Origin: Rhododendron vialii | Lineage: Eukaryota; Streptophyta; Magnoliopsida; Ericales; Ericaceae | Length of the DNA stretch: 64,000 nucleotides | Direction of reading: 5' to 3' | NCBI RefSeq assembly: GCF_030253575.1 | Contig: NC_080558.1 | Span: 36,401,611-36,465,610 of the forward strand | In this document: positions 1 through 64,000 of the stretch, piece by piece | How positions within the stretch are numbered: position 1 is the stretch's first letter | Layout: every line of letters begins with the position of its first letter | Made by a program: the position numbers and the translations under genes | Notes under the pieces: model-generated | The model's input: only the letters and a program-made list of their open reading frames with translations | The model's database searches: none | What the model was told of the DNA's origin: nothing

Positions 1-222
1 AATTCGTACACGACTCGACTAAAAGTAAAGACAATGTTGAGACCGGCATATAACATTATTTAGTTTTATTTTTGAAACAAAAATTGGAAACAATTTTCTT
101 GCAATGAATGTGCAACAAAAAAGAGAGGGTGAAATACAAATGTTTTTCCTTTAAGTATATGTATATATATGTAGATATATGTAGTAGCTTCTACTATTCT
201 CTAACAATTAAAAGGGAAAAAT
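1..222. other. AT-rich intergenic DNA, nothing recognised
   Basis: No coding signal, repeat or RNA gene is recognised between the window edge and the first transposon terminus at about 223. Confidence 0.5.
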
Positions 223-761
223 CAAGGTTGTGAATCCCGTTCAGTGTACCGGCCAGTACCGGAATAGCGCGAAACCAGTAACCTAGCCTCCCAATTCCAT
301 CTCGGCACCAATACCGGTGGTTACTAGAGAGTATCGGATTTTTCGGCGAATCTTGGCCGAGATGATAGTACCGCTAATTTTGTCTACTATGTTTCACCGC
401 TTGAGATCTCTGCAATTACTTCCAAAATCCAGCCTCAATGTTACTGGTTTGAACTGGTGTAGCCCCAGATCCTCCAGATCTGCGTCTCCGGCGAACGTCG
501 TACCATTTTTGGCGAACGTCGTCTCATCTTCGGTGATCTCGTTTCTACCCCAGCGACCTCGTTTACCTCGTCGGTGAAAAACAGAAAGGGTACATGTGTG
601 TATATGAGGATATCAATTGTGTGTTATGGCTTGAGGTTAATATATGGACGATGGTGGTTCAGATATGTTGTAAAGGCCTAAAGGGTGTATATATTTTGTT
701 GTTTATTGTGTAATGGTGGTCTCTGATCTGTTGTAAATGAGGGATAGAAAGAGAAGCGAGT

Positions 762-838
<77 letters not shown>

Positions 839-1132
839 TCTAGAGAGAGTGAAGGAAGTGGGTTTTTTTTATCTGCAGAAGGAACTGACTAGTGAGTTTG
901 GTGGGCTGATCCCATGTAGCCATACCCATATTAATAAATATACACCCCCATGAGATGCTAAATGGTACTCCCATTAACTTTCTGTTTCTACTAATTGTAT
1001 ATTTTTAGAGTTATGATTTTATACTCGTAGTTGCGGTAAATCTGAAACGGTATCCGATATTTAATCGATACCGGTACGTACTGTTCTAGGAGAAAAATTG
1101 GTACCTTGACCGAAACGATATTCAGAACCTTG
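223..1132. mobile_element. hAT-like non-autonomous element with degenerate terminal repeats
   Basis: The left end begins CAAGGTTGTGAATCCCGTTC. The reverse complement of the right end reads CAAGGTTCTGAATATCGTTT, so the two ends form an imperfect terminal inverted repeat. The flanks ggaaaaat and gaaaaaat differ at one of eight bases, which fits a decayed 8-bp target duplication of the hAT type. The interior is rich in 'accggt' words and holds a long G-run with an AG microsatellite, but no transposase coding. The superfamily assignment is inferred from the flank length alone. Confidence 0.55.
762..834. repeat. Compound microsatellite: 33-G homopolymer followed by (AG)n
   Basis: An uninterrupted run of about 33 G runs directly into about 20 AG repeats. 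It lies inside the hAT-like element at 223-1132. A G-run this long can form G-quadruplexes and is error-prone in sequencing, so its true length is uncertain. Confidence 0.9.
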
Positions 1133-2192
1133 GAAAAAATAGGAAAAAGGAGAATTTGCCACATTAGCCTATAGCTACCTAATGTAGCTTAGCCAATGAT
1201 GACACCTCACATTTGTAGCAACACTTGGTGGATTAGGTGTCAAGCTTAGGAAAATTAGGAAACTCTATAAATAGAAGTCCTATTTTTAGTGCATGTCCAA
1301 AAATGGTATCTACTACCTAGACCACTTGTACGGAAAAAGAAGAGAGAAAGGTTAAGTTGGTGTTAACACTAGATTACCATAACAAAAATAAATAAAGGAA
1401 GGTAATAGTGCTCCTGTCCAAAGCGGTACCACTGCCAAGCTATCACGTGCTATTGGGAGGTTAGCAAGAATACGAGTTAAGTCTCCTTCACGCTTACAAA
1501 AGATCCAAGGTGAGATACTTATACTTTAGTTACATGATTTTCCTTTGTAAAAGTAGCATGATTTTATGTTGAGAAAAGATTACGATTTTATTTAAGACAT
1601 GCCATGGAAAAAGATATGATAAAATTTTCATGTTAAAGCCTAAAAACACGTCAGACAAAGGTGATGACGTTGTAAAGTTTAAATTTAGAAAATGAAAGCG
1701 GTCAGACAAAGGTGATGGCCTATTAATGCATCCAGACAATTGTCCTGAGTTTGGGGGATGCCTAAAAAGATACCACACATAAGGGAGTTATACGGACGGA
1801 AAGAATATGGCCTTAGTGGCTAGTGATCACTTGACCAAGGTTATAAAAATTAATCACCATTGAAAACAAGGTTAACTTTGTATTTTAGAAATGAAAATTT
1901 AGTTTTTACCAATCATTTTATGTAGCTAAATATGTGCTCTGCGCAAAGATCGAACATATAGGAGGATGAGTAACCATCTGTCGCTTATAAGTTTCCTAAA
2001 CTGTAACTGCACCTTGGTGTCTAGATGGCTAGGTGTTAGAGCAGGGAAGTACGTGGCTTTTTTCAATTGGATGCACGATAGCGCTCTATCCTTCTCTCAT
2101 CGCAAGCGTTGCCCTAATTGATACGAATTGTGATTTTTTTCACTTCTTTCTTGTTCTCGCCTTTTACATTGGGCCAATGAAGCTCGTGAGAT
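1133..2192. other. Intergenic stretch without recognised features
   Basis: AT-rich DNA with no convincing coding signal. The only reading frame of note (minus strand, about 1530-1778) has no family resemblance. No transposon termini were identified. Confidence 0.4.
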
Positions 2193-2387
2193 TCAAATCC
2201 ATGAAGTAAATATAGAAAAGAGCCCCCAAAATGACACCAAAGGTCTATATCCTTCTGTGCGTCCCTCACCTCCTCCATGAGGATCATCTATTGGATTCAT
2301 TGCAACACCACGAACAATGGGGCGTCTAGTTATCCGGATCTGGCAATCTTCTGGTGTTGTATTCAAATATTCCATCTTTCCCCCCAC
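2193..2387 (-). pseudogene. Ribosomal protein L2 (uL2, bacterial/organelle type) C-terminal fragment
   Basis: The minus-strand frame contains [20 protein letters not shown] followed by EGR. This is the hallmark of the C-terminal domain of bacterial-type uL2, whose family form is [19 protein letters not shown] and which sits near the peptidyl-transferase centre. The normally conserved His of the DHPHGGG motif is Asp here. The following SPWG motif is SFWG, after which the homology is lost and the frame stops. No further uL2 sequence was found on either side, so only about 40 of the roughly 150-270 family residues survive. VRGVAMNP points to a mitochondrial or plastid-type copy rather than the cytosolic one. 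It is read as a relic, though a single exon of a larger interrupted gene cannot be fully excluded. Confidence 0.7.
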
Positions 2388-2747
2388 GTGAGTTAGTTTG
2401 CTTTAAGAGGTCTCTCAAGCTTTGACTTTATAGGTCTTCTAGCTTGCTAAGTGACTTTTCTTTTCTTTCCAGGTATGGTATCAACCGCTTGGGTGGAAAA
2501 TGAATCGACATCACAATGTCATACAGATTTTTCTAGCTTAGTTGGAAAAGAACGGCAAAGTCCATCCAAACCGTCTAATGAAGAATAAAAGGAGAGCATA
2601 TCGTTAATGGCGCGTGAAGTGCATGCATGGTTTTTGGTTCCTAGTCTGATTTATTAGTAGCGATGATTGGGGCTTTAGTACTGACTATGCATAGGACTAC
2701 TAAGGTGAAAAGACATCATGTATTCTGACGAAAAACGCTTGATTTTA

Positions 2748-2777
2748 GGAGGACTATAATGAGGAGGACTATAATGA
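2748..2777. repeat. Perfect 15-bp tandem duplication
   Basis: The unit AGGAGGACTATAATG occurs twice in direct succession. It lies in otherwise unannotated intergenic DNA. Confidence 0.8.
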
Positions 2778-3335
2778 GGACAACAGACCCACTCACGATC
2801 TACTAAAGGGAAGTAGCTTGACTGATATAATTTGGATGAATACACAGAAAGCCCAGAGACCTCATTTGGCATCGTGTTATCATTAGTCCCCTAAAAATAT
2901 GAGCACAAAAAGTTGGACCTTGTTTCCTAAAAGGGAGAGTGTGTGATCAAGTTGTTCCAAACATGTTCGAATGAGACGTTCTAAGAAGACTCAATAGAAA
3001 TTAACTACTACAAATATCTTAAAACTACTCATTGGCTTGAATAATATTCATTTCGATTTGATAAGAAGGGCAAAAATAAAAGACAAAAGAATGACTAAAG
3101 AATCTTACCACTGGAAATGTATTTTCTTTTCACTTACTTGCAAAGATTAATTTCTCTTTTTTCTGAGACTTTGCCTATGCCATTTCACGGTTTCGCTCCT
3201 CTTTGATCACAACACCGACGTTTTTCTCTCGAAGATGTCCAATATGTAAAGAAAAACGATAGATTGTAAATTTTTTACTAAGTGGTAGATAAATAAATGA
3301 AAATTGATCACCACACTACTAATCAAGTTAAATAA

Positions 3336-3481
3336 GGGAATTGATTTCTACACTCCCTTTTTGATAACCACACTCCCTCTTTTGGATTTTATTGTTGAAA
3401 GTGTATGTATTTTTTTTTTTTTGCTAAAAGACGAAAAAGGAAGTGTATATATCAAAAAAGGGATTGTAGAAATCAATTCCC
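3336..3481. mobile_element. 146-bp MITE with 8-bp target site duplication
   Basis: The ends form a nearly perfect inverted repeat of about 28 bp (GGGAATTGATTTCTACA on the left, its complement on the right). The element is bounded on both sides by TTAAATAA (3328-3335 and 3482-3489). An 8-bp duplication is typical of hAT-derived MITEs. The interior is AT-rich and non-coding. Confidence 0.8.
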
Positions 3482-3566
3482 TTAAATAATCACTAAATAT
3501 TATTAAAAAATAAAAGGACAAATGAATGGTTAAAGAATTGTTCCGCTTTCTTTTTAAACCTTGTTT

Positions 3567-3725
3567 TTCAAAAAGGGGGTAATTTCAAGCTCAAATATAA
3601 TGAAAATGAAAAATATTTTTTCAATTTTTTTTGCACCGTTTAAAAGATCTCAATAAAATTTATCAAACAAGATCCATATTGATAGAAAAATTATTTGCGT
3701 AAACATATGATTTTTTAGCTTGAAA
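3567..3725. repeat. Copy 1 of a dispersed repeat (core 'gcaccgtt..aagatctcaat')
   Basis: The stretch contains TTTTTTGCACCGTTTAAAAG followed by words for 'caaacaagatccatattgatag' and 'ttatttgcgtaa'. The same order of words recurs at 34608-34848, in reverse orientation at 36565-36745, and as fragments near 5690 and 61140. The ends of this copy are not sharply defined. Confidence 0.6.
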
Positions 3726-3729
3726 TTAT

Positions 3730-4887
3730 CTTCATTTTCTAAAAGTTCCTTTTCCAAGAAACCGGAACACCCCTCATACCACCGGACATGCATTATCGTT
3801 TCCCTTATTTGCATAGTAACCGAACCAAAATTAACGGTTCTTATTTTTTTGGAACCATAACCTGACCGTAGAACCACAGAACCGGATCAAATAGGACGGT
3901 TCGGTCCGAATTTGATCGATTTTATGGTTCGGACAGTTTTTTTGAACACCCCAAAAAAAAAGTATTCCAGGAGTTGGAAAATTTGGGAGTTGAAGAACAC
4001 CTTCAGTTTCTTGCTTACAACATCATTACGTCAAATCCAGGACTAGTGAGAGCTTTCTTTGGTTGTCCAACTCACCGAGGCAAGGCATGGCCGGTTGAAA
4101 AGATACGTGCTTCTAGTAACACATGTTGAGGTGGAGTATGGAATTTTTGGATGAAATTGTTTGAAGGTACATGCATTTTGTTGACAACTTTAGTGGTGCA
4201 GAAGGCAACAGTTGGAAATCATAACTTTGTGGAAAGCACTTATGTTTTGAAGAGACTTTTTGGTGGAACTATATATATGTATGATGTGATACTATGTTTT
4301 TGCGAAGTCTTAGAACCCAATGCAGCGGTTGTAACATTATGAAACTTGTAAATATTTTATTGGTACGTTGTTTAGTTGAATAGTTGTACTTCCTGGAAAT
4401 ATATCTGCTGGAATGTCAGTGGAATATAACTTCTCTGGAAAGCTTTGATCTCTCATGTGTGATTTCTTATTTCTACAATTTCTATTTTTCAAATGCTGAG
4501 TTTTGGCTTTTGATAGTGCTCTAGTTATGTGTTTGGAAGATGTAACCAGCTAACTTTTGAATTTATAATGAAAAGGTAGTTAAAAAAATTTCATTTTCTT
4601 TCAATTTTCCTCTTGAAGCCAAACAAGAGAAAACTATTTTTCTTATAGTTTCTTTTTATTTTCTTTCTACAATCAAACAAGATAAAAGAATTTACTTTTG
4701 AGAGATGCTACAATGTGCACACTGCACACAATGTGTGTGGGACCCTTGTATTTTGTAAAAGGATGTGTGATTTTGGGTGTGGTTGCATAATTTTTTTTCA
4801 CTTTTTTCCCATTTTTTTCCTCTCTTTTCTTTTTCTTTCCATTCCACTAGTTTCAAACAGAGGCTTAAGCTATTAACCGTTTGAAAA
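3730..4887. other. Region upstream of RRP46, no gene recognised
   Basis: AT-rich DNA with several short open frames that show no family resemblance. The last few hundred bases (about 4690-4880) presumably include the RRP46 promoter. I see no clear TATA box there. Confidence 0.4.
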
Positions 4888-4889
4888 GA

Positions 4890-4897
4890 AAACCCTA
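4890..4897 (+). promoter_or_regulatory. Telo-box-like motif (AAACCCTA) upstream of RRP46
   Basis: AAACCCTA lies about 130 bp before the RRP46 start codon, followed by a second partial copy (AAACCCTT). In plants this telo-box is enriched in promoters and leaders of genes for ribosome biogenesis and translation. Its position ahead of an RNA-processing gene is therefore plausible, but the role is inferred. Confidence 0.4.
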
Positions 4898-5023
4898 GCT
4901 AAACCCTTTCCAATACTTTCACTCCGACTCTGAACCAACCATCTCTCCGACCCACACTCAACCCTCAACCCTTGCAACTGTAAAGATAGATAGCTGTGTG
5001 TGCGGCTGAAGGTGAGAGAATCT

Positions 5024-8000
5024 ATGGAAATAGATCGAGCGGACGGTCGTACACCGAACCAGCTGAGACCACTCGCTTGTTCTCGTGGTATTCTGAATCG
5101 CGCTCACGGCTCCGCCAATTGGTCCCAAGGTATACAAATATCGTCAAAATACGAAACATCAATACATATGTGTATCTGTATGTAATAAAACCCATAGTTT
5201 GCTTTGCGTTATAGTTTATTTGTTTTTCCTCTCATTGCCCTGATTTTTCTGGCGCGTTTTGGTAGATTTATTGCGTTTACGTGGGTGTTCGCATTTACTT
5301 GCTCCGTCACACAATGATTGTCCATTTTCACTATTCAAGTCTCTGAAATGTATTTTGTATAATTCGGCCTCGTTTCCCAATAAAAGCCTGGGGCTTTTTT
5401 CTCTGTTGTGTCCTTATTCAATCTTTTTCCGCATTTGTTAGTTTTGCATCAAACTTTTGCGGATTGTTTTTGGAAATATCCAGAAATTTCGGGTAAAAGC
5501 CATAATTTTTTACTTTTCTGGTTTCTCTTGTCGAGACGAACCAACAATCCACAAAAGTATGATGCAAAAGCGAAAAAAATTGAATAAGGACAAAATAGAA
5601 AAAAGCCCTTTTTTAAAAATAAAAAAAAACTAGGCCTTCATAATATGTTTTATGATTGTAAAATCCTTGTCAAATATAATTAAAGTGATATCTTTTATAC
5701 AAGATCCATATTGCATTTAAAATATGCTAAAAATTGGAAAATATTGGTAATCTTATTAGAGATGTGGTGAATATTGAATATAGACATTCTTTATGGAATG
5801 TGGCGGAGGGAGTATTTATTTTAGGGTATTAATTGGATATTATCCTCTTTTATCCTTTTTGCTGGCAGCAAATGATTGGGACTCAAATCTTAGTTTGGTC
5901 TTAGCATTTTAGCTGTGAGATAGGAGAGGGAAGGTTTTCCTTTTGAATTGATTATCTTGGTTGGAGTGTGAAATGGATTTTGATGTGGGTTGAGATGTAA
6001 ACTTATTAATGTGTGCGGCTGGGCTGAAATTAAGCTCAAGTTTGGAGTAATCGAGCATACTAAGATCACAACCTTTTTCGAGTAACCTGAAAGGCCAAGT
6101 CATTAGGGTTGCATAATGCAGAGTGATTGCTCCTGGGCACCACCAGGTGGTGTGCTTGTGGACAACACGAATGTTTGGTGGTGTTGTGGAGGGTCTTGGA
6201 GAACCACTTGTGGGTGGCCCAGACTACTGAATAAGTGCTCGTTGATGCAGCTCTTAATCTGAATACCACTTGTGGGTGGCCAATTCACCGTTCTTTAATC
6301 GACAAGCAACGTCCTTTTTGATGTTATAGCTTTGTGCACTTAATTTTGTTTCATTCATTGTTTGATTTTAATTATGGGCTTAGGGGAGACGAAAGTTCTT
6401 GCCGCAGTTTATGGACCGAAAGCGGGAACGAAGAAGAATGAAAACCCTGAAAAGGCTTGCATTGAAGTTATTTGGAAGCCCAAGACTGGGCAGATTGGTG
6501 AGTTTTTTCTTTCTTTCTTTCTTTCTTTTTTTTTCCAAATGTTGAAAACAAAATGAAATGCTACCTATAAAAAACTTGTTCAATGAAAACAGAGTTTCTA
6601 GTTTGGATGCAATTTGTGCACTGAGGTAAAGTTGTATGATGATATTGCATCATTGAGTCACATGAAACCTAGATTTGCGGTTTTTATGTAACCATGTAAT
6701 ATGCTAGCCATATGTTGGCTACCGCTACCCATTGGTTCTTTGAAACATTTTACTACTTGTTTGGATTTGGCAAGTAATTGGAGATTGAGGGTTTTATGCA
6801 TGCAGGGAGATAGTGTTGTGCTCGACTTGTATTTAGGTTACTAAATTGTTTCCACTAGCAGTTGTTATCCTTGAATATTGGTGGAAGTAAATAACAAAAA
6901 TTCTGAATTTCCAGTTATCTCCTTAAGCACTTATCAGAGTATGTAGCTTATTAGACTCTCATTCTGTATCTTTGAGCATTCTTCTTTTGCTGTCTAGGTA
7001 AACCAGAGAAGGAGTACGAGATGATATTGAAAAGGACTTTGCAAAGCATCTGCCTTCTGACTGTCAATCCAAATACGACAACCTCAGTTATAGTTCAGGT
7101 GAGCTGTTTTGATTCACCTGGAAATATCATTTTCTCACAGCCTGATATGTGTTGCCCAAGTTGTTTATACCCCCTTATTACCACTAGTTTAGGTGTTAAA
7201 TGTGTCAATACATTGCCTCAATTCTGTTTACAGATAGAGGATATGAATCTGCTCTGGTTCTGTCTTGGTGGCTAATATTTATATAGTTATGAGTTTCAAT
7301 TGGTTTCGTAGTATGTGAAAGTCCGAAGGCAACTTTGGGATGTAATTAACTTTGTGATAAAACACGGGTACTTCTCGCATTTTATTCTCGATGGAAACAG
7401 AGTTTTGAGATTTCTCCCTGGAACTGTATATTTGCACTTTTGTTGCATGTGGAAGAATCACACGTAGTTTCTTTCTCATTATGGGATTGCATTCATGCAT
7501 GTTTAGTGTTCTAAAAGGCAGCCACCTAGGCCGATTAGTCCCCGCCTAGGCGCTAGGCGGTGGTCCAACGGCTAGATTAGACAGCCAACTAGTCGAGCGC
7601 CTAGTCCCAGCGTAGGCGCTAGGTGCCCCTTTTCTGCCCAACTAGCGCCTAGCGGTTTTTAGAACATTGATGTTTTGTTAGATAGTTTGATATACATTGT
7701 TGGGCCCATTACAGCTTAAGCTTTTCAGATAGTGGGAGAGGAGAGGTCTTGGGTTCAAGTCTCTCTATTTGCATTTGTTGCCCCTTTGCATTCAGCTTCT
7801 CCCCTTTGTATTCTGTTTCGCTCCATGAAAATATGCATCTACATGTGCAAGACGGGGTTGCACGTGAAGGAGGGTGTTAGATAGATTGATATACATTGTT
7901 GGGCCCTTTTCCTAACAGCATAAGCTTTCAGGATAGTTGGTAACTGAACATGGTTATGGCATAAAATTTCCAAATTGGTGTTTATGTATCTTGTGAGTGA

Positions 8001-11000
8001 GTCAAAGGAAGTTTACTGCTCATATTGGTTGGCCTTCAGACATCTCATATGTAGGAGCCAGGTTATATCCCTCCACCACGAGCATTGAGTTGTAATACTT
8101 TCTTAGCAGGTTGCCAATTGAGTTTGTATGCTCTTTTGCAGGTTGTCAATGATGATGGTGCCGTATCCTTTGTGCTCATGTTGTTCCTTTTAGTGTTGTA
8201 ATTACTAATGGACATTAACCAAACATCTGATAGCCGTAGGATTCTTGGTATATACTTTGTCCCTTGAAGGAGTTTTCGGAGAGTCCTTGTAAAATATTGT
8301 ACAGCAGACAAGGGTGACAGAGATTCAAGTTAAGTAATTTTTCCATGTTAGTGTTTACTAATTGGCATGGGATAATAATAAGCTTTCCCTGTGCATTCGC
8401 AAATTAAGTTGCTGGAGATGCCATAATCTTTACTGCTTGTGGTCGCATCAGATGTACCCTGGATGAATTTCTGACAACCTACTGTCTTTCATGAATCATA
8501 CTCAGTCCTCATTGGATTCTAGTAGTGGAAGTGTTTGATGCTACTGATATGTATTTTTTTCCATTTTCCTTTATGAGGCATTTTGGTTTTTGGTTTAAAA
8601 TACCTCACATTAGAGGTTGACATAAGCATTGTGTTTAGGAGGCATTGTCTTTTATAGTTTTCTGATAATACTCCACAAAAATTTAAGTATTTACTTAAAT
8701 ATCAGTAAATCAGTCTCTAAATTTTGAATAAATATGGTATGTTCCCCCTCAAAATTCACGGATTTGTAGATTGCATATTGATATTTCATCATAGTAAGAG
8801 TACTCTGGTGTTTTTGTAACGCATAAGAAGAAACAAAAACATTATATACTAGTTGACTAGTTTTGTCGAGACAAATTTATTTCGGGGATCGATATCCTGG
8901 CTTTCCCCTGTTGGTGGACATGATTTCGTAATATTTAATCATCTTAAAACATCTCATCATTTTTCAAAGTTTTTGGTGGACTTTCTTGTGTGCATGTTTC
9001 ATTGTTCTCTGGCTTTATTCTGTAAATTTATTTATCCTTTTAGGTCAACGGAATCGATTTCATCATGTTCGAATGCCAAAATTTTCCCTTTTGATATAAA
9101 TTGCTGAATCGCCATTTGCCACTTCTTGACTGAACCTCTTTTAGCTTCTCCCCTGTGCTATAAATGCTGCATGTGCTGCCCTTGTGGATGCTGGAATTCC
9201 GTTGAAGAATCTTGCAGGTAAATAAGATCTATGGTACCGTCCCATTTTATTCTTCAATCATTGCACTGATTTTCACCTGCTGGTTTCTGCAGTTGCAATA
9301 TGTTGTTGTCTGACAGATAGTGGATGTGTTATACTGGACCCCAACAAGCTAGAAGAGCAGGTTACAGTAATTTCATATTTGAATTTGTAATGCTCATTTT
9401 GTTTTAAATGAGGTTCTACAACTACTTTGGATAAAAGAAAGCAAGTTTATGTAATTTATGTGCTATTTGGTAGTTAGTATTTCTCCTCTTGTGATGTTTT
9501 TGTTCCATGAAACAGAGGTGGAAAACGAACTAGGGGCGCCTATGGTTATAACAGACAAATAACCTTTTCAACTTGCGCGCACCTGGGCATCTTCACACAT
9601 TCGTAGCATGTAGAACATGTTCAGTTTTGGGATAACAAGTCTATTTCGTAGTTTTTAGTGGGATAGAATAAGGAAAGATTACTGTATATGGTTTTGGATG
9701 CTCCTGACGTCTTTCTTCATACATTTTCATCTATTCCTGTTAATTAACGTGTGTTATGACTACTGGCAGAAAATGAAGGCATTTGTGTACCTAGTTTTCC
9801 CAAACTCAATTCTGTCCGTCCTTCCAGAAGGATCATCACAGGTGGGAGGAGAGCCAGTGGAACATGGGATTATTACATCTGTTACACATGGTGTAATGTC
9901 AGGTATTGATTACATGTTCTGTGGCCTTTTCTTATGGCATGTCCTGATGGAAGCTTGTTCTCTGGTTACTGATATCATTGTCTCACAGATACAAAATTCT
10001 GAACTGTTGCATGGTATTGTTTCATAACAAAAGCGGCCCCTGGATCACTTTAGTTCTTTGCCATTTTATAAAATTCACTATGCTCGCATTTAGTTTTGGC
10101 CATTGTGCACTTCACCTCCCTACCAGGCAAACATTCCATCTAACTTAATGAAAATTGTGTCTCATGCACCCATTTTAAGAGTTGTCATGGGAAATTATTC
10201 ACTTGAAGTAGAATACCGATGGTAAAACTTGGACTGTGCTGCCAGCCTGCCACCAATCCCAAGCATAGAAGAATGGAACGGGAACGAGTTAATATATACT
10301 CGCTACCTCAGTTATTGAGAACTACAAAGTTGACCTGCAGAAACAGTTGCCACTTGGCAACTTCTTTAGATGTTTTCTTCATTGGGAAAAAAAGTCTCTC
10401 CAGGTGTTCAATGGTTTGTCAAACGGGGCTTAACTTATTTTGAAATGCATCCTAATTCAACATGTATGACTGTCGGTGAAACCCAATTTGATTGCCTCAT
10501 TCAGCTAGGACTTGGTGATCCATCTGTTGGAGTGTATCTGTAGCTGTTGCTGTATGGCTGGTGTTAGAACTTAGAAGTATGACTGGAAAATAAACTAACC
10601 CTTCTATCATACAAGTTAAACTTTTAGATGAGTTGACAATCTAACGTGGTATAAGAGTCGGCCATAGATCATGTGCTGGAACGCCAACATTACAGTAATA
10701 CGTACAAGGCTGCATGTGTTTGACCTGCAAGTGATGGAGAATGTGAGAATATTCCCTTCGTCCCGTATTGTTTTCTTATATATTTTGAAAAGTCAAAGAA
10801 CTAAACCAATGAGATATCTTTTGGCTCTTTTTCGCTTGAATTGATGTGAGAAGTCCTTTGAATCGAAGGGCATTTTTAAGGAGTTAAAGTTTGAAATGTC
10901 TATCTTTCCTTTAGAAGTTGGATTCTCCTAAGAGGACAAAATGGTATGGAGGGAGTAATATTTATCAGTAAGGTGATGGATTTATGTTTAACAAGTAAAT

Positions 11001-11211
11001 AAAAATCCACTGGAGATGATAGGTTACAGGATGATTTTGTTAATTGGTGCAGATTTCGTTAGTTTACAATCTTTTATGGTTGAATCTGACTGCAGTGGAT
11101 GATTATCTTCACTGTCTACAACGAGGACGTGCAGCCAGTGCAAAATTGTCTGATTTTCTCAGGAGAAATTTGCAGTCACATTCCCCAGGTGACTTGTCCA
11201 AGGCTGGGTGA
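5024..11211 (+). CDS. RRP46: Exosome complex component RRP46 homologue (RNase PH fold)
   Basis: Exons: 5024-5129, 6384-6497, 6998-7098, 8142-8162, 9145-9217, 9293-9360, 9770-9902 and 11096-11211. Together they give 732 nt and 243 residues; every junction is GT-AG and the frame stays open. The product is a subunit of the nuclear/cytoplasmic RNA exosome, the 3'-5' RNA processing and decay complex. Family signatures seen are NRAHGSANWSQG and TKVLAAVYGPKAG near the N-terminus, INAACAALVDAGIPL in the middle, VFPNSILSVLPEGSS and ITSVTHGVMS, and VDDYLHCLQRGR near the C-terminus. The fold is a single RNase PH domain over most of the length, and plant RRP46 is of similar size. Plant core subunits of this type are mostly structural; I did not judge catalytic competence. 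The start is the first ATG giving the MEIDRADGR N-terminus. The fourth exon is only 21 nt (VVNDDGA) and easily missed by gene finders. Introns hold several MITEs. Confidence 0.95.
5391..5608. mobile_element. Palindromic MITE (family P, copy 1) in RRP46 intron 1
   Basis: The ends are GGGCTTTTTTCTC and its near complement. Inside, GTCCTTATTCAAT and TTAGTTTTGCATCAAACTTT are mirrored by ATTGAATAAGGAC and a matching 'gatgcaaaag' arm, so almost the whole element folds into a hairpin. The same internal words recur at 15528-15889 and 16285-16640, defining a local family. Non-coding. Confidence 0.7.
7507..7666. mobile_element. GC-rich short inverted-repeat element in RRP46 intron 3
   Basis: The termini are TGTTCTAAAAGGC and a right end of TTTTTAGAACA. 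The interior is dense in cctaggc/cgctaggcg words that can pair with each other. A related end, with the words 'cgattagaacattg', occurs near 63100 in the glyoxalase I gene. Confidence 0.55.
7676..7965 (+). mobile_element. Remnant of a short LTR-type retroelement in RRP46 intron 3
   Basis: Two direct repeats starting GTTAGATAG and containing 'ttgatatacattgttgggccc' begin about 200 bp apart (near 7678 and 7878). The second is preceded by a purine stretch (GAAGGAGGG). It is followed by GTTGGTAACTGAACATGG, which resembles an LTR end plus a decayed primer-binding region. This suggests a TRIM-like or heavily deleted Copia remnant. No coding is present. Confidence 0.4.
10752..10955. mobile_element. 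Stowaway-like MITE in RRP46 intron 7
   Basis: The left end TTCCCTTCGTCCC and the reverse complement of the right end, CTCCCTCCATACC, are variants of the Stowaway (Tc1/mariner) terminus CTCCCTCCGTCCC. The element is flanked by TA on both sides. It is about 204 bp and non-coding. Confidence 0.7.
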
Positions 11212-12286
11212 TTTCTTACACGATTGCAAGGTAAGAATAGCTAGAGGCAGGCAGTCATTGATGGTGCGTAGTGGTGAATATACTTTGCGGTTATGAATCC
11301 ATGTTCAAGCTTTGATTTGGTTTTATTTTTTCAGGTAAGAAATTTGGTGTACAATTCGAGCTTGCAATGGAATTGTTTTAGAATTACGCACAAAGCTGCT
11401 CTTCACTACTCCCTACTTCAAATCTTTGCTTTTTTGATTATTTGTTAGCGATGATGGTTGTGGGGCAAAGTGAGTGTTGTGAGTTTCAATAGCGGAAATT
11501 TATGTTAGCTAATAGCTTGAACAAATTATGTTTTCTCTTTTCTCTCTTTCTCTCTTTGTTTTAGTCGTAAGCGAACAATATTGTATGCGTTAGCAACAAG
11601 TACAACTTTATATAACAATTCATGTTGACTTATGCTTTCTTGTTTTTTGTAGTAGTTGCTGTTATGTGTTTCGTGTATATTTCATCAATTGCACTGCTGA
11701 ATTTGACAGTTTAGTATCATTGGTTTAGTGAATTGCTCTTTTTTCAAGTCGTTTATTGATATGGTTAGATGAATTCTAGTTAGTTTGGCACCTATATTCG
11801 CATTAATATAATGCAATTTTAGCGAAAACTGAAAAAATGCAAACTGAAGAGTTTTATTGAAAAAGCAGAGCAGAAGAAGAAACTATATATTTCCCCAAAA
11901 CCAGAAGTGAGAAAGTCGTATCCTACTTCCTTCAAAAAAAAAAAAAAATGAAGTTATATCTTGACTCAGCGACGAATGTTCTGAAAACATATGCAGAACG
12001 TTTTTGCATATTTTGTCTATGCTTGCCAAAGCGACGCATTTTTAACAGAATTTTGATCCTCGATTACAGGCCCATGAAGACAAATCGAACGCTATAAATG
12101 CGTCAAGACGACGGGTGCATGTTCACTTGCTCTTCCTGGCGGAGGCGAGTATACGAACAAAGATCCGGCACTCACCATGAACGTGACACTCAAATTCCAA
12201 ATAACTGCCTTGGCTCCTTCTAACATGGGCTTGTGCCGAATCCAAAGCATGGTCCACCACTATTATTTATGAACTAATAGTATTAA
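11212..12286. other. RRP46 3' flank and intergenic DNA
   Basis: The first few hundred bases presumably contain the RRP46 3' untranslated region. The rest is AT-rich with no coding signal or transposon termini that I recognise. Confidence 0.4.
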
Positions 12287-12715
12287 GGGTATGTTTGGTT
12301 TGATGAAATCAAAGTTGAAATGGAATGTTCATTCTCAAATGGCATACTTATTCGGTTATTCTCATATTTGTTTCACCATTAAATGATAGAATGATCATTC
12401 CAAATAGAATTACTATTCACCTTAGTAAAAGAATTGTTATGCCACTAAAAAAACAAAGAAATTGCCATTCCATTTCCTTGCCGTAGCAAAATTACTAGTG
12501 TCACTTCAAGATTCATTATTACCACACCAAAAATTACTGCTGTCACTTCAAAAATCATTATTGCCACACCATTCCATTGCGGATGAGAATGACTATTCCT
12601 AAGCATAACCAAACTTGGGAATAAGAATGGATATTCCAATCTCATTTCCTCCAATTTCATTCCAATCTCAATTTTATTCTATTGTCAATTTCATCCCATT
12701 AAACCAAACATACCC
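12287..12715. mobile_element. Tourist/Harbinger-like MITE (429 bp)
   Basis: The left end is GGGTATGTTTGGTTTGATG and the reverse complement of the right end is GGGTATGTTTGGTTTAATG. TAA flanks both sides (12284-12286 and 12716-12718), the 3-bp duplication typical of PIF/Harbinger insertions. The interior repeats attcca/tggaat words and is non-coding. Confidence 0.85.
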
Positions 12716-12733
12716 TAAGTATAACCATACTCG

Positions 12734-12807
<74 letters not shown>
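12734..12807. repeat. (GA)n microsatellite, about 36 units
   Basis: An almost uninterrupted GA tract immediately 3' of the Tourist-like MITE. Open frames across it encode only Arg-Glu or Ser-Leu dipeptide runs and are not genes. Confidence 0.95.
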
Positions 12808-12809
<2 letters not shown>

Positions 12810-13276
12810 ACACCAATTTTTGCATACTCATTTAATTCATTCAAACAAGTCATACGGCATTTACAAAACATCATCTAGATATGGATCAAGCCATACAACA
12901 GCTATTGATAACCATCCAAAAATAAAGATAAAAAAAAACAACCAGACCCCATTTGATTTCTCGTCAGAAGTAGTATGTACAGATTGAGAGTTTACCGAGA
13001 GATGAGAGCCCGAAAGGCTTTAAGCTGGACCAGCTGGTTCAATTCTTTCAATTCATCAAGGTACTGTCTTTTCCACATAATCCTAGGGTTTGAATTTATG
13101 GGTTTTGGAATTGAAGTGCTTTGCTTTGCTCCAGAGAGTGGGTACTTGCTTATACGCCCTCCGTCCCATAAGAGAACTCTACAATATACACCATTTAAGG
13201 TGCATATCATATGCACCTATTGAGTGGTCCATATCGTGCCACTTCATAAAAAATTACCTGTTGAACCGGTCATTCA

Positions 13277-13460
13277 TAACATTTTAGGTCTATCGTAACT
13301 TTTATACCAAAAATTCGTAACTTTTGATTCATAACATTTTTCTTACAAATCATAACCTTTTAGTGCATATCGTAACTTTTACGAATGAATCGTAACTTTT
13401 TAGCAACAGATTCATAACATTTTTAGAATCATAACACTTTAGTCCATTTCATAACTTTTC
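13277..13460. repeat. Array of about ten 'CATAAC/CGTAAC + TTTT' motifs
   Basis: Words of the form (tc)(a/g)TAACnTTTT, all in one orientation, recur every 15-30 bp with variable spacers. The left and right ends of the surrounding element carry the same word, so the array may have grown from a subterminal motif. Confidence 0.7.
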
Positions 13461-13975
13461 TATAATCAATTGTGCAATCGATTATTTAATCAATTTTTTT
13501 TGAACGGTAGTTAATCAAATATGTAATCTATTATGTGAATGTTCAATTCCATAATCAATTAGACTTTATAATTAATTTTTCAATTGATTAGATATTATAA
13601 TAAATATATAGTAATTGATTTTGCAATTGATTACATATTCGATTAGACATCATAATCGAATATGTAATCAATTCTATTATGTTCAATTATGTAATCGATT
13701 AGACAATATAATCAATTTTGTAATTGAATTGAGTATGATTGGGTAACAATGTGAAGTCAATTACTTAATCGATTTGCTAATTGATGGGCCTCAGTAAATC
13801 CTCTAATCAATTGCGAAATAAATTAAAAACAATATTGCAGTAGATTTAAAAATCAATCATTCTGAATAACACAAATAATTGATTACATGATAGATTATAT
13901 TTCTATGCGGTTTCAATTACGTAATTGATTGGTATTGATAACACTTGTAATCGATTACATTATCAAATATGAGTA
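13461..13975. repeat. Dense array of TAATC(A/G)ATT-type palindromic motifs
   Basis: About twenty variants of TAATCAATT, TAATCGATT and TAATTGATT occur within 515 bp, in both orientations and with irregular 10-40 bp spacing. This is more ordered than generic AT-rich sequence. No coding is present. Confidence 0.7.
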
Positions 13976-14731
13976 TTAGTTATTTATAATTCGGATGCTT
14001 GCACTAATTCACAAAATACTAGTTGTACGTCTATTGACCAAAAAATAAATAGCACGTCCTAAATATTGTTGTCTTTTACACATAACCTAAAATGTATTGG
14101 TAAATTTATCTTGTCTCTATCACTCTCTTGATCACCCATGAACTTTTTTGTTAGTGTTTCCTACTTATTAATACAGATGATCGACTTCGCTATTCTTTTT
14201 AGTTGGACTATTTATGTGAAAATTCACTATGCAATTAAAGATATTGTGAAAAATATTAAACATCATAATATTTCAAAAAAAAAAATGACTACAAATATGA
14301 AACACTTTAAAAATTCTGTAAAAAATGCCTTGACTTTTTATTACATTATGATAATGATAGTATCTTTTTCCTTTAGTAATTATCGAGAACCTATTTTAAT
14401 GAAGTAAATTATTTCCACTTGAAATAATTTTAGCTTCAAAGTTTTTAAAAAATAAAATTATTATTTTTAACATAAATTAATTATCAAAAATAAAATTGGG
14501 CTGGTTTCGTCGAAGGAAAAGAAAGATATACGCTGGTTGGGAAGAAATTGAGGGGTGGAATTTTCTTTCCATTTTGGTTAATTCACAGGGTTTACCTGTA
14601 GCACTGGTAATAGGTTTTTTGTTAGTAACCTATCGTAACATTTTAAAGGGTTCAGATCATTTTTCAAGCATCTAATAGTAATTAAAGAGGGTGCATATGA
14701 TACACACCCAAATAAAAGGTGTGTATTGTAG

Positions 14732-14946
14732 CACTTCTCGTCCCATAATATTTGTCCGGTTCGCAAAACGGAGACGTAAAAATAATACAATTTTTGGAAG
14801 AAAAGTTGGAAAAAAATTCAATAATTTACTAGATCTTGACGAGTTCTTTTAACTTATGAAAAAAATTTGAATTTTTTCTTGAAAGAAATACATTATTTTA
14901 TAGTCCTCATTTTGCGGACCGGACAAATATTATGGGACAGAGGGAG
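14732..14946. mobile_element. Stowaway-like MITE
   Basis: The left end CTCGTCCCATAATATTTGTC (first bases degraded) pairs with the right end, whose reverse complement is CTCCCTCTGTCCCATAATAT. A TA dinucleotide follows the right end. The copy directly abuts the 1.55-kb element to its left. About 215 bp, non-coding. Confidence 0.75.
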
Positions 14947-15527
14947 TAATATTTAAGGGTCTTTTGTTTTGGGTGATTTGTGCTGGGTTCGTGTGCTACC
15001 GCTCGGTAACGGTGGCGACTGATGGTGGTGGGTGGGGTTTGGGTTGCAGTACGTGCTCTGATGGTGGCTGGATCTATTCATTGGTCATGGTGGCGACTGT
15101 GTAAGTTGTATCAATAAGGCAGATGGTTAGGATTAGGGTTTTTTTTATTTCGTTTTTGTTCGAATTCAGTCCGGTTTATATCTGAATTTAGTCCGGTTCT
15201 GTTCGGATTTATTCCAGTGGGTCTTTGAATGATTTCCACAGGTTGAATGTTGTCTTTGATATGGAGCTCCGCCATCCCAAAGCAGTCGGTGTCTGGATAC
15301 TAGCTCCACTTTTACCATTCATGATTATGGTGTGAATTGGATAATGACTACTGCTTAGGAGTTCAACATTAATTTCATCTCTTTTAGAATTTGATCAAAT
15401 CCCAGTAAAAACCCAGTGATAAAAAACTACAACCAATGATAAAAACCCAGTTCTCAAACCCGCCCGCCCCCCTCTCATTTAACCCAAAATACCCATGCCC
15501 CCGTTCAGCCCCAAAATACCCATGCCC
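14947..15527. other. Intergenic DNA between MITEs
   Basis: Moderately GC-rich for the window, with ggtggcgactg words and a C-rich segment near 15450-15530. No gene, RNA or transposon terminus is identified. Confidence 0.4.
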
Positions 15528-15889
15528 CGGTTCGGCTAAATAAGTTAACTAATTTATTTTTTTGTTCTTATTCAATTTTTTTTTGTATTTATTAGTTTTT
15601 CGTCAATTTTTTGGAGATTATTGCACGTCATGACAAGAGAGGAATCTAAAAAGTAAAAAATTAACAATCGAAATCTATTTTTTTGAATAAAGACAAAAAT
15701 AAGTCAATAAGCCAATTTTTTGGTCTTTATTAAAAAAAATTGAATTTCGATCATAATTTTTTACTTTTTAGATTCGTTTCATCATGACGATGTAATAATT
15801 TCCAAAAAAATTTATGAAAAATTAAAAAATATAAAAAAAAATTGAATAAAAACAAAAAAATAACCCAATTAACTTATTTAGCCGAACGG
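15528..15889. mobile_element. Palindromic MITE (family P, copy 2)
   Basis: The termini contain GTTCGGCTAAATAAGTTAA and its exact complement at the right end. Nearly the whole 360 bp folds back. Internal words 'ttgttcttattcaattttt' and 'catgacaagag' match copies 1 and 3 of the same family. Confidence 0.8.
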
Positions 15890-16284
15890 GCGGACTCAAG
15901 TGCTGCCATTTCACTTCCCAATAAGTTTGTTACAGGTTCTCTCTTTATCCCTGTGGAAGGGTACTCGTATTATCCAGTGGACAAGAAAATACGCCCCGAC
16001 TACTGTAAGAAAGAAAAAATGCACACATCCGCAACGAGCGCAGATAAAAGCCTCACCCAATGAACATCAAAGACAACTTAATTTCGCAGGAAAGTACTTT
16101 AATTAGCCAGTGGACAAATAAAAACAATCACATATAATTTCAAATTCCTCGAAATGTTTCTCCTTCTCAGCGGCTACTGCTAGATACAAAAACAAATACA
16201 CACAACACAACAAGTTCAAATAAAAGCCTCGCCTCATTAACATCAAATCATGTTGCCACTAAACTAAATGGATTAAGGGTAGGT
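15890..16284. other. Spacer between two family P MITEs
   Basis: About 400 bp containing short open frames without family resemblance and no recognised repeat termini. Confidence 0.4.
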
Positions 16285-16640
16285 TTGGATTAAAAAATTA
16301 AGTGACTTATTTTTTTGTCCTTATTTAATTTTATTTTTTTGCATTTGATTGTTTTACGTTAAACTTTTGTGACTTATTGATTCGTATTGACAAGAGGAAT
16401 CGAAAATGTAAAATTTTTTGATCGAAACTCATAATTTTTTGAATAAAGACAAAAATAAATCAGCTTTTTTTACTTATTCTTATTTTTTTGAAAAAAAATA
16501 TGAGTTTCGATCAATTTTTTTTACTTTTTCAATTCTTTTCGTCGAGACGAAACAATAAGTCACAAAAGTTTGACACAAAACTAACAAATGCGAAAAAAAT
16601 TGAATAAAGACAAAAAAAAAAGTCAAAATGAATTTTAAAG
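16285..16640. mobile_element. Palindromic MITE (family P, copy 3)
   Basis: The left arm reads 'ttaagtgacttatttttttg' then 'tccttatttaat'. The right arm mirrors it with 'attgaataaagacaaaa'. The internal CGTCGAGACGAAACAATAAG segment is shared with the 5.5-kb copy. The exact termini are blurred, and TAA precedes the likely left end. Confidence 0.65.
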
Positions 16641-18342
16641 CCACCTCCAGTCCTTAAAGCCCATGTTTTCACAGATATCTAGGTAGGTAATTCTCCTCAT
16701 ATACCTCAACTAAAATACCAAAACTGATGACGAAAAGTCTATGATAGAAATACCTTGCATGTGAGACTTACTTAAAAGTAATTTTTGGAATGAAATTGGT
16801 CCACCCTTCTCACACTCAATTGAGTTTGGCTTTCATGTAATTATATATTTTCACCATTAACTGCAAGATGTCATTAAGAAAGAGATAAAGATGGATGAAA
16901 TTAGATAATTACTTTCTAGCAAAAGAGAAACTCAAAGGGTTAAAACACCAAATTGAGTAATAAGAAGCTTCCAAAATGAGATTTTGTTCCACCTTTTTAC
17001 CCAGAGGTTACAGAATGGAGTAACAATATTTAAAATGTAAAATCATCTCAATTACCTAAAATCGCTGGGTACGTGATTTCGAACAGTTTTAAGGGCCGAA
17101 AATCACCGGGTATGTGATTTCTAAGGTTTTCGAAGGGCTTTAGGGTTGATTAAGAGTTTCGGTCATCAATAAGCTACGGTTTTGAACATCAGTAGTTACA
17201 GTGTGGAAGTCAATTTAGGGTTTCGAGGTATGGATGGAAGTAAAATATAAAAGAAATCAATTCACACAGTCATAGATGGTTAGATTGTCCATACTTAAAA
17301 GTCCTAAGAATGTCTGAAACAGGTCAACAATATTTATCCATCAATGGGGAATATTGTCAAAAAAAAGCTTATCTATTAACATGTAACTCATTCTTAAAAT
17401 AACAGTATAAACTAAGTCATTTACAAATAACGGAAAAATAAAAAGAAGTCATGTATTTACCCCAACATAAAAAGTAAGTCCTGACCCACACCTTATTCCT
17501 ACCAGCCTTTTTCATTCACTTCAAATACCATTATGGTATAAGCAGATGCAAAAACCACATCAAACTTTTGTCCTCTTTTTATTCCTGATGTTAGATTTCG
17601 TATTACATTCTTTTGTTTGGCCTAAAACTAACGGGGATATAAAAAATTGAGATTCGAATACCCCTTAAAGTTGTGCTGGTGTGCCCGTGATCCTTTTAAT
17701 CTTTGTATGTATCATCTTCAAAGATTGGTAAAATCTTCTTTTTGACGATCAAAAAAAAAGCAATAACAAAAAAATACGGTAGAGGCAACAACAACAGAAA
17801 ACAGAAAATATAAAGACTTACTCGTACGTCGGGTATTACATTTTGTTTGCAAGGAAAAAAGAATTCAGAAGAGCCATACTCCACAATACATGACCCGAAC
17901 TCAGTACCCGGATTTTTTCTTTGGCCGTGCATTCGTTGTTACCAGGATTTTTCGGGTTACCAGCTCGATCTCTCTCTATATGACTCGAACTCGACTGGAG
18001 TTAAATATTATGATCGGTTTAGAGCCGTACTCCAACTTTTTTTTGATTGAATATTGGTTGCGCATGACAGCTATCACTCCAATTTGAACCGAGCGTAGTA
18101 AAAAAATTAGGGAGTTGGAGTGAATATTGGTTGCACCTGACATGCAATATGAAATGGGAACAAAAATTAAGAACTGAAAAAAAGAAGAAGTAAATTCTCC
18201 GTGGAAAGAGAACAAAAAACTAATTTCTCGATTCACATCTATTTTAAGAAAAAGAGAACAAAAGAGCCATACGTGTAGAGAGAGAAATGGAGAGAGGGCG
18301 AGAAGGAGATGACGGAAGAGAGAACTGGAAAGCAAACGTTTA

Positions 18343-18343
<1 letters not shown>
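16641..18343. other. Intergenic stretch, no gene recognised
   Basis: AT-rich DNA. Near 17690-17760 it carries 'ttttaatctttgta' followed by 'ttcaaagattggtaaaatct' and an A-run. This resembles the 3' tails at 24390-24430 and 51800-51860 and is possibly a degraded non-LTR retroelement end. Reading frames around 17850-18400 are not gene-like. Confidence 0.4.

Positions 18344-18374
<31 letters not shown>
18344..18374. repeat. (GA)n microsatellite
   Basis: About fifteen GA units. The minus-strand frame across it is a low-complexity Ser-Leu run. Confidence 0.95.
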
Positions 18375-18377
<3 letters not shown>

Positions 18378-18467
18378 GTAAACAAAGAATAAATTATTTA
18401 GCATTCATTACCGAAAATAAATGAAGACGTAACCCAAAATTCGTTCAGCAATCAACGTACGTCAATC

Positions 18468-19150
18468 TAGGGTTGGCAATGGGGCGGGTAGGGGGTGGAT
18501 ACCACTATCCCCGTCCCCGATCCCCGAATCCAAATACATCCCCATCCCCTCCCCGATCCCCACCGGAGAATTATTTTTACCCTCCATCCCCTCCCCAAAC
18601 GGGGAACGGGGATCCCCGTGGGGAATCGGGGATCCAACTGGAACCACAGGCAAAATCGATATTCTTAATCCGGTATCCCTCTTGCAACAAGACACCAAGA
18701 ACAAACAACACACGCAAAGCTCTTTAAAGCTTCGTTTCTTAGTCTCTCAACACGACACTATTTCATGAGTTTCCGACGTGAACAATATTTATCTTACTAG
18801 AACTATCGATTTGAGCTCTTTTTTCTACTAATCTTCTATCCGCGGTAAGTGAATTCAATTACTTCTATGTTAATTGACAGTGAGATTTAGTTTCTTTCTT
18901 TCTTCCTCACTTATGTATATATAGTACTCCTATATAATTTTCATTTATGTATATAACTTATTTATTATATATATACACAAACGGGGCGGGGATGGGGCGG
19001 GGACAGACTCATACCCATCCCCTACCCGTTTCCTATTTTTTTTTGAAAATTATCCCCATCCCCTACCCGATCCCCAAAAAATCCCCGAATCCCCAATCCA
19101 TTTGGGGCGGGGAATGGGGCGGGGCGGGGCGGCCGGGATTGCCATCCCTA
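18468..19150. mobile_element. GC-rich hAT non-autonomous element with intact 8-bp duplication
   Basis: The left end is TAGGGTTGGCAATGGGGCGG and the reverse complement of the right end begins TAGGGATGGCAATCCC. Both sides are flanked by CGTCAATC (18460-18467 and 19151-19158), a perfect 8-bp target duplication diagnostic of hAT. The subterminal 150 bp on each side are packed with GGGGCGGGG/CCCCATCCCC words that pair with each other and could form G-quadruplexes. The centre is AT-rich. No transposase is encoded, so movement would need one supplied elsewhere. Confidence 0.9.
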
Positions 19151-19587
19151 CGTCAATCCTTACCAAAAATTCTTAGCATTCATTACTCAAAATTGCACTA
19201 CCCGTTTGGGTTCCCATTATATTCATTAATATTCGACCATTTAGAATTTCTCACCAAAATTGCATTCAAATAAATTAAAAATTGAAAAAATCATTACTCA
19301 ACCATTTATTCCAGAAAATGCAAAGTATTTACGAAAATGGCAAGGGTTGAATGAAGGGCAAAGATTTATGCAGAGAAATGTGTGTTAAATGAAACGGTCA
19401 AGATTTATGTAGGAAAAATATGCGGGCCACCACACTGTCGCGATTTGTATTATCGATAATAATTGCTTACTTATAGGAAAATGCAAAGGCAAAGAACAAG
19501 AAAATTTCTAAAGGAAAGAAAACTACAAGCTTTGCAAAAGGGAGGAAAGGAAAATGTTGAATTTCAAGTGATATGATTTTGTAGATA

Positions 19588-19788
19588 CTCCCTCCGTTCC
19601 ATATTGAGAGTCCCATACACTCTCTCTTGTCATTTTTCAAATTAAAAAATCAACTACTTTTGTGTATAATTTTTTGAATTTTTTCGCACTGTATTAAATT
19701 CAAAATATTATACACAGAAGTAATTAATTTTTTATTTGAAAAATGGCACAACTTTTTATAGTTGACCCTCAATATGGATCGGAGGGAG
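19588..19788. mobile_element. Stowaway MITE (201 bp)
   Basis: The left end is CTCCCTCCGTTCCATATTGA and the reverse complement of the right end is CTCCCTCCGATCCATATTGA. TA flanks both sides. This is a textbook Stowaway structure, non-coding. Confidence 0.9.
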
Positions 19789-20798
19789 TAATGTTTTCAG
19801 GTTGTCTATTAAGACAGACCAAGTATAGTAAAAAATTGTGTTGTCTTGCGCCTATCAAGTTTTGAGCTTTCTAATGGTACATATGACAAACTAAGTAGAG
19901 AAACCTTCGTTCTTCTCAGTAACATGAGTTTAAAATAGAGAATGATTCCTAATGCATTATTCACAAATTTCAATGTTGAGGAAATTCTCTTCAATAATAA
20001 AAATGATTTATTTGCTTTGTCCAAAGTTATACATGCATTTAAGTAATGGATGAATATAAATATGCTCTTATTAATTCTTCAGCAAGAGAAAGGGGCAATT
20101 GGAAGTTCTGAAGGAAAAGGAAAGGCTACTTATGCAGGCATAGGAAAAGAGATTGAGGTCCATCAAGTGGTATGAAATTTGTTTCCATTCTTTTGTTTAA
20201 ATAAATTAATTTGTTTATCCAATCTAGAACTCTTTTTCCATCTTGCATGAGTACTGATCCAGTGCACAACTATATTTTGCCATTTTATTTTTTGGAAGTT
20301 AGTTGATCACTTGCGACTCTTTCATGTAGCTTTGCATCTTTTTAATTTATCTTTGTTTTCTGTCAATTGAATTTTTTGGTCAAGTAGAATTTGTTTGGGA
20401 GAAGGGAAACGTGTGGTATGGTATTTATGTTAGACTTGGGGAAGTATACTCTATTTGGGAGAAGAGGAAGGTGGGGTATGATACTTCATTTAGATTGCGT
20501 TTGAATGCATTGCGCCGTGCCCCTTAGAAAAACTGGGTCTTAGCCCCGTAGGAAAACTCGCCCTTAGTTTCTTTTCGGAGAAGTTGGGTTCATTGATATG
20601 TGGTTAATAATAGAGAAGGGTAGTCATTCAGATTGGGTTCAGAATACGTTTTGTCATGCCTTCAGGCAAGGGCATTGTTATTTTTGTACATTTCATATGA
20701 ATACTGAAGAACATTGTTATTTTTGTACACTTCTTCCTATTTTGAAGTTATTATGTTGGGTTTATGTGACTTATGACTTGACTGTTTGGTTTTTGCAG

Positions 20799-20910
20799 CT
20801 TGATGCGCAAAATGCCGATTGACAAAACAGTTGGAGGCAGTGGCGATGCTTTCGACACATTCTTCAGAGAAACCAAGGCAAGAAACCACGTCCCCCGTGT
20901 CATTTTCAGG
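20799..20910 (+). pseudogene. Alpha-tubulin exon fragment
   Basis: The stretch encodes [18 protein letters not shown] then [14 protein letters not shown]. This aligns with the conserved alpha-tubulin segment [20 protein letters not shown] followed by the TGAGKHVPRAVF motif. An intact splice acceptor (TTTTTGCAG) precedes it, and the triplet ahead of the Met reads as the family's Gln with one extra base inserted. After 'cattttcag' the similarity fades quickly: the VDLEPTV region is only vaguely recognisable. Only about 32 of roughly 450 residues are present. The surviving acceptor argues against a processed copy. It is therefore a decayed genomic fragment, perhaps carried in by the neighbouring transposons. 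Confidence 0.75.
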
Positions 20911-21036
20911 TGTGAGCAACCTGGAGCACAAATTAGAGATGTGCTCACCCCATCGCACTATTTCAACTCTTTGTTATCTCGGTTATTTGTTTGGGAAGGT
21001 TACAGTCAAGAGAGCGATAATTCTTGGTTATGTTAG

Positions 21037-22475
21037 CTTAAGGCCTCGTTCAGTTGCTCGGAAAGTACAGAAAAGGATGAGAAAATCAACTTTTCCATAA
21101 CTTTTTTAGTGTTCAGTTGACAGGAAAGTAGTGGGAAACATGTTTTTAAATTTTCCTGCAAGATTTACTTTCTCGCAAAAGTGATCCAGCCAAAAGCATA
21201 GGCTTTTGCGTCACGGGAAAAGTTTTTTTCATTGTGGGGCCAAAATAATTGGCGGGTAAGAAAAAAAGTGAGTGACACCAATACCCAAAAAATACGAATT
21301 AGGTTCTTAGAAATGCACTTTGAGATTTACGTGAGCAACAATAATTTTGACTACTATTGTGCTTTCTGAGATAATTGTTGTCGAAAAAGATTGGTAGTTT
21401 ATTTTTTTGGAAGTATATTAATTATTTGTCTTGTCATTAGTCTTCAATTTTGTTTTCTATTAACTAATTATCAGTGAGTTTTTGTATTGGCAACTAATCA
21501 AGCACGGTTGTTTAGCATTTGTTTATTAAGTTATCATTTACTTATTTTTAAACTTCATTTGTTAGGTTGATTATCAGAGGATGTCAATTTAAATGGGGGA
21601 TTTGCTCATTCAGAAGATAGCAAATTGAATAGGGAATTGCAAGTCAATTTTTTCATTTCATGTTAAGGCTTTGCATTAGATAAAATACATTTTCCGTATG
21701 GCTCCGTTCAGTTGCCAGAAATGTTGTACAGGAAAGTTATTCTCAGGAAAAGTCAAGTAAAGTGAAGTAAAGGAAAAAGAAATCTATTTTCCTGTGAGTG
21801 TTCATTTGACAAATTTTTTTTGCAGGAAAACTAAAGTTTAGTGGTTCTTTGTCGGAAAAAGATACTTATGAGAAACTTCTTTATTTCCTATGGCTAAAAG
21901 TAACTTTGAGAACTAACACATACCGGAAAATGTATTTTATCTAATGCAAAGCCTTAACATGAAGCTTAAAAAATAAGTAGATGATAACTAAATAAATAAA
22001 TGTTAAATAATTATGCTTGATTAGTTGCCGATACAAAAACTCATTGATAAACTGATGATTAGTAAGTACAAAACAAAACTGAAGACTAATGACAAGTTAA
22101 ATAAATACTTCCAAAAAAAAAATCAATTACTAATTTTTTCTACAACAATTATCTTAGAAAGCATCACAGTAGTCGAAATTGTTATTGCTCACGTAAATTT
22201 CAAAGTGCCTTTCTAAGAACCTAATTCGTATTTTTTTTGGTATTGGCGTCATTCGTTTTTTTTCTTGCCATCCAATTATTTTGGCCCCACAATGCAGAAA
22301 ACTTTCCCGCAAAATCCTATACTTTTGGCCGGATCACTTTTGCAAGAAAGTAAATCTTGCAGGAAAACTTAAGAACATTTTTCCCATTACTTTCCTGGCA
22401 ACTAAACACTACAAAAGTTATGAGAAAGTTGATTTTTCCATCATTTCCTACACTTTCCTAACAACTGAACGGAGT
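21037..22475. mobile_element. Long hairpin MITE (element A) with nested inverted repeat
   Basis: The outer arms (about 21037-21610 and 21955-22475) are inverted copies: the left begins GGCCTCGTTCAGTTGCTCGG and the reverse complement of the right ends reads GACTCCGTTCAGTTGTTAGG. Sequence such as 'gcataggcttttgcg', 'acgaattaggttcttag' and 'agttatcatttacttat' is mirrored in order. The tip carries a further inverted pair (21660-21695 with 21925-21960). A second pair of arms with the same terminus, starting at 21697, is interleaved with it. No coding is present. Confidence 0.75.
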
Positions 22476-22747
22476 CATGTGTTAATTTTTGAAATATGAT
22501 AGCCTATTATTTGTAGCTCTCAAAGTTACTTTTATTTAAAATTAGCCCTGGGAATAAAAATAAAGAAGTTTCTCATAAGTGTCTTTTCCCGGCAAATGAA
22601 CCACTAAACTTTTGTTTTCCTGCAAAAAAAAATTGTCAAATAAACACTCACAGGAAAATAAATTTCTTTTTCCTTTACTTCACTTTACTTAACTTTTCTT
22701 GAAAATAACTTTCCAGTACAATATTCCTGGCAACTGAACAGAGTCTA
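21697..22747. mobile_element. Interleaved hairpin MITE (element B) of the same family
   Basis: The left terminus TGGCTCCGTTCAGTTGCCAG is inverted at the right end (reverse complement: ACTCTGTTCAGTTGCCAGGA). Its arms of about 225 bp (21697-21925 and 22520-22747) match in order, including 'caagtaaagtgaagtaaagg' and 'cttatgagaaacttcttta'. The copy overlaps element A, whose right arm lies between the arms of B. That suggests insertion of one family member into another followed by rearrangement. Confidence 0.65.
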
Positions 22748-23456
22748 GGGAAACTCTTATGTTAAGCGAGAATTCTTGGTTTATGTTAGCATAGGGAAAC
22801 TATTATGTTAAGCTTTGTTTCACTAAGGTTCTTATTTACTATGTCTGAATGTAACTAATGGAATTATACAAGTATATATGGTAACATATATTGTGTTTGA
22901 TTATTCTATAAATTTGGTTAGGTGGACCATGTTTGAAGCTTATTTTTAAAACAAAAAGTCTTGATAAGTACATTTTTTTGGGAGAATAGAAAATTTTTCA
23001 TTCAACGGTTATTTGTAACATCCTCTCACAGGAGGTGGAATGTACACATATACGAAACTCACCCCATGTGAGATGAAGTTAAAAACAACTGTTGTATCCA
23101 AAAAAGAATCTACTTTTGTGTGATTATGAAAAATGACTAGTTGAAGTAAAAAAGTGGATTTTGAGTATTAATTAGGTCCAAAATCAACTAAGACCGATAA
23201 GAATGCTCTTACAATCTTGTGTACAATATGAAAAACCCTTTCGCTAAAAATAACTTTATTTTCTAGAAAAAACACTATTGGTGGGGCTGGTTCTATTTAA
23301 AAAAGATACTATAAAGCAGACGAAGTTATATACTAAAATTTAATGTTTTCGAGAAAAGTGCCTAGCAATAAAAAATTTAAGGCGAGGATAGGGCAATTGC
23401 CAGAGCTCAGTGTATGTCGCTTCGTTAGTCGGTCCGTCCTTGATTGTCTTTCATTC
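22748..23456. other. Intergenic DNA, nothing recognised
   Basis: AT-rich, without coding signal or clear repeat termini. Confidence 0.4.
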
Positions 23457-23968
23457 GGGAACGGGGGAAGTTGCTGTGCAGCTTCTTGCTGCACAGCGTG
23501 CTGTGCACCCGCCGGCGACGCCTTGCCGGCATCGGTCAGGAACGGGGGAAGCTGCTGTGCAGCTTCGTGCTACACAGCGTGCTGTGCACCCGCCGGCGAC
23601 GCCTTGCCGGCATCAGTCCGGAGATCGGAGACGTTCACCGCGTAGAGCTTGTCGAGTTCTACATGTGCGCCAAAAATCAGCTCGATCAAATATCGTTAAG
23701 TGCCTCATCCGAACGCATATAACTTGAAAAAAAATAATACAAAACACTGGATCCATTTTTTTCAAGTTATATGTGTTCGGATGAGGCACTTAACGATATT
23801 TGATCGAGCTGATTTTTGGCGCACGTGTAGAACTCGACAAGCTCTACGCGGTGAACGTCTCCGATCTCCGGACCAATACCGGCAAGGCGTCGCCGACGGG
23901 TGCACAGCATACTGTGCAGCACGAAGCTGCACAACAGCTTCCCCCGTTCCCTTTCGGGAATTGGTGAG
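23457..23968. mobile_element. GC-rich near-perfect hairpin element with 81-bp tandem duplication
   Basis: The left arm (about 23539-23733) and right arm (about 23756-23968) are near-perfect inverted copies around a loop of roughly 25 bp. Shared words include CTGTGCAGCTTCGTGCT, 'gacgttcaccgcgtagagct' and 'gatcgagctgatttttggcg'. The outer 81 bp of the left arm (units starting at 23458 and 23539) is duplicated in tandem. Open frames across the arms arise from GC-richness and are not genes. A degraded relative lies at about 34990-35100. Confidence 0.85.
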
Positions 23969-24049
23969 GTGATGTTCCCAATTGATTAATCAAACATCTA
24001 AACTCTAAAGTATACCAAACTCAAGAGTAATACTAAAAAAAAATTTCGT

Positions 24050-24437
24050 TTTTGGGACCAACAACGTACGGCAGGCTCATGGCGGTCCTGTTTCGCGGCA
24101 GCGGTGGCTTGGTGTTTCAATTTCTAGTTTGGCGTCAGGCGTTTAGGGTTTGGGTGTATTTGGGCTTCATTGTTGGGCTAATTCCCTTGTATTTGGGCTT
24201 TTAGGCATTTTTCTGGTGTTTGAGCTGTGTCTCATTTGCTTCTTATGGTTTCATCTAGGCTTTGAGGCATTTTTGGTGCTCGGCTTTGGCCCTTAGGGTT
24301 TTCTCCTTGGTTGTTATCTTGTCAATTAAGGGTTTGGATCTCAGATAGGTACTTATTGTCTTTTTCCTTGCTCCATTTAGTCTTTGTACTCTTTCAAAGA
24401 TTAATAAAACTTTTTTCGCCCTTCAAATACAAAATTC
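24050..24437 (+). mobile_element. Probable 3' end of a non-LTR retroelement
   Basis: A T/G-rich stretch ends with CTTTGTACTCTTTCAAAGAT then TAATAAAACTTTTTTCGCC. Closely similar tails (ctttgta..ttcaaagattaataaaatcttttt) occur near 17700 and 51810, and a shorter one near 28230. A shared 3' end followed by A-rich sequence suggests LINE- or SINE-type copies. No reverse transcriptase remains and the 5' end is unknown. Confidence 0.4.
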
Positions 24438-24607
24438 AAATTTTGGTCAGATGGGGTCAAGAAAAGTACTACAACAAACACCAATTTACTAACCATCACA
24501 AGCAAACATACAAGTAGCTAGCATACATACATCAAATGCAGCAGCCCAAAATATGACATAATTTTTGAAACCAAACACATGAAAGTGCAGTCAGGCCAGG
24601 CACAAAA

Positions 24608-26527
24608 CTAGAAAGTGTCTTCTTCTGTTGGAAGGGGAACATGAGATCTTTCAATGAAGAAATTCTCAAACACAAATCCAGCAAGCGCACCGCCGATGAG
24701 CGGTCCGACCCAGTAGACCCAGTGATCAGTCCAGTCTCCACTCACCAAGGCCGGCCCAAACGACCTTGCCGGGTTCATCGAAGCGCCCGAGAAAGCCCCG
24801 CCGGCCATTATGTTGGCCCCAACTACAAGCCCAGTTAGAAGTGGGCCCAGCCCGCCAATGAATCCCCTCTTGGGGTCCACGATTGTGGCATAGACTGTGA
24901 ATAGTAATGAGAATGTCAAAACTATCTCCATTATCACCCCCTGTAAGTAACCCACTCCACTAGAAAGTGTATGCACCGGAGTTGTCTGCACCAAAAAACA
25001 ATTAATCAAAAAAGCCATAACTGATAGTGAGTTTAGATTAAATTACTAATTACTTTTATTTTGATGGTCAGGTGTTCGTCCCATCTCACGCACACTTTGA
25101 CTAATTCCGGGAGACCAATCCCACCGTCCCTATTGGAGGGCAGTTGATTATAATTGGTGTTCGGTGAACTTAATTTGTTTAACTTTCCGTTAGAATTTTT
25201 GGAATTAATTTTCCTTGGTGAAGAGGAATCCAAAAAGTATACGAAGATGGACAGAAGTTAAAAAAGTTCAAATAAGAGAAACAAAAAGATGGTACTAAAA
25301 TTGTCACTTTGAACTTTTTTTCATCGCTAACAAATTTTATGCTTTTAATCATAATTTATTATTTATTATTTTTAGATTCCGTTTGTCAATATCGTATACC
25401 AAAAAAAAAAAAAACAGAAATAAACTTTCTTGGGCTGAGATAAAAGATAAAGTAACCTTGCATTTATATGGCGAAGCTGGTAACTGAGAATGTCTCATCG
25501 GATAAGTAATGTGAGACTTACAATGTTCGGATGGCTTATCTCGCCTAGTCTAAACGGCGGTTAATATTAATTCAGGGTCGAATTGGCCTGTATATTTACA
25601 AGATCACATATTTGGTGTTTGGTTAAACGTGTTATACGCATTAAACAATCATCTGATAAATAATCTTAAAAAGTATGAAATAAATATGTAACATATATAA
25701 TGAACAGTATAATATTACTCATCTCATCATTGTGGATTATGAGTGCTGATTATGAGATTCTGAATTCTCAAAATTCTTAGATATATCCTACAGAACTAAA
25801 TATCTCTTTATTACTAGTCCCGTCAAAAAATATGAGTTGTTAAGGAATTAGGTATAGAAGTAGAACTATAAAATGTGTTTATTTAAGTGTGTAGAATGGG
25901 TTTATGTATGCTAAAAAAAGGCCTTTCAAAAAAAAAAAAAAATAAGAGTTCAAAAAAGGAGGAATGGGTACTTTATCTGAAGATATATTCTATGCGAGAC
26001 AAGACATAATAGTACTCCGTATTTTGAAAAATTATCCAACCTAATATGTATCCATCTAGAGCAATATTATATGAGGTGATGTTGTACAAGTATATGTTGT
26101 AGGGTGCTCCTCGAAGTACGCATCCCAATGTCGATCCTGATATTTGAGTTGCCCAGCTCAACCCCAAATTTGATTGTCCACTTACTATGAAGACTAAGTC
26201 ATAAAAAATAAAAAGACACAAGTAAAAATAAATAAAATCAATGTTACATTTGGTTTACATTTTTTTCCGTTGCCCGGGGGTTGCCCAAGCCCGAGGTCTC
26301 TTGGGGCTTACCTCGGGGCCGGCTGTGACGCACCTTGTAGGCATATCCGGACCGTCCATCTCGACAATCAATTTTCTAGATTTGTCGAAACACTCTTAGC
26401 AGTCAAAGCTAACTCTTACCGGTAAAAATTAATATATCTGAACCATTAACTATTGAGATGGACAATCAAAATTTACTCTACAAGGTGCACTACACAAGAG
26501 TACCCTACAACATCCCAGATTTCACAA

Positions 26528-26561
<34 letters not shown>

Positions 26562-28923
26562 ATTTAATTGTGGACAACATGCGGGCACATGCGCGCGCGC
26601 ACACAGTTGAAGACAATTAACTTTAGCAACTATGGAAAGAGAAAAACTTCTTTACCGGGCAACCCGTAAACAAAGTTTATGGTGCTCAATCGCACTCGTC
26701 CAAAACTATTTTGGATGATTTAGATTTTAAAAAAATTATTCGCGAGAATAGTTTAATCATTCTAGTGAATAGTACGTTTTGTTAAAATCCAAACCATTGA
26801 TTGCGGACGACTGAAATTGCGCGGAGCCGTGAATAACTTGTTCACGATAGAGTCGTGAATAAGTTTCCTATGGAAAAAGTTAATCGGGCCCACAAAAAAA
26901 GCATCCCCACAAAAAGCATTACAAACTGGTACGTAGTATCATATTTAATTACATCATTCTTGTTGGGTAGAGCTTAATAATGTTTGGAAGTGTACTAGTA
27001 TATTAATTGAGAAGCTTCCAAAGACAAACAGGGACCAACTCCCAGTTAAAGTGATTATATTTTTTTTTGTTTATTTTTCTGATCTATTGTTAGTTTTGCA
27101 TCAATTTCATTCATTGTAGATTAAGAAAATCGTTTTGATGGTAACTCTTATAATTTCTATTATCGAGATGAATCTGTGAATCTGAAAAGAAGAATGTTTT
27201 TAGAAGTATTTTATGACAAAAAGTTCCTAATTATTTATATTGTTAAAAATTCCAAGCTAGCTCACTCGTTTATGTGTAGCACACATTTTGTGTTGCTAAA
27301 ACTATCCGTTTTGGAGCATATAGTGTACCATATAACGAAGCGTGCGTTCCAACACGTAATTTGCTAGTATAGTACTGTAGCGTTAAATGTTGATGATCAA
27401 TAACATAGATTTTGATTAAGGAATAATAAAAAAAAAAGCACCTAAAAAAGTTATTCAATTAAAGAAATAAGTGAAAGACAATCTAAACTCAACCTAATTT
27501 GACTTACCAATCCGCCAGTAAGATAATAGAGAAGAGCACAAGCAGCTACTGAGGCTAAGCACTGGTCAATCCAGTAGAGAAAGGATCTAAACAGGGTGAT
27601 GTGACCGCCGACGCAGAGGCCGATCGTCACCGCCGGGTTGAGATGGCCGCCGGAGACACGGAATCCGGCCGATATCATCACAGCCACCACCAGTGCATGT
27701 GCCATTGCAATGAAGAATAGGCTCACCAGAGAATCTCCACCTAGCTTATCTGTTCCCCCAGAAAACGCAAATCAAGTTTAGAGCAAATATTCCACGGCCC
27801 AAAGGTTACCAATGTATACAAAAAAAACTTTTATGTACACATCTGACACGACTATGATAATCGGTTTGCAGTTATGTTATTTGAACAACAACTTTCTATT
27901 CCCGAAGAGGGATTAGACTATTAGTCAAGACTTGAATCTTAAAAGTTTTCTTTTCTTAATTTAAGTTTCAAGTTTGAAATATCTTAGATATTATTATTTT
28001 GTGTTGGATCAGTCCATGCACGCTCTACTACTTTCATCAGGCCGTGCTAAAGGACAAAGGATTTTGACCATAGAAATTATATGTAAAGTGGCTTTGGAGT
28101 TACACTAATTTTGGAATGCTTGCATCAATTTTTAAAATGCCAATATTATTTTCCTAAAATAATTCAATGACAGATATATGTAAATACTGCTCTAATAAAT
28201 CACAAATTATGTTGTTCTTCCTTCCCATTATTAATAAAACACATTTTTTCGCCGTTGAAAAAAAAACCCACAAATTATGTTTGTATGCAAAACTATATGT
28301 TGCATACATATATATATCCATCTATGCTCTACCCTAAGCAGTAAGCACGTGTAATTCATATTATACTTTCTTTTTTTAAATTCTAAATAAAAAGTAAAAC
28401 AAAATCCACATCACCCCTACTTCAATCCGACCACATACCTATTTCTCTTCCTCCAACCTTCACTTTTAATCAGATTTCTTACAACTTTTCTCACATATCT
28501 AAAAATCTTTATTTGTAATTTTTACCACCCAATTATTTCTTTATTTTTTTTGATAAGTAAATTATTTCTTTATTTGTTATCTTTTTCTTTACAAATACTG
28601 AATCTTTACTCTTAAAAAGTCACTCAAAAAGATTTTAACAAAAAACCCACATATTTTAAAATCAAGCTTGTTGCAAGAAAAAAAACCAGACATTCTTGAG
28701 AAATGATTTTATTGATCCCTTATCCGTGCATCGCACGCGACCACCGAAGAAGGCGGTGAGAGGCATTTGAAGAAGAAGAAGAAAAAAAAGTAATACCGGA
28801 ACCCATGGCGGCACCAACACCGGCGAAGACAAAGAGGAAAGTACATATGAACTCAACAATGAGGGCTCTGATGCAGTCCGCCTGAAAGGCTTCCCGGCCC
28901 GTTCCCAAGGCAATCTTCGCCAT
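24608..28923 (-). CDS. TIP4-1: Tonoplast intrinsic aquaporin, TIP4 class
   Basis: Exons on the minus strand: 28923-28797, 27749-27508 and 24985-24608. They give 747 nt and 248 residues, with GT-AG junctions. The product is a six-helix channel of the vacuolar membrane conducting water and small neutral solutes. Both pore motifs are intact: NPA at residues 80-82 (GGHLNPAVT) and 194-196 ([13 protein letters not shown]). The selectivity filter reads His60, Ile182, Ala191 and Arg197, the H/I/A/R set typical of TIP4. A loop-C His sits at 128 ([10 protein letters not shown]). The third exon carries the highly conserved [18 protein letters not shown] segment. The length matches the family (about 250). 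The start is the only in-frame Met, giving [13 protein letters not shown], and the C-terminus ends PTEEDTF. The introns of 1.0 and 2.5 kb hold hairpin and microsatellite sequence but no other gene. Confidence 0.95.
26328..26500. repeat. Inverted repeat in TIP4 intron 2
   Basis: GCACCTTGTAGG and 'ccgtccatctcgacaatc' on the left are mirrored by 'gagatggacaatc' and CTACAAGGTGCAC on the right, about 45-50 bp per arm. It may be a short MITE. No clear target duplication is seen. Confidence 0.55.
26530..26559. repeat. (TA)n(CA)n microsatellite in TIP4 intron 2
   Basis: TA repeats run directly into about a dozen CA repeats. A short GCGC tract follows near 26593. Confidence 0.9.
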
Positions 28924-29042
28924 TATTATCGATCCCTAGCTATATAAAGGTATATATAGCTGATAAGAAATTTGGCCAGAACTGGGGGGTGGTTCTTCTG
29001 CTAAACGATCTTGGCTTGGGTTGGCTTGTTCTGGTATGGGGC

Positions 29043-29050
29043 TATATATA
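29043..29050 (-). promoter_or_regulatory. Candidate TATA box for TIP4
   Basis: On the minus strand the sequence reads TATATATAGC about 120 bp upstream of the TIP4 start codon, a plausible core promoter position. Another TATATA stretch lies nearer (about 28940-28960) and would leave a very short leader, so the choice is uncertain. Confidence 0.4.
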
Positions 29051-29272
29051 CTAGTCGGATTCGGACGGCATGTTATGGAGTAATTATTCAGTGCTCCTCG
29101 GGTGATAGTTTTAAATAGTGGTATCCAGAGACGTAGCGGTACCGGTTTTAGTGTCGCGGTGGCGGTAACATTACGTAGCGAGAACTGGGTGTAGCGGTCG
29201 TGACTTTTAATTCTAAAATCATTAGCAACACCTATAAAACTTAATGATACACGCTTTTTTCCCCCCTCATTT

Positions 29273-29686
29273 GGCCTCTGTTTGTTTTAAAATAAAATGT
29301 TTTCCGATGCAAAAAATATTTCCATGTAAAATGGTTTTGCAAAAACCAAAAATTTCATTTTTATTTTTTAGTGTTTGGTTGATAGTTGGTTAATTAATAG
29401 TTGAAAAATGATGTATGTATTTATGTATTATATACAAAATTTTGTCATATTTGATGAGAAAGCTCAGGGTTAGGTTATAGGTGCATGAGATTGGGGCTGT
29501 GGGAGAGCTCAGTAAAGTAACATAATTATTAGTCGAGCAACGAAGCCAAGTTCGGAAAATGACTTATAACCACCTTTTCAAGCGAAAAACATTTTCAATC
29601 ATATAAAATATTTTCCTATCTTTTGCATAACTAAACACCAAAAAATAAGTAAAATATTTTCCAGAAAAATCCAAACAAACGAAGTC
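29273..29686. mobile_element. Tourist-like MITE upstream of TIP4 (copy 1 of a pair)
   Basis: The left end GGCCTCTGTTTGTTTTAAAA is mirrored by a right end whose reverse complement is GACTTCGTTTGTTTGGATTT. The subterminal words 'atgttttcc' and 'tttagtgtttgg' are inverted near the other end. A second member of the family follows 150 bp downstream. Confidence 0.65.
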
Positions 29687-29835
29687 TTAATTGTGCATTT
29701 TACCGACTCTTAAAGACGTATAATATTGCATTTTCATCTCTAAAAAGCATCCTTAGAATTTTTTTTCACATATAGATGTCAAGATACTTTTATCGTTCTA
29801 CCTAGAACAAAGAAGGTTACACTTACAAAGAATAA

Positions 29836-30268
29836 GGCTCCGTTTGTTTCAATATAAAATGTTTTGTAATGTAAAATATTTTTTCAGAAAACAAATTTTA
29901 AACTTTTATTTTTCGGTGTTTGGTTGGCACTTGAATTTTTTTTTTCCAAAAATTGACAACATAGTGTATAGAGAGAAAGGGGGGCTCTCTTTCTTTCTTT
30001 TTTGACATGGTCATAAAAAAATGGGGGCTTAAACAATGGAGAGATATAAGAATATTGCAATTAAATGTGGGTCTAGACTGACGGTCGAAGGAATTGAGCA
30101 ATGAGAATTGAAGTAGAAGATAGCGAGTTCATTTTGAAAAATAATTTACGGAAGATTTAAGGATAAGCTATTTTTATCCAATTAATGAAAAATATTTTCA
30201 TCATTTTTTACACAACCAAATACCGAAAAATAGATAAAATATTTAACAGAAAAATATTTTACGCAGCC
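29836..30268. mobile_element. Tourist-like MITE upstream of TIP4 (copy 2)
   Basis: The left end is GGCTCCGTTTGTTTCAATAT; the right end reads as GGCTGCGTAAAATATTTTTC in reverse complement. TAA flanks both sides (29833-29835 and 30269-30271). The interior words 'ttatttttcggtgtttgg' and 'ccaaataccgaaaaata' are inverted copies. Confidence 0.75.
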
Positions 30269-30336
30269 TAAATTTTCCCCCATCAGCTTTACCCATTCCA
30301 AAAATATTGGGATCTCTCCAATTTACTTTACTCTCA

Positions 30337-30372
<36 letters not shown>

Positions 30373-31132
30373 GAAATCCACAACGCCATTCACGCCATTG
30401 CTCCAATCGGAGAAGAACCAGAAGATCGACGTTCGACGTTTAGTTCAACCCGTGTTCGTTGGTCTCCAGTTTTTCTTTCTTCCGAAATCACCACGGCACC
30501 ACCAAAATCAGCCGTTGTTCATACGCGGTTCTGTTTCTTCAGCCAAACCGGTGCGCTACAGCGTCAAAAATGGCTACAAACTGGTATGTAGCGAAAATCG
30601 GCGGTTCTCTGTGCGATTTTCAGTCCAAACGCTATACCTGTCTATATCCGAACCGAAACCTCCAAAAACCGCTACAAACTGACCTGTTCTGTTTGTTGCA
30701 TCTGGTTTTTAAAAATATGCCTGGGACACTGCCATATGGTGCAAAGGGGCTCTTCTCCACTACATATTGTGGTGGAATCCACACATTCTATCTTGAGTTC
30801 ACCGCAATGCATGACGAAGAAGGGACCTTGGGCAATACGTGTGCTGAATAATTACTCCATGTTATGGTGCAAGGGCAACCATTATTGAATGACTAATGAC
30901 GAATATACCCCTTTGACTTGCAGTCTAATTTTTAGTTCTCCATTTTGAAAAAATATAAGCAGGTACTTAGATTGGTTTTCTATCAATTAGTCGAGGTACA
31001 CGTTAATTATTATTGACACCCCGAATTACCCAAAAAATAAAAAAGGAAGACTTAGCCAAAAATCCCTCATATTTATATTTTTGAGCTAAAAAACAAGCAT
31101 TATTTGCAATCAAACATAAGGACAAATGTATC
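30269..31132. other. Intergenic block with overlapping open frames, unassigned
   Basis: Around 30307-30851 three plus-strand frames stay open for 90-130 codons. The stretch is more GC-rich than its surroundings and starts with a (CT)n leader at 30341-30371. No frame resembles a known family, and the frames overlap heavily. This could be a former 5' untranslated region or a transposon piece ('tgtagcg' words also occur near 29180). No function is assigned. Confidence 0.35.
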
Positions 31133-31330
31133 TATGAAAGTGCTAAAACTATAGGGTACCCTATGAAAGTGCCTAAAATCCTATGGTACCAAATGAAAGT
31201 GTCTAAAATCCTAGAGTACCCTATATATGAAAGTGCCTAAAACTCTAAAATACCTTATGAAAGTGTCTAAATTACTAAAACCCTGTAATAGAAAAATACA
31301 CCCTAAAACCCTATGAAAGTTCCTAAACAT
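31133..31330. repeat. Degenerate minisatellite, unit about 29-30 bp
   Basis: About six copies of a unit built on TATGAAAGTGCCTAAAA and 'cctagggtaccc', with starts near 31133, 31162, 31191, 31226, 31256 and 31312. One interval is double length. The CCCTAAAACCC words are telomere-like but are not a telomeric array. Confidence 0.8.
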
Positions 31331-31581
31331 ATTTCGGCCTTATGGCTAAAAAATTCAAAAAATTGAAAAATCTCCACTGAAAATTATTTTACTTATATCA
31401 TTTTCCTAAATGAAAACTATTTTGTCATCCTTGTAGCTAATTTTTCCAAGTAAAAATCATCATTGTGAGCTCAGGATGGAGCAGTCCAATGTGTATGGAG
31501 GATTGCAACCACTGAAGACTTCGTTGAAAAAGGGCTCCGGAAGTGTCACGTAATTTTATTTCGCACCGATTAAAAAAATCA

Positions 31582-31582
31582 A

Positions 31583-31608
<26 letters not shown>
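31582..31608. repeat. (AT)n microsatellite
   Basis: A simple AT tract of about 13 units in intergenic DNA. Confidence 0.9.
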
Positions 31609-31613
<5 letters not shown>

Positions 31614-32147
31614 TATAACACACTACAGTTAGGATCTAGTCAGGACCTCTTACCGTCAGAGCTTGAGTTGAACAGTTTTTTTTATTGAACCGTTCAATAA
31701 AAAACTGTTGGGATGAAGCTCTTTCCGATCGTTTTTTTTGCCAATTTATCGCAGGTACACTTAAAATCACATTATGATCACATTAAGCGGCTCGGATCAT
31801 CGAAATTTAATCGGAAAAGGAAAGGTCATGACGGTCCTGACATGAACCGAAATGTATATAACTATATCTGTTAAAAAAAAATTAAATTATAACTGTCCAT
31901 ATATGAGCTAGAAAGATCGCTCAACCTTCGGTACAATGCATGGCTCATGACATTCAAATTTTATTTTCAACTTTGAAAAATCTAGAACTGACAGTCTGAC
32001 ACACACTTTACATAAATAGTCACACACATACTCACGTTTATATGAATCCCCACACACAGGTGGTGGGACCCAATTTAAAAATAGTGAGTATGTGCATGTA
32101 AATGGGTATGGTTTAAACAAAAATAGTTGCTCCAACTTTACCTATTA

Positions 32148-33222
32148 GGTCATCCACAGTGATATAATCAAAAGCAAATTATTTTTAAAGTTAATAATAT
32201 TGGGGTAAAAGATGGCTCACAATGGTATAATCAAACTTAAAACATTCTTTGAAATAATCAAATTTTGAGTTTTGGATAACCAAAACTAGCAACATTTTTC
32301 AATAATCAAAATTTGTGGATCTCGCACCACATAAGTTAACTGGTTCTAAAATTTATGTACACACGTGTTTCAAATGGTATTTTCTTCTTATTTTCTTCGC
32401 CTGCTCTATATCTCATTTTCTTCAGCCACAAACTCTTTCTTTTTTTTTCCCTCCAAAAGGGAAACTCATATCTTTCAATCATTTACAACTCAACTCATTG
32501 CACCGAATTAAGGTATTTCACTTTTTTTTCCGTTTTCATTTTATTCTTTTTCGTTCCTCTCCTTGTGGTTGAGTACATGAAGAACCTTGCATTTTTTTAC
32601 AAATTCAAGAACACATCTGTTTTTTTTTTTTTGAGTACATGATTTTTTTTCCAAATTCATAATATGAGAGAATGAAGTCACCAATTTTTTCTCTAAAATT
32701 AAGAGAGAAAATCGATATATTTTTGCCAAAAAAAAACCGTAATGGAGGGAAGTGATCAATGATGGAAAACATTTGTCGCTGCATTAAGGTATTTCATTTT
32801 TTTTTTCGTTTTTATTTTATTCTTTTTTCGTTCCTCTCCATGTGGTTGAGTACATAAAGAACCTTACATTTTTTTACAAATTCAAGAACACATCTGTTTT
32901 TTTTTTTTTTAGTACATGATTTTTTTTCCAAATTCATAATATTAGGGAAGGAAGTCACCAATTTTTTTCCCAAAATTAAAGGAGAAAATCGATATATTTT
33001 TGTCAAAAAAAAAGTGTAATGGAGGAAAGTGATCAATTAATTATGGAAAACACAAGGGGAGATAGAGTGTAATTGTAGTGTATTCCTTATTTTAGTTATG
33101 AACTAGAAGTGACCATTGTGGACCTCAACATTGTTAAGCTTAGCAACCTCTTAAATGGATAATCAAAAACTGAAATGTCAACTTTTGGTTATTCATTTTT
33201 GATTATGTCACTGTGGATGGCC
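32148..33222. mobile_element. Tourist/Harbinger-like element (1.07 kb) with internal direct duplication
   Basis: The left end is GGTCATCCACAGTGATATAA and the reverse complement of the right end is GGCCATCCACAGTGACATAA. TTA flanks both sides (32145-32147 and 33223-33225). The middle holds two direct copies of a unit of about 260 bp, offset by 277 bp (about 32508-32768 and 32785-33050), so the element is an enlarged MITE. Short frames inside are duplicated with it and are not genes. Confidence 0.85.
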
Positions 33223-33929
33223 TTAATCATAGGTGTTTGGCAAACTAAACTAAACTTTATAAGGTGGTTATAGTATATGACGTTGGCTCCTATTTAGTGC
33301 TCTACCTTTGTAATTCAATCTACACTTTAAGAATGAAACAACAAATGGAGTTCATGGTGACTAGTCACATCCCAATGAGTATGCTGGGTTGGTGTGGCAT
33401 TTGGTGTGGTCGTCATCTTTCTTTTGTTTTATTTTTTTCCCTCTTTCTCTCTCATCTTTTCTTTTTTTGAACAGTCTCTCTCATCTTTTCATGATAATGT
33501 TTTTAATTTTCAACTTATAGAATTGACCAGTGGAGAATGTGAGCTATCAATTGAAAACCTATATTTCCATTGACTTAAGGACCAATAATTTCACCCCAAA
33601 AGAGATAGCTTAAAGAACATCCTCCACCGTTATGACATCTCTACCTGCCGTTCTTTTAAATAATTCATGGTGTTTAAGTTAATTTACGCACATCTCAATT
33701 AATATCTAAAAATCAATCTTGTCGCTCATTAACTGAGGCTCTAGTTAAAACCATGAAATCTCTATCAACACCTTGACACCTCTAATATTCTTGTCATCTC
33801 GCTGTGACTACTAATATACGCCAACACCAGTACATACCGCCAACATTGCCCATTGAAATGGCTCTCATTTTAAAGTTCCCATGTGCGTGTCCACAAGGAC
33901 TGGAAACCCTATATATGGCTCTCATTTTT

Positions 33930-34329
33930 ATGAGTTCTTGTAAAAAACTAGCTTAATTAATCAAATATTTGTGAGAACTTTTTCAGCATTTGTAGGAGAC
34001 CTATGAATTCTCAAAACACCCTTTTCGATCTTACTGAGCTATTTGTTGTATGAACCAAAAAAAAAAATACTTTAAGAATAATGAGCGATTTGAATCATCT
34101 TTGTAGAATCCGAAATGGGCCCCACAAATTATCCATAAATCATGAACCTATTTTTTTATCGGCATAAATAGTTTATCTATGATTGAGTGACCGCTTATTA
34201 GTTTTAAAATATTTTTCATTAGTTTCTTGAAAAAAAATCGAACTCAATTAGAATTTATAGGGCCCCTATGAATTCTAAAAAAGTCCTTACGAATATCTGA
34301 TTGAACTAATTCCTTACAAGAACCCATAG
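33930..34329. mobile_element. Hairpin MITE-like element
   Basis: The left arm starts TATGAGTTCTTGTAAAAAAC and continues to 'gacctatgaattc'. The right arm (about 34250-34329), reverse complemented, reads 'tatgggttcttgtaaggaat' and continues to 'gaattcataggggc'. The arms of about 80 bp are separated by roughly 240 bp of AT-rich sequence. Confidence 0.65.
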
Positions 34330-34607
34330 AAAAAAAATTTACAAATAATTTGCAGTTTGAATCATTTTTTTGGGACCTAAAATAGGCCTCACAAAAATCA
34401 TCAATCATCATCCCCTATTTATTAGGCACCAAACAAAGACCAAGAGGAAATGGGTTCTTGTGCCACAACGGCACCGTTTTATAGGGCAGCACCAATGTTG
34501 TGCCTTCCTCCCAGTAGGGTCTCCGAATCAGTGTCGATATCTGAAGTACTTAGCTTTGTCATTAATTAGTGAACTAAAAGTACGTCATTTAACATTAGTT
34601 TACTAAG

Positions 34608-34848
34608 GTTCCGTTCCAGAACACCTTCTTAAAAAATAAATACTTATTTCATATTTTCAAATTCAAAAATAATGTAAATGAAAAATAATTTTTCAATTTT
34701 TTTTGCACCGTATTAAAGATCTCAATGAAATCTATCAAACAAGATCCATATTGATAGGAAAATAATTTGCGTAATCACATGATTTTTAAGCTTAAAATTG
34801 CCTTCTTAAAAAATAAGGACTTATTTTCCTTTTCGGAATGGGGCCTAA
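34608..34848. repeat. Copy 2 of the dispersed 'gcaccgt..agatctcaat' repeat
   Basis: It shares TTTTTTTTGCACCGT and 'aacaagatccatattgatag' with 3567-3725. Its ends carry inverted words 'cttcttaaaaaataa' and a GGTTCCGTTCC / GGAATGGGGCC pair, so this copy looks like a small inverted-repeat transposon of about 240 bp. Confidence 0.65.
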
Positions 34849-35087
34849 TTAATTTACTAATTAACACTTACACATGACTAGACTACGCCAGCATTATGCT
34901 CCATTCAGGGTGGGTGCTGCCCCTCAAAAGGGCAGCAATCTGCTGTCCCGTTGAGAGGAATCTGCTCTGGTCTCATTTTGATTGATTGAAAACGTTTACC
35001 TTGTAGAGCTTGTTGAATAAGACAATTTCGCAAAAAATTAACTCGGTCGAATATCATGAAATGCCTGATCGAAACACCATTATCGTG

Positions 35088-35563
35088 AAAAGAATGAATC
35101 CAAAATACTAGATCAAAGACTAGTTTTTAAATCTTGACACCCGGCTTTTTTTCGGTTTGGGTCAGGTATAAGCAAGTACCTGAACTAAACCCGAAATTGA
35201 TCCGTATAATATTATTCCCAGAAAATATGTATATATACACACATACGTACACACACATATCCTCTCCTCTCCACAGTCTTCTCATACTCCTCAAGATTCT
35301 ATAGAGTAGTCTTCAATAATACTTATCATGAAAAGAATTGATCCAAAATACTAGATCAAACACTAGTTTTTAAATCATGACACCCGGCTTTTTTTCGGTT
35401 TGGGTTAGGTATAAGCAAGTACCTGAACTAAACCCGAAATTGATCCGTGTAATATTACTCCCAGAAAATATGTATATATACACACATACATACACACACA
35501 TATCCTTTCCTCTCCACAGTCTTCTCATACTCCTCAAGATTCTATAGAGTAGTCTTCAATGAT
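35088..35563. repeat. Tandem duplication, unit 243 bp, two copies
   Basis: The segment containing 'caaaatactagatcaaa', 'cacccggctttttttcggtt' and 'ctccacagtcttctcatact' appears twice, offset by 243 bp, with only a few substitutions. The copies meet near 35330. The high similarity suggests a recent duplication. Confidence 0.9.
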
Positions 35564-36564
35564 AACTTGAAAATCATTTCTTGATTGCTATACCTGTATA
35601 CCACAGAAGCATGCACTCCAGCCTCCCTAAAGTCTCAAATCCCAAATTGTTAGATGATTAATAGCAAAATCTTGGCATGTTAATTTTTGAATTTAGCATA
35701 TAATCTTTTTTTACATACGTTCATTAATGCAATCAATAATATCCCAGGTTTGGTGCGGTTCGGGTAAAAGCTAAATCCTATACAGTTTGGTTATGATGCA
35801 CTAAAAACCATACCTGTCGAGTATCGGTTTGGATTTGGCTGTACATAAGTAGGGTTTAAATTTGGGTATGGTTATCGCAAAACTCGAACCAAATCGACCA
35901 ATTCTCATTTCTGGTTTACTGGCGTGAGCCTCACCGCAAAGTGTGTAGCTTTCATACCAATGTGTGGCGGGGATAAGGACCATGGTGGGGCTGCAGGAGC
36001 ATCGAGTATGGACTCCACCTGATAAGGCCAACCTACTCTATTGGAGCATACTGCATTATTGCATTAGCTCAGGAAAAATATAGCATTATTGCAAAAGTTG
36101 AGCTGACAAAATTTCTTTGTCACGCTGTACATCATGGCGCTACAATAAAAAGTATAAGATTCTTCAAATTGCGTGACACCAGTGGGTCCCAGCCACCTGT
36201 CATACTACATGTGCCACATCAGATCAACCGGTAGAACTGATCCGGTGAATGTGTATCGTCGTGTGCATTGGTGTATGAGTGTGCTTTAAGTCACATAATT
36301 CGTGCGCGCGTGTGTGACCGAAAGCGTAAGTGCTAGGGTGCATGAAAAACTTGTTTGAAATACATTTTAAATTACTAAAAGGTCACGAGATCGATAATTG
36401 AGAGTGCGAGCCCAGTGCGAGAATTAAGTAAAGCCCATTTTGACAGATTATTAGAATACCTGCATCCTAATCGTCAAGGCTTTTACTGTGCCCCGTCTGG
36501 TAGACACCAACTTTGCATATCAGTGACAATGGCAACGACAATTAAGCACGGGTTCCACAATTCA
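35564..36564. other. Intergenic stretch, no gene recognised
   Basis: Mixed AT-rich DNA. Around 36290-36430 it shares words with 55180-55280 (cacataatt, a gagtgcgag run), suggesting another degraded dispersed repeat. No coding signal. Confidence 0.35.
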
Positions 36565-36745
36565 AAATAAGTATTTAGCTTTTTAAAAAGACAATTTCAA
36601 GTTCAAAAATAATTCTTTTAGCAATATGGATCTCATTGAGATCTTTTAACGGTGTAAAAAAATCAAAAATTATTTTTCATTTGCATTATTTTTGTGTATG
36701 AAAATGTAAAATAATCTATTTATTTTTTAAGAAGGTTCGTGGAAC
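36565..36745. repeat. Copy 3 of the dispersed repeat, inverted
   Basis: Read on the minus strand it shows 'ttgattttttt', 'acaccgttaaaagatctcaa' and 'gagatccatattgctaaaag', matching 3567-3725 and 34608-34848. Its right edge carries 'ttttttaagaaggttcgtgg', similar to an edge of the 34.6-kb copy. Confidence 0.6.
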
Positions 36746-37481
36746 GAGGAGTTGGATCCAGAAGATAACTATTCTTCATAATTGGTGTAGAACCTGTAGG
36801 TATTGAAACTTTCGAAATTTCTTAATTAGTTAATAATCCAAACGCAACCTTATGGCGATCTACGGATTCGGAAGCATTCTCTTGAATTTTAGGGCATAAT
36901 AATTAATCTTGTACGGAATCCTTTTTTTTCCATGTGAAGGTAGATGATCACGTCTTGAGGCACGTCGGCATGTTATAAAATTCTCAATAGCCAATCAAAA
37001 CAGAAAATACAAGGCACGCCGGATGCAATGGACAGTTTTTTATTTTCAAATAACTGATCTACTCCTATTAAATTTTTTTTTTAAAAAGTCAACATTTAAT
37101 ACAAAACGTAGATGATGCATGGGAGAAATTTTAATTTTAATATTGAGTTGTCCAAATGTCGCTTTAAAATGACAGCACCAACGTTGATTTGGACTCCATA
37201 TGTAATTTTGACTAGTTTATTCAAAAAAATATACTAGTAGCTATTAAATTTTGCATTGATGTTTGGCACGATTAATTGTCGAAGAATCACAAATGTGGAA
37301 TCAAAGCTTTTTTTGTGGTCATTTGCAAGTCAACGATGCAGAGTTTTACTATTTAATTGTCTCTTTAATAATGATTAGTTGTCCGAGTCAACTCGTGTGC
37401 ATTTGACCTAGTTACGGGGTTCTCAAGTTTTTATTTTTTAACCAAAAAGGTTAGAAATTTTATTAATACCAGATAGACTAA
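36746..37481. other. Intergenic stretch, no gene recognised
   Basis: AT-rich sequence without recognised features. Near 37430-37470 there is 'ggttagaaattttattaata', which on the minus strand resembles the AATAAAATTT-type tail of plant LINEs. Confidence 0.35.
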
Positions 37482-37847
37482 GGGCATCTCCAATCCATCT
37501 CTATTTCTCCAAAATAGAAGATGGATGTGACACATTGAGGGGAGATTTTATAATTTATTCCATTTTTTCTTCACTTTTTGTACTTTTTGGGAGAATCTTT
37601 GAGGGACCCACCATCCTTTTTAGAGTTTGGTCCTCCAAAAGTAAATTTGGTCCTCTAAAAATGGAGGACCAAAAGCAAATTTGGAGTATAAAATTTCTCC
37701 AAACTCTAAAAAAGACGATAGGTCCCTCAAAAATTCTCCCAAAAAGTACAAAAAGTGAAGAAAAAATGAAATAAATTATAAAATCTCCCCTCAATGTGTC
37801 ACATTCATTCTCTATTTTGGAGGAATGGAGATGGATTGGAGATGCTC
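37482..37847. mobile_element. Tourist/Harbinger-like MITE (366 bp)
   Basis: The left end is GGGCATCTCCAATCCATCTC and the reverse complement of the right end is GAGCATCTCCAATCCATCTC. TAA flanks both sides (37479-37481 and 37848-37850). The arms are inverted almost throughout, with 'cacattgaggggagatttta' on both sides. Unpaired ends of the same family appear at 51433 and 53069. Confidence 0.9.
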
Positions 37848-38303
37848 TAAGCACATCCTTCCTTGGACAAAAGAGAGAATAGCCATACATGCGAATAGAC
37901 TCCAAAGAGAGAAGATTTACAGCTCAAACTCCATTAGAGAGTAGCAGTGCTACACCATACCAACCACTACATCTCACAGAAGCAAACTCACACAGATGAA
38001 AAAAATTCGCTAAAATGACACCCGTGGTCGCGGAAGGTGAGGAAGACCCCCGAAGGGAAGAGACAACCAAAACAATATAACATCAAACTAGAAAAAAAAA
38101 ACCCTAAAAACCTAACTCTGGCGTAGATCCAACCTCGAACGGCAAATATCAGCACCAAGAGACGCCGGCTGCACTGCCATCAGCCGTTGCGACAAACCAC
38201 CACCAGCAACCCTTCGGCTAGCAACACCACCACTACCAGCAAATACCAGCATACCTCAGACGACACAGAGATGAATGGGGGAGAACCGGCCTCCATCAGA
38301 ACG

Positions 38304-38521
38304 CACTACAAGAAAAAGTATATTTGCTGATGAAAAGCAAAATTTTCGTCACCAAAAGTTACTATAGGGTGACGAAAAAACAAGATTTTCGTCACCAAAA
38401 GTGACTTTCAGCGACGACCTATAGGTTTTGATGAAAATCTTGTTATTTCATCACCTATAGTAAAAATTAAATTTCATCACCAATATTTTTATCGTTAGCA
38501 AATATACTTTTTCTTGTAGTG
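38304..38521. mobile_element. CACTA-type MITE (218 bp)
   Basis: Both ends carry CACTACAAGAAAAAGTATAT, the right one inverted, which is the signature terminus of plant En/Spm (CACTA) elements. The interior has repeated subterminal 'ttttcgtcaccaaaag' words in both orientations. The flanking triplets do not match, so the expected 3-bp duplication has decayed. Confidence 0.85.
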
Positions 38522-39330
38522 GTACACGAATCCAAAGGGAAACGGGGAAGGACCAATTGGGGAGAGGGAGGGGAGGAAGAAGAGAGGAGAGAATTAACGC
38601 GAGGCTCGGGGGGAGGAGAAGGAGCTGCCTCCCTCTAAGGGAAACCCTAACTGAAGAAGTTAGAAAGAGAAAGTAGAGAGAACAAAAAGCACCACAGTTT
38701 CTCCGTTAACTCTATGGGATTCTGAAGTTAATGACCTGAAAACCTCTAGTGATCCTATAAGAGTTTATAGCACCTAAGAGATTTGGAACTTGAGATCTTA
38801 GGAGGGAGTTCGAGGCTTTGACCACCAGACCAATCTATTGGGGTTTTTGAACTTTTTAATGGTTTGCAAGGTATTTAGATGGGATCTAGCTAGAAAAATA
38901 GATCTAATAAACACTTAGTGATGCCAATTGTTCTCTCTTCAATGGGGAGTGATTATTTTGAGTAACCTAATTTCTTTTCTTTTCTTTTTAACATTGAAAA
39001 ATAAAAGTAATCTAATTTCTTTAGATTGACATATTATTTAGACAGAAAAAGCAACAGGAAGAAATATTTTGGCCGAATGTGAGCCTTGTTTTTGACAATA
39101 TAGAAAAATTCTAGGCTAACAATATTTCGGTGAGCAAGTACAAGGGGTGAAAGGAAAAATCGATAAACCTGACCGACAACCGAAATTGGACCAAACAAGT
39201 TAATTCGGTTTGGTTTCTAGAGGCAATCGGTTTGTCCAGTTTGATTTTTAGCCAAACATAAAATCCGGTCTAGTTCGCTGCCATCCAAACCGATATAAAT
39301 TGGATCAAACCATATTTATATGTATACACA
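38522..39330. other. Intergenic DNA left of the Harbinger palindrome
   Basis: A purine-rich segment near 38540-38680 is followed by AT-rich DNA, with 'ccgattt/accggt'-like words near 39170-39300 that suggest another degraded transposon. No coding. Confidence 0.4.
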
Positions 39331-39377
39331 CATCATCCTCAACATCGACAAGGTATTCCTAACCCCCCCCCCCTTCG

Positions 39378-39414
39378 CTCTCTCTCTCTCTCTCTCTATC
39401 TATCTCTCTCTCTC
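39378..39414. repeat. (CT)n/(ATCT)n microsatellite in the left arm
   Basis: CT repeats with ATCT interruptions follow a C-run. It is the mirror partner of the GA tract at 51072-51104. Confidence 0.9.
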
Positions 39415-41472
39415 GAAATTAATTTCAACTTTATGATTTAGGTTTAGATTCTGTGATTAATTTGTTCATCAACGTCAATTGGGGTATGAAATCGGAGAAG
39501 ATTATTTGTGTGAATTAGATCATAGTTATAGAATTGGTACCTAAATTACATGTAAAACTAGGATTACCACAATTCCCTATAAGGGTTAAAGAACTCCAAA
39601 TCCAGATCAAGCCAAATGCTTATTCCATGAATAATATTTGTTGGGTTCTCTGTTTCGTTCAGGATTAGTGTTAGTTTTGTCATTATGGCTCGGTTAGCAA
39701 CAATGCTACGTACACTCCTACTGACTACTCCTCTCTCAGATATGTGTCGACCCCCATAATTAATAAAGCCCCATACAAATATGTGAGAGAGAAGTGGTGG
39801 GGAAGTGGCCGGTAAGATTGTTCCTAGAATTATTGTATATTTATGTTTTACCGTCTAAAATCAAGTTTGGGGTGCAGAGTAACAATTGGGTAATTTGGGA
39901 GAGGGGACTAATTATGGACATGGTTGGACGTGGCCATAAATAGTCTTGTTGCAAAGAGGCAATTTAGTCAATGCATGAGATTAACTAATCCGGATGTATA
40001 TGCCTACAAAACATTGGACCAACTGGTTTTGGATTAAGCAAATAATCTATCCAACCACGTGCAGCTAACAAGAGGCTCCCAGTTGTGCCACTGATGATTG
40101 ACACACTTGAGAGAGTAAACTGAGCAAGAGACACTGCTCAACGCACAAACAACTAAAATTCATGAGTAGAAGGATTAAGAGCAAGATCGAGCGTGAGAAG
40201 TGAGAGCAGAAGGAAATACCATTTTGAAAAATTATATGTGACTAAGCTATGAGCATTGATAGTGTGCCAAGAAATATCTCCTTGTCTTACAATTTCTCTC
40301 CTTTGTTAAGAAAGGTAATAGTAATATATGTATCTTTAACAGATTTTTGTTTGCAGTTTTGTTGTTTGTCCCTATTGTAGATTTGTTTTATGTATTGATA
40401 TTTAGATTGGATAGGTTGTCCAATTGAGACTCTTTGTATGACTTTCTTTTGCTTTTTCTCATGTGGGACTTTATGGGTTATATTCAGTATTTGTCCATTA
40501 TTATTAAAACTTCTACCCAATTGTTGAACCGTAAGGAGTGGGCTCTGCATTCAATTGGGTTTGTAAAAGAATGAGTTGTGGTTTTCTAAGAGATAAAGGT
40601 AGATTTGGTTATATTACGTTGGTTCTGTTCAATCTACTAATAATGTAAACATCTAATCCATGAAAACTGTCTTGTTTTTTCATGATTACTGCCATGTTTT
40701 GGCCTCATGTCTGATTAGGTTTTGTACGATAGGCTTCTTACCGTCCGTTTTCAGCCTTGTGCTTGATTTGATTGTCTTTGGCATTGGATACTGTAATCTC
40801 TAATTCTAGTAGAAGACACATCCATACAATATTCAATTATAATTACAAGTTATCTCTCCGCTTTTCAAGATCCTGCACCAGTCGCTCATTATCAAATCCA
40901 ACCTCGAGTTAATTTCATTCACATCTAGTAAAGGCTGTTTCAGCCACATGTACAGTAATCTGTGTCACTTTTTGGATCTGGAACATGTATGTATAGATAA
41001 CGTGGCAATATTCCTGGTGTGGTCCTAAACAACAACTTATAATTTGGTTGTTTAAGGAGAGCCAATGTCATAGTTGTGTTGGTAGATTCAATTGCTAAAA
41101 TATGTGGGTACGAATGAAAGAACAAATTCCTTGTTATGTCTTCTTCCTTTTTTCTCCTTGCTAAGCCTATGCTATATTTTTTTACATGAACACAGTAGAC
41201 GTTAAGAGTCTTTCCATATTTGACTAGGCCTCAATATATGTTCCTCTTCTTTCCTTTTTGCTTAGTTTCTTGGACCCCTTAAACTTATCAGTTAATTTAT
41301 CAGCCCATATGAATCACAACGAATACTAACATAATGGCTATCAATTTAAAATGTATTTGTCACTTTTTGCATTGCCTAAACTTCTACATGACATGAGCGA
41401 TGTTTTTCTTTTTGCATTGGCTTATGGTTCTTCTTCTTCTTTTATTATACCTACCTTCTTGTTCTTCTAGGG

Positions 41473-42460
41473 ATGGATGTGAGACCATATGCATATTTCA
41501 CAAATGTCTTACAGGATGGTGTGATCCTTGAAGATCATTCTTTGAGGGAGCCTCAAGATGAATTTGGATTTACGTATGCAAATCCACATGCTAAATGTTT
41601 ACCCAAGCATCTCAAACCCCAACTCAAAAGGGATCCACTCATAAGAGAGCGCAACGTGGTGGCAAGTTCACCATTGAAGAAGACAAATTGCTTGTATCAG
41701 CATATTTGAATGTTAGCTTGGATGTCGTGCAAGGGAATGACCAGAAACTTAAAACATACTGGAGAAGAGTGTGGGATTATTTCCACGAGCACATGCCATT
41801 GGCTCAGCGTAATGAGAACTCTAGGATGAATAGGTGGTCGACCATTCAACTTTCCGTTAACAAGTTCTGTGGATGCTTTGCTAGAATTGAAGGAAAGCAT
41901 CAAAGTGGTATGAATGAGGAAGACAAGGTATTGAACTTCAATATAAATAATTACATTGATTATTGCTTTCACACTTTTTACACACGCGGTAATTATTTAC
42001 ATGTTTGTAGGTCTCTGAAGCAAACAAATCGTACAAGGAACTCCATGGAGGTTCATTTCAATTTGAGCACTATTTGAATATTTTGAAGTACCAACCAAAG
42101 TGGCATGTCGATGTTGAGAAGAAAAAAACAAAGAAGAACAAAACTTGGACAGTACCTTCTTCTTCTACTCCCAAGTTGGTAGATCTTGGAGAATGTGATG
42201 CCACATTTGTGGACTTGGAGAGACCTATAGGTACCAAAGTTGAGAAGAAAAAACAAAAGTTAGCTGAAATTCCTAGTTCTCCTCTTGCAAGAATACTAAC
42301 TGACATAAAAGAAGAACAAAAGAAAATGAGCGACAAGAAAATGGACATCATCCAGCAACTACATGTTCAAGAGCAGGAGAGACACCAACTTGATAAAGAG
42401 AGACTTCGTAAAGAGCAAGAGAGAAATGCTATTAAGAAAGAAATGCTACGTGTGAAATAG
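41473..42460 (+). pseudogene. PIF/Harbinger ORF1 (Myb/SANT-like protein), left arm, broken
   Basis: The start reads MDVRPYAYFTNVLQDGVILE. A one-base deletion near 41597, seen by comparison with the right arm, shifts the frame. The rest continues in another frame with GGKFTIEEDKLLVSAYLNVS, then KTYWRRVWDYFHEHMP, the trihelix/Myb-like DNA-binding domain of PIF ORF1 proteins. One intron is likely (about 41928-42009: AAG|GTATTG to TTTGTAG|GTCTC). The second exon gives KELHGGSFQFEHYLNILKYQ and a Lys/Glu-rich coiled C-terminus, with the stop at 42458-42460. Such proteins help bind transposon ends and carry the transposase into the nucleus. Confidence 0.8.
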
Positions 42461-42586
42461 TTCAAAGAAGAGGAGAGGATAATGCTACTGGATACAAGTG
42501 CCTTGCCTCATGTGCTATAAGAGTACTATCAAAGCCGGCAAATGGAGATCCTTCAAGAACGCGAAAAAAGGTTTAAAAGGGTTGGT

Positions 42587-42810
42587 AGTTGAACTTTTGT
42601 GGGACATCTAGACGTTTTGGAGGATTGAAGTAGTATTGATCGTTGAACTTTTGTGAAACTTTTGTGGGACATCTAGATGTTTTGGAGGATTGAAGTAGTA
42701 TTGGTAGTTGAACTTTTGTGGGGCATCTAGACGTTTTGGAGGGTTGAAGTAGTTTGGACATCTATACATTTTGGAGGGTTGAACTTTTTTGGACATGAAG
42801 TCTTTTTTGG
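42587..42810. repeat. Tandem repeats of about 55-65 bp downstream of ORF1
   Basis: A unit containing TTGAACTTTTGTGGGACATC and 'gacgttttggaggattgaag' recurs about three and a half times with internal shortening. A decayed mirror copy lies in the right arm at about 47480-47640. It belongs to the Harbinger element, between its two genes. Confidence 0.8.
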
Positions 42811-43526
42811 ACATCTATTGCAAAAAAAAAAAATCGAATGCTATCGTACCCAGAACCGAGGTTTGGGTGTATTTTGGTAAATATTAGTTTGTGCTTGGTG
42901 TTCTTGTAATATTTGGTTTATTATTGAAGTTGCTTCTCCTTCTTCTTTTGTCACATTTTCAAATGCATAAAATGACACATATTTACCTTGTTGTGCCTAC
43001 TGGAAGGGGTGTGTCATTGTTGGAAGTTGAAATGGTGAATGGTGTGTGTCTTTAAAAGGAGAGTATAAAGTCTCTACTGGTGTTGTTTGGTACAAGTGAA
43101 TGGTGTGTGTCTTCGAGTAGTATGGAGTCTGCTCTACTGGAGTAATATGATTCAAGTGGGGGGGGGTTTTATTTTATTTCATTTTCATTTGCAGCCGTAA
43201 CAGTAACCTATGGGACTACATTTTCATTTGTAGCAGTAGCAATAGCAGTTCCTAATCTGAGATTGATTACTATGGTCCACAAATCTTTAACTTGGAGGAA
43301 GTTGTGGGATCAAGGAACTTCATAATTTTGAGAGGGGATTCTGCTACTCTGCTATTAAGGTGAATGGACAAAACAAAAGGGACATTGTACCACTCCTTAA
43401 TTATTCCAAATACTTCACCTCGCTGTCCATTGCATAAATGAGATTACATGATTGCATAAATGGGATTAAATACTTGCACAAATGAGATTACATAATTTCA
43501 TAAATGATATTAACTACTCCAAATTC

Positions 43527-44806
43527 CTATGATTGGCTATGTCGCTCCCATAAGTGCTTGACGAGGTTTGATTGAAGTTGGGAGTGAGTTTCTCTATTTC
43601 AAATAACATGTTGGCGTCGAATGAACTCCATAAGTTCCGTTGTATGCTCATGCGATATTGGTTCGGGGAGAGGTCCGTCATCCCTTTCATATTCAAAGTC
43701 TTATGCATCATTTTCTCGCTTGTCCTCAATGATCATGTTATGCATTATTATGCATGCTTTCATAATAACTTTGAGCATGCTACGTCCTCAAAAACGTGCC
43801 AGTTGACGTATAACCGCAAAACGAGCTTAAACCACTCCAAATGCACACTCTACATCCTTCATTGCTGATTCTTGGGCTACTGCGAAATTTTCTTGTTTCC
43901 TTGCGGATGTTGAATTGTTTTCGCGAATTTAGACCATCGAGGATATATACCATCTGCTAGATAATATCCCATCGTATAGTTATGACCATTGATCGAGTAG
44001 TTGGCCGGAAGAGCACGTCCTTCGACCAATTCAGTAAAGACTGATGATCTTTCTAGCACGTTGATGTCATTATTACCTCCTGGTAATCCAAAATATGAAT
44101 GCCATATCCATCGGTCATACGACACTACCACTTCCAGAATAATTGTTGGTTCGCGAATATGGCCACTATATATTCCTTTCTATGCCATTGGACAATTCTT
44201 CCATTTCCAATGCATACAATCAATACTTCCCAACATCCCAGGAAATCTACGTCGTTCACCAACTGCTAGCAATCTAGCAGTGTCATCGCTAGTGGGTGAC
44301 CTTAAGTATTCATCAGAAAAAATCTCAATTATCACTATGGCAAATCTCTTTAGACTCTCTAATGCGGTGCTTTCCCCTATCCTAACAATCTCATCTAAAA
44401 AATTAGCCGATACCCCATAAGCAAGGATCCAAATTACTGCTGTCATCTTTTCAAGTGAAGACAAGCCGAGCTTTCCGGCAGCATTTCTTGTTTGGACAAA
44501 GTATGGATCATGTACTTCTACCGCAGCTTGAAGATGGAGAAAAAGAGAACGACTCATACGAAATCTCCTTCGAAAGTACTGAGGAGGATAAATGGGTGGT
44601 TCTGCAAAATAGTCGCGAAAAATCTTTTCCTGGCCTAGGATAGTACCACAGTTAATATATCTGGGACCTTGAACAGAACCACAATGTCACATTACTTCTC
44701 TCACACTTTTTAGTCGTTCTTCTTCCATAGCAATTATGGTAAGTATCTCCAAATCATTGTCGTCTGAGTCAAGAAAGAGAAAATTTAGAAGAGCATTGCG
44801 AGACAT
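43527..44806 (-). pseudogene. PIF/Harbinger DDE transposase, left arm, broken
   Basis: The gene runs from ATG at 44806 to TAG at 43527. Family motifs are PPQYFRRRFRMSR, FPGMLGSIDCMHWKWKNCP (first catalytic Asp), WHSYFGLPGGNNDINVLERS (second Asp) and a Glu near the end. Breaks compared with the right arm: a TGA in the N-terminal region where the right arm has CGA, a TAG in place of Trp just after KNCPMA, a frame disruption after the QGNKK segment, and a TGA in place of Trp near the C-terminus. The first break and an adjacent cgtgg-to-tgtgg change are CpG-to-TpG transitions, the usual trace of cytosine methylation. The intact protein would be about 425 residues without introns. Confidence 0.85.
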
Positions 44807-45047
44807 AATTTAGAAAGATGAAATGACGTATCGACAAAATTAAAATTAAGATGGTTGTGAAAATGAGAGCAAATATAGGAAAGAGTGGGGAGGTTAATAA
44901 GATAAAAAAAATTAAATTGAGATGATCCTGGAAATGGGAAGAAAGTTGGTGGAGAATATAGATGAAAGGAAAAAGTAGTTCCGATCTATGTATATAGTTG
45001 TTAGATCGAAGTGGAAGAAAGCTGGTGGAGATAGAGTTGTTGGGCTA

Positions 45048-45169
45048 AGAAATATACCAGAAATTAGATTAGCTAGCCACCAATTTTTACAATCCCCCAA
45101 TAAACTAGCCTTTAGGCTATGCAAAGGAAAAACAAAAATGGTAATCTGCGGAAAAAAAATTGGTAACCT
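45048..45169. other. Central loop of the palindrome
   Basis: About 120 bp without an inverted partner. It contains 'attagattagctagccacc', which resembles 'aaatagctagccaaagc' on the minus strand near the right-hand end (about 51380-51400). It also holds a small inverted pair (ccaccaattttt / aaaattggtaacc). It may be what remains of the abutting transposon ends. No intact terminal repeat is visible. Confidence 0.5.
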
Positions 45170-45215
45170 GCTTTCCCAACCAACAGCTCTATCTCCACCA
45201 GCTTTCTTCCACTTC

Positions 45216-45360
45216 CAACAACTATATATACATAGATCGGAACTACTTTTTCCTTTCATCTATATTTTCCACCAACTTTCTTCCACTTCCAACAACTATA
45301 TATACATAGATCGGAACTACTTTTTCCTTTCATCTATATTCTCCACCAACTTTCTTCCCA
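45216..45360. repeat. Tandem duplication of about 73 bp beside the palindrome centre
   Basis: The stretch TTCTTCCACTTCCAACAACT followed by 'atagatcggaactactttttc' occurs twice in the right arm and only once in the left, so the duplication post-dates separation of the arms. Confidence 0.8.
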
Positions 45361-45486
45361 TTTCCAGGACCATCTTAATTTAATTTTTTTGTATCTTATT
45401 AACCTTCACTCTTTCCTATATTTGCTCTCATTTTCACAACCATCTCAATTTTAATTTTGTCGATACATCATTTCATCTTCTAAATT

Positions 45487-46766
45487 ATGTCTCGCAATGC
45501 TCTACTAAATTTTCTCCTTCTTGACTCAAACAACAATGATTTGGAGATACTTACCGTAATTGCTAATGCAAGAAGAACGACTAAAAAGTGAGAGATAAGT
45601 AGTGCGACATCGTGGTTCTGTTTAAGGTCGCAGATATATTGATCGTGGTACTATCCTTGGCCATGAAAGGATTTTTCGCGACTATTTTGCAGAACCACCC
45701 GTTTATCCTCCCAAGTAATTTCGAAAGAGGTTCCGTATGAGCCGTTTTCTTTTTCTCCATATTCAAGCTACGGTAGAAGTACATGATCCATACTTTGTCC
45801 AAACAAGAAATGCTGCCGAAAAGCTTGGCTTGTCTTCACTTCAAAAGATGACAGCAGCAATTCGGATCCTTGCCTATGGGGTATCGACTGATTTTTTAGA
45901 TGAGATTGTCAGGATAGGAGAAAGCACCACATTAGAGAGTCTAAAGAGATTTGTCATAGCAGTGATTAAGAATTTTTCCGATGAATACTTAAGGTCACCC
46001 ACTAGCGATGACATTGCTAGATTGCTAGCAGTTGGTGAACAACGTGGATTTCCTGGGATGTTGGGAAGTATTGATTGTATGCATTGGAAATGGAATAATT
46101 GTCCAACGGCATGGAAAGGAATGTATAGTGGCCATATTCGCGAACCAACAGTTATTCTGGAAGCGGTAGCGTCCTATGACCGATGGATATGGCATTCATA
46201 TTTTGGATTACCAGGAGGTAATAATGACATCAATGTGCTAGAAAGATCATCAGTCTTTATTGAATTGGCCAAAGGACATGCTCCTTCAGCCAACTACTCA
46301 ATCAATGGTCATAACTATACGATGGGATATTATCTAGCAGATGGTATATATCCTCGGTGGTCTACATTTGCGAAAACAATTCCACATCTGCAAGGAAACA
46401 AGAAAAAATATTTCGCAGTAGCCCAAGAATCAACAAGGAAGAATATAGAGTGTGCATTTGGAGTGCTTCAAGCTCGTTTTGCGGGTTATACATCAACTGA
46501 CACGTTTTTGGGGACGTAGCATGCTCAAAGTTATTATAAAAGCATGCATAATAATGCATAACATGATCATTGAGGACAAGCGAGAAGATGATGCACATGA
46601 CTATGAATATGAAAGGGATGATGGACCTCTCCCCGAACTAGTATCGCATGAGCATACAACGGAACTTATGGAGTTCATTCGACACCAACATGTTATTCGA
46701 AATAGAGAAACTCACTCCCAACTTCAATCAGACCTCGTCGAGCACTTATGGGAGCGACATAGCTAG
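45487..46766 (+). pseudogene. PIF/Harbinger DDE transposase, right arm, nearly full length
   Basis: The gene runs from ATG at 45487 to TAG at 46764-46766. The longest uninterrupted stretch (45737-46519) starts MSRFLFLHIQATVEVHDPYF. The catalytic triad is visible: Asp in LGSIDCMHWKW (near 46073), Asp in LPGGNNDINVLERS (near 46226) and Glu in RKNIECAFGVLQARF (46448-46450). Breaks: stop codons replace a Gln (SVQG in the left arm) and a Tyr (PPQYF) before 45737, and one extra G just after the FGVLQARF motif shifts the frame. The shifted C-terminus continues at 46500-46766 with ACIIMHNMIIEDKRED. The breaks differ from those of the left copy. Confidence 0.85.
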
Positions 46767-47758
46767 TCATAGGAATTTGGAGTAGTCAATATCATTTATG
46801 CAATTATGTAATCTCATTTGTGCAAGTATTTAATCCCATTTATGCAATCATGTAATCTCATTTATGCAATAGACAGCGAGGTTAAGTATTTGGAATAATT
46901 GAGGAGTGGTACAATGTCCCTGTTGTTTTGTCCATTCACTTTAATAGCAAAGTAGCAGAATCCCCTCTCAAAATTATGAAGTTCCTTGATCCCACAACTT
47001 CCTCCAAGTTAAAGATTTGTGGACCATAGAAATCAATCTCATATAAAGAATTGCGACTGCTATTGCTACAAATGAAAATACAGCCCCATACGTTACTGCT
47101 ACTGCTGCAAATGAAAAAACAAAAAACAAAAACGCCCACTTGAATCATATTACTCCAGTAGAGTAGACTCCATACTACTCAAAGACACACACCATTCACC
47201 TGTACCAAACAACACCAGTAGAGACTTTATACTCTCCTTTAAAGATACACACCATTCACCATTACAACTTCCAACAAGGACACACCCCTTTCCGCAGGCA
47301 CAACAAGGTAAATATGTGACATTTTATGCATTTGAAAATGTGACAAAAGAAGAAGAACAACTTCAATAATAAACCAAATATTACAAGAACACCAAGCACA
47401 AACTAATGTTTACCAAAATACACCCAATCCTCAGTTCTGGCATGTGAATTGTTTTTGCAATAGATGTCCAAAAAAGACAACATGTCCAAAAATTCAACCC
47501 TCCAAAACGTCTAGATGTTCAAACTACTTCAACCCTCCAAAACGTCTAGATGCCCCACAAAAGTTCAACTACCAATACTACTTCAATAGTTCAATCCTCC
47601 AAAACATCTAGATGTCCTACAAAAGTTCAACTACCAACCCTTTTAAACCTTTTTTCGCGTTCTTGAAGGATTTCCATTTGCCGGCTTTGATAGTACTCTT
47701 GTTGCACATGACGCAGGGCACTTGTATCCAGTAGCATTATCCTCTCCTCTTCTTTGAA

Positions 47759-49019
47759 CTATTTCATACGTAGCATTTCTTTCTTAATAGCATTTCTCTC
47801 TTGCTCTTCACGAAGTCTCTCTTTATCAAGTTGGTGTCTCTCTTGCTCTTGAACATGTAGTTGTTGGATGATGTCCATTTTCTTGTTGCTCGTTTTCTTT
47901 TGTTCTTCCTTTATGTCAGTTAGTATTCCTGCAAGGGGAGAACTAGGAATTTCAGTTAACTTTCATTTTTTCTTCTCAGCTTTGGTACCTATAGGATTAG
48001 GATGATGCTATGGTGTCCCCAGTCATTTTGGAGACACCGTAATTTTTGGCATAACTTCACCATTATGAGCATAACTAAAACCCTTACAAGCATAACAGAA
48101 CCCATACAAGGCATAACCAAGGAATATCTAAAAAACCAACCAAGGCATAACAAACATGTTATGCCTTACTATGCTCATAATGAATTTTGGTTATACTCAT
48201 AATGGTTTTGTTATGCCAAAAGTTACGGTGTCCCCAAAATGACCGGGGACACCAAAGTCATTCCCGTCTCTCCAAGTCCACAAAGGTGGCATCACATTCT
48301 CCAAGATCTACCAACTCAGGAGTAGAAGAAGAAGGTATTGTCCATGTTTTGTTCTTCTTTGTTTTTTTCTTCTCAACATCGACATGCCACTTTGGTTGGT
48401 ACTTCAAAATATTCCAACAGTGCTCAAATTTAAATGAGCCTCAATGGAGTTCCTTGTACGATTTGTTTGCTTCAGAGACCTACAAACATGTAGACAATTA
48501 CATCGTGTGTAAAAAGTGTGAAAGCAATAATCAATGTAATTATTTATATTGAAGCTCAATACCTTGTCTTCCTCATTCATACCACTTTGATGCTTTGCTT
48601 CAATTCCAGCAAAGCATCCACAGAACTTGTTAACGGAAAGTTGAATGGTCGACCACCTATTCATCAGAGAGCTCTAATTACGCTAAGCCAATGGCATGTG
48701 CTCATGGAAGTAATCCCATACTCTTCTCCAGTATGTTTTAAAGTTTCTGGTCATTTCCTTGCACGGCATCAAAACTAACATTCAAATATGCCAATACAAG
48801 CAATTTGTCTTCTTCAATGGTGAACTTGCCACCACGTTGCGCTCTCTTAGCAGTGGATCCCTTTTGAGTTAGGGTTTGAGATGCTTGGGTAAACACTTGA
48901 GCATGTGGATTTGCATAAGTAAATCCAAATTCATCTTGAGGCTCCCTCTCAGAATGATCTTCAAGGATCACACCATCCTATAAGAGATTTGTGAAATATG
49001 CATCTGGTCTCACATCCAT
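47759..49019 (-). pseudogene. PIF/Harbinger ORF1 (Myb/SANT-like), right arm, broken and interrupted
   Basis: It is the mirror copy of the left-arm ORF1. A stop (TAG where the left has CAG) follows the first 14 codons. The frame then reads REPQDEFGFTYANPHAQVFT and GGKFTIEEDKLLVLAYLNVS (48971-48738), here without the left arm's one-base deletion. Downstream it is frameshifted, and the second exon is split by an inserted MITE at about 48012-48253. Product and role are as for the left copy. It is clearly inactive. Confidence 0.8.
48012..48253. mobile_element. MITE inserted in right-arm ORF1
   Basis: The ends GGTGTCCCCAGTCATTTTGG and (reverse complement of the right) GGTGTCCCCGGTCATTTTGG continue into matching 'gacaccgtaa' and 'ttttggcataac' words, an inverted repeat of about 45 bp. 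The left arm has uninterrupted sequence here, which proves an insertion (total extra sequence about 47996-48266). The interior repeats 'gcataac' words about eight times. No clean target duplication was found. Confidence 0.85.
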
Positions 49020-51067
49020 CCCTAGAAGAACAAAAAGGTAGGTATAATGAAAGAAGAAGAAGAACCGTAAGCCAATGCAAAAAAAGCATCTCTCATGTCA
49101 TGTAGAAGTTTAGGCAATGTAAAAAGTGACAAATACATATTAAATTGATAGCCATTATGTTTGTATTCGTTGTGGTTCATATGGGCTGATAAATTAACTG
49201 ATGGATTTATGGGGTCCAAGAAACTAAGCAAAAAGGAAAGAAGAGGAACATTGAGGCCTAGTCAAATATGAAAAGACTCTTAACCTCTACTGTGTTCGTG
49301 TAAAAAAATCTAGTATAGGCTTAGCAAGGAGAAAAATGAAGAAGACATAAAAAGGAATTTGTTCTTTCATCCGTACCAACATATCTTTGTAATTGAATCT
49401 ACCAGCACAACTATGACACTGGCTCTCCTTAAACTACCAAATTATAAGTTGTTGTTTAGGACCACACCTGGAATATTGCCACGTTATCTATACATACATG
49501 TTCCAGATCCAAAAAGTGACACAGATTATTGCATATGTGGCTGAAATAGCCTTTACTAGATGTGAATGGAATCAACTCAAGGTTGGATTTGATAATGAGC
49601 GATTGGTGCGCGATCTTGAAAAGCGGAGAGATAACTTGCAGTTATAACTGAATATTGTATGGACATGTCTTCTACTAGAATTAGAGATTGTAGTATCCAA
49701 TGCCAAAGACAATCTAATCAAGCACGAGGTCGAAAATGGACGATAAGAAGCCTATTGTACAAAACCTAATTAGACATGAGGCCAAAACATGGTAGTAATC
49801 ATGAAAAAACAAGACAGTTTTCATGGATTAGATGTTTACATTATTAGTAGATTGAACAGAACCAACGTAATATAACCAAATCTACCCTTATCTCTTAGAT
49901 AACCACAACTCATTCTTTTGCAAACCCAATTGAATGCAAAGGCCACTCTTTACGGTTCTATAATTGGGTAGAAGTCTTAATAATAATGGACAAATACTGA
50001 ATACAACCCATAAAGTCCCACATGAGAAAAAGCAAAAGAAAGTCATACAAAGAGTCTCAATTGGACAACCTATCCAATCTCAATATCAATACATTAAACA
50101 AATCTACAATAGGGACAAACAACAAAAAAAGCAAACAAAAATATGTTAAAGATACATATATTATTATTACCTTTCTTAACAAAGGAGAGAAATTGTAAGA
50201 CAAGGAGATATATCCTGACACGCTATCAATGCTCATAGCTTAGTCACATATAATTTTTCAAAATGGTATTTTCTTCCACTCTCACTTCTCACTCTCGATC
50301 TCACTCTTAATCCTTACACTCTTGAATTTTAGTTGTTTGTGCATTGAGCAGTGTCTCTTGCTCAGTTTACTCTCTCGAGTGTGTCAATCATCAATGGTAC
50401 AATTGGGAGCCTCTTGTTAGCTGCTTGGTTGGATAGATTATTTGCTTAATCCGAATCCAGCCGGTCCAGTGTTTTATAGGCATATACATCCAGATTAGTT
50501 AATCTCATGCATTGACTAAATTGCCTCTTTGCAACAAGACTATTTATGGCCACGTCCAACCATGTCCATAATTAGTCCCCTCTCCTAAATTACCCAATTG
50601 TTACTTTCCACCCCAAACTTGATTTTAGACGGTAAAACATAAATATACATATGTCTAGGAACAATCTTATCGGCCACTTTCCGACCACTTCTCTCTCACA
50701 TATTTGTATGGGCCCTTATTAATTATGGGGGCTGACACATATGTGAGAGAGGAGTGGTCAGTAGGAATGTACGTAGCATTGTTGCTAACCGAGCCATAAT
50801 GAAAAAACTGACACTAATCCTGAATGAAACAGATAACCCAACAAATATTATTCATGAAATAAGCATTTGGCTTGATCTGGATTTGCAGTTCTTTAACCCT
50901 TATACGGAATTGTGGTAACCCTAGTTTTACATGTAATTTAGGTACCAATTCTATAACTATGATCTAATTCACACAAATAATCTTCTCCGATTTCATATCC
51001 CAATTGACGTTGATGAACAAATTAATCACAGAATCTAAACCTAAATCATGAAGTTGAAATTAATTTC

Positions 51068-51071
<4 letters not shown>

Positions 51072-51104
<33 letters not shown>
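51072..51104. repeat. (GA)n microsatellite in the right arm
   Basis: About sixteen GA units. Mirror partner of the CT tract at 39378-39414. Confidence 0.95.
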
Positions 51105-51107
<3 letters not shown>

Positions 51108-51413
51108 TACCTTGTCGATGTTGAGGATGATGAAAAATCTCCACAGGACCACAACCCTAGAGTATAGAGGGAAAAGAGGAAGAAACTTCGCGCGGGAAAG
51201 CGAGAGCGGCGATGAAACTTCGCGCGGGAGATGACAAATCGAGGGAGGAGAGAAGGAAAAGAGGAAGAAATCGAAGGAGCGAGGCTGAAATACCTCGCTC
51301 AGATGAGCAATGTACTGTAGCACCACGCCATTTCGCCCACGGTGAAGCGAGTCTGCTGGATTTCCTCTTTTTGTGCTTTGGCTAGCTATTTAAGCTAAAT
51401 ATTCCAATTGCCT

Positions 51414-51433
51414 ATAGGCAGTTGGAGATGCTC
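51414..51433. mobile_element. Unpaired Harbinger-type terminus right of the palindrome
   Basis: The sequence ends GGCAGTTGGAGATGCTC followed by TTA. In reverse complement it reads GAGCATCTCCAACTGCC, close to the terminus of the MITE at 37482-37847. It lies about 300 bp outside the right arm and may be the true end of the right-hand Harbinger element. No partner end was found. Confidence 0.5.
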
Positions 51434-52635
51434 TTATATCCGATAAATCATGACCGAATGTGACTCTTTTTTTAACATCAATTGAATATAACTACAAATG
51501 TGATTACTATGTGTATTGGCCGAAAGGATAGTACTCCTATTCAATTGAGCCCTAATTCGAAAGCCAGTCGTTTGACAGTGTCCAGAGCAATGATTCTATA
51601 ACTACACACAAACATTTACAAAAACTCACTCACATCACATGTGGGGTCCACATACACTGGACAGTGAGTTTGAGTTATGTGTTTATGTGTTGCTGTAAGA
51701 AAATAGGTGTCCGGATTTGGGCATATGATTGTCAAGCTTCTGGGTGCCAAAATTGTTAGGATGCTTTCTTTTTGATTTTAAAACCGTTCTCACGTGCTTC
51801 CCTTTTAATCTTTGTAATTCTACTTTGAAAGATTAATAAAATCTTTTTGTCTTTAAAAAAATAATGATAATTTGTGTCCTGAGTACCCCTCCTATAAAAC
51901 TAATCGATCGATAGATTAGAACTCATCACATTTCCAAAGGTTGATTGTCCACCTCTCAAGGTTCAAGATGATTGGGAAACACATTAATGCTCTTTTAAGA
52001 ACATCTTTATTAGATACATCAAAAGCTAGCATCAAAATTGTACTTTGCTATCACACTTCAAATTTTGAAGGGCGAGTGCTGCACCATAATAGATCCTTCA
52101 AACTATAACATGCAACTTTATACATCTTTCTAGATTCATCGATCTAAATGCAAAATGATACGTATTTTACATTATAAAAATTATAAGCTACTTTTTATTG
52201 CTTAATTACTCCAATTACAATTTTTTTTCTGAAATACTAATTATATAGTCATATAATTGTGTGATATTTAGTAATTGAAGGTAATTGAGGTATATAGAAA
52301 ATTAGCTGCTGCCTAAAACTTATAATTACTAAAATCGTGATTAGAAGGTGGTTAAAAAGTAGTTAAAAATACAAATAATTAGTAGGTAGTTCAAAATTAG
52401 TTAAGAAAAGGGTAATTAGGAAGTAGTTGAGGAAGGGAGTCGGTCAACTTCTGGTTTTGACATTACTAGAGTAGTTTAGCTGAATTGTGGGGAAAAAAAC
52501 AATGTGGGAAGCCAAATTTTGGCATTGGCCCCCAAAACATGGCTCTTTATTGGGAAATGCTACAATGCTCTATTTTCTCATTTATTGGGTGCCAGTTGGG
52601 AACAACCACAACAGAAATGAGAACCTTCCATGTAA
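51434..52635. other. Intergenic DNA, no gene recognised
   Basis: AT-rich. Near 51800-51860 it carries 'tttaatctttgta' and 'ctttgaaagattaataaaat' plus an A-rich end, the same 3' tail as near 24400. It is otherwise featureless. Confidence 0.4.
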
Positions 52636-52740
52636 ACAATCAAGAAGAAAGCATCTCAACAATGTTGAATCCCAATCAAGAAGAGAGCATCCTATCAACT
52701 TTTTGAATTCCAATCAAGAAGAAAGCATCCTATCCTCTAT
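52636..52740. repeat. Three tandem copies of a 37-38 bp unit
   Basis: Each unit begins CAATCAAGAAGAAAGCATC (starts near 52637, 52674 and 52712) and ends with a 'ttgaat(t/c)cc' word. The frames across it are repetitive and not gene-like. Confidence 0.85.
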
Positions 52741-52794
52741 TTTTTTTTCAAATCTACTTTTTGAATCTTCTATTTCATCGTTTAACAACTATTT

Positions 52795-52985
52795 CACCTT
52801 TATGAGGGTGAATAGCGTGACAAAGTGTCCTATCAATCCTCCAAAATGGAAGGTTGAACACTTTTTTTTCCTTTACATCATCCAAATATAAAGGGTGGAG
52901 GACATGAAGGAAAAAAGGTGTCCAACCTTCCATTTTAAAGGATTGATGGGACATTTTGTCACTATTCATGCCCATAAAGGTGAAA
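52795..52985. repeat. Hairpin of about 85-bp arms
   Basis: 'cacctttatgagggtgaata' and 'tcctccaaaatggaaggttg' on the left are mirrored by 'caaccttccattttaaagga' and 'tgcccataaaggtg' on the right, around a loop of about 25 bp. It could be a small MITE or the core of a larger one ending at 53069 (GGATTGGAGATGCC). Confidence 0.7.
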
Positions 52986-53072
52986 TAGAGGGAAAAGGGG
53001 AAAATAGAGGATGAGTTGGAGTTGGTTTTCCTCTAGGTTTGAAGAAATGGCGTATGGATTGGAGATGCCTTA

Positions 53073-53399
53073 AGAATGTCCCTAATGGTATAATTAAATT
53101 TAGTAACCCCTTAACCAATAGACAAAATTTGGCTTTTGGATAATCAATCCTAACAAAAAAATTCTTTCGAAAATCGAATTTAATGTGGACCACACACTCT
53201 CTTTCTCTCTTCTTTGTCACTATCAATGGACCCATTCACTTACATTTATTCCCAACTTTCTTTATTAAAAATGAATTTTTGATTATGGACTATTCTGGGA
53301 TTTCATATTGTTAATATTAGCAATCCTTTAAAAGGATATTCAAAAGATGAGATTACAAGTATGATTTTCCAATTTTTGAGTATGCCATTGAAAATACCC
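53073..53399. mobile_element. Harbinger/Tourist-like MITE upstream of glyoxalase I
   Basis: The left end contains TCCCTAATGGTATAATTAAA. The right end, reverse complemented, is GGGTATTTTCAATGGCATAC. TTA flanks both sides (53070-53072 and 53400-53402). The interior words 'ttagtaaccccttaa' and 'ttagcaatcctttaa' occur in opposite halves. Confidence 0.6.
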
Positions 53400-53560
53400 T
53401 TAGGTCGCCTTCAGGAGCCCAACTCCAAAAGTGGACAATGTAATTTTGGAGAACAAGAGCGTCTGCAGCGTGATTCAAATTAAATAGAGGGGGTGTTGGT
53501 GAAATTTACCCTACAGACATACTTCACGGAAGGATAGATTCTGTGCGTACGGGGTTGTAG

Positions 53561-53595
53561 AGAGACAGAGACAGAGACAGAGACAGAGACAGAGA
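53561..53595 (+). repeat. (AGAGAC)n hexanucleotide repeat abutting the glyoxalase I start codon
   Basis: Almost six units of AGAGAC end directly at the ATG, so the repeat forms the last 35 bases of the leader. Length variation here would change the 5' untranslated region without touching the protein. Confidence 0.9.
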
Positions 53596-54283
53596 ATGGC
53601 TAGAATCCTACCACCGGCGTCGTCATCGCCACCGCCGTCGACTTCACAACTTTCCCCTTCACTTCTACCTTCTCTTTTACTCTCTTCTTCTTCTTGTTCT
53701 CGACTCCGTGTTCCTCTCTCTCGTGCTTACATCCCTTCGCGGAGAATCGCACTCCTTCACCTCGGCGGCGGTACCTTCTCAATCCCCCCCTCACTTTTAC
53801 CTTTCTGTCTACGTTATGCAATGTGTTTATGTTCGCAAATCTTTATGCTATATTGAGAGGGGATAATGTGTTTCGTTTGTGGGGCAAAATAAGAGGTTTG
53901 AAACTTGTGGAGTGCTTGATTTAGTTTTGGAACAATAGAGACCTTGGATTAAGCTAGTCAATATTCAAGCAAGGGAAACCTTTATAAATGGTATTACAAG
54001 TACATTAGAAGAACTAGCGTGGCCGGACACATGAGTTATCAAAGAAAAAAGAAGAACTAGCTTTGTACCCGTTCGATGCACGGGATATACATTTACTGTA
54101 ATCGAATACAGGTAAGAATTTAGAGTAAGTGAATTTATCGAAAATTACACTTCTGAGAGATGGTTGCAATTTTCCCCTAAAATAAAAACTCGGAGATAGA
54201 TAGGAGACCATGCACATTAAGTTTTCTTTACTTGTTTTACCATGCTTCCACAGGAGAGGGAAATGCATTGGGAACGTGGTTGA

Positions 54284-54345
<62 letters not shown>

Positions 54346-57300
54346 GTGACCATGTTGTGAGAGGAGCGTGTGTGTGGGTAGTTTGATTAGGAAAATTAAA
54401 AAATAACCAACTTTCAAAATTCAAGGATTGGGATTTAGAGATTTATTTGCATTTGCGCAGCCGCGCAAGTATGTTAAAATGACAGTTAGGAAACAAGATC
54501 ATCTTGCAACTGCACCCATGTTCCCCTTTTTATGTTAATCGCTCTTCCATGACCACGCCTTTGAAAACCGAAACACAACACCAGGACAAGAATTGGCTTC
54601 TTCAAATTGAGGAAAAAAAGCGTGAAAGTTTAATTATTTCCTCAAATTGCTACTCACAAGTCACACCAGCTTTAAATCAGTTATTGGTTCTAGGAGTTAT
54701 TTTATTCTATAAATGAGTTGCACACACATTGTGTGTGCCCAACCTCTAGTGAACTATAAAGGAACCGTGTTTGTTAGTGTTTACTGTACGTAATCTGTTT
54801 CCTTTTTTATATTAATTGAAGATAGTTGTATGTGTGTGTTCTTTTTGTGTATGTGTATGTCTGTGTGTGTCAATTTGAGTTTTTGTGTGGCACACTTTTG
54901 GCTATCTGTGGCCCTTGCTCAGACTTTTGCCCTAATTTGAGTAAGCAAACAATTTATATGATGGGCATTCAGCAGGCACACTCGTTTATAGAAGTAGAAG
55001 CTTTATTCATGGTGTTGTTGTAAATTTGGAGACACCAAATGGCCTTCAACATTTGGGAGATGGTTTGAGTCTCCCTAGAGTGGTATAAAACTCACTTCGA
55101 TATTGGTTTTAGTGAAGCAATTGGAGGGTTTTTACGGGGGTATTTTCCCTCAAATTTAAGTCTGAGATATGGGAAAGTCCTAAGCCACATAATTTGCGGG
55201 AGTGCGAAAGCATCTTTCAAAAACATCTCAAACTATTACAATTCGCGACAGTGAGGATTGAGAGTGCGAGCGGAGGGCACTATTGAAGGATTATGTGACT
55301 AAGGGCTAGCCTAGGAGATGCACTTAGTAACATTCCCTGAAAACTTATTTTCTTGGTTTAGTATTCAGCCTCAATATCGTAGCAGTTTGTACCGTGGCAG
55401 AAAAAATGAATACTGTGGTCTGTGCAAGGGAAACCCTGTTGTTGATGCTACCTGTGATATTGTTGCAAAAGCACTGATCTCCAATTGTGCTAGCAGCATC
55501 TGTTTTCCTCTTTTAATTTAAAGCAAGGGGATTGCCAATTGGAAGGCTCCTATTACTCTATCTCTTTTTATAGTTCTTTCTTAGAAGTTGCTGCTTTATT
55601 GTCGTTCTTGACTTTCAGTAGTTTGGATTGTTCTCCATGTTTGTTTCTTTTCGTTTCTGGCTTTTCATGTTTTCAACTCTAAACATTCCTACAGCCACAG
55701 TTTTATGTTAAAGAATCCAAATTGTGAGCTTTCATTTTTATTTTATTCTCCTTTTTTATTCCTTCCAATTTTTGCTTTAGTTTACAACAAGTTGATGCAT
55801 ACTATTTTGCATTCCATGGTGATCACTTAATGACTTTGATTGGTGATCCAGCTATTCCTCAGTCATTGTTATCTGGTGTAAAAGCTTCCACATTGCTAAG
55901 ACTGGAGGGGAATTCTATAGAGGGCTCTACAGCTGCAAATATGGCACAACCTAGTACTAATGTCACAGAGAATAATGCAATAGACTGGGTCAAAAATGAC
56001 AACAGAAGAATGCTTCATGTTGTTTATCGCGTCGGGGATTTGGATAAGACAATAAAGTACATCTGCTTTGCCACGTGTTTACTGCTTTCCTGGGCTTCTG
56101 TTTCACAATCCTACTGAAACATAAACCATGGTTCACAGTTGGAGCTGATAAGGTTTTGGTGATTACAGATTCTATACTGAGTGCTTGGGTATGAAGCTGT
56201 TGAGAAAACGTGACATACCTGAGGAGAGATATTCAAATGCTTTTCTTGGATATGGGCCCGAAGAATCCAATTTTGCTATTGAACTTACTTACAGTGAGCC
56301 ATCTAATTAGTCATTGCATGCTTGAATGTTCAATTTACTGCTAGATGCCCATATTTGTTCTGTCTCTTACTGAAATCTGTGACACACCGCTTCACCTTAT
56401 GCTGATTTCTCATTGGTTCTGTTGGTCTTGATGACTCATGTAGATTATGGAGTTGACAAGTATGACATTGGAACTGGTTTTGGTCACTTTGGTATTGCAG
56501 TCAAAGACGTAAGTTCAGGTGGACTCGCTTTCTTATGTCATAATTGTGACAGATCTTTACTGTTTGAAATGTTCCACGTTAATAATCCTGTCTAGGAAAA
56601 GATAAATTAGTCCAAAAGCCATCATTACGTCAGATGAAGTTAGAAATGTTCCACAATATCCCCTTTTCTATTATATATATACACACACACGTTTGTAACT
56701 AGATTGCTTTGTTATGTCTCTATATGTTCTTTCAGAAACAAAAGTACTGGATATAATAAAAACCGATGGGTAATTAGGAATCTTAGAGTAATTGTATTTT
56801 CACTTGCTTTGTTTAAGAATCATCCTAACTTCTAGAGACTTTCCTGCTTTATTACTTTTTTCTTTTTGTTGTGAGAAGAAGGGGAAACGGGGGTGGGGGT
56901 GGGGGTGGGTTAGATGTTGGGAAAAGAAAGAACGAATCTCTCCGCTTCGCACTGCAGGATTTCCGAGCTTGTACAATCTAAGCTGAGTGGTCTTCTGTTT
57001 CATATGCAATTTAACTGTGAGTTTATTAGTGCGTTTAGGCTTTAGCATGACTTTTTCTTCATAACACAAACTGAAGTTCTATTGTTGAAAATGTAATTGT
57101 ATTTTTCTGTATAATTTTTCTTAAACCATGAAATTGCTTGTGGCTCCGTTTGCTCTTCAGCCCTTAGTTGAATGGAACCTCTTGCTTTGGCCGTGCCACA
57201 TGTATGTCTCTCAAGTCAGCTTTTTGTCAGAATTTAGTTGATGTGATGTCAGTAAACCTAACAATTCAATTTCTGTGGGTCCAACCCAGCTCCATTTTGT

Positions 57301-60300
57301 GGCATGTCATGCTGCAAGTATGATTTCCAACTTATCAGTGTGACTAACAACAAGGGTTTCTTGTTTCCACCAGTGCGCCTTCTTTTTTTTTGTAATGTAA
57401 ATGGATCATATTTTAGCAATCTCCTGTGCACCCACGAATTTTGGTATTTGGCTAGTTTCGCATGGTTTTATGTTCCTTCATGCCTTCACCGCTAATCATT
57501 TAATTGCATCTAGCTACTTGTGTAATGGTGTAGGTTATGAAAGTGGTGGATCTTGTAAAAGCAAAGGGAGGCAAAGTAACAGGGGAACCTTCTCCCATTA
57601 AAGGTGGCAATACCACTATTGCCTTCATTGAAGATCCAGATGGTTATAAGTTTAAGCTTTTGGAGAGGGGGCCTACACCTGAACCACTATGTCAATTAAT
57701 GCTGCGAGTGGGAGACCTTGATCGCTCAATAACTTACCATAAGAAGGTTTGCAAATGTTTTAGCCATAGTTACATTCTGAAGTTCGAACACTTCACTGAA
57801 GGTTTCACCATTGCATACCTGAATTGGTAGATGTTCTGATCCCTTTCCTTAACTTGAATTAAAGGCCTATGGCATGGAGCTTCTTAGAAAAAGAGATTAC
57901 CCTGAATACAAGGTGAGTTCTTACTCTCTGACTTGCAAGATTTTCTTAAAGTTTTAAAATTTCTGGCTAGGTGATGTTACCATGGAATGAAGGGCTTGTA
58001 TGTTGTTTTTGGAGTTTGCACAACCTTTATTACTGCATTTTCAATTCTCTAATAAGCAATAAGTTTGTCTAAATCAGAGGCGGCTCCACATGGAGCCAAC
58101 GGTGTTCAATGGAACACCTTTCAAAAAAAAATTCTTAGAATAAATGTAATAATTTTGGTTCAGCCATTTTTTGAACACCCAATTGTAGTATAATCTTTGA
58201 ACACCCTTGAACACCAGCCCAAAAACAATTGAACACTCAACCCACAATTCATTTACAGCCCATCAATCCAGATAATTCAAACAAAGCTCACAATATAGTG
58301 AAAGAAATTTGAAAAAAAGAAAGGGAAAAGAAGAATCTATTGGGGTAAGTATTGTGCTCGTCATTTTCACTTCATGTTCGTTACTGATAGTCTAAATATG
58401 GTAATTTTGTATTCATGGCATCAACTGCATTAGTTTATTTTTTGATTAGCTTATAGAATTGTGGACAAGCTTAAAAAAAATTAACTATGTTTGAAAACCC
58501 CATTAACTTAAACAATATTCCTTCGAATTATGGTCTACCATAGAAATCCTCATCATATCATTCTATTGAGAAGAGCTTATCTTCAAAAAAGTTCGCTCCA
58601 ACCTATTCGTCCCAATTTGTTTCAACAGGTTACTACCGTACTAGTAGTTTAATATGTCAGTTTAATGTTACTACCGTACTACCATACCGATGCTCTGGAC
58701 TATCAATGAAGGAAGCATGGTAATGTGCACATAAATTGATTTGGGTCACTCGGCCTGCCCTCTATGATGTCATTTGGCTTTGATTTGGAGGCATGGTTTT
58801 ACAACAAAACGTCCTTGTAGCTCCTCGGTTCTTGGAGGTTAGGGGGGCCACTGTTTTAGTGGTATTCTGAGAGCAGTCAGTTTGTGCATATATTGCCAAA
58901 GATTAGGTTTGTCTCCAATCATCCCCCGCCCATACCCCCAATGATTGGGGACTAGATGGGTTATGTTCTGCTGTTGTTGTTGTTGAATGTTAGGACAAAA
59001 TATGAGAACTCGTCTAGGACAACTGTAAAATTTACTCCCTCCATTCTCAAAATATTGTCCACTGTGCAATTGGAGAACTTGAATTTTTGTTGACAAATAA
59101 AAAGGAGCATATTTTTAAGTTCTCATTCCACGTGGTAGATAACTTTTTTTTTCAAATAGAGTTATTTTTACTGTACTATTTACGCTAATAGATGAGATTT
59201 TGTACATATATTGTTGATTAATAAATTATCCTATAGAGTAAGGCAATTTTTGAACACCCTGCTACAAATTTCTGGAGCCACCACCGGGTCTTATAGTTTT
59301 GTTTACCTCTAGGCCAAAATACAGATAGACTCTCCAAAGCAGCTTACAATTCTGCTTCATGCCATCCACAAATAACTAAAATGACTGGTGCTATTTCACA
59401 TTGTCTGTGTTAGGAGTTGAGCTTCTTGTCTGGGTGTTTTTATCTAATCTTGGGAAACATTAGAATCTTTAAGTTTAAGCATGACAACTGAGATGATATT
59501 CCGGAGCTGTAATGGTAAGGTATGCTTTTCTTTGTTGGAAGCTGTTTTGGGTCGGCTATTATTTTTACTTCTAAAAGCTTCTTCCTCCCAAATGAATAGC
59601 TGTCTGGGATGCAAGGTGCCGTTTCTGTAAGAGATGTATGTCAATGTGTTGAGTCTGTTTATCTTATTTGAGGGCTTATTATGATAAAAGGTAGAGCGGA
59701 GGGTTGAGGCATAGCAGATTTTCATTCACTATTCTTGTTAGTGGAGTTATCTAGGGTACATATGTGAGTCCCATTTGCATCTTCTGTGTAATATCTTACT
59801 GAAATATCCCTACCTTTTCTCTCAGAAAAGACGATGAAGTTCTGTTGATACAGAATCTTTGGACAGAATTCCCAAACATAGTGGTATGGCTGTGGTGTTC
59901 TTGAGACTAGAAGTGCACTTGATGAGCCTCTTACCATGAATGATAGAATTACAGGACCCTAATCCACCACTTCATTATGAATAGACTTTATCCCTATTTT
60001 TCCGTTGGTATATCCCTAAACACAATGTCAAACTGTGCTCATATTATCTGGATTCTGTGGGTGGCATATTAGTGTCACTCTATGAAAATGCTGACCCAAC
60101 AGATGTGTTTGGAAGGGTTACAAAAGGACCGACTCACTTTGAAACCCAGACTTCTTACTACTGGAAAAGGAAGACTTGTTATGGTAGCAGATACACGGGT
60201 TCTGTTTCTGGGGCCATTGCCTTGATAGCAGCAGTTATGCTATTTCCTTTTCATTTTTCCTCTTAGCAAATTTTCTCCATTTGAGTAGTTTGAGAAAATA

Positions 60301-63300
60301 GTTATCTATGCTTTGCTTATGGGGTGATTTTTGTCTTTGCTTTACTCCAGTACACCACAGCAATGATGGGCTATGGTCCTGAAGATAAAAATGTTGTGCT
60401 GGAATTGACATATAACTATGGGGTCAAAGAATATGACAAAGGAAATGGTTATGCACAGGTAATTTGTTTTACATTTTCCCGTACAATTTTCACATTTGAG
60501 TTTGAGCAGCATGTGCAAATTTCACTTCAACCATTCATAGATAGGATATGGTGGAATTCCTTTCGACGCTTTATTGGGCTTAATCTATTTCATGATTTCA
60601 TCTGTCTCACAAATCTTTAATTTGTTCTAGATTGCAATAGGCACTAACGATGTCTACAAGACTGCAGAAGCAATAAAAGTGTTTGGCGGAAAAATCGCCC
60701 TTCAACCTGGGCCTTTGCCGGGAATCAACACTAAGATTATGGCTTGCTTGGACCCTGATGGTTGGAAATCGGTACGGTTTTGAAATTCACCATGAATCCT
60801 GATAGAATATATATGAAGTTTTTATTCCAGTAATGCAAGAGAAGGAAAATCCCGTAAATGACACGATTTTATCAAAACAAGAGCTTCTTGACAATGAAAG
60901 TGCTCCCAAAATATTATTGAATCCTTTTGGCTCCCCACAAACATATTTCTTTAGCTTCGAAAGGATTGATTTTATTCGCATTGAAGATTTTGTTTTGGTT
61001 GTCAAGTTGGATATCATCAACGATATACTAACCAAGATTACTTGGAACCAGAAGCAAATCAAGTACTCTCTCAGTCCCCATTTAATAGTCCTTCGTTCTA
61101 TTCTAACCGGATAAAAAATTAGTTTTATCTTTAAATTGGTATGAATTTTATATCCAATATGGATCTTGTTTGATAGATCTCGATTAGTTCTATAAACCAA
61201 TATTTTTAAAATCACATAAAACATTATAAATTACAAGATATTTTCAATTGAAAAGTGGCACGAACTCCCAAAATGAACTATGAACTATGAAACGGGGACG
61301 GAGAGAGTAGTTGTCACATTCAAAGTATTTAACCCGTTAGCATGAACGAGTGCACTTTAGCTCGAACTCGAGGTTGAGTTCCTTTTCTTTGTCGGGGAGA
61401 ATGATACAGAATATTAATGTACCAGTCACCGGAGGAAGATTTTGGTCCAAGAATTTTTTTTTAGTTGTTATTATCACTAGTAGGAGAAGGAGCAGGAGCA
61501 GGACAAGATGTTCATCAGTATTTTGTTGTGATTATGATTTTTAGGATTCTAATTTCTTTCCTGTTAGGATTTAGTTCTATAGTTAAGAGCTTCTTTGATG
61601 TACTATTCAGAGTGATTAATGAAAATTGATTTTAATGTTGCGGCCTTGTGTGGGGGTTGTGGCCCAATTTGACAAGATCAAATTCTGGCTCGCAAGCACG
61701 AATTATGTCCGCAAGGTTGAAAAGAACCTTGTGGCCGCAAGGTCAAAGGCAGAATTTGATAGTTTTGCAGATCTTACACGGTTACATCCTCGCCATTATG
61801 AGGCGTTATCCAATTTTATATGTGAAATAACTGCAGAGAAGCTGCGCCCCCACACCCCCCCACCCGGCCTATAATACAAAGGAAAACCTCTTGTTTTATA
61901 CACAACTTGTATACAACTCAATTCTCTACAAAAATTTCTCTACATTGTTCTTGTCACTCTTTTCAAAAGCCCACACTGTACTCCGAAATTTATCCACTCA
62001 AACCCAAATATTCTACCCTTATATCCTCTGTCCAGAGCCATTCCATGAACCTCAAACCTAAGTACTTGTCTTCAACCTGAATTCTTGGAGTTGTAATCAA
62101 GGAGATTACTATTTGCGGCCAGTGTTTTAAAGGGCTCAAGGTACCCTGGAGCCAAGGCGCGATAATAAGTAGAATTCTTCTAAGGGCAAAAGTTTCAACA
62201 TAAGCAAACACTTTTAAACTTCCAAATGTCATAAAATAGGAAGTTTGATTTTGTGGATGATAAGGGGGCTGTTATGTAGATCTTGGGTCATAAATTTGAC
62301 TCTTTATATACCCCACGGCAATTACAACGAATACGTGCTTTGAAATATTTCAAGGACCAAATGCCATGCTCAGCCTTCGACATAGTCTTCGTTCAGACCA
62401 CATGACAGAATAAAACATTAAAATTGATTTTCATTTCTTGGGAATTTTTAAGAATTTGAGTTTACTTTTTATGGGTTTTATTAAGAAGAAGAAGATGGAA
62501 GACGTTACCTAGAAGGAATGGAACAAAGTTTTTGTCAATCTGAGTTGCTGTATCTCTTCAAGACAATGTCTGCTGCTGTATTTTGTTTTTGTCATTTAGG
62601 GCTAACGATCAAGCACTGGTTTTCTCTGGTGCGTTGGGCCTATGTTTCAATCCTTAGATCAATGGTGAGGATGAATTTTGCACAAAGATATGTGAAAAAT
62701 CCATGAGGCCTCGCCTCATGAGCCTTGCACTTCGACTTGAGGCACGCACCTCGACTTCCTCACTTGCACCTCGCCTCAGGGTACCGAGGCCCTAACGGTG
62801 CTCCTCACCTCATCGCCTCACGCACCTTTTAAAAGACTTTTAATATTTAGGGCTTTTGAAATTTTCGATCGTCTAAGAAAATTGGGTAGACTGGAAATGT
62901 ATATTTATCACAGTAAAAATACACCAAAGCCCCTTATATTATATTACCACCACACTAAAGCCCTTGATTTTTTAAAATCACATCGCCTACCCACCTAGCC
63001 CCGCATAATCCTGCCTAATCAGCCTAGTTGATTAATCCATTCCTGCCAAGGCACCTAGACAAACGCCTAGGTCCCTAGTCGTGGTGGCGGGGTGTCACCT
63101 AGCACCTATGCGCCGATTAGAACATTGTTTGTACCATAGAGATTGTAAAGAAAGTGCACTTAGGCAAAAACAACGGGGCAATCAATCAAGAAAATCTTAT
63201 CCAAAGACTCTGAAAGCCTAGCTCTGATATCATGTTAAACCATCCTACTCAAAATCAATTGGTTATGAGTGGAGAGGCAGCCAATTCATGTACTAATTAT

Positions 63301-63828
63301 GCACTCCCTTCTCCCTATTTGAATAAATCTATTTTCAAAACTTGTCTATAATCCATAAGCTACGAGTAGAGCCTTACCACTTTGGTCCTTTCTATCCCGA
63401 AATTTAAGCTGCCGAGCCGAGATCATCTCTTAGTATGACGGAATAGTAGTCTCAAAAGTGTAAGTTTTTTGATTGCTTGGTTAACCTTAAAACCAAGTGG
63501 CAACTCCAGTGAATACAACATTTAGCTTGAAAGGGCCCTTGCTGGTTGCCCACAGTATCTTGCTTGCATTTTCTCAGTAACATTTTGTTCATTCTCAATG
63601 AGCTTGGATTTTGCGTAACTTGCAAAGTTAGTTAACTACTAGCGGTGACATTTCTGTATATAAAATTTTGAAAGAAAATTATTAAAGCTGTAGTTTCCAT
63701 TATTAGGATGAGGTTATATGTACCCACTGATTTCATAAGGAATTGAAATTGTGGTTGGACTATATTTCGAAATTCTTTTGTTGCAGGTCTTTGTTGATAA
63801 TGTTGATTTTCTCAAGGAGTTAGAGTAA
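53596..63828 (+). CDS. GLX1: Glyoxalase I (lactoylglutathione lyase), two-domain, probably plastid
   Basis: Exons: 53596-53770, 55852-56056, 56169-56293, 56444-56508, 57534-57746, 57865-57912, 60351-60458, 60631-60771 and 63787-63828. They give 1122 nt and 373 residues, all GT-AG. The enzyme isomerises the hemithioacetal of methylglyoxal and glutathione to S-lactoylglutathione. Residues 1 to about 85 are Ser/Arg/Leu-rich, like a chloroplast transit peptide. Two VOC domains follow (about 110-236 and 240-370). The first keeps metal/catalytic positions His114 (RMLHVVYRV), Glu165 (AIELTYNYG), His183 (GFGHFGIAV) and Glu234 (FKLLERG). The second has Gln244, Glu295, Gln313 and no final Glu, as expected for a degenerate second site. 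[11 protein letters not shown] and [13 protein letters not shown] are typical of plant enzymes of the E. coli-like, Ni-type group. Plastid location is inferred from the N-terminus only. Confidence 0.95.
54285..54338. repeat. (TG)n(AG)n microsatellite in GLX1 intron 1
   Basis: About eleven TG units run directly into about sixteen AG units. It is intronic and has no coding consequence. Confidence 0.95.
58077..59286. mobile_element. Inverted-repeat transposon relic in GLX1 intron 6
   Basis: The left end AGAGGCGGCTCCACATGGAG and the reverse complement of the right end, CCGGTGGTGGCTCCAGAAAT, share GGCTCCA plus a downstream 'gtgttcaa' word near both ends ('gaacaccc' repeated). No target duplication is clear and no transposase remains. 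Inside lies an unpaired Stowaway-type left end (CTCCCTCCATTCTC, near 59035). Confidence 0.5.
61066..61307. mobile_element. Stowaway-like MITE in GLX1 intron 8
   Basis: The left end is CTCTCTCAGTCCCCATTTAA and the reverse complement of the right end is CTCTCTCCGTCCCCGTTTCA. TA flanks both sides. The interior contains 'ccaatatggatcttgtttga', the word also found in the dispersed repeat at 3567-3725, which ties the two together. Confidence 0.85.
62124..62842. mobile_element. Inverted-repeat element with cgcctca/ttttaaaa ends in GLX1 intron 8
   Basis: The left end has GTGTTTTAAAGGGC followed by 'ggagccaaggcgcg'. The right end, reverse complemented, has 'gtcttttaaaaggtgcgtga' and 'ggcgatgaggtgagg'. 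GC-rich 'gcctc' words cluster at the right side (62700-62820). It resembles the 'ttttaaaaggc' class of short plant elements. No coding. Confidence 0.45.
62940..63128. mobile_element. Fragment related to the element at 7507-7666
   Basis: It ends 'gcgccgattagaacattg', the reverse of the TGTTCTAA terminus at 7507, and carries cctaggt and 'agcctagttgattaatcc' words. No left terminus was identified, so it is probably truncated. Located in GLX1 intron 8. Confidence 0.45.
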
Positions 63829-64000
63829 CCAAAGCATCAGCCTAGCTTCTCTTGACTGAATCTATGGAGAGATTCATAATGATTTTGTAATTTGAAAATT
63901 TTGTTTTGTTATCTGTCAACTTCATTCTTCCATAAAGGCCCTATCGTTATCTGCCAACTTCATTCTTCCGTATGCAATTGTACAAGTTAAGAGATTCATG
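63829..64000 (+). other. GLX1 3' flank
   Basis: T-rich sequence after the stop codon, presumably the 3' untranslated region. No canonical AATAAA signal is seen before the window ends. Confidence 0.4.

Follow-up and report, generated by a model that had tools for sequence, protein, structure and literature searches.

The described systems closest to the locus reported here are PIF/Harbinger transposons and two cases, in maize and rice, in which inverted transposon sequences are linked to silencing or to small RNAs. PIF/Harbinger elements are characterised, according to the accessible text of one study (PMC2213677), by a transposase, an ORF1 partner, inverted terminal ends and a 3-bp TTA/TAA target site. 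For the Mu killer locus of maize, the accessible text of a second study (PMC3440606) describes antisense transcripts, driven by a promoter within the locus, in plants undergoing silencing, and sense transcripts, produced by read-through from the flank, in plants failing to silence; the same text argues that flank read-through, which was the original model, is not the source of Mu killer silencing. In rice, juxtaposed inverted transposons appear, in the available portion of a third report (PMC3086885), as sources of small-RNA hairpins.

Within the window, by which we mean the entire 64,000-nt stretch of Rhododendron vialii DNA that was analysed, an inverted-repeat search, self-BLAST and base-level alignment agree on a 12-kilobase palindrome at 39331-51132, exactly where the initial annotation had placed it. 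The left arm (39331-45043, minus strand, with the head of its element at the centre) matches the right arm (45180-51132) at 93.7% identity across 5,602 aligned ungapped columns. The 351 mismatches comprise 237 transitions and 114 transversions (K2P 0.066), counted within bounds whose inner edge includes two mismatched columns. The longest identical run, 93 bases, falls inside the 70-146 bases given by even divergence in 500 simulations, such that the arms carry no sign of recent homogenisation; divergence does vary along them, from 3.6 to 11.2% per 250 columns (p 0.007). The central 901 bases fold at -498 kcal/mol, whereas shuffled versions average -174 (sd 6.9), and because none of the 20 shuffles folds equally well, chance can be excluded as an explanation for the palindrome. 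The locus consists of two defective transposon copies joined at their heads, for which we infer a fold-back origin, and we consider it probable that it is today a methylated relic.

The nature of the centre becomes clear when it is compared with related copies elsewhere in the genome. A search of 532.6 Mb in 13 contigs with the central sequence returned 18 matches. Fifteen lie outside the window, and nine of these begin at the equivalent of window position 45040 and two at 45044. Two 36-base matches (query positions 9-44) correspond to the inverted arm end. In three family members (L010, L011 and L012) the order at the head is TTA, GAGCATCTCCAGCAATTCCTAGCCAT and then the sequence present at 45040. 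Since the heads of relatives run continuously into this sequence, the unpaired centre, a loop of about 120 bp in the earlier description but in fact 136 bp long (45044-45179, plus strand), is the native head of the right copy, and we reject the notion that it is a foreign spacer. The two heads meet at 45036-45046, where by eye 4-5 bp (TTGG/TTGGG) are common to both sides, and none of the 15 outside matches spans this position as a join.

The tails of family copies terminate in GGAGATGCTC, as does the right element at 51433. Target sites flanking family copies are matched TTA in L010 and L011, matched TAA in L013, and TTA with TAA in L012, and the head end is gone from L009, L014 and L018. By this comparison, the right element is a nearly complete copy (45040-51433, plus strand) that extends past the palindrome to its terminal repeat. 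It keeps the tail terminal repeat (51417-51433) with an adjoining TTA and is missing about 26 bp of its head. The left copy is shortened by about 165 bp at the head and about 300 bp at the tail, and thus the right tail is the only element end retained in the window. A fold-back MITE at 37478-37851, which has a similar terminal motif, was weighed as a possible left terminus and set aside, since its sequence diverges after the first bases. The tail segment beyond the palindrome (51133-51433, minus strand), which is also found in other family copies and contains splice-site-like motifs read by eye, presumably holds an ORF1 promoter and 5' leader directed inward. The alignment also exposes a MITE-like insertion of 271 bp confined to the right arm (47995-48265); L009, L011, L012, L017 and L020, the five other copies spanning this point, all lack it.

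The annotation of two head-to-head PIF/Harbinger copies is upheld by the inverted alignment of the arms, by the family ends, and by the Plant_tran domain (PF04827), which Pfam recognises in all four transposase pieces (best E 4e-81); one piece also matches DDE_Tnp_4 (PF13359) below the cut-off. Likewise, the transposases do start near the centre and point outward, with ATG codons at 44806 (minus strand) and 45487 (plus strand). In each copy ORF1 is directed inward, and consequently the two genes are convergent. In the frame used, the left transposase pseudogene (43527-44806, minus strand) is interrupted by six internal stops and a 4-base gap, and its right counterpart (45487-46772, plus strand) by four internal stops together with two insertions of one base each. 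The left ORF1 (41473-42460, plus strand; exons 41473-41927 and 42011-42460) lacks one base and has no stops, and the right ORF1 (47759-49019, minus strand; exons 49019-48563 and 48479-47759) contains an extra base and five stops, with the MITE lying inside its exon 2. Exon 2 of the left ORF1 matches PF14303 (1.6e-6), and the exon 1 piece that was scanned has no Pfam match. The superfamily transposase domain and the ORF1 partner are thus present, as are, in family copies, terminal inverted repeats with the TTA/TAA target site. Intact genes, as autonomous mobility would demand, are absent, given the stops and frameshifts in both transposases.

Coding changes tell how this decay proceeded. The pairwise dN/dS between arms is 0.88 for the transposase, and polarised changes since the split number 50 nonsynonymous, seven stops and 14 synonymous; the transposases decayed without constraint after the copies separated. 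For ORF1 the corresponding ratio, with stop codons left out, is 0.42 and departs from neutrality (Fisher p 0.01), which suggests that its decay was less free, and the part examined for polarised changes holds 17 nonsynonymous changes, three stops and 10 synonymous changes. Neutral decay proved uninformative as a test of how the pair originated, as any inserted copy decays.

The palindrome belongs to a small family, with at least 44 matches in the genome (40 of 75 candidates scored). Among the copies closest to the arms, the number of non-simple 21-mers in common with them is 1,143 for L009, 848 for L010, 725 for L011, 833 for L012 and 655 for L017, falling to 157-175 each for L025-L027. In eight copies (L009, L010, L017, L025-L027, L029 and L030) the longest open frame bearing transposase motifs spans 30-313 codons, whereas the aligned gene has about 426; the close family looks largely inactive. 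A more distant copy, L031, has 372 open codons and shares three non-simple 21-mers with the arms. Contig 10 carries a second inverted PIF-type pair, with arms of about 4.77 kb that are 97.7% identical, lie 573 bp apart and have their transposases directed inward; inverted pairs are thus not unique to the window.

How the two copies came to be joined is best approached through their relationship. A tree of the transposase region with 10 rows (both arms and L009, L010, L017, L025-L027, L029 and L030, shorter or more distant family members being omitted) places the arms as sisters with support of 98/96, on a shared branch of 0.0085 compared with tips of 0.033 and 0.041, and a concatenation tree of seven rows does the same with support of 95/98. 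By raw distance in the transposase region, the arms are not each other's nearest relatives, since the right arm is closer to L010 (0.060) than to the left arm (0.068); the left arm is 0.068 from L010, and L009 is 0.050 from L010. Nine of the 10 changes shared by the arms in this region are C>T, where about 3.2 parallel C>T changes are expected (P of at least nine, 0.005). When stricter agreement among outgroups is demanded, six shared changes are left, five C>T and one other, few enough for parallel change to account for them (P 0.21). The sister grouping rests mostly on C>T changes, of which some may have arisen in parallel. No indel unites the arms outside repeats and alignment edges. For the segment 49110-51050, each arm aligned with the other and with no further copy except, over part of its length, L017.

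We slightly favour a fold-back duplication. A break at the head of the right copy would have been repaired by fold-back copying, primed through the 4-5 bp of microhomology at the junction (TTGG/TTGGG), in a single event. This origin is preferred because one event accounts for both left truncations as well as the microhomology. The main competing account, which we regard as credible but hold somewhat below even confidence, has the same relic arising from two sister copies that inserted independently in opposite orientation, after which a deletion joined them, removing both head ends, and a further loss took the left tail. Distances among close copies, which are star-like, speak for it, as do the possibility that parallel C>T changes have inflated the sister support and the intact, differently placed ends of the pair on contig 10. 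Against it stand the sister position of the arms at 98/96 in the tree and the greater number of events that it requires, including deletions additional to the insertions.

Under either origin, the arms show changes consistent with methylation. Differences of C and T between them affect 66 of 409 CHG, 50 of 402 CG and 121 of 3,381 CHH sites, a pattern expected of methylated DNA. Polarised with outgroups that include L017, C>T changes per cytosine amount to 41/899 in the right arm and 49/910 in the left, which rank second and first among seven copies. The single copies counted, each with sufficient coverage, gave 26/880 (L009), 14/487 (L010, transposase part only), 15/392 (L011), 8/386 (L012) and 5/156 (L020), these last three being counted in the other part only; L013-L016, L018 and L019 cover less than 70% of the compared regions and were left out. 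Pooled, the arms have 90 C>T changes in 1,809 cytosines and the five single copies 68 in 2,301, a 1.7-fold excess (p 0.001), and other changes are equal, at 64/5,070 and 75/6,628 (p 0.55). No difference is strong in any one context (CG p 0.13, CHG p 0.05, CHH p 0.09), and when C>T is taken relative to other changes the comparison of arms with single copies yields p 0.06, with L011 having a higher ratio than either arm. We take the surplus as suggestive only, a hint of extra methylation, which local chromatin could also produce.

This modest excess is the one indirect hint of the silencing proposed in the initial annotation, in which read-through from either flank would yield a hairpin RNA of multi-kilobase length. 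RNA of the locus could indeed pair over kilobases, since whichever strand is transcribed, about 96% of the aligned positions can pair. The supposed route of transcription has been weakened, because both recognised neighbours point away from the palindrome: Pfam identifies minus-strand exons of an aquaporin-family (MIP) gene at 24.6-27.8 kb, left of the palindrome, and a plus-strand glyoxalase exon at 57.5 kb, right of it, and 10 further flanking frames have no Pfam family (14 of the 61 listed frames scanned overall, coding frames only). Read-through from recognised host genes is therefore unlikely. By analogy with Mu killer, we infer that the inward ORF1 promoter region of the right copy is a better candidate source of RNA than the flanks; the right tail is intact and the left copy lacks both ends, and so the putative inward promoter is assigned to the right copy.

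From such a promoter, a transcript could cross the centre into the left copy, fold and be diced, and the resulting siRNAs would silence relatives in trans, as at a Mu killer-type locus. We judge this unlikely as an account of the locus today. Its attractions are the extensive pairing and the strong central fold, the surplus of C>T in arms that otherwise changed no more than single copies, and the four close copies with 725-1,143 21-mers in common with the arms, which would provide targets. However, C>T relative to other changes separates arms from single copies only at p 0.06, and one single copy, L011, exceeds both arms; pairing-preserving changes show no strand bias (114 compared with 123, p 0.60), and hence no sign of selection for pairing in one transcript; the interval 38500-52500 contains no known RNA family at the Rfam gathering score; transcription would have to get past the end of ORF1; and the close relatives appear largely broken already. 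The fuller proposal, that this is a PIF/Harbinger silencing locus in which truncation left a single inward promoter, the hairpin transcript attracted extra methylation, and C>T changes accrued in excess of those in equally old single copies, likewise strikes us as improbable. Judging from sequence, silencing of relatives by the palindrome is possible, and any transcripts of the locus could feed siRNA production. Weakest of all is an assembly artefact in which a single element was joined to its own inverted copy, for although long palindromes are generally difficult to assemble, the arms are 6.3% diverged, the MITE is present in one arm only, the two copies have different ends and the window contains no N, making a simple artefact very unlikely and leading us to reject it.

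The structure is of an ordinary kind, and the silencing hypothesis attached to it is testable. No PIF/Harbinger silencing palindrome appeared in the literature searched, which lay mostly outside subscription journals. If the hairpin works, the locus would be a natural example, outside the Mutator system of maize, of an inverted copy silencing the transposon family to which it belongs. If it does not, the locus still illustrates clearly how a transposon palindrome forms and decays. Moreover, comparing C>T decay in inverted arms with that in single copies of equal age could be applied across genomes as a test for past silencing, one for which living tissue is not required.

Set beside the described systems, the locus resembles PIF/Harbinger elements with a Plant_tran domain (PF04827) in its transposase domain, ORF1, inverted terminal ends and TTA/TAA target site, and departs from the usual single element in that two truncated, broken copies form one inverted unit. 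As at Mu killer, to judge by the accessible text of that study (PMC3440606), transposase sequence is present as an inverted duplication from which a hairpin RNA is possible. Unlike Mu killer, which derives from Mutator and whose silencing was shown genetically, the present locus is a PIF/Harbinger pair known from sequence alone, and no recognised flanking gene reads into it (among the 14 of 61 frames scanned). The rice hairpins, as the available portion of that report presents them (PMC3086885), were chosen as small-RNA loci, whereas our multi-kilobase palindrome was recognised purely by its DNA. Nevertheless, it shares with the juxtaposed transposons of rice the essential arrangement described in that portion, namely that two related elements in opposite orientation provide both arms.

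ORF1, the second PIF/Harbinger gene beside the transposase, contains no stops and lacks one base in the left copy of the window palindrome (41473-42460, + strand), and it carries five stops in the right copy (47759-49019, - strand). Pairwise comparison of the left and right copies gives a dN/dS of 0.42 for this gene. Constraint on ORF1 may have lasted longer.

Another PIF-type palindrome is present elsewhere in the same genome, on contig C10 (29972277-29982369; element copies L036, L041 and L038), where arms of approximately 4.77 kb with 97.7% identity are separated by 573 bp. Both of its transposases face inward, and a terminal-repeat-like end adjoining TAA is, as judged by eye, kept only at the right outer edge. 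As to the assembly itself, contigs C1, C4, C7, C10, C11 and C12 each have a length that divides evenly by 2,500 bases, which suggests that scaffolds were padded or cut in fixed bins; the lengths of C2 and C6 do not.

Elsewhere in the window, the segments 23539-23950, 15526-15890 and 16303-16625, each roughly 320-410 bp long, are almost perfectly self-inverted and are probably MITEs. A fold-back MITE at 37478-37851 lies to one side of the window palindrome. Its ends are GRGCATCTCCAATCC, with TAA adjoining, and this terminal motif is of the same kind as that of the large PIF/Harbinger element.
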